Positions 1 to 33,021 of a DNA stretch of 33,021 nucleotides are shown here, piece by piece. The position numbers were made by a program, and so were the translations under genes. Under the pieces are notes generated by a model. The model was given only the letters and a program-made list of their open reading frames with translations, did no database searches and was not told the DNA's origin. Origin of the DNA: an uncultured Verrucomicrobiales bacterium (GTDB lineage Bacteria > Verrucomicrobiota > Verrucomicrobiia > Limisphaerales > UBA1100); assembly GCA_913042895.1 (NCBI GenBank), contig CAJWMQ010000012.1:1-33021 (forward strand), written 5' to 3'. How positions within the stretch are numbered: position 1 is the stretch's first letter; each line of letters begins with the position of its first letter.

Positions 1-753
1 CTTGGCGGGGCTGGCGGCGGCGTGAAACCACCGCTCGCAGGCTTCGTGGAGAGGTTTCTGGTGTTTCAAGAGGCTTTCGGCAATGGTGGCGAAAGAGAAA
101 ATGAACATGCCGGCATTCCAACGGTAGCCGCCGTCATTCAGATATTCCACCGCCCGATCGTAATTGGGCTTCTCCACGAAGCGCTGGACGACACGAAACG
201 TGCTCTTGTAGGCCTTGCGATCCTTGGGCGGGGGTAGCGGGTCGCCCATTTTAATATAGCCATAACCCGTCTCCGGGGAGGTCGGCTTGATGCCAATGGT
301 GATTATAGCCTGACCGCGCTCAGCCAGATCAAAGCTTTCCTCAAGGTTGCGTTGAAATTTTTTGACGCTGTTTTCAGGGATGACATGGTCTGACGGCAGT
401 ATCGCCATTGTGCCCGTTGTGCAGCGCGCCCCTACAAGGGCTGCGGCCAATGCCACAGCCGGGCAGGTGTCACGGCCGCATGGTTCGGCCACTACATTAT
501 CTTTTGGTAAACGCGGGAGCTGTTTGCGCACGGCGGCCGCTTGCGCCTGATTGGTGATCACAAAAATATTCTTCAGTGGAACGATGGGCTTGATGCGCTC
601 GACTGTGTGTTGGAGAAACGATTGTTTGTCGAATAACGCCAGCAATTGCTTCGGAGTGGCTTCACGGCTCAACGGCCAGAATCGCTCGCCCTTGCCGCCG
701 GCGAGGATAACCGCAAATCGGTTCTTGTTTGAGGCAATTTTCTTGGCGGGCAT
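1..753 (-). CDS. manC: Mannose-1-phosphate guanylyltransferase (partial, runs off the left edge)
   Basis: Reverse-strand translation begins MPAKKIASNKNRFAVILAGGKGERFWPLSREATPKQLLALFDKQSFLQHTVERI, the classic nucleotidyltransferase signature (LAGGKGERFWPLSR, PKQ), followed by ILPSDHVI and VEKP motifs. Confidence 0.93.
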   Translation of the reverse strand, partial: MPAKKIASNKNRFAVILAGGKGERFWPLSREATPKQLLALFDKQSFLQHTVERIKPIVPLKNIFVITNQAQAAAVRKQLPRLPKDNVVAEPCGRDTCPAVALAAALVGARCTTGTMAILPSDHVIPENSVKKFQRNLEESFDLAERGQAIITIGIKPTSPETGYGYIKMGDPLPPPKDRKAYKSTFRVVQRFVEKPNYDRAVEYLNDGGYRWNAGMFIFSFATIAESLLKHQKPLHEACERWFHAAASPAK

Positions 754-755
754 AA

Positions 756-1559
756 TTAAAGAGCTTCGGTGAGTTTTCGGACAAAACCACCAACTCGCTC
801 CGGGAGATCGGGGGCGTTTCCGTGTTCGGCGATTTGGTTTACAATGGCACTACCAACCACCACCGCGTCGCAGTCTGCGGCGACTTGCCGTACTTGTTCG
901 GCATTTGAAATGCCAAACCCCACAGCGATGGGTAAATCGGTATGCCGGCGTATGGCGGCGATCCGTTCATCCAAGCTCGAAACAACATCTTGCCGCATGC
1001 CGGTAACTCCTTCCCTAGAAATATAATAGATAAAACCGCTGCCGCGCGCCGTAATAGCGGCAATGCGTTCCTCAGGAGTCGTGGGCGCAATCAGCCAGAT
1101 GCTGCACATGCCCGCCTCTTTCATCAACTGCTCGTATTCATCCGCCTCCTCCGGCGGCAGGTCGAGTGCGAGCAGGCCATCTACGCCGGCGGTGGCGGCG
1201 GCATCAATGAACTCTTCCAGGCCTCGGCGATGCATGATGTTGAAGTAAATGTATAAAACAATCGGCACATCCGATTGCTTGCGAATGGCGGCAACTGTTT
1301 CGAGCAGGCCTTCGGGCGTAGTGCCGCTGGCCAAGCCCCGTTGGGCGGCAAGTTGATTGACCAAGCCGTCGGCCAATGGATCGCTGAAGGGGACGCCAAG
1401 CTCGAGGATATCCACGCCGGAATCCGCTAACTGCAAGGCAAGCGCTTCGGTAGATGCCAGATCGGGATCGCCCGCGCCTATGTAGGCCACAAATCCCTTG
1501 CGCTTTTGTTTGCGTAGGTTCTGGAAACGTTGATCAATACGGTTCACCGGGCGGAGCAT
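756..1559 (-). CDS. trpA: Tryptophan synthase alpha chain
   Basis: FVAYIGAGDPDLA, DILELGVPFSDPLADG, GVDGLLALDLPPEE, GFIYYISREGVTG and VGFGISNAEQV are TrpA signatures. The internal start MLRPVNRIDQRF is preferred over the longer ORF start at 1595. Confidence 0.96.
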   Translation of the reverse strand: MLRPVNRIDQRFQNLRKQKRKGFVAYIGAGDPDLASTEALALQLADSGVDILELGVPFSDPLADGLVNQLAAQRGLASGTTPEGLLETVAAIRKQSDVPIVLYIYFNIMHRRGLEEFIDAAATAGVDGLLALDLPPEEADEYEQLMKEAGMCSIWLIAPTTPEERIAAITARGSGFIYYISREGVTGMRQDVVSSLDERIAAIRRHTDLPIAVGFGISNAEQVRQVAADCDAVVVGSAIVNQIAEHGNAPDLPERVGGFVRKLTEAL

Positions 1560-1560
1560 G

Positions 1561-2286
1561 TCAATTCCAGTCATTGGAGGCAAGCCGCAGTCCATCGAGA
1601 GTCAGTCGCGGCCGGATGGCGTTCACCTCAGGAATCTTGCGCCCGATCAATCTCGCACAACCACCTGTAGCGATCACGGAAAGTTTTTTGGTGCCGAGTG
1701 ATTGCCGAATCTCCTTGATCAATCCCTGCACCAATCCCCGGTAACCGTGCACAGCACCAATCTGCATGGCCTGTACGGTTGTCTTGCCGATGGCCGTTTG
1801 ATGATCTTTTAATCTAATAGCGGGAAGCAGGGCGGTTTTCTCATGGAGATAATCGGTCATGGCCGAAAGCCCCGGAGCAATGACGCCTCCGACGTAAGCG
1901 CCTGAACCATCGATAATATCAAACGTGACAGCCGTGCCGAAATCCACGACCAAAACGGGGCCTCCAAATTCATCCAGCGCAGCCCTGGCGTTGGCGAGTC
2001 GATCCGGGCCAATGGTGGCCGGTTTTGGGTAGCGCAAGTCGACCCCACAATTGGCGTGTGTGAGGGTTGAAAATGGTGCCGGGCACAGGGCTTTGGCCAG
2101 CTTGGTTGCTGCGGGCACCACGCTGCAACAGGCTGTGCCGGTGAGTTTGTGTTTACCGACTATTTTCTGGAGAGTGCGTGGGCTCGACCATTTGTCGGTT
2201 GAGAACTCCAAAACCTTACCAACCCGCCTACGCGAGGACAGGCTAGCCGTGGTGTGTGTGTTGCCAATGTCGAGCAGGAGTTTCAT
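1561..2286 (-). CDS. coaX: Type III pantothenate kinase
   Basis: N-terminal LLLDIGNTHT, GPDRLANARAAL, VVDFGTAVTFDIID and GGVIAPGLSAM motifs of CoaX. Confidence 0.95.
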   Translation of the reverse strand: MKLLLDIGNTHTTASLSSRRRVGKVLEFSTDKWSSPRTLQKIVGKHKLTGTACCSVVPAATKLAKALCPAPFSTLTHANCGVDLRYPKPATIGPDRLANARAALDEFGGPVLVVDFGTAVTFDIIDGSGAYVGGVIAPGLSAMTDYLHEKTALLPAIRLKDHQTAIGKTTVQAMQIGAVHGYRGLVQGLIKEIRQSLGTKKLSVIATGGCARLIGRKIPEVNAIRPRLTLDGLRLASNDWN

Positions 2287-3260
2287 TTGGTTAATGTGAC
2301 ATCGCCGCCAATAACGCGCTCCATACGGCCATGCTGGGTGCGTATCAGAAGAGCACCGCTTTCATCCAATGCCTCCGCCCGGCCGGAGATGCGGCGTGGC
2401 CCGATATCTACGATTACCTCCTTGCCGATGGTAGTGCAATGTCCGGCCCACTCCTCGGCAATCGAGGGGAACTGGCGATTAAGGATGCGATCATAGTCGG
2501 CATCGAGTTCGCGGAGAATTTGTTCGGCCAGTTGCGCGCGGTCCACAGCCTTGCCGAGGGCGAGCTTTAGGGAGGTCGCGATGCCTGACAATTCTCCAGT
2601 GAAATCGCTGGCGGTCTGGTTTACATCGATGCCAATTCCCAGGATTACGTGTCGCACATGGTCGATCTCAGCGCTCATTTCGGTGAGAATCCCGGCGACT
2701 TTACGTCCCTTAATCTGAATGTCATTCGGCCATTTAATTCCGGCGTGAACCCCAGTGGATTGACGGATTGCACGAACGAGACTGACGGCGGCTGCAGCCG
2801 TCAACTGAGTGCATTCGTTGGCGGTGAGGGCAGGGCGCAGCAGAACCGAAAACCAAAGACCGCGCCCGGTCGGGGATGACCATTTGCGTCCCAATCGACC
2901 TCGGCCTTGGTTTTGGGATTCAGCAAACACAACGAGCCCTTCGGCTTCGCCGGTTTGGGCGGCTTTCTCGATTTCATCGTTGGTAGAGGAGGTTGTTTGC
3001 AGCGTTTGAATGCGCCGCCCGATGAGTATTTTTCCGGCCAAGCGTGATAGCAGATCTTCGGCGATTAGTTGTTCGGGCGAGGAAATCAGCTGATAGCCTC
3101 GGTGCGGGCTGGCGATGATTTCAAAGCCGGCATCGCGCAATGACTCTATGTGTGACCAAACTGCCGCGCGGGAGATCTTGAGCTTTTGGCACAAGTCACT
3201 GCTGGACACCCCGTGCTCAGCGGCGCGGAGCGTAGTGAGGATTTGGGCCGCCGGAGTCAC
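2283..3260 (-). CDS. birA: Bifunctional biotin operon repressor / biotin-[acetyl-CoA-carboxylase] ligase
   Basis: N-terminal winged HTH (GVSSSDLCQKLKISRAAVWSHIESLRDAGFEI), then ESQNQGRGRLGRKWSSPTGRGLWFSVLLRP and IKWPNDIQIKGRKVAGIL. Overlaps coaX by 4 nt. Confidence 0.95.
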   Translation of the reverse strand: MTPAAQILTTLRAAEHGVSSSDLCQKLKISRAAVWSHIESLRDAGFEIIASPHRGYQLISSPEQLIAEDLLSRLAGKILIGRRIQTLQTTSSTNDEIEKAAQTGEAEGLVVFAESQNQGRGRLGRKWSSPTGRGLWFSVLLRPALTANECTQLTAAAAVSLVRAIRQSTGVHAGIKWPNDIQIKGRKVAGILTEMSAEIDHVRHVILGIGIDVNQTASDFTGELSGIATSLKLALGKAVDRAQLAEQILRELDADYDRILNRQFPSIAEEWAGHCTTIGKEVIVDIGPRRISGRAEALDESGALLIRTQHGRMERVIGGDVTLTK

Positions 3261-4105
3261 AGTGAAAAATCCAGGGCAATATCCACGGAGATCGCCGAAT
3301 GTGTTAGGGCTCCCACGGAAATATAGTGCACGCCAGTTTGCGCGATGTCGCGAATGGTGTCCAGAGTCACGCCGCCGCTGGCTTCGATCTGCGAGCGGTT
3401 GTCGATTAAGGCAACGGATTCGCGGAGTTCATCAAGCGTCATGTTGTCGAGTAGGATAATGTCCGCGCCGGATTCTGCGGCCTGTCGGGCTTGGATCGGG
3501 GTGTCTGCTTCCACTTCGATCTTGAGGTCGGGATGGGCGTCGCGACAACGTTCAATGGCCGAGCTGATGCGGTTATTGCCCTCCAAGGCGGCTAAGTGAT
3601 TGTCCTTGATCATCACCATGTCATCCAGGCCGTGACGATGGTTTCGGGCACCACCACATTGAACGGCATATTTTTCCAGATCACGCCATCCCGGGGTAGT
3701 TTTTCGCGTGTCGAGCAATAGTACACCTGAGTCCTTTACGGCGGCTACATAGCGAGCGGCTTGAGTGGCCACGCCGGAAAGTCGTTGGGCGTAATTGAGG
3801 GCGGTGCGTTCGCCGGTGAGTAATGCGCGGGCGGAAGCATCAAGTGTTACAAGGGTGGCTCCCGCAGGCACCTCATCTCCATCAGAATGCAAATGAGTGA
3901 TGACGGCTTCCGTATCGAGTCGTTGGAAAACCGTTTCGATTAAATTCCGCCCACAAAAGGTGAGTGGCTCACGGGCAACAATGTGACCTTGGCATCGGCG
4001 TTGGGCGTCTACCAAGGCGTTGGTGGTGGCGTCGCCTTCACCAATATCCTCGGCCAACGCCGCGGTAACATGGGCTTGAATGTGTTCACCGGAAAGATCT
4101 GGCAC
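3257..4105 (-). CDS. nadC: Nicotinate-nucleotide pyrophosphorylase (carboxylating)
   Basis: AALAEDIGEGDATTNAL, LDTRKTTPGWRDLEKYAVQCGGARNHRHGLDDMVMIKDNH, VEVEADT and EASGGVTLDTIRDIAQTGVHYISVGALTHS. The ORF is open to 4423. I place the start at a GTG (4105) that gives a family-typical N-terminus (PDLSGEHIQAHVTAALAEDIG); an ATG at 4204 is the alternative. Confidence 0.93.
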   Translation of the reverse strand: MPDLSGEHIQAHVTAALAEDIGEGDATTNALVDAQRRCQGHIVAREPLTFCGRNLIETVFQRLDTEAVITHLHSDGDEVPAGATLVTLDASARALLTGERTALNYAQRLSGVATQAARYVAAVKDSGVLLLDTRKTTPGWRDLEKYAVQCGGARNHRHGLDDMVMIKDNHLAALEGNNRISSAIERCRDAHPDLKIEVEADTPIQARQAAESGADIILLDNMTLDELRESVALIDNRSQIEASGGVTLDTIRDIAQTGVHYISVGALTHSAISVDIALDFSL

Positions 4106-4202
4106 GCGGCATTCTTGAGAGGCATTGAGGCGGTTGGCAACGCATTTATCTTTCCAAGAGAAAAGACGTGCTTTTTCGCGAGGCTGAGGGCATATTGAAC
4201 CC

Positions 4203-5138
4203 ATGGCGAACGTCATCATCCGACCGGACTGGCACCTCCCGGAATCTTCAATTACTCCAATCAACGAATACCACAATCGGCGTGCATTCGTGAAGCAGCT
4301 TGGCTTGGGGGCTGGTATCGCCGGACTAAGTCTTGCCGATACACTCCAGGCCGCGGCAGCTCCCAAACTATACCCCGCCAAACGGAACGCGAAGTATAAC
4401 CCGAAGATCGTTCTCACCAACAAGGCTTGGGCTACCGGTTATAATAATTTTTATGAATTCACCACCAGCAAGGAGCACGTACGTTTTCTGGTGGATAAAT
4501 TTAAAACCAACCCATGGCAGGTAGAAGTTTCCGGCCTGTGCGACAAGCCCTTTAAATTTGATGCCTTGGATATGGCCAAAAAATTGGGTTTGGAAGAGCG
4601 CGTGTACCGATTCCGGTGCGTAGAGGCGTGGTCCATGATTGTGCCTTGGACCGGCTATACGCTTTCAAAACTCTTAAAACAGGCTGAACCCAAGGCCAGC
4701 GCAAAGTACGTGAAGTTTTATACTGCCATGAAACCGGCTGAAATGCCCGGATTAGCACGTCTGCCACAATACCCATGGCCCTACACGGAAGGTCTGCGAC
4801 TCGATGAGGCCATGCATGATTTGACCTTTATGGCCACCGGCATTTACGGTGAGCCTTTACCAAAGCAGAACGGCGCACCACTACGGCTCGTGGTACCGTG
4901 GAAGTATGGTTACAAGAGTATTAAGAGCATCGTGAAAATTGAATTCACTGATCGCCAACCAAAGACGTTGTGGAACGCGCTTGCTCCACGCGAATATCCT
5001 TTTGAATCCAATGTTGACCCTGGGGTGCCACATCCGCGCTGGTCACAAGCCAGCGAACGACTCATTGGGCCCAATCCCGTTCGCATCAAAACGATCAAGT
5101 TCAACGGCTATCCGCAAGTCGCCGGCCTCTACAAATAA
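4203..5138 (+). CDS. msrP: Protein-methionine-sulfoxide reductase catalytic subunit MsrP (YedY), Tat-exported molybdopterin enzyme
   Basis: Twin-arginine motif NRRAFVKQLGLGAG, FYEFTTSKE, WQVEVSGLC, YRFRCVEAWSMIVPWTGYTLSKLL (Mo-ligand Cys), YTEGLRLDEAMHDLTFMATGIYGEPLPKQNGAPLRLVVPWKYGYKSIKSI. Confidence 0.95.
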   Translation: MANVIIRPDWHLPESSITPINEYHNRRAFVKQLGLGAGIAGLSLADTLQAAAAPKLYPAKRNAKYNPKIVLTNKAWATGYNNFYEFTTSKEHVRFLVDKFKTNPWQVEVSGLCDKPFKFDALDMAKKLGLEERVYRFRCVEAWSMIVPWTGYTLSKLLKQAEPKASAKYVKFYTAMKPAEMPGLARLPQYPWPYTEGLRLDEAMHDLTFMATGIYGEPLPKQNGAPLRLVVPWKYGYKSIKSIVKIEFTDRQPKTLWNALAPREYPFESNVDPGVPHPRWSQASERLIGPNPVRIKTIKFNGYPQVAGLYK

Positions 5139-5141
5139 TTC

Positions 5142-6554
5142 ATGCCGCTCCCGATTCTTTCCGTAGCCCAAGTGCGCGATTGGGAGAAACGAACTTGGGA
5201 TGCAGGGATTGCTGGTGAGACCGTGATCGAACAGGCCGGGCAAGCAGTGGGCCGACTGGCTACTCAAGTCACGCAAAGTGCGGATTCCGTACTACTGCTA
5301 ATAGGTAAGGGGAATAACGGTAGCGACGCGCGAGTTGCCGCTCGGCATTTGGGAGACCGGAAAGTTGCCGTGCTAGAGGTTGCAGATCCGGTTGAAGACT
5401 TGGGCGCTCTGAAACATCATCTCGGAGAGAACCCCGTGCTCGTTGTGGATGGCCTATTCGGGATCGGTCTGAATCGGGATTTGGATAAGCATTGGCAGCA
5501 ATTTATCCAATGCATCAATGAATCGGATGCACCTGTGCTGTCGGTCGATTGTCCCTCTGGATTGGATGCTGATAATGGTCAGGCACGAGGAGCGGCAATT
5601 GAGGCTGCCATCACACTCTGCCTTGGGTCCTTGAAACCGGGGCTTTTGGCGAACTCAGCGGCTCATTGTGTGGGGCGTTTGCGCATTGCTTCGCGCATTG
5701 GCTTGAAAGATCCAGCACCCGAGGCGGATTCGTATTGGGTTACAGAGCAAGACATGCGCGGTTTAAGTCCCCAACGGGATCCGGTTTCTCACAAAGGTAT
5801 TCACGGCCATGTAGGAATCATTGGAGGTTCTACGGGCTATCATGGTGCACCGATTCTTGCAGGATACGCCAGCCTTCGGGCTCAGCCGGGCTTGGTTAGT
5901 ATTTTTACGCCGGCTTACCAACCCGTTTCCGCTCAGTGCCAGAGCATTATGGTACATCCATGGGACCGAGACTGCGTGGAGGCATTGAGTCGTACCACGG
6001 CGCTGGTGGCTGGGCCGGGCTTGGCTGGGGATGATATTGAAGATTCTTTACGTCAAACTGTTCTGAATATTTGGAATGAATCCAATAAACCGATGGTCTT
6101 GGATGCCTCTGCGTTGGATTGGTTGCCCAAGGGGCCGCCGGAGAGTAAGGCCTTTCGTTTGCTGACACCACATCCGGGCGAAGCTGCTCGGTTGCTTGGT
6201 TGTTCTCCGGAGAAGGTGGAATCCGGCCGAGTGCGCGCAGCTCGTACTTTGGCCGAACAATTTGGGGCGACGGTTTTACTGAAAGGGAGACACTCGGTTC
6301 TGACACAGTCAACTGGCCCGGCTTTGGTAAATTCCACGGGTAATGCCGGCTTGGCAAAAGGCGGAAGCGGCGACGTTCTGGCAGGGTTCGTTGGCGGCCT
6401 GCTTGCGCAACCCGTTTTCCACGGTAGAGAGATCCAGGCTGCAATGTACGCAACCTGGAAGCACGGCTGGGCGGCGGATCAACTGGCGTCAGGTAGCGAA
6501 TACTGGGGAATGGATGACTTGATTAATACGCTCGGAAAACGGGAATTTCATTGA
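5142..6554 (+). CDS. nnrD: Bifunctional NAD(P)H-hydrate epimerase / ADP-dependent NAD(P)H-hydrate dehydratase
   Basis: N-terminal epimerase half (IGKGNNGSDARVAARHL, VDGLFGIGLNRD, SVDCPSGLDADNG) fused to a dehydratase half (KGIHGHVGIIGGSTGYHGAPILAG, LTPHPGEAARLLG, GNAGLAKGGSGDVLAGFVGGLLAQ). Confidence 0.94.
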   Translation: MPLPILSVAQVRDWEKRTWDAGIAGETVIEQAGQAVGRLATQVTQSADSVLLLIGKGNNGSDARVAARHLGDRKVAVLEVADPVEDLGALKHHLGENPVLVVDGLFGIGLNRDLDKHWQQFIQCINESDAPVLSVDCPSGLDADNGQARGAAIEAAITLCLGSLKPGLLANSAAHCVGRLRIASRIGLKDPAPEADSYWVTEQDMRGLSPQRDPVSHKGIHGHVGIIGGSTGYHGAPILAGYASLRAQPGLVSIFTPAYQPVSAQCQSIMVHPWDRDCVEALSRTTALVAGPGLAGDDIEDSLRQTVLNIWNESNKPMVLDASALDWLPKGPPESKAFRLLTPHPGEAARLLGCSPEKVESGRVRAARTLAEQFGATVLLKGRHSVLTQSTGPALVNSTGNAGLAKGGSGDVLAGFVGGLLAQPVFHGREIQAAMYATWKHGWAADQLASGSEYWGMDDLINTLGKREFH

Positions 6555-6588
6555 AGAATCGGCAATCCTATGTCAAAAGTCACATGCT

Positions 6589-7797
6589 TTGGGGAGGCGT
6601 TTTCTCATTTTGGCGATCGGGCTGTGTCATGCTTTTGGGGCATGGGCTGCCTTTCAGGTATCCCTGCTGAATTCTCCGGAACCGATCATGGTAAAACGGG
6701 TGGCGTCGGTAAATGAAGGTGGCTTGGTTTTTAGTCGAGTCTTAGGGAAATCAGATTTCAAACGCTACCACTGGGGAGAGTTTTCTTTAAAAGGCACGCA
6801 AACCCTTATCGCTGAATTGCCGGGACAATCGGTTTTCCGCCAAAAAAGTAAAACGGATCAAAGCTGGTTCATGGATGCTCTGCGCAACCAAATGCTCAAG
6901 CTCATGCCCCCGCCTGCGGTGGAGGAAGTGGTGCCCCCGCCGGTGATCGCCCTCCAGCAACCGCGCAAACCGATTGCTCAACCACTCTCCCCACCAGAGC
7001 CTGCGCCTGTTTTGCCTTCACCTCCAGTGGTGGCAAAGCCTGAAAAGGGACCTAGAGTAGTTCCACCTCGAAACGTGAACGCCAAACCGGCGGTTATTGC
7101 GGAAAGGCCATTGAAGCACACTGTTGCCCAGCAAGAGCCGCCAAGAAAAGCGCACCCGAAAAATCAGCACACAAAGCCGTTTAATCTGATTCCCGGTCCA
7201 AATATTTTGCCGCCTGACACTGAATCCGCCACGGAGGGTAAGGCTGGCTTGTGGCTTATTGCGTTTATTATAATGAGCCTCAGCGCTTGGGCCGGGTACG
7301 AAGTGGCCGTTTTCCGGAATCGGCCAGTAAAATTGGTGTGCCTGCTTTCCGCCTTATGCCCTGTGATTGTTCCTGTAGTGTTCCTGATTTGGCCAGAACC
7401 GGTTGATGAGATCGAGGAAATGCAGCTGACTGCTTATAGCCCGGCGCCAGACATGGCCAATATCGAAGATGCTACTCATATCACAGAACTCGATACGCGT
7501 ATGGAAACTGAGGTGGAGACTGCGACCCAAATACATGAATGCTATCGTGCCGAGGAAACTCGATTCAGCGGCAAATTTTTTGCCGATTATTTGGCGCGCT
7601 TTTACAAGGAGCCTCCCGAGGACGGCCGAGCCTTGGTGTTAACCACCGAAAAAGGTGCGTATCCCGTCCATCACATCAGCGATCTTTCACCGGAGAGCAT
7701 GAGCATTGTCTACCCCTCACAAGAGGGCCTAGCTGAAACCTCCATTCCTTACCGTCACCTGCAGGAAGTGCGGGTTCAGACAGTTCAAATTTTATGA
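6589..7797 (+). CDS. Hypothetical proline-rich membrane protein (signal peptide, Pro-rich linker, two TM helices, C-terminal beta-rich domain)
   Basis: ORF with a hydrophobic N-terminus, Pro-rich tract (PPPAVEEVVPPPVIAL...PPEPAPVLPSPP), two TM segments (GLWLIAFIIMSLSAWAGYEVAVF; LVCLLSALCPVIVPVVFLIW) and C-terminus IVYPSQEGLAETSIPYRHLQEVRVQ. TTG start assumed; the stop overlaps the adk-like start by 4 nt. Confidence 0.75.
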   Translation: MGRRFLILAIGLCHAFGAWAAFQVSLLNSPEPIMVKRVASVNEGGLVFSRVLGKSDFKRYHWGEFSLKGTQTLIAELPGQSVFRQKSKTDQSWFMDALRNQMLKLMPPPAVEEVVPPPVIALQQPRKPIAQPLSPPEPAPVLPSPPVVAKPEKGPRVVPPRNVNAKPAVIAERPLKHTVAQQEPPRKAHPKNQHTKPFNLIPGPNILPPDTESATEGKAGLWLIAFIIMSLSAWAGYEVAVFRNRPVKLVCLLSALCPVIVPVVFLIWPEPVDEIEEMQLTAYSPAPDMANIEDATHITELDTRMETEVETATQIHECYRAEETRFSGKFFADYLARFYKEPPEDGRALVLTTEKGAYPVHHISDLSPESMSIVYPSQEGLAETSIPYRHLQEVRVQTVQIL

Positions 7798-8396
7798 GCA
7801 ATAAAATACGATCCATCCTGTTATTCGGGGCCCCCGGTTCGGGCAAGGGTACGCAGGGCCGCGTTCTCGAGCAAATTCCGAACTGGTATTACTTTGCCAG
7901 CGGTGATGCGTTCCGCACTTTACGGCCGGAGGATCCTCTTGGGAAAACTTTCCTCGAATATTCCAGCCGCGGCGAACTGGTGCCTGATGAATTTACGGTG
8001 ACCTTATGGCAAAAGAAAATCGAGAGTGCCATTGTGAAAGGAACGTTTCAGCCGGATCATGACATCCTGTTGCTCGATGGCATCCCCCGCAACGAACATC
8101 AGGTCGAGATGATGCGCGAACACATTGATGTGCTGGCCATGTTGCATCTCACGAGCAAGGATAAGCAACAAATGATCGAGCGCATCCAACGCCGCGCACT
8201 TATCGAAAGCCGGCTGGATGATGCAAATCTGGATGTGATTCATCAACGCTTCGAAACATACGAAGAAGAGACAAAGAGCGTCATGGAATGTTATTCCGAC
8301 GAAATCATCCATCACATTGATTCCGGGCAAACGCCCGTGCACGTGTTACGGGACATTCTGGAGGCCGTGGCCGATATTCAAGTGGGCGCAGTATGA
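7794..8396 (+). CDS. adk: Adenylate kinase-family nucleoside monophosphate kinase (short-LID, divergent)
   Basis: P-loop LLFGAPGSGKGTQ, SGDAFR, LLLDGIPRNEHQ, and SRLDDANLDVIHQRFETYEEETKSVMECY, which matches the Adk C-terminal motif R.DD....R...Y...T. Confidence 0.85.
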   Translation: MSNKIRSILLFGAPGSGKGTQGRVLEQIPNWYYFASGDAFRTLRPEDPLGKTFLEYSSRGELVPDEFTVTLWQKKIESAIVKGTFQPDHDILLLDGIPRNEHQVEMMREHIDVLAMLHLTSKDKQQMIERIQRRALIESRLDDANLDVIHQRFETYEEETKSVMECYSDEIIHHIDSGQTPVHVLRDILEAVADIQVGAV

Positions 8397-9334
8397 CCTG
8401 GCGCGTGGTCTATATGGGCACGGCTGAAATCGCCTGTCCAACGTTGCAGGCCCTAGCTGTAATGCCGCAAATAGAGCTTGCGGCTGTTTATACTCAACCA
8501 GACCGGCCAAAAGGGCGCGGCCAATCCGTTCAGTTTTCACCCGTAAAGAAACTGGCCCTAGAAATGGGAGAGGCGGTTCTCCAGCCAGAATCACTGAAAT
8601 CAAGCTTAGCCTTTAAGGAACTGGCCTCCCTGAAGCCTGATGTTTTGGTGGTGATGGCCTATGGGCAGATCCTTTCCCAACAGGTTTTGGATTTACCGCC
8701 GCACGGCGCGGTAAACCTACATGCTTCACTCCTTCCACGTCACCGCGGCGCCTCCCCCATTCAGCAAGCCATTCTTGCGGGGGATACCGAGACTGGAGTG
8801 ACCCTCATGCAAATGGAGGCCGGTCTTGATACCGGCCCCATGATTGCAAGGGCTAGTATTCCTATTGGCAGAGAGGATACTGCCGCAACCGTTCATGATC
8901 AGCTAGCCCAGCTGAGCGCCAATCTTACCGTGGAAATCCTCCCTGATTACCTTATTGGAAACATGCCCGTGACGCCACAAGATGACAGTACAGCCACTTA
9001 CACCGCCAAGATTTCAAAAAAGGACGGTCAAATTGATTGGCGTAAATCAGCTGATGAATTGGATCGTCAAATCCGCGCATTCACACCTTGGCCCGGCAGC
9101 TACACGCACTTGTCCACCACAGAAAAATCTCTTCTGAAAATCCTAGGCGCTCAAGTAGCTGAAGGCGCAGGATCTCCCGGGCAAATTTTGGCCAGTGAAA
9201 ATGGCCAACTCGAGGTCGCTACTGGGCAGGGGAGTTTGATTCTAACTTCTGTTCAACGCGAAGGGGCTCGACCAATGGCTGGAGCCGATTTCCTAAATGG
9301 TTGCCCATTGCCGTCCGGCGCGGGTTTGAAATAA
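8393..9334 (+). CDS. fmt: Methionyl-tRNA formyltransferase
   Basis: VVYMGTAEIACPTLQAL, AVYTQPDRPKGRGQ, VNLHASLLPRHRGASPIQQAILAGDTETGVTLMQMEAGLDTGPM and C-terminal AFTPWPGSYT. Confidence 0.96.
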   Translation: MTWRVVYMGTAEIACPTLQALAVMPQIELAAVYTQPDRPKGRGQSVQFSPVKKLALEMGEAVLQPESLKSSLAFKELASLKPDVLVVMAYGQILSQQVLDLPPHGAVNLHASLLPRHRGASPIQQAILAGDTETGVTLMQMEAGLDTGPMIARASIPIGREDTAATVHDQLAQLSANLTVEILPDYLIGNMPVTPQDDSTATYTAKISKKDGQIDWRKSADELDRQIRAFTPWPGSYTHLSTTEKSLLKILGAQVAEGAGSPGQILASENGQLEVATGQGSLILTSVQREGARPMAGADFLNGCPLPSGAGLK

Positions 9335-9344
9335 CTCCAAGCAC

Positions 9345-9373
9345 TTGACAATAGCTTCAATTCGAGCAAGTTA
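9345..9373 (+). promoter_or_regulatory. Possible sigma70-type promoter for the TetR/RND cassette (TTGACA, N17, AAGTTA)
   Basis: Perfect -35 hexamer TTGACA at 9345-9350; the hexamer at 17-bp spacing (9368-9373, AAGTTA) is a weak -10. Confidence 0.35.
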
Positions 9374-9374
9374 G

Positions 9375-9405
9375 TTCAAACGTTTGTTTGAAACATACGT
9401 TCGAC
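9375..9405. promoter_or_regulatory. Candidate TetR-family operator: imperfect 31-bp palindrome containing a perfect 7-4-7 inverted repeat
   Basis: TTCAAACGTTTGTT-TGA-AACATACGTTCGAC, arms complementary at 11 of 14 positions; the left part also reads TTCAAAC-GTTT-GTTTGAA (9375-9392). Ends 1 nt before the regulator's ATG at 9407. Confidence 0.65.
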
Positions 9406-9406
9406 C

Positions 9407-10036
9407 ATGGTTAAGCGCTCGACTAAAGACAGGATATTAGATGCGTCTGAGGTATTATTTGCTCGAGACGGTTCCGGTGGGGCTTCATTGCGTGCAATTA
9501 CTCAGATGGCTAAGGTCAATCTGGCGGCTGTTCATTATCATTTCGGCAGGAAGGATCTCTTGCTTGAGGCTGTTTTGGCGCGTCGACTACTCCCGTTAAA
9601 CGCCGAACGAATCCGAAGTTTGGAAGCGTATCAACAGAAAGCTGGCAGGAAAAAGGTGCGCTTGGAGAATGTCATCGAAGCTATGGTGGGTCCCGCCCTT
9701 CGTCTGAGTCGGGACGAAACCAAAGGGGGGCGAATATTCATGAGGTTGCTCGGTAGATTGGTGCTTGAGCCGGACGCGCGTGTCCAGAAGCTGTTGACTG
9801 GTCAATTTGAGACCGTGCTCAAGAAGTTTGAGCCAGCCCTTAAGGCTGCTTTGCCTCATTTGGAACCCCAAGATTTCTTTTGGCGGCTGCATTTTTTGGT
9901 CGGCTCCATGGCGCATACCATGGCGGATTCCGAGCGCATTCGGCTGATCTCCGGTGGGATCTGCGATCCGGATGATACAGAGGGCACTATTCAGTGTCTG
10001 GTTACCTTTTTGTGCGGGGGGCTTCGGGCAAAATGA
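9407..10036 (+). CDS. TetR/AcrR-family transcriptional regulator
   Basis: N-terminal TetR HTH: TKDRILDASEVLFARDGSGGASLRAITQMAKVNLAAVHYHFGRKDLLLEAVLARRLLPLN. Confidence 0.95.
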   Translation: MVKRSTKDRILDASEVLFARDGSGGASLRAITQMAKVNLAAVHYHFGRKDLLLEAVLARRLLPLNAERIRSLEAYQQKAGRKKVRLENVIEAMVGPALRLSRDETKGGRIFMRLLGRLVLEPDARVQKLLTGQFETVLKKFEPALKAALPHLEPQDFFWRLHFLVGSMAHTMADSERIRLISGGICDPDDTEGTIQCLVTFLCGGLRAK

Positions 10037-11442
10037 ATGGATACATGGTTTTTGCGTTGATTGCTTGTCTGGTTGGTTGCCGGCAATCAACGCCATTAAG
10101 CACGCAGCGCATCGAACTGGAACTTCCTGAATTATGGAGCGTGGGAGCGAGCTCTCAGCCTACAAACAAGGAATGGTGGCGCTCTTTTGGAGCTCCTGAA
10201 ATCGAGCAGTGGGTTCGGGATGCCTTGATTCATAATCACGATCTGCAAATAGCCGCCATCCGACTTGAACGGGCACGTACAGAGGCCCGCATGTCAGCTT
10301 TTGTATTACGGCCAAAATTGGATGTGTCGGTTTCCGGAGAGAAAAGGCAGAGCAGCTTTATTGGCCTGCCGTTTGGCGGCAGTGGGATTTCCCGGTCTCG
10401 TTATGAAAGTTACGGAACATCGGCGGGATTGAATTGGGAAATGGATTTATGGGGGCGGATTCGTGCCGGCTACTCGATTGCACGGACTGATGCCAAAGCC
10501 GCAAAACATGAACTCGAAGCGGCCCGGTTATCAATCGTTGCTGAGGCTGTGCGACTATGGGTGCAATTGGCCGAGGCCCAGATCCAGGAACGTTTGGCAG
10601 GAGAATCCGTCCTGCTGTTGGAGCAAACATTATTGCAAGTGGAACTGCGATTGAACGCCGGCCGCGGTAACGCCTTGAATGTAAAGCAAACAAGGGCGGA
10701 CTTGTCGGAAGCCAAATCAACAGTTGTCCAATGGCGGATTCGATCAGAAAGACTGGCGCGTTCTATGGAATTGTTAGCGGGGCAAACCCCATCGGGAGTC
10801 AAACCTGTGACGACGGAGTTGAGTGACTTGCCATCACCTCCGTCCAGTGTTCCTGCTGGCATTCCGGCCGAACTTTTAACGCGTCGCGCTGATATTGTTG
10901 CCGGGTTTGCCCGCATTCATGCCGCCAACCTGAGTATTGCCGAAGCGGATGCGGGCTTGTTGCCGCGTGTGGGACTGACATCTTCCGCCGGGACTTCCAG
11001 CGATGAATTGAAGAGGTTGCTGAATGGCGATTCGCTGATTTGGTCAATTGGGGGCACTCTTTCACAGACTATTTTGTTTCCAGACGAACAGCAAGCCCGG
11101 CTCAATAGTCGAAGCCTTAAGGCTGAAGAGGCTGTGTTGAGTTATCGCCAGAAAATCATGACCGCCCTGCACGAAGTGGAAACGGCTCTAAACGCGGGAC
11201 GCCTGCTGAGTATTCAACGGATGCACAATAAGTTGGCCGTTGAAAATGCCCAACAGGTTTTGGCGTTAACTGATCAACGTTTCGAATTGGGATTGGCCAA
11301 CGCAGCGACGTTGCTTGATGCTCAACGCCGGTTATTGATTTCGCGCTCCGCGTTGATATCTGTTCGGCGAGCAGAGCTTGAAAACCGCATAGATCTTCAC
11401 CTGGCTCTTGGGGGTGAAATTTCCGTGGAGGATGCGCCGTGA
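10033..11442 (+). CDS. RND efflux system outer-membrane factor lipoprotein (NodT/OprM type)
   Basis: Start MNGYMVFALIACLVGCRQS (lipobox LVGC) overlaps the TetR stop as ATGA. Contains WWRSFGAPEIEQWVRDALIHNHDLQIAAIRLERAR, GLNWEMDLWGRIRAGYSIA, GIPAELLTRRADIVAGFARIHAANLSIAEADAGLLPRVGLTSSAG. Confidence 0.93.
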   Translation: MNGYMVFALIACLVGCRQSTPLSTQRIELELPELWSVGASSQPTNKEWWRSFGAPEIEQWVRDALIHNHDLQIAAIRLERARTEARMSAFVLRPKLDVSVSGEKRQSSFIGLPFGGSGISRSRYESYGTSAGLNWEMDLWGRIRAGYSIARTDAKAAKHELEAARLSIVAEAVRLWVQLAEAQIQERLAGESVLLLEQTLLQVELRLNAGRGNALNVKQTRADLSEAKSTVVQWRIRSERLARSMELLAGQTPSGVKPVTTELSDLPSPPSSVPAGIPAELLTRRADIVAGFARIHAANLSIAEADAGLLPRVGLTSSAGTSSDELKRLLNGDSLIWSIGGTLSQTILFPDEQQARLNSRSLKAEEAVLSYRQKIMTALHEVETALNAGRLLSIQRMHNKLAVENAQQVLALTDQRFELGLANAATLLDAQRRLLISRSALISVRRAELENRIDLHLALGGEISVEDAP

Positions 11443-12683
11443 GACTTGCCCTGCGAATTGGTTTGCCACTTTTAGCACTCACCTTCGGAGTGGGTGGGGC
11501 AGTATGGTTGGTGGCTCATAAAAAATCTATCGAGCCCGTGCCTCAAAAAAAAATACCGCCGCTAATTGAAGTGGTTGAGGTGACGTTGAATAATTACCAG
11601 CCGGTTATTCGTTCTCAAGGTCGTGTTTTGCCGCGTCGGGAAGTGTCTGTTATGCCGAGAGTTGGAGGGGAGGTTGTCGAGGTGTCGGCAAAATTGAATG
11701 AGGGTTTTCTGGTTGATGTTGGTGAGATTCTGGTGCGAATCGATGAAGAGGATCATCGTTTAAACCTTCGGCAGGCAGAGGCGGATATTCTTTCGGCTAA
11801 AGCCTCGATGACCAGTGGACTGGCGCAATTAGCCAATGCTCAGGCGCAAGCACGTCAAGCGGAGGCCCGCTTGGCCACTGAGCAGGCTGAGGCTGACGCT
11901 GCTAAAAAGGAATGGCGATTACTTGGAAAAACTGGCAGTCCACCCACATTGCTGTCGCGCGAGCCTCAAATTCGCGAAGCACGTTCAGCTATTGCAGCTG
12001 CCGTGGCCTTGGTAGATTCTGCTACTGCAGGAATTGAATCCGGAAAGGCCTCATTGGCTGCGGCAGAAGCAGCAAAGGAGCGGGCGTTGTTAGATTTGAA
12101 ACGCTGTATTATTCGTGCGCCATTTAATGCCCGCGTTGTGCGCAGTACGGTAGATTTAGCTTCCACGGTCTCACCGGGCGGCGCAGTCGCTGTATTACAG
12201 CGGATTGATTTCGCGGAAGTTAGGTTACCCTTGTCACGACGGCAAATGAACCTGCTTGGCTCCATTTCTGAGGCCAAAAAGCACCTCATACATCTAACAA
12301 ATGGCACTCGGAAATGGTCAGCAAAATTCGAACGCATGCTGGGTGAAGTTGATGCAGCCACCCACACGCAAAGCGTCATCGCACTGGTGGAGAACCCATA
12401 CACTTCGGGGAATGTAACCCTGGAATTTGGAGCTTTTGTATCCGCGGAAATGCACGGGGAAATGTTAAAGAATGTAACGGTTATCCCGGAACTGGCATTG
12501 CAGCAAAATGAGGAAGTGTATTTGTTGAATGATGGAAAGCTAACCGCGAAACCTGTTCGTGTCATTGAACGTAACCAAGGCGAAGTTTTTGTGACCGGCC
12601 TAAATGCCAAAGAGTACGTGTGTGTGACGCAATTGGACTCTTTTGTGAGTGAGATGAGTGTGCGTGTACGAAAGGGGGACTGA
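11439..12683 (+). CDS. RND efflux periplasmic adaptor (membrane fusion protein)
   Basis: N-terminal TM anchor, RSQGRVLPRREVSVMPRVGGEVVEVSAKLNEGFLVDVGEILVRID, long coiled coil, then CIIRAPFNARVVRSTVDLASTVSPGGAVAVL. GTG start overlaps the upstream stop by 4 nt. Confidence 0.93.
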   Translation: MRLALRIGLPLLALTFGVGGAVWLVAHKKSIEPVPQKKIPPLIEVVEVTLNNYQPVIRSQGRVLPRREVSVMPRVGGEVVEVSAKLNEGFLVDVGEILVRIDEEDHRLNLRQAEADILSAKASMTSGLAQLANAQAQARQAEARLATEQAEADAAKKEWRLLGKTGSPPTLLSREPQIREARSAIAAAVALVDSATAGIESGKASLAAAEAAKERALLDLKRCIIRAPFNARVVRSTVDLASTVSPGGAVAVLQRIDFAEVRLPLSRRQMNLLGSISEAKKHLIHLTNGTRKWSAKFERMLGEVDAATHTQSVIALVENPYTSGNVTLEFGAFVSAEMHGEMLKNVTVIPELALQQNEEVYLLNDGKLTAKPVRVIERNQGEVFVTGLNAKEYVCVTQLDSFVSEMSVRVRKGD

Positions 12684-15600
12684 TGGGGCGACTTGTTGAA
12701 TGGTTTGCAAAGAATGGAGTTGCGGCAAATCTCGTGGCAGCCCTCATTCTGGTGTCAGGCTTGATGACCATACCTCAAATAAAACGGGAGGTATTTCCGG
12801 AATTTGATTCCGATTGGGTCATGGTGAAGATGCTTTATCCCGGCGCGGCCCCAGAAGAAAATGAAGAACAGATTTGTGCCCGTGTAGAACAGGCAGTGGA
12901 GGGATTAGCAGGGATAAAACAGGTAGTGTCAACCGCAGCTGAAAATGCGGGAGTAGTGTCCATTGAATTGCTGCCAGGCACAGATACAGGGCGTTTTTTG
13001 GATCAAGTAAAGTCTCGCGTGGATGCGGTGGATACTTTTCCAAAGGATGCCGATAAGCCTGTGAGCACGGAGATAATCATCCGGAAACAGGTCATCAATG
13101 TGGCCGTATTTGGGGCTGCCAATGAACTCGCATTGAAGCGCGCCGCCGAACGGGTTCGAGATGAGTTACTCGCACGGCCGGAAATTTCACAAGTACAACT
13201 GGCAAATGTGCGTCCATATGAGATAGCCGTGGATCTGCGCGAGGTAGACTTACGTCAGTACGAGCTGAGCTTTGAAGAAGTGGCTCAGGCAATACGTTCC
13301 AGTTCGCTAAACCTCCCTGGAGGGACTGTTCGCACGAGCAAGGGGGAAGTGTTGATCCGATCCAACACCCAAGCGTATTCCGTGCGCGACTTTGAGCAAC
13401 TTGTACTAAGAAATTCATCGCACGGTGCGATGTTAACATTGGGGGACGTAGCGACAGTACGAGATTCTTTTGAGGAAGTCGAAAGTTCCTCTGAATTTGA
13501 CGGGCAACCGGCGGCACTTGTACGTGTTTTTCGGGTAGGAGATCAAAGCGCTCTGGAAATTGCTGAAGTCGTTAAAAACTATGTCACAACCACACAACAC
13601 ACGATGCCGGTTGGCGTAAGCTTGGAAACATGGCAAGATGATGCGAGTTATCTTCGCGGACGATTGAATCTTCTCTATCGTAACGGTCAAGCTGGATTGA
13701 TTTTAGTATTTGCCATTTTGGCGTTGTTTCTTCGGTTTCGTTTGGCCATCTGGGTTACCTTCGGGATTCCGATTTCATTTCTCGGCACTCTTTGGTTCAT
13801 GCCCGCGATGGATGTTTCGATTAGTCTGATAAGCCTTTTCGCCTTCATTGTGGTCCTAGGCATTGTGGTAGATGATGCAATTGTTATGGGGGAGAACATT
13901 TACACACACCAGCAGCAACACGGACCCGGCATCGCAAGTACGGTGGCTGGGGCGAAGGAGGTTGCTCGACCGGTGGTTTTTGGCGTGCTAACAACAGTAG
14001 CGGCGTTCTACCCACTACTTCAGGTGGAGGGTAATACGGGGAAAATTCTGAGATTTATTCCGCTGATTGTCATTCCAACGCTCTTATTTTCATTAATTGA
14101 ATGCCTGGTGATTTTGCCAGCGCACCTAAAGGACTTGCCGAATGGCACAAAAAACAAAAGCGAACCTCGCTGGGGTTGGACCCGTTTTCAGAAGGGTTTT
14201 GCTATGGCCGCAGAATCGTTTGCGCAACGCATCTATAAGCCGGTGTTGGAATTCTGTCTAAATTGGCGATACCTCACGGTGTGCAGTGGGGTTGCCATCT
14301 TGCTGCTTACGCTCGCAGGTTATGCGGGAGGACATTTTCGGTTTACTTTCTTTCCGCCGGTCGAAGGTGATAATGTTGCCGCTTGGGTAACGTATCCGCG
14401 GGGGTCTCCTGTGGAGGCAACGGAAGCTGCGGTGGCCCGGCTCAATAACGCAGCTAAAACACTTCAATCGGAATTCGCCAAAAGCAATGATGTCGGACAG
14501 GTGATCTTGCATTCTCTGGCTAGCGTTGGGCAGCAGCCTTTCCGGACAGAATCCGAGCAAGCCGGAGGGAATCTTGGCTCAAACCATAAAGGCAGTCACA
14601 AAGGTGAGGTGCACCTAGAAGTAGCTCCATCGGAGGAGCGAACTATTTCCAGTCAACAAATCGCGGATAAATGGCGGGAATTAGCCGGTGATTTTCCCGG
14701 GGCGGTAGAGGTAGGGTTTAGTGCAAATATCTTTTCAGCGGGTAAGCCGGTTAATATTCGTTTAACCGGCCCAGATATGGACGCACTTCAAGCTGCGGCT
14801 ATCCGACTTAAATCGCAATTAGCAGATATTGATGGAGTGCGAGATATCAATGATAGTTTTCGGCTAGGAAAACAGGAGTTTCTTATTCGCCTGAATCCTG
14901 AAGGCGAAGCATTAGGATTACGGCAAGCTCAATTGGCAACACAAGTCCGGCAGGCGTTTTACGGGGAAGAAGCGCAACGTCTTCAGCGTAACAGGGATGA
15001 TGTGAAGGTGATGGTTCGTTATCCGTTGAGTGAAAGGAAGTCAGTGCGTGATCTTCAAGAAATGCGCATTCGTGTTCGGGATGGCGACACATTGCGAGAA
15101 ATACCATTATCCACAGTGGCCATTATTGAAAGTGGCCGTGGCTATTCAGAAATCCGACGTGTGGATGGTCGACGCGCAGTGAATATTACAGCCGATGTGG
15201 ATATCGCCAAGGTAGAATCGAATAAGATTATTGAACGCCTTGAGGCCGAGGAATTACCCGCATTGCTCGCTGCGTTCCCCGGAGTACAATATTCCCTGGA
15301 AGGCGATCAGGCTGAGCAGTCGCAAACTATGGAAAGCATGAAGAGGGCTTATCTAGTCGCAATGGTCATCATCTATGGCCTGCTGGCAATTCCGTTTCGC
15401 TCATATTTACAGCCATTCATTGTGATGGGCGCAATCCCATTCGGATTAATTGGCGCAGTGCTGGGGCATTTGATAATGGGAATTGACCTGACTATTATGT
15501 CCCTTTTCGGCGTGGTGGCCCTTACCGGAGTGGTCGTGAATGACAGCTTGGTGATGGTAGATTTTGTGAACCGTAACCGGTTAAAATATTCAAGCCTTAT

Positions 15601-15901
15601 GGGGGCAGTTCGAGCCAGTGGCATCCAACGCTTCCGCGCCATTTTGCTGACATCGCTCACTACATTTGCAGGCCTCGCACCTTTGGTGTTTTTTGAAAAG
15701 AGTGTGCAAGCCCAGTTTCTGGTTCCAATGGCCATCTCATTGAGCTTTGGTGTCATATTCGCCACGGTAGTAACTTTGGTGTTGGTGCCGGCAGGATACA
15801 TGATCCTAGAGGATATCAAGAGGGCGTGGTTCTGGCTGTATGGTGGTCGGTCTGATGACGGTGAAATAACCAGCCGCTCTATTCAAGTGAATCATCTTTA
15901 G
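12683..15901 (+). CDS. RND efflux transporter permease (AcrB/HAE1-like)
   Basis: 1072 aa, FAKNGVAANLVAALILVSGLMTIPQIKREVFPEFDSDWVMVKMLYPGAAPEE, TM4 VVLGIVVDDAIVMGENIYTH, second repeat GVVALTGVVVNDSLVMVDFVNR. Starts in a TGATG overlap with the adaptor gene. Confidence 0.96.
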   Translation: MGRLVEWFAKNGVAANLVAALILVSGLMTIPQIKREVFPEFDSDWVMVKMLYPGAAPEENEEQICARVEQAVEGLAGIKQVVSTAAENAGVVSIELLPGTDTGRFLDQVKSRVDAVDTFPKDADKPVSTEIIIRKQVINVAVFGAANELALKRAAERVRDELLARPEISQVQLANVRPYEIAVDLREVDLRQYELSFEEVAQAIRSSSLNLPGGTVRTSKGEVLIRSNTQAYSVRDFEQLVLRNSSHGAMLTLGDVATVRDSFEEVESSSEFDGQPAALVRVFRVGDQSALEIAEVVKNYVTTTQHTMPVGVSLETWQDDASYLRGRLNLLYRNGQAGLILVFAILALFLRFRLAIWVTFGIPISFLGTLWFMPAMDVSISLISLFAFIVVLGIVVDDAIVMGENIYTHQQQHGPGIASTVAGAKEVARPVVFGVLTTVAAFYPLLQVEGNTGKILRFIPLIVIPTLLFSLIECLVILPAHLKDLPNGTKNKSEPRWGWTRFQKGFAMAAESFAQRIYKPVLEFCLNWRYLTVCSGVAILLLTLAGYAGGHFRFTFFPPVEGDNVAAWVTYPRGSPVEATEAAVARLNNAAKTLQSEFAKSNDVGQVILHSLASVGQQPFRTESEQAGGNLGSNHKGSHKGEVHLEVAPSEERTISSQQIADKWRELAGDFPGAVEVGFSANIFSAGKPVNIRLTGPDMDALQAAAIRLKSQLADIDGVRDINDSFRLGKQEFLIRLNPEGEALGLRQAQLATQVRQAFYGEEAQRLQRNRDDVKVMVRYPLSERKSVRDLQEMRIRVRDGDTLREIPLSTVAIIESGRGYSEIRRVDGRRAVNITADVDIAKVESNKIIERLEAEELPALLAAFPGVQYSLEGDQAEQSQTMESMKRAYLVAMVIIYGLLAIPFRSYLQPFIVMGAIPFGLIGAVLGHLIMGIDLTIMSLFGVVALTGVVVNDSLVMVDFVNRNRLKYSSLMGAVRASGIQRFRAILLTSLTTFAGLAPLVFFEKSVQAQFLVPMAISLSFGVIFATVVTLVLVPAGYMILEDIKRAWFWLYGGRSDDGEITSRSIQVNHL

Positions 15902-15955
15902 CGGGTTTGTTCTTTCACCGAACGGGTAGGAAGGCTAGGTTTCGCTTTTTCCTAG

Positions 15956-17347
15956 ATGGCCAAAAAAGCTTCATTGCTGATTATCTTTCTGACGGTGTTC
16001 ATTGACCTCGTTGGGTTCGGCATTGTGTTACCGATGCTCCCCCTTTACAGCAAGGAATTTGGCGCATCCGGAATGATCGCGGGGGGGATTGTCGCAGCAT
16101 ATTCACTGATGCAATTCATTTTCTCGCCAATGTGGGGGCGCCTCAGTGATCGTGTAGGGCGTCGACCCGTTCTATTGGTGAGCACCGCGGGCGCGTGCCT
16201 ATCTTATGTGGTCTTCGCATACGCCTGTCTGGAGCAATCAGTTTTACTGCTTTTGATTTCCCGCCTAACCGCTGGAATTTGTGGCGCAAACCTATCGGTG
16301 GCTAGTGCTTACATTGCCGATATTTCACCTCCTGAAGATCGTTCGAAACGCATGGGGCTCATTGGGATGGCCTTTGGGTTTGGATTTATCTTGGGCCCTG
16401 TCCTGGGTGCCTTGAGTGCAGGCTGGTTTGGTGTTACCGGACCAGGGTGGGTGGCCGCTGGGATTTGCGGCTTCAATCTGATCCTTGCATTTTTTATCTT
16501 AGGTGAGAGCAGGATGCCGGAGTCTGATCCAGCACCGCCTTCACCCCGATTGGGTCAAATGATGCGAGTACTAAAACGCCCGCAACTTGGAACATTGGTT
16601 TGTGTATTCTTTTTGGCCACATTCTGCTTCACCTGTTTTGAATCAACCTTTGCCGTGTTGTTTGCTGGTACGCATGATGACCCGGGGAAATTTGCTTTCC
16701 GAGAACCGGCTACCTCGGAAACGAGTGAAGGAGTAAATTGGTCAGCAGAAAGTGGCGCTGAAGTTCAGGAAGGTGACGTGCTGGGGCGGCGCGAAGACGA
16801 CTCCGCTGTCACGGCAGCAGCCACTGGTCGGTTTGTTCTAAACGAAAATGAAGCATCCATTAATACTACAAAGACCATGGCGTATTGGTTGATGGCTTTT
16901 TGCGGTTTTATCGGGGCAATTGTACAAGGAGGCTGCATTGGGCCGTTGGTGAAAACATTGGGCGAGAAAAAGTTAATTGTATTCGGACTGGCAATGGTAG
17001 GTGTGAGCTTGGCGGTCCTGCCGTTTTGCAGCGGGCAACTGGGTTTATGGAGCATCATGTTGGGATTAAGTTTGTTTGCAGTCAGCTCGAGCGTATATCG
17101 CGCTCCCACGTTTGGCTTAATTTCTCTAAACGCCTCCTCGGATGAGCAAGGCGAAGTAATGGGCGTCACTCAAAGCGTGGGCAGCTTAGCCCGTATTATC
17201 GGACCGCTTTTCGCGTTGGGACTTATGGATGTGTGGAAAGAATTGCCTTACCTGATTTGTGCAGTTATCGCCGTGATAGGCTCATTTGTGGCTGCCTCCA
17301 AGATTGAATCACCCCAAGAAGAACCTGGCAAAGCAGCGGAGAAATGA
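15956..17347 (+). CDS. MFS transporter (TetA-like), with an unusual hydrophilic insert between TM7 and TM8
   Basis: FIDLVGFGIVLPMLPLYSKEFG, MFS motif A GRLSDRVGRRPVLL, about 12 hydrophobic segments; insert GTHDDPGKFAFREPATSETSEGVNWSAESGAEVQEGDVLGRREDDSAVTAAATGRFVLNENEASINTTK. Confidence 0.9.
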   Translation: MAKKASLLIIFLTVFIDLVGFGIVLPMLPLYSKEFGASGMIAGGIVAAYSLMQFIFSPMWGRLSDRVGRRPVLLVSTAGACLSYVVFAYACLEQSVLLLLISRLTAGICGANLSVASAYIADISPPEDRSKRMGLIGMAFGFGFILGPVLGALSAGWFGVTGPGWVAAGICGFNLILAFFILGESRMPESDPAPPSPRLGQMMRVLKRPQLGTLVCVFFLATFCFTCFESTFAVLFAGTHDDPGKFAFREPATSETSEGVNWSAESGAEVQEGDVLGRREDDSAVTAAATGRFVLNENEASINTTKTMAYWLMAFCGFIGAIVQGGCIGPLVKTLGEKKLIVFGLAMVGVSLAVLPFCSGQLGLWSIMLGLSLFAVSSSVYRAPTFGLISLNASSDEQGEVMGVTQSVGSLARIIGPLFALGLMDVWKELPYLICAVIAVIGSFVAASKIESPQEEPGKAAEK

Positions 17348-17976
17348 CGATTCGTAATGTTATTTTCGATTGGTCGGGTACGCTAGTGGACGATCTTGAG
17401 GCTGTTTGGAGGTCCACAAATTATACTCTAAAGAAATCGGGCGTCCCTGAAATGAGCCTCTCAGAATTTCGGGATGAATTCAGTTTACCTTTTGATGAAT
17501 TTTACGCCCGTGTCACACCCGGTGTTTCGCTGGAGGAATTGGAGGTGTGGTATAAAGAGAGCTTTGTGAAGGAGCAACGATCGGTCCAAGCTCTACCTCA
17601 TTCAGAAGCGTTTTTTGAATTCTGCCGCAACGAGGGCATGCGAACATTTTTACTAAGCACAATCCATCCGGATCATTATCGAGTTCAATCGCAAAAGGTA
17701 AATTTTATATTCGATCGGGAATATGTGCGAGTGATGGACAAGCGGCTTAAGATTCGTGAAATTTTAGAGGAAAATAATCTTTCAGCCGGTGAAACCATTT
17801 TCATAGGTGACATGCAGCATGATGTGGAGACTGCAAAAGCAGGAGGAATCTTTTCCTGTGCAGTTCTGACCGGTTACAATACACGCCGCCAGCTTGCTGC
17901 TGCCCGCCCGGATTGGATAGTTGAGAACTTATCCGTGTTGCATCAGCAATGGGAGACCCATGGAGCCAGCCTATAA
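17344..17976 (+). CDS. HAD-superfamily hydrolase with variant motif I (DWSGT)
   Basis: NVIFDWSGTLVDDLEAVW (motif I), FLLSTIHPDH (motif II region), IFIGDMQHDVETAKAGGI (motif IV). 4-nt overlap with the MFS gene. Confidence 0.85.
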   Translation: MTIRNVIFDWSGTLVDDLEAVWRSTNYTLKKSGVPEMSLSEFRDEFSLPFDEFYARVTPGVSLEELEVWYKESFVKEQRSVQALPHSEAFFEFCRNEGMRTFLLSTIHPDHYRVQSQKVNFIFDREYVRVMDKRLKIREILEENNLSAGETIFIGDMQHDVETAKAGGIFSCAVLTGYNTRRQLAAARPDWIVENLSVLHQQWETHGASL

Positions 17977-17983
17977 ATATATT

Positions 17984-18340
17984 ATGATGAATGACCGAAT
18001 TGTCATCCGTGAAATGGAAATCCAATGCCGCATTGGCGTGCCGGAGGAAGAACGTGCAGAGCCACAGGCGCTTCGTGTAACAATTGAAATGGATGTCGAC
18101 ACGGCGCCTTCAGCAAAGACAGACAGCATTGAGCAAACGGTAGATTATTTTTTGGTGTATCAAAGAGTTCACGCCCTGAGTGCAGCCAGACCTCGGAAAT
18201 TGATTGAGACGCTGGCGGAAGAAATCTCGCAAATGGTACTTGGAGAATTCCAAGTAAAGACTGTTTCGGTCCAAATTGATAAATTTATCCTGCCCAACAC
18301 CCGTGCTGTATCAGTAGAAATCCAACGACGTCAAAACTGA
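17984..18340 (+). CDS. folB: Dihydroneopterin aldolase family protein
   Basis: MMNDRIVIREMEIQCRIGVPEEERAEPQALRVTIEMDVD, SIEQTVDYFLVYQRV, RKLIETLAEEISQMVL, LPNTRAVSVEIQR. Internal ATG (17984/17987) preferred over the ORF start at 17921, which lies inside the HAD gene. Confidence 0.88.
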   Translation: MMNDRIVIREMEIQCRIGVPEEERAEPQALRVTIEMDVDTAPSAKTDSIEQTVDYFLVYQRVHALSAARPRKLIETLAEEISQMVLGEFQVKTVSVQIDKFILPNTRAVSVEIQRRQN

Positions 18341-18347
18341 CGTTGTT
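18324..18347 (+). other. Hairpin spanning the folB stop codon
   Basis: AACGACGTCA-AAAC-TGACGTTGTT, 9 Watson-Crick pairs plus one G-U, with the TGA stop inside the right arm; no immediate poly-T, so not a classical intrinsic terminator. Confidence 0.5.
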
Positions 18348-18433
18348 CACAAGAAGCCTCTTCCGACTTTCGTGAAGCCCCCAGTATTCAAAGTTTTTTA
18401 GCTTGTTTTAGTTGTTTTTACGGGTAAATGGAC

Positions 18434-18462
18434 TTGCCAACAGTGGGTAATCATTGTTAATA
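18434..18462 (+). promoter_or_regulatory. Putative sigma70-type promoter (TTGCCA, N17, TTAATA) for the FAH-family gene
   Basis: TTGCCA at 18434-18439 and TTAATA at 18457-18462 with a 17-bp spacer, in the largest intergenic region of the window. Confidence 0.5.
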
Positions 18463-18473
18463 AACTCGGCCTC

Positions 18474-19232
18474 ATGGCTGCCATTGGACGGTTCCAAAAA
18501 GGCGACGACACCTTTTACGCCAAAGTTGTTGACGGCAAACTTTATAAGCTCAAGGGCGATGTCTTTGGGTCTCCCTCGTACGCTAAGCGAGCAGTGACTC
18601 CCACACGCGGGATACGCACACTCACGCCGGTGGAGCCTTCTAAAATAATTGCTGTAGGCTTGAACTACGCGGATCACGCTCGTGAATCCAACCTTAAGCC
18701 GCCTACGCAACCGCTCTTTTGGCTGAAAGCACCTACTTCGCTGCTGCCGGATGGCGGCAAGATTGATCTGCCGTTCCCAAGTCACCGTAATGATTTTGAG
18801 GCGGAACTGGCCATTGTGATTGGTCGACGGATTCGTAATGTGTCCCCACAGGCGGCCAGCCGATACATTTTTGGCTACACAGCAGCGCAGGATATCAGTG
18901 ATCGCGACATCCAGCGCGGTGAAAGTCAATGGGCACGCGCCAAGAGCTTTGACAGTTTCACGCCTATTGGGCCGTATATCGAAACGAAAATTGATCCGCA
19001 GGAGCAAACCATTCAGCTCTTCCAAAACGGGCAACTCCGGCAAAACTCCCACACCAGTCAGATGATCTTCAGCTGCGCCCAGTTGGTGAGTTTTATTTCC
19101 ACCAATATGACGCTGCTGCCCGGCGACATTGTTCTCACCGGAACACCCAGTGGGGTGGGGCCAATTGAGAGTGGTGATCGCCTTGAAGTGCGCATTGGCG
19201 ACATGCAACCTTTGTGCAATACGGTGAAGTAA
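18474..19232 (+). CDS. Fumarylacetoacetate hydrolase (FAH) family protein
   Basis: KIIAVGLNYADHARESNLKPPTQPLFWLKAPTSLLPDGGKIDLP, DFEAELAIVIGRRIRNV, FGYTAAQDISDRDIQ, AKSFDSFTPIGPYI, LTGTPSGVGPIESGDRLEVRI. Confidence 0.95.
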   Translation: MAAIGRFQKGDDTFYAKVVDGKLYKLKGDVFGSPSYAKRAVTPTRGIRTLTPVEPSKIIAVGLNYADHARESNLKPPTQPLFWLKAPTSLLPDGGKIDLPFPSHRNDFEAELAIVIGRRIRNVSPQAASRYIFGYTAAQDISDRDIQRGESQWARAKSFDSFTPIGPYIETKIDPQEQTIQLFQNGQLRQNSHTSQMIFSCAQLVSFISTNMTLLPGDIVLTGTPSGVGPIESGDRLEVRIGDMQPLCNTVK

Positions 19233-19233
19233 T

Positions 19234-19263
19234 CTTTACCGCCGCCCCCTTCATCCGGTAAAG
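19234..19263. other. Inverted repeat in the FAH-proS gap
   Basis: Perfect 7-bp arms CTTTACC (19234-19240) and GGTAAAG (19257-19263) with a 16-nt C-rich loop, between the FAH stop and the proS ATG at 19272. Confidence 0.5.
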
Positions 19264-19271
19264 CTACGGCC

Positions 19272-22117
<2,846 letters not shown>

Positions 22118-22177
22118 GCTAAATGCTTGCCAAAGGGCTTTTTCTCCATAGGATTTGCCGTCTTTGACTTTTTGACC

Positions 22178-22537
22178 ATGGACAGTTCTTTTATTGATTT
22201 GATGTTTGCGATGGCGCCACCTCCAGGTGATGGCCAACAAGGGGGCGGAGCTCAATGGATTTCCTGCCTGATGCCGGTCGCATTTCTGGGTATTTTTTAT
22301 GCTCTCCTGATACGCCCGCAACAGAAGCAACAAAAGGAACACGAGAAACTTGTTTCCGAGCTTAAGAGCGGCGATCGCGTCGTGGCTGCCGGTATGGTTG
22401 GCACTATCATCACGGTGAAGGATGATTCTGTGACCCTGCGCACCGGTGAATCTAAGATTGAAGTTGTGCGAACTTCGGTTGAGCGCGTGATCACTGAGGG
22501 CGATGGGCCTGCCTCCCTTGATCTTAACAAAAAATAA
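22178..22537 (+). CDS. yajC: Preprotein translocase subunit YajC
   Basis: PVAFLGIFYALLIRPQQKQQKEHEKLVSELKSGDRVVAAGMVGTIITVKDDSVTLRTGESKIEVVRTSVERV. Start ATG at 22178 preferred over TTG at 22127. Conserved tgt-yajC-secDF order. Confidence 0.95.
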   Translation: MDSSFIDLMFAMAPPPGDGQQGGGAQWISCLMPVAFLGIFYALLIRPQQKQQKEHEKLVSELKSGDRVVAAGMVGTIITVKDDSVTLRTGESKIEVVRTSVERVITEGDGPASLDLNKK

Positions 22538-22553
22538 CAACCAGATTTTCTTC

Positions 22554-25163
22554 ATGCAGAAACAACCCACATTCGGCCGCTTCCTGCTCGTTGCATTCCT
22601 CGCGGTCTGGACGTTGAGCGAATGGTATCCGCCGCAAGGCAAAAACATGATCGAGGTCTTCGATCAAACCGCCCAAGTCAATCAGGACACCATCGTCGCT
22701 GATCTCAAAGAGGCCAGTAAAGATCTTCGCGAAGGAGATGAGCTTTCCTTGGAAACATGGATGACCGCCGTCGGTGATGTTGATTTACGAGAGATTTTCC
22801 CGGGACAAACTAATGGCATTCTCAAAGAGCTTAAGATTGAAAAAGAGGCTTGGGTCACGCCATCAGAGGAACAACAGGCGCAAATAAACCGTGAGATTCT
22901 TGCTCGTATCCAAAAGGATTCGGTTGGGAAAGTGAAGCTCGGCCTCGACTTAAGGGGCGGTACGCAATTCGTCGTACAAGTTAAGCCGAAGCTTGATGAG
23001 AAAGGGGAGCCGCTTTCCATTGACGAGAGCCAACTGACGCAGGCCATGGAGATCATGAGGCGGCGTGTTGACAAGTTCGGTGTTGCTGAGCCCATGATCC
23101 AAACTGCTGGTGAAGACAAAATCATCATACAAGTCCCAGGCCTTTCTCAGGCAGACCGCGATGACGCCCGCCAAACCATTTCGCAGGTGGCTAAGCTGGA
23201 GTTTCGTTTGACTCATCCAGAAAGTGATGCGCTGGTAGCAAGGCAGGAGGAATTTGTGCCAGGCGCGGAGCTGATGTCTTATGACCTAGACGGTCGCAAG
23301 GTGAGCCATTTTGTCTTGAAGGATGTGGCCATGGCTGGCAGTCACATTAAACGAGCCAGTGCTCGCCGCAACGACCTCACTGGAACGCCTGAAATTCACT
23401 TCACTCTGGACGCGTTAGGTGCCAATAAATTTGCTAAAGTAACCGAGACGCATGTGGCCAGTGGGGCGGACCCACGACTGCTCTGCATCGTGCTTGATGG
23501 CGAACTGATTTCCGCACCCTCGATTAACAGTCGGATTCATTCCCGAGGCCAAATAACCGGCAGCTTTTCCGATGAGGAAGCCACTATGTTGGCAAACTCT
23601 TTGGAGAATCCACTTGAAAACGAAGTGGCTATCATAGAGGAGCGCGACGTGGCTCCATCGCTTGGTCGAGACTCCATTCGTAAAGGTTACAAGGCCGCGC
23701 TCTGGGGACTGATAGGTGTCGCTATATTCATGGTGATCTACTATTTGCTGAGCGGCGTACTGGCCAACTTTGCATTGACCCTCAACATTGTGATGATTCT
23801 CGGAATTCTGTGCTGGTTTGATGCCACACTCACATTGCCGGGCATTGCTGGCGTGGTACTCACGATCGGCATGGCGGTGGATGCTAATGTGCTGATCTTC
23901 GAGCGTATCAGAGAGGAGCTGCGCGTGGGTAAATCTGTGAGGGGAGCCATTGCCTCCGGTTACGACAAGGCTTTTGGAACAATCTTTGACGCCAACATCA
24001 CCACGCTAATCGCCTCAATTATCCTGATCTACATGGGTAAAGGCCCGGTGAAAGGATTTGGTGTAACGCTGACTATTGGCATTCTGACCAGCATGTTCAC
24101 CGCACTGGTGGCCACACGATTGATTTTCGATCTTCTGGCTAACGTGAAGGTGCTAGGTAGCGATGACTCCAAGCGCATGCTTCATCTGCGTCCTTCGGCC
24201 GGTTTGCCGGAATTTGATTTTTTGAAATACGCCAAGCCCGCGTTCATCGCTTCGTGGATTTTGGTGATCATTGGATTTGGTTACGGCCTCTCGAAAGGTA
24301 AAGACAGCATGCTCGGTGTAGACTTCGCCGGAGGTTATAGCATGGTCATGAAATTTGAGCAGAATCAAATCGATCAAATTAACCAGGCCATTGATTCAGG
24401 CAGCCTCCGAGATAACCTTGTAGGGGACACTGGAATTGACGGCGGCCAAATTCAAACCGAGCTGCAGGCTGAGGCTGCTACGGGCGAGCAACGATTGCGG
24501 GTGGATTTTCCGTATGACGCAGACGCTAAGGAGGTTGAGGGCTCCCTCAAAACGAAATTTGCGGAAGCCAATCTGGAACGGATTCAACTAGATAAAGTGG
24601 GCCCCAGTGTTAGCGGAGAAATCCAGAAATCCGCCTTTATTGCGGTTGTGCTGGCCTTGTTTGGTATCCTTGTTTACGTGGCATTTCGCTATGAATACTC
24701 TTTTGCGGTGGCGGCGGTGGTAGCCATTCTCCACGATGTTGCGATGACCGGTGGTTTGTTCTTCCTAACTGGGCGTGAGCTAAACGCTCCGATTGTGGCG
24801 GCGGCCTTGACGATCATTGGTTTCTCCATCAATGACACCATCGTGATCTTTGACCGCATCCGAGAAAACCTTCGAATGGGCACGCGAGGCTCATTTAAGG
24901 ATGTAATGAACACGGCCCTTAACCAGACGTTGAGTCGGACAATTATTACTTCCGGCACTACATTGCTTTCCACCGGAACGCTGTATTTCTTTGGCGGCAC
25001 TGTGATTAATGATTTCGCCTTCACTTTCCTGGTCGGCGTGATTACCGGTACTTATTCCTCGATCTACATTGCTTGCGCCATCGTACTTTGGTGGCACAAG
25101 GGTAAGCGACCGGAATTGGCTGCACCGACCGTTGATACGGATCCAGTGGGCGTCACCTCCTAG
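22554..25163 (+). CDS. secDF: Fused protein translocase subunit SecDF
   Basis: GLDLRGGTQFVVQV, MRRRVDKFGVAEPMIQTAGEDKIIIQVPG, CIVLDGELISAPSINSRI, GMAVDANVLIFERIREEL, then the SecF half GVDFAGGYSMVM and TIIGFSINDTIVIFDRIRENLR. Confidence 0.97.
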   Translation: MQKQPTFGRFLLVAFLAVWTLSEWYPPQGKNMIEVFDQTAQVNQDTIVADLKEASKDLREGDELSLETWMTAVGDVDLREIFPGQTNGILKELKIEKEAWVTPSEEQQAQINREILARIQKDSVGKVKLGLDLRGGTQFVVQVKPKLDEKGEPLSIDESQLTQAMEIMRRRVDKFGVAEPMIQTAGEDKIIIQVPGLSQADRDDARQTISQVAKLEFRLTHPESDALVARQEEFVPGAELMSYDLDGRKVSHFVLKDVAMAGSHIKRASARRNDLTGTPEIHFTLDALGANKFAKVTETHVASGADPRLLCIVLDGELISAPSINSRIHSRGQITGSFSDEEATMLANSLENPLENEVAIIEERDVAPSLGRDSIRKGYKAALWGLIGVAIFMVIYYLLSGVLANFALTLNIVMILGILCWFDATLTLPGIAGVVLTIGMAVDANVLIFERIREELRVGKSVRGAIASGYDKAFGTIFDANITTLIASIILIYMGKGPVKGFGVTLTIGILTSMFTALVATRLIFDLLANVKVLGSDDSKRMLHLRPSAGLPEFDFLKYAKPAFIASWILVIIGFGYGLSKGKDSMLGVDFAGGYSMVMKFEQNQIDQINQAIDSGSLRDNLVGDTGIDGGQIQTELQAEAATGEQRLRVDFPYDADAKEVEGSLKTKFAEANLERIQLDKVGPSVSGEIQKSAFIAVVLALFGILVYVAFRYEYSFAVAAVVAILHDVAMTGGLFFLTGRELNAPIVAAALTIIGFSINDTIVIFDRIRENLRMGTRGSFKDVMNTALNQTLSRTIITSGTTLLSTGTLYFFGGTVINDFAFTFLVGVITGTYSSIYIACAIVLWWHKGKRPELAAPTVDTDPVGVTS

Positions 25164-25173
25164 ATACGCCGCC

Positions 25174-25491
25174 TATAAAATATTCTCGGAAGAAGCCGCG
25201 CGGGCGGCATACCCTTTTCTCGCCTTGAGGAATCTCGCGCGCATTAGATGGCTGATTGTAGGCGCGGCATTTGTCGTCCTGGGAATTGTTGGCTTATTTC
25301 TACCCATCTTGCAGGGTATTCTGTTTATAGTGATTGGCTTGATGTGTTTAGCCAAGGGCTCTGCCTTGGTGCGATCCAAGAAGATGTCCCTTAAAAAACG
25401 TTTCCCGAAATTCGGGTCCAAATTGACTTTACTCGAACAGAAAGCACGCGATTGGAAGGCGCGCTGGCGCAAACGTAGGGAGAAATCATGA
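25174..25491 (+). CDS. Small membrane protein (PGPGW/DUF454-like topology; exact start uncertain)
   Basis: Two hydrophobic segments in WLIVGAAFVVLGIVGLFLPILQGILFIVIGLMCLAKGSALVRS followed by a basic C-terminus; ORF open from within the end of secDF. The true start codon is unclear and the coordinate is approximate; family assignment tentative. Confidence 0.5.
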   Translation, partial: YKIFSEEAARAAYPFLALRNLARIRWLIVGAAFVVLGIVGLFLPILQGILFIVIGLMCLAKGSALVRSKKMSLKKRFPKFGSKLTLLEQKARDWKARWRKRREKS

Positions 25492-27206
25492 AACACCTCT
25501 GGGATATCAAGGCGCCCAATGAACAGTCTGTTCAAGGTATCACGCAGGCCTTGGGTATCCACCCTCTGCTTGCTCAATGCCTGGTGAATCGTGAGCTGAT
25601 AGACCCTGAGGAGGTTCGTAGTTTTCTGAATCCCAAATTGGCCGATTTGGCTGCGCCGGAACTGATCCCGAACATGGGGCCGGCTGTTCAACGTCTGTTT
25701 CGCGCGCGCGAAAAAGGGGAGGCCGTAGTTGTTTTTGGGGATTACGATGTCGACGGGATTACTTCCACGACGCTACTGCTCGATTCATTAAACTCGTTGG
25801 GGTGGTGCATTGCCGGTTATTTACCTGACCGCGTGGATGAAGGCTATGGGCTAACGCCGGATGGCGTTGCCAATTGCCTGTCACAACATTCACCGGATCT
25901 GTTGATTGCCGCGGATTGTGGGACCAATTCCGTGGAGGTTATAACATCATTAAAAGAGCAAGACGTGGATGTTATTGTACTGGATCATCACCAGGCTTAC
26001 GAGCCGCATCCGCCTGCCGTCGCTTTGGTGAATCCTTGGCTGTCACCGGGAACGGAAGGGAGATTTCGAGAATTATGCACCGCCGGACTTGCCTTTAAAT
26101 TGCTCCACGCAGTCGTGAAGCACGGACGTCAACTCGGTCTGTCGGAGTTCAAGCAATATGACATTCGCCAGCAACTGGATCTGGTGGGATTGGGCACCAT
26201 TGCTGATCTCGTTCCATTGACCGGCGAAAATCGTATTCTGGCAGTCAAGGGACTACAGCAAATCCCCCGGACTCATCGCGTTGGGTTACGAGCCTTACTG
26301 GATGTCGCCGGTATTGATGGTCCTGTTGGCTCTTTTGAGGCCGGTTTCCAGATTGCCCCCCGGCTCAACGCAGCCGGACGTCTGCAAAGCGCTATGCGGG
26401 GCTTGGATTTGCTGTGTTCGGTGGATCCAGCAAGCGCTGAGGAACTAGCGGGTTTGTTGGACCGAAATAATCGTGACCGTCAGCGAGTTGAAAAGGAAAT
26501 CACACATCAAGTGCTCGATACCTTACGGACTCAATTTAACCCTGAGCGAGATCACACCATTGTAATGGGCGATGCCGGTTGGAACATCGGTGTGGTGGGA
26601 ATCGTAGCATCGCGCGTGCAAAAGGAGTTTTATAGGCCCACCGTCATTCTGGGCGGCAGCCCTAATGGCTTACGGGGTTCAGGGCGTAGCATTAAGGGTT
26701 TTGATCTGGCCGCGGCGCTTAAGGAATGCGACGACGTGCTGGATCGTTACGGCGGCCACGCCATGGCAGCTGGAGTCAGTATGCAGTACGATAACCTGGA
26801 AGCCTTTCGGGAGCGACTGAATGAAGTGGCCAAAAATAAGCTGGCGGAGGAGTTGCTTCAGCCGACCTTGAAACTCGACGGAACCATTCCCTTGCATGAG
26901 CTCAACTTTGGCGCCGTGCAATCTCTTGAGGCGCTTCAACCGACCGGTATGGGATTGCCAACGGTTCAGGTAGCTGTGCCGAAACTCGAGCTCAACGCAC
27001 CAGTGCGTTGGATGGGCGCGGATAAACAGCACGCCAAATTATCCGTTACCGACGGACAAGCTTCGGCTGAAGTGGTTTGCTGGAATGCAAAATCTGATCC
27101 GCTACCCGAGGGCCGCTTTGACTTGGCAGCACAACTTTCGATCAACCTTTGGCGGGGACGGCGTTCGCTCCAGTTGAAGATGCTCGACTGGCGTCCAGCC
27201 GCTTGA
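25488..27206 (+). CDS. recJ: Single-stranded-DNA-specific exonuclease RecJ
   Basis: VVFGDYDVDGITSTTLLLDSLNSLG, LIAADCGT, VIVLDHHQ, FQIAPRLNAAGRL, GWNIGVVGIVASRV, GSGRSIKGFDLAAAL, RYGGHAMAAGVSM. Confidence 0.97.
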   Translation: MKHLWDIKAPNEQSVQGITQALGIHPLLAQCLVNRELIDPEEVRSFLNPKLADLAAPELIPNMGPAVQRLFRAREKGEAVVVFGDYDVDGITSTTLLLDSLNSLGWCIAGYLPDRVDEGYGLTPDGVANCLSQHSPDLLIAADCGTNSVEVITSLKEQDVDVIVLDHHQAYEPHPPAVALVNPWLSPGTEGRFRELCTAGLAFKLLHAVVKHGRQLGLSEFKQYDIRQQLDLVGLGTIADLVPLTGENRILAVKGLQQIPRTHRVGLRALLDVAGIDGPVGSFEAGFQIAPRLNAAGRLQSAMRGLDLLCSVDPASAEELAGLLDRNNRDRQRVEKEITHQVLDTLRTQFNPERDHTIVMGDAGWNIGVVGIVASRVQKEFYRPTVILGGSPNGLRGSGRSIKGFDLAAALKECDDVLDRYGGHAMAAGVSMQYDNLEAFRERLNEVAKNKLAEELLQPTLKLDGTIPLHELNFGAVQSLEALQPTGMGLPTVQVAVPKLELNAPVRWMGADKQHAKLSVTDGQASAEVVCWNAKSDPLPEGRFDLAAQLSINLWRGRRSLQLKMLDWRPAA

Positions 27207-27217
27207 GAGAATCCACC

Positions 27218-27889
27218 ATGGCATCCGCAGTCATAGTCGCCGCTGGACGCGGCACACGCATGGGTTCGGACAAGCTCTTCCTAGAAGTGGGCGGCCTGCC
27301 AGTGGTGGGACACGCGTGGAAACGGTTCGATGGGCATCCGGATATTGAGGAAGTCGTATTGGTTGTACGGCCCGATAACCGTTCCGCATTTGAAAATCTG
27401 GCGGGCCGACTGGATTTAAAGCGGCCCTACACCTTGGCGGATGGAGGGCCGGAACGACAGGACTCTGTTCTGAACGGGCTGCAAGCCGTGCGGGCGGATG
27501 CGGGAGTCGTCGCCATTCACGATGGCGCGCGCCCTTGCACAGACGAGCTAACGATCTCCGACACAATCGCTGCAGCACAAAAACAAGGCGCGGCCGTAGC
27601 GGCATTCGCGGCGGTGGATACGTTGAAGCTGGCTGATGGCGATTTGAACATTTCCCGGAACATCGACCGCACCCACCTTTGGGCTGTGCAAACACCACAG
27701 GTGTTTCGCCGCGAGATCATCCAAGATGCCATGAACGCCGTGCGCGAGCAGAATGCGACCGTGACCGATGACACCGCTGCCTGCGAATTGATCGGGCAAG
27801 CGGTTGCCTTGGTGCCTTCCCATGCGCTGAACCCCAAGGTAACCACTCCGGCTGACTTGCCGTTGGTGGAATTCCTGCTCAGCCAATAA
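27218..27889 (+). CDS. ispD: 2-C-methyl-D-erythritol 4-phosphate cytidylyltransferase
   Basis: ASAVIVAAGRGTRMGSDKLFLEVGGLPVVGHAW, DGGPERQDSVLNGL, VAIHDGARPCT, HLWAVQTPQVFRREII, VTDDTAACE. Internal ATG at 27218 preferred. Confidence 0.96.
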   Translation: MASAVIVAAGRGTRMGSDKLFLEVGGLPVVGHAWKRFDGHPDIEEVVLVVRPDNRSAFENLAGRLDLKRPYTLADGGPERQDSVLNGLQAVRADAGVVAIHDGARPCTDELTISDTIAAAQKQGAAVAAFAAVDTLKLADGDLNISRNIDRTHLWAVQTPQVFRREIIQDAMNAVREQNATVTDDTAACELIGQAVALVPSHALNPKVTTPADLPLVEFLLSQ

Positions 27890-27930
27890 CCTCGCCTTGC
27901 CATCTCTGAGCGCTCCCTTAGGCTGACCGC

Positions 27931-29190
27931 ATGAAGCAACGGGTGTTCCATTATATGTTGATGGCTGCTTTGGTCGTCAATTTATACGTCGGCTACCACC
28001 ATTTCACGGCCAGCGCCGAAGCTGCCGGCGCGAATGATGTTTATGCGCACATGGCGAAATTTTCCCGGGTCATCGAACAGGTTCGGCGCAACTATGTTGA
28101 TGAGGATAAGGTCACGTACGATCAACTCGTGGACAGTGCCCTGGCCGGCATGCTCGCCAATCTGGATCCGCACAGCGAGTACATGAACACCAAGAAGCAT
28201 CAGGCCCTAATGGATGACACGCGTCAGGAGTTCGGCGGCATTGGTATTGTGGTTAGCATTCGGGATGACTGGCTCACGATCATTTCCCCCATGGAAGGCA
28301 CGCCCGGCGCACGGGCTGGACTGCGCCCTGGGGATCGCATTGTGCGGATTGGCGATCAATCCACAGAGGGTATGGGTATTAACGATGCCGTCAATCTCAT
28401 GCGCGGCAAGGTGGGCACAGAAGTCACCATCAACATTGCCCGCAAAGATGAAGAGAAGGATTTGGAAATCACCCTCAAACGGGAGCGCATCAAAACCAAG
28501 AGCGTGCGTGATCTGAATAGCAAGGGGGATTATCCGCTTCTCGAAGACGGTGTCGGTTATGTGCGGCTAAGTGGTTTTTCGGAAAACACAGCCACCGAAC
28601 TGGAGGCAGCACTCACCAAGATGGAGGAGGCCGGCCTCAAGGGATTGGTATTGGATTTACGCGACAACCCTGGAGGCCTGCTCACGCAATCCGCCCGCGT
28701 TGCGGAAAAATTCATTAAAGCCGGCCAGCTCATCGTTTCCACTGAAGGACGCGGCACACGCGAGCTGGACCGCTTGGTGGCAACCGTAATTGGCCACCGA
28801 ACATTGCCCATGGTCATTTTGATCAATGGCGGCAGTGCCAGTGCGTCGGAAATCGTGGCGGGCTGCCTTCAGGATTTGAAGCGCGCCGAGTTGATTGGCA
28901 CGCGCACCTTTGGCAAGGGTTCAGTTCAAAGTATCCTGCCGCTAAAAGATGGATCGGCATTGCGCCTGACCACAGCCAAATATTATACGCCCAGCCATCG
29001 CACCATCCACGAGAAAGGCATCGAGCCCGATTACGTGGTCGAAATGACGCCCGAACAAATGCGAGACATCATGCTCCAACGTTCGCCTGGAGGTCTTGAG
29101 ACTTTACCGAAAGAGGATCGCGAACGCGTGAAGGCGGCCACAGACTCTCAGCTCGACAAGGCGTTGGAAATCTTGCGCGAAAAGCTTTAG
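27931..29190 (+). CDS. ctpA: S41-family C-terminal processing peptidase (CtpA-like) with PDZ domain
   Basis: YVDEDKVTYDQLVDSALAGMLANLDPHSEYM, EFGGIGIVVSI, ISPMEGTPGARAGLRPGDRIVRI, LDLRDNPGGLL, LINGGSASASEIVAG, RTFGKGSVQSI. Confidence 0.96.
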   Translation: MKQRVFHYMLMAALVVNLYVGYHHFTASAEAAGANDVYAHMAKFSRVIEQVRRNYVDEDKVTYDQLVDSALAGMLANLDPHSEYMNTKKHQALMDDTRQEFGGIGIVVSIRDDWLTIISPMEGTPGARAGLRPGDRIVRIGDQSTEGMGINDAVNLMRGKVGTEVTINIARKDEEKDLEITLKRERIKTKSVRDLNSKGDYPLLEDGVGYVRLSGFSENTATELEAALTKMEEAGLKGLVLDLRDNPGGLLTQSARVAEKFIKAGQLIVSTEGRGTRELDRLVATVIGHRTLPMVILINGGSASASEIVAGCLQDLKRAELIGTRTFGKGSVQSILPLKDGSALRLTTAKYYTPSHRTIHEKGIEPDYVVEMTPEQMRDIMLQRSPGGLETLPKEDRERVKAATDSQLDKALEILREKL

Positions 29191-29200
29191 TTCGCCGACT

Positions 29201-30235
29201 ATGCGCTTGCTGGCTATTGAAAGTTCCTGCGACGAAACCAGCGCAGCGATCATTGAGGATAGCAGCGTTAGGTCTGTTGTTATTTCATCGCAGATAAAAA
29301 TTCACGCTGAGTATGGCGGTGTAGTCCCTGAACTCGCAACCCGTGAGCATCTTGCCAATCTCCAGCCCGTTGTTAGGGAAGCATTGGTTCAAGCTGGTTT
29401 TGCAGCATCGGAGCTCAACGCCATCTGCGCGACTCAAGGGCCCGGCCTGCCTCCAGCTTTGATGATCGGCTGGAAAGCTGCTCAGTCAATGGCTTTTGCC
29501 CTTAAAGTTCCAATGATTGGTGTCAACCATGTTGAAGCGCATCTATATTCGCCGTGGTTCCAAGGGGATCCACCGCGGGCCTACTGGGAGGGTTTTCAGC
29601 CAAATATTTCATTGGTGATCAGTGGTGGCCACACCTTGCTGGCACAGGTGAATCATCCTCTTGACCACGCCATTATTGGGAGCACACAAGACGATGCCGC
29701 CGGCGAATGTTTTGATAAATGCGCAAAATTGCTGAGGCTGGGCTATCCAGGTGGCCCCATTATGGACAGGCTCGCCACCCAGGGGAATCCTGAGGCCTAC
29801 ACTTTTGCCCGGCCGATGTTAAATCAGGATAACCACGATTTCAGCTTTAGCGGCCTAAAAACTTCGGTCCGTTATTTCCTGGAGAAACATCCGGAGCTGG
29901 TGGAAGACGATGTCGCACTGCCGGACCTTTGCGCCAGTATTCAGGCGGCCATTGTGGAGGTGTTGGTTAAGAAAACCATCCGGGTAGCACGACGCCAACG
30001 GTTGGGTTGCATTACATTGTCCGGTGGGGTTGCCTGTAATACCGGGTTGCGCAAGGCATTCCAACAGGCCTGCGAAAAACATGAACTCAATCTGCAAGTC
30101 GCCCCGTTAAATTTGTGCACGGACAACGCGGCCATGGTCGGCCTGTTGGGGGAACGGTATTTACAAAAAGCAATCCCCACTAATAATTGGCAGGCGGATA
30201 TTCGCCCGAGCTGGAGATTGACCGAACCCGCTTAG
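29201..30235 (+). CDS. tsaD: tRNA N6-adenosine threonylcarbamoyltransferase
   Basis: LLAIESSCDETSAAI, GVVPELATREHLANL, ATQGPGLPPALMIGWKAAQSMAFAL, GVNHVEAHLYSPW, ISGGHTLL, GGVACNTGLRKAF. Confidence 0.97.
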   Translation: MRLLAIESSCDETSAAIIEDSSVRSVVISSQIKIHAEYGGVVPELATREHLANLQPVVREALVQAGFAASELNAICATQGPGLPPALMIGWKAAQSMAFALKVPMIGVNHVEAHLYSPWFQGDPPRAYWEGFQPNISLVISGGHTLLAQVNHPLDHAIIGSTQDDAAGECFDKCAKLLRLGYPGGPIMDRLATQGNPEAYTFARPMLNQDNHDFSFSGLKTSVRYFLEKHPELVEDDVALPDLCASIQAAIVEVLVKKTIRVARRQRLGCITLSGGVACNTGLRKAFQQACEKHELNLQVAPLNLCTDNAAMVGLLGERYLQKAIPTNNWQADIRPSWRLTEPA

Positions 30236-31401
30236 AGTGAGCCCACAAAACTTTCCACGCGCTTCAGAGCCTGCTGGAGATTCTCCATGCTGGTGGCGTA
30301 GCTGATACGTATGTAATCGTCACTTCCAAAAGCAATGCCCGGCACAGCGGCGACCTTGACCTCAGCCAGAAGGCGTTCGCAAAACTCTACCGACTTCATA
30401 CCGGTGCCTGAAATGTTTGGGAACAGATAAAATGCTCCCTCGGAATTCACACAAGAAACACCTTTGATGGCATTAAGTTTCTCGCAGGCGAACGACCGGC
30501 GCTGACTGAAATGGCCAAGCCATTCATCCAGGTGGTCCTGCGGTCCGTCCAAAGCCTCCACGGCGCCGGATTGTGCAAAAGACGTCGGATTGCTCGTGCT
30601 ATGACTCTGAATCGCGCCGATCGCCTTGGCGATGGGTAGGGGTGCCGCCATGAACCCAATTCGCCAGCCGGTCATTGAGTAGGCTTTGGCGAGCCCATGG
30701 ACGATAACTGTGTGGGCCTGATGCTCAGGCGAGCAAGCGGCCACACTTTGAAATCGAGCATCGCCGTAGGTGAGTTTTTCGTAAATCTCATCGCTCATAA
30801 TGAGCACACCCTTTTCCACACACACGTCACCCAGCGCCTTGATTTCTTCCGGCGTATAAACCGAACCGGTCGGATTGCTCGGTGAGTTCAGGATAAACAA
30901 CCGCGTCTTGTCGTTGATGGCGCTGCGCAGTTGATCGGGGGTAACCTTAAATTCAGTAGCGTCGGTGGTCGCGATGATCTTGGGAGTCGCGCCGGCCAGT
31001 TTGACCATCTCAGGATAACTCAGCCAATACGGCGCCGGGATGATGACCTCATCTCCAGCCTGACACAGCGCCATCATGACGTTATAGCAGGAATGTTTGC
31101 CGCCACTGGAAACGATGATTTGTTGCGGGTCATAGCTCAGCCCATTTTCCCGTTCAAACTTGCGAGCCACCGCTGCACGCAATTCCGGCGTACCAGCGGC
31201 CGGAGTGTATTTGGTAAAGCCATCGGCCAACGCCTGGGCCGCTGCAGCCTTGATATGTTCGGGGGTATCAAAATCTGGTTCACCGGCCCCAAGGCCAATA
31301 ACATCCTCGCCCGCAGCCCGCAATTCCTTGGCCTTGGCGGTAATCGCCAGCGTCATCGAGGGGGCCAACGAGGCGGCCCGTTCTGAAAGTCGGTATTCCA
31401 T
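30232..31401 (-). CDS. aspC: Pyridoxal-phosphate-dependent aminotransferase (aspartate aminotransferase, class I)
   Basis: VIGLGAGEPDFDTPEHIKAAA, KYTPAAGTPELRAAVARKF, ILNSPSNPTGSVYTPEEI, MSDEIYEKLTYG, GLAKAYSMTGWRIGFMAAP. Confidence 0.96.
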   Translation of the reverse strand: MEYRLSERAASLAPSMTLAITAKAKELRAAGEDVIGLGAGEPDFDTPEHIKAAAAQALADGFTKYTPAAGTPELRAAVARKFERENGLSYDPQQIIVSSGGKHSCYNVMMALCQAGDEVIIPAPYWLSYPEMVKLAGATPKIIATTDATEFKVTPDQLRSAINDKTRLFILNSPSNPTGSVYTPEEIKALGDVCVEKGVLIMSDEIYEKLTYGDARFQSVAACSPEHQAHTVIVHGLAKAYSMTGWRIGFMAAPLPIAKAIGAIQSHSTSNPTSFAQSGAVEALDGPQDHLDEWLGHFSQRRSFACEKLNAIKGVSCVNSEGAFYLFPNISGTGMKSVEFCERLLAEVKVAAVPGIAFGSDDYIRISYATSMENLQQALKRVESFVGSL

Positions 31402-31446
31402 CGCGCGCGGAGGTTAGGGGGCGTAATGGGTTTGGGCAAGAGCGAA

Positions 31447-32502
31447 TCAGCGGAAAATCAGCAGATCCATATGCCGCTGGCCTTTGCTGGTGAAGACCCA
31501 TTGCTGGCCTTTTGGGAAGACCAGACCACTGCATGGATGCTTCCGTCGAACATCGGCATCCACGTTGAGAATCTCATATTTTACTGTTTTCTTTAGCTTC
31601 GGATCACGAACTGGCGTGGCACGGATTGGAATCCCGGAGAAACTCAAATCCAAGTCCCAAGCATCCGGATCATCAGCTACTTCAGGGTTTTCAACAATCA
31701 ACTCAGTGAATCGATCGAGCCAATCGAGCTTCGGTCGATGCACGCGCACCCGGCAGAGAACGGGAAGTGCGCTAAGGTATGGAACCATCTCAAACTGTCC
31801 GGCATGATCCTGTCTCAAGATTTCCGCAGCATCCAAGCCAAGCAGGTTCAGGCCATTCCACTGGCCATGAAGATTCTTGCCATCGCGATACCAATGCTTA
31901 AACCAGCCGTTGAAGTGGCTATTAATTTGCAACCCGATTTCAAAATGCAAATGAGCACGCCATGAAGCAATGCCATCGGAATAATTAGTGGTGCGGCCCA
32001 GTACCCCCAGTTCGTCACCGCCAGCGATATCTTGTCCAATCTTGAGTTCGTCGTGAACGGATCTCAGGTGGGCGTAAAGAGTGTAAAACGGAACCCCGTT
32101 TGCTTCATGTGCTACCACCACGTATTTTCCGTAATTGGATGCAGCCGTGTTGTGATTGATATGAACGATGCGGCCAGCCGCCGCTGCACGAACAGGATCA
32201 ATAGGCTCCTCATTCTCATCGCGTTCTATGCTGAGGATATCAATCCCTTCATGCAGGCGCGTGCCACTGTTTCGCACACAGCCAAATGAACCACTCGACC
32301 AAGGGCGCACGGTGGTGGTCGGCGCGAAGAATTGTCCCTCCGCATTCTGCTTTAACAATGAATGGTTGTCGGTTGGAAATTGAAACCAACGCTTCGACTT
32401 CGTTGGTAATGACTCTACGGGTTCATTAACTGGGGGAGCAGTGTGAGGCTTGCAACCCGTTAACCAGACAACTAAAGCGATGCCCCAGAACGTGCGAATC
32501 AT
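31447..32502 (-). CDS. M23-family metallopeptidase, predicted lipoprotein, with uncharacterised C-terminal extension
   Basis: Lipobox VVWLTGCKP; LytM/M23 motifs LHEGIDIL (HxGxD), VVVAHEANGVPFYTLYAHLRSV, GVLGRTTNYS, AHLHFEIGLQ (HxH). Coupled to the upstream gene by a 4-nt ATGA overlap. Confidence 0.9.
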   Translation of the reverse strand: MIRTFWGIALVVWLTGCKPHTAPPVNEPVESLPTKSKRWFQFPTDNHSLLKQNAEGQFFAPTTTVRPWSSGSFGCVRNSGTRLHEGIDILSIERDENEEPIDPVRAAAAGRIVHINHNTAASNYGKYVVVAHEANGVPFYTLYAHLRSVHDELKIGQDIAGGDELGVLGRTTNYSDGIASWRAHLHFEIGLQINSHFNGWFKHWYRDGKNLHGQWNGLNLLGLDAAEILRQDHAGQFEMVPYLSALPVLCRVRVHRPKLDWLDRFTELIVENPEVADDPDAWDLDLSFSGIPIRATPVRDPKLKKTVKYEILNVDADVRRKHPCSGLVFPKGQQWVFTSKGQRHMDLLIFR

Positions 32503-33005
32503 TGTAGCGTTTTATTAAGCAATTCCACCAAACGCTCCACCTCGGGGCGTTCGGCATCCGGAGTAAACTGCATAGCCTCAGCCTGAATTGTTTGCCGAAT
32601 ATAAGCTGCCCCGATGCAACGGCTGTTCACACCATTGGTTTGGCTGCTATCGGATTGCGCCGCAACAATGAATAACCGGCGATCTCGGTGATATGTGGTC
32701 AGCTCCTCCATTAAACGCTGTCCGCGCGTGGTGAAGTTGAGCTGCATCACAAATAGACCATCCGGAGAATCCACCAATTCCGCGCTATTTAGCATCCCGC
32801 TATTTGCGACCAAAACCGGCCGGGGTTGTACCGTCACCTTGGTGGGGTTGGCCCGGTAATAACTCATTTCCAGCACCTGAACTCCCGGCTGGGCGAATTC
32901 CTCTATATAAAACGCTAACTCAGCCTTATCTTTTCGGACTTCCAGGGGGTAGTTGCATCCAACCAATGATAAAGCCAAACCCAAAGCTCCCGAAATCCAA
33001 CGCAT
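32499..33005 (-). CDS. Small lipoprotein with a sequence pattern resembling the SecD P1 head domain
   Basis: MRWISGALGLALSLVGCNYPLEV (lipobox LVGC) then PVLVANSGMLNSAELVDSPDGLFVMQLNFTTRGQRLMEELTTYHRDRRLFIVAAQ...AAYIRQTIQAEAMQFTPDAERPEVERLVELLN. The ORF is also open from 33014. Confidence 0.75.
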   Translation of the reverse strand: MRWISGALGLALSLVGCNYPLEVRKDKAELAFYIEEFAQPGVQVLEMSYYRANPTKVTVQPRPVLVANSGMLNSAELVDSPDGLFVMQLNFTTRGQRLMEELTTYHRDRRLFIVAAQSDSSQTNGVNSRCIGAAYIRQTIQAEAMQFTPDAERPEVERLVELLNKTLQ

Positions 33006-33021
33006 CGCCAACAATTCAATA

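Follow-up and report, generated by a model that had tools for sequence, protein, structure and literature searches.

A lipid-anchored relative of the SecD P1 head encoded beside an M23 peptidase gene in Verrucomicrobiota

What does a protein resembling the P1 head of SecD do when it is encoded by itself, as a lipoprotein? The question is raised by a gene in a 33,021-nucleotide stretch of DNA (contig CAJWMQ010000012.1 of assembly GCA_913042895.1, positions 1 to 33,021; hereafter the window) from an uncultured Verrucomicrobiales bacterium (GTDB lineage Verrucomicrobiota; Verrucomicrobiia; Limisphaerales; UBA1100). The gene, P0001, occupies positions 32499..33005 of the minus strand, with its ATG at 33005 and its TGA at 32499-32501, and the opposite (+) strand of this stretch is crowded with stops. 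A preliminary description of the window had given the same open reading frame and a length of 169 aa, a figure that counts the stop; the protein has 168 aa. Its N-terminus, MRWISGALGLALSLVGC, is a lipoprotein signal, and the signal peptide and lipobox (LVG-C, with Cys17 and Asn as the +2 residue) were read from the sequence at 32955..33005 on the minus strand. The lipobox cysteine is kept in 95 of 109 aligned relatives, L024 being among the exceptions, and P0001 combines the two features of a bacterial lipoprotein, a signal peptide and a lipobox cysteine that is conserved in relatives.

Pfam and profile searches placed a SecDF P1-head-like domain at residues 52-164 of P0001 (32514..32852, minus strand). 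The search against the Pfam SecD P1-head family, which the preliminary description had proposed as a check, gave an above-background match: SecDF_P1_head (PF22599) was the sole Pfam match of P0001 (E=1.7e-5), and its 25.1 bits lie just under the curated cut-off of 27, which makes P0001 by itself a borderline case. When 30 relatives were searched singly, 22 matched PF22599 (E<=0.1, best E 1.9e-9), and the best-scoring member, L048, exceeded the gathering score of 27 bits with 37.9 bits. A phmmer search of the PDB with the P0001 sequence alone returned no match; a profile of 30 family members (alignment A2) matched the P1 domain of Thermus SecDF (3aqo, 6.5e-7; 3aqp, 1.8e-6), with no other PDB match below 0.08. 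Alignment of A2 with 20 SecDF heads (A3) by hhalign gave a probability of 97.5% and E=8e-12 over 100 columns. In the reverse direction, a SecDF-head profile was searched against 3,556 ORFs from the fetched neighbourhoods, and all 40 matches at E<0.01 belonged to the P0001 family.

It is very improbable that a small alpha/beta lipoprotein has come to look like a P1 head by chance or convergence. Such an explanation could draw on the score of P0001 alone, which is under the Pfam cut-off, and on the AlphaFold model, which was built from a shallow alignment of four near-identical sequences (the window and three loci, 87-95% identity) and reached a pLDDT of 34. Against it, the independent profile searches concur, and chance resemblance was rejected on the reciprocal search. 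As judged from these profiles, the domain is descended from, or shares ancestry with, the SecD P1 head, which agrees with the proposal made by eye in the preliminary description, whose quoted sequence motifs were all found in P0001.

The P0001 family and the SecD/SecDF P1 head (PF22599; Thermus 3AQO/3AQP) share, besides the significant profile matches, a common order of segments: dl..A, a strand ending F-x-x-x-G, 'le..T', 'rrL.iv', 'AP.I', and 'FT..EA..iv..L'. Unlike the head of SecDF, members of the P0001 family stand alone, are lipid-anchored and ~20% identical to it, and have a longer loop ahead of the 'AP' motif. The 'AP' region reads CIGAAYI in the genus of the window, whereas most P0001 relatives have WLAAPxI. 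The family has no P1 base, transmembrane segments, SecD_1st, or GG motif, and P0001 does not qualify as a SecD translocase subunit, as defined by a six-helix membrane domain, the SecD_1st and GG motifs, and the TIGR01129 cut-off; its NCBIfam match to SecD is weak (TIGR01129, 12.6 bits against a cut-off of 244.4). The lipid anchor and the absence of translocase parts, both claimed previously, are supported.

P0001 is present in one copy in its own genome, and named close relatives are from Verrucomicrobiales MAGs. Relatives were found in 54 of 58 sampled genomes (34 of the 35 good ones), and the profile search recovered the lipoprotein in 139 of 144 genomes of the order; it is a single-copy core gene. 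The sampled genomes include many MAGs broken into contigs; genes were counted as open reading frames rather than from annotation, and lineages are described by their GTDB rank with respect to the window. P1-head-like matches were also observed within very large open frames of the same class, some of which hold two (G024:C31:26190 in a 1393-aa frame; G031:C391:2805 and 3699 in a 1352-aa frame; G099:C28:450236 in a 2640-aa frame; G068:C4:26736 and 27723 in a 1449-aa frame). In addition, several short frames have strong SecDF_P1_head matches (E 1e-17 to 1e-26) and are far nearer to SecD than the P0001 family is: G118:C20:83159-83455 (170-aa frame), G288:C117:9367-9645 (168-aa frame), G238:C50:1107-1433 (229-aa frame), and G240:C18:10764-11051 (228-aa frame, near its own SecD at 12475). 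They are possibly a second set of stand-alone heads.

Directly behind the lipoprotein gene lies a gene that was absent from the preliminary description, P0002 (31447..32502, minus strand), which encodes a 351-aa M23 peptidase with a lipobox of its own (LTG-C, Cys17). P0002 matched Peptidase_M23 of Pfam with E=2.3e-14 and 53.8 bits (cut-off 28.7), and its catalytic domain (residues 84-190; 31933..32253, minus strand) contains H84-x3-D88, H145, and H184-x-H186. These active-site residues are kept in 49-50 of 50 aligned partners and are invariant in alignment A4. With a score above the Pfam cut-off and both zinc-ligand motifs, H...D and HxH, P0002 is by its residues a catalytically intact M23 peptidase, the activity of which is predicted. 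No NCBIfam equivalog attains its cut-off for the M23 partner. The stop of the lipoprotein gene overlaps the start of the M23 gene in an ATGA (32499..32502, minus strand), an arrangement of translational coupling.

The pairing extends far beyond the window. Counted at one representative locus per family, the M23 gene is found within 5 kb of the lipoprotein gene in 19 (HMM) or 20 (BLAST cluster) of the 21 families of the order, and the next neighbour clusters after M23, its antisense shadow aside, occur in 10 and 9 of the 21 families. The neighbour cluster seen in 10 families may itself be a shadow cluster. At the level of the class, where loci were gathered both via the lipoprotein and via M23, a P1-like gene stands directly upstream in 65 of 88 loci of the M23 subfamily, 27 of the 65 with a 4-base overlap. 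The pairs were also found at loci chosen through M23 alone, with the upstream protein identified afterwards. One genome, G160, yielded neither gene at the thresholds used, which also fits a partnership. The most diverged upstream proteins were identified only by profile iteration, Pfam being weak for some and blind to others, and the outermost members are therefore less certain. Elsewhere in the phylum, outside this class, the 18 loci of the M23 subfamily that were checked have no detectable P1-like neighbour, which suggests that the partner joined M23, or stays detectable, solely in this class. No fusion of the lipoprotein and M23 genes was found among the 3,556 neighbourhood ORFs. Both this and the unpaired M23 loci outside the class weigh against a partnership. 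In other orders of the class, a gene for a small protein starting MEWQ or MDWQ (~160-190 aa, without a signal peptide) was repeatedly observed immediately upstream of the P1-like/M23 pair (L160, L161, L162, L181, L186, and L189).

The pairing also has its exceptions, which count against a partnership. Some 15 P1-like loci have no neighbouring M23 gene, and f49 genomes carry both genes on different contigs. In G027 and G176, the lipoprotein is kept and no M23 of the subfamily is detectable; in G039, an intact lipoprotein gene lies beside a decayed M23 gene with five in-frame stops (G039:C24:53912-54538; L050 downstream of 8218). The lack of a partner in G012 is uninformative, as the contig ends at the M23 gene there. 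Genomes that keep the lipoprotein without M23 would suit a P1-head-like fold of general use in binding peptides or glycans or in localisation, which recruits components of the septum or growth zone and has M23 as one client among several; the P1-head-like domains found in very large proteins from this order would suit it too. However, the frequent 4-base coupling with one M23 subfamily argues against this explanation, as does the conservation of the next neighbour in just 9-10 of 21 families, and we regard it as unlikely.

Could the lipoprotein instead serve secretion? In SecD, the P1 head bears a pocket that binds substrate and makes contact with PpiD, a chaperone-like factor of the periplasm (PMC11470409); a SurA contact has been predicted (PMC9987972). 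By homology with this substrate-binding part, an anchored P1 head might catch polypeptides leaving SecYEG/SecDF, perhaps as a periplasmic chaperone, with the adjacency of M23 being incidental, and the broad retention of the lipoprotein as a core gene would fit such a role. However, an ordinary SecDF is separately present. In the window, secDF (22503..25163, plus strand), with a P1 head of its own at 23298-23606, served for comparison and lies outside the lipoprotein/M23 module, 7 kb from the lipoprotein gene, and 38 of 40 relatives likewise have a separate SecDF with its own head. The sec genes show no conserved link to the lipoprotein gene: secDF is close only in the window's own family and lies on other contigs in other families of the order (for example, contig C50 vs C4 in G026, C61 vs C27 in G024), and an operon link with secDF was rejected on these grounds. 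The conserved and coupled neighbour is M23. A role as accessory secretion factor is accordingly doubtful, and the class-wide adjacency to the M23 gene, with frequent co-translation, indicates that the lipoprotein is probably a partner of the enzyme. The suggestion of the preliminary description that it is an accessory envelope factor is reasonable as regards the envelope and unsupported as regards secretion.

We therefore favour, with a probability of roughly 0.55, the reading that a peptidoglycan endopeptidase has the lipid-anchored protein as its partner, and that this protein reuses the fold of the SecD head. The lipoprotein gene would open an envelope operon of two translationally coupled genes, the second of which would encode an active M23 (LytM-type) peptidoglycan endopeptidase. 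The two proteins would most likely bind each other in the periplasm, where the surface with which the P1-head fold binds polypeptides would engage the enzyme, or a segment of it, rather than a secretion substrate. In this way, the lipoprotein might tether to a membrane an enzyme that is mostly soluble otherwise, and set the place or timing of its cutting. A tether fits the partners outside the window's family, most of which have a plain signal peptide without a lipobox, whereas the lipoprotein usually has one. In the window's family, most genomes encode an M23 partner with its own lipobox, which would make a tether unneeded there; together with the loci that have no adjacent M23, this argues against a strict tether. 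The contrast between an M23 lipoprotein in the window's family and a plain secreted enzyme elsewhere indicates that the anchor appears to have been gained or lost within the order.

The region upstream of the lipoprotein gene holds a further element in many relatives. MISL RNA (Rfam RF03079, 751 positions) lies there just upstream of the lipoprotein gene in head-to-head orientation, for example at L032:4747-5690 (-), L047:6531-7287 (-), L051:2854-3602 (-), and L135:6445-7204 (+), among others; in the window's own locus, this region is beyond the window, as the contig ends there. A model-spanning MISL match was found in 72 genomes of the order sample. It is divergent from, and 215-1144 bp away from, the lipoprotein gene in 38 of the 72 genomes (15 families), one lipoprotein coordinate in these distances coming from a partial match. 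It is not so placed in 32, and a further two have no detected lipoprotein. Some of the 32 unlinked cases reflect contig breaks (e.g., G021); in G332, whose genome is a single contig, the two are genuinely apart. Beyond the order, MISL was found on other contigs or distant from the pair. An apparently conserved upstream gene (cluster cl0) was discarded, as it consists of shadow ORFs antisense to the MISL RNA. RNase P RNA (6860-7267) was observed directly after MISL RNA in L149, and an Acido-Lenti-1 RNA (2678-2724) adjoins it in L051. The MISL linkage looks like an old and often kept arrangement, and is suggestive of regulation of the operon. No paper on the function of MISL was found in the literature searched, and the recurrent head-to-head placement provides, in the present analysis, a first gene neighbour whose link to this orphan RNA can be tested. 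A broader reading, in which a detached, lipid-anchored SecD head is the dedicated regulator of M23 in a class-wide cell-wall module of Verrucomicrobiota, sharing a promoter region with MISL at the order level and possibly being regulated through it, is offered tentatively.

M23 endopeptidases that work with envelope regulators are known from EnvC/FtsEX, NlpD, and DipM, of which EnvC and NlpD are degenerate. The arrangement proposed here would resemble them in joining an exported M23 enzyme to a membrane-linked protein partner. In contrast to the degenerate EnvC and NlpD, the present enzyme retains HxxxD...HxH, and the proposed partner differs from those of all three systems in being a SecD-head-like lipoprotein. 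SpoIIQ, an M23-like protein, works with the GerM lipoprotein in sporulation, and this pairing of an M23-type protein with a small alpha/beta lipoprotein may be likened to the present one by analogy only; the domain family is different and the sporulation setting is absent here.

Neither the domain nor the class of enzyme is new. What the libraries do not appear to describe is the stand-alone, lipid-anchored form that is fixed as a class-wide core gene next to a single M23 subfamily. No named family of Pfam or NCBIfam matches P0001 above its cut-off. Searches of the open-access literature found no account of a P1-head lipoprotein standing alone, nor of its pairing with M23 in Verrucomicrobiota, which is weak evidence of novelty, and the main text of an essential-gene paper on V. 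spinosum mentions neither the lipoprotein nor the M23 pair.

Peptidoglycan hydrolases need restraint, and the means by which Verrucomicrobiota control them are poorly known. A core lipoprotein, single-copy and co-translated with one M23 peptidase across a class, offers a concrete candidate for a factor dedicated to such control. If this is true, the SecD head, known solely within a secretion motor, would be able to serve as a free binding domain.
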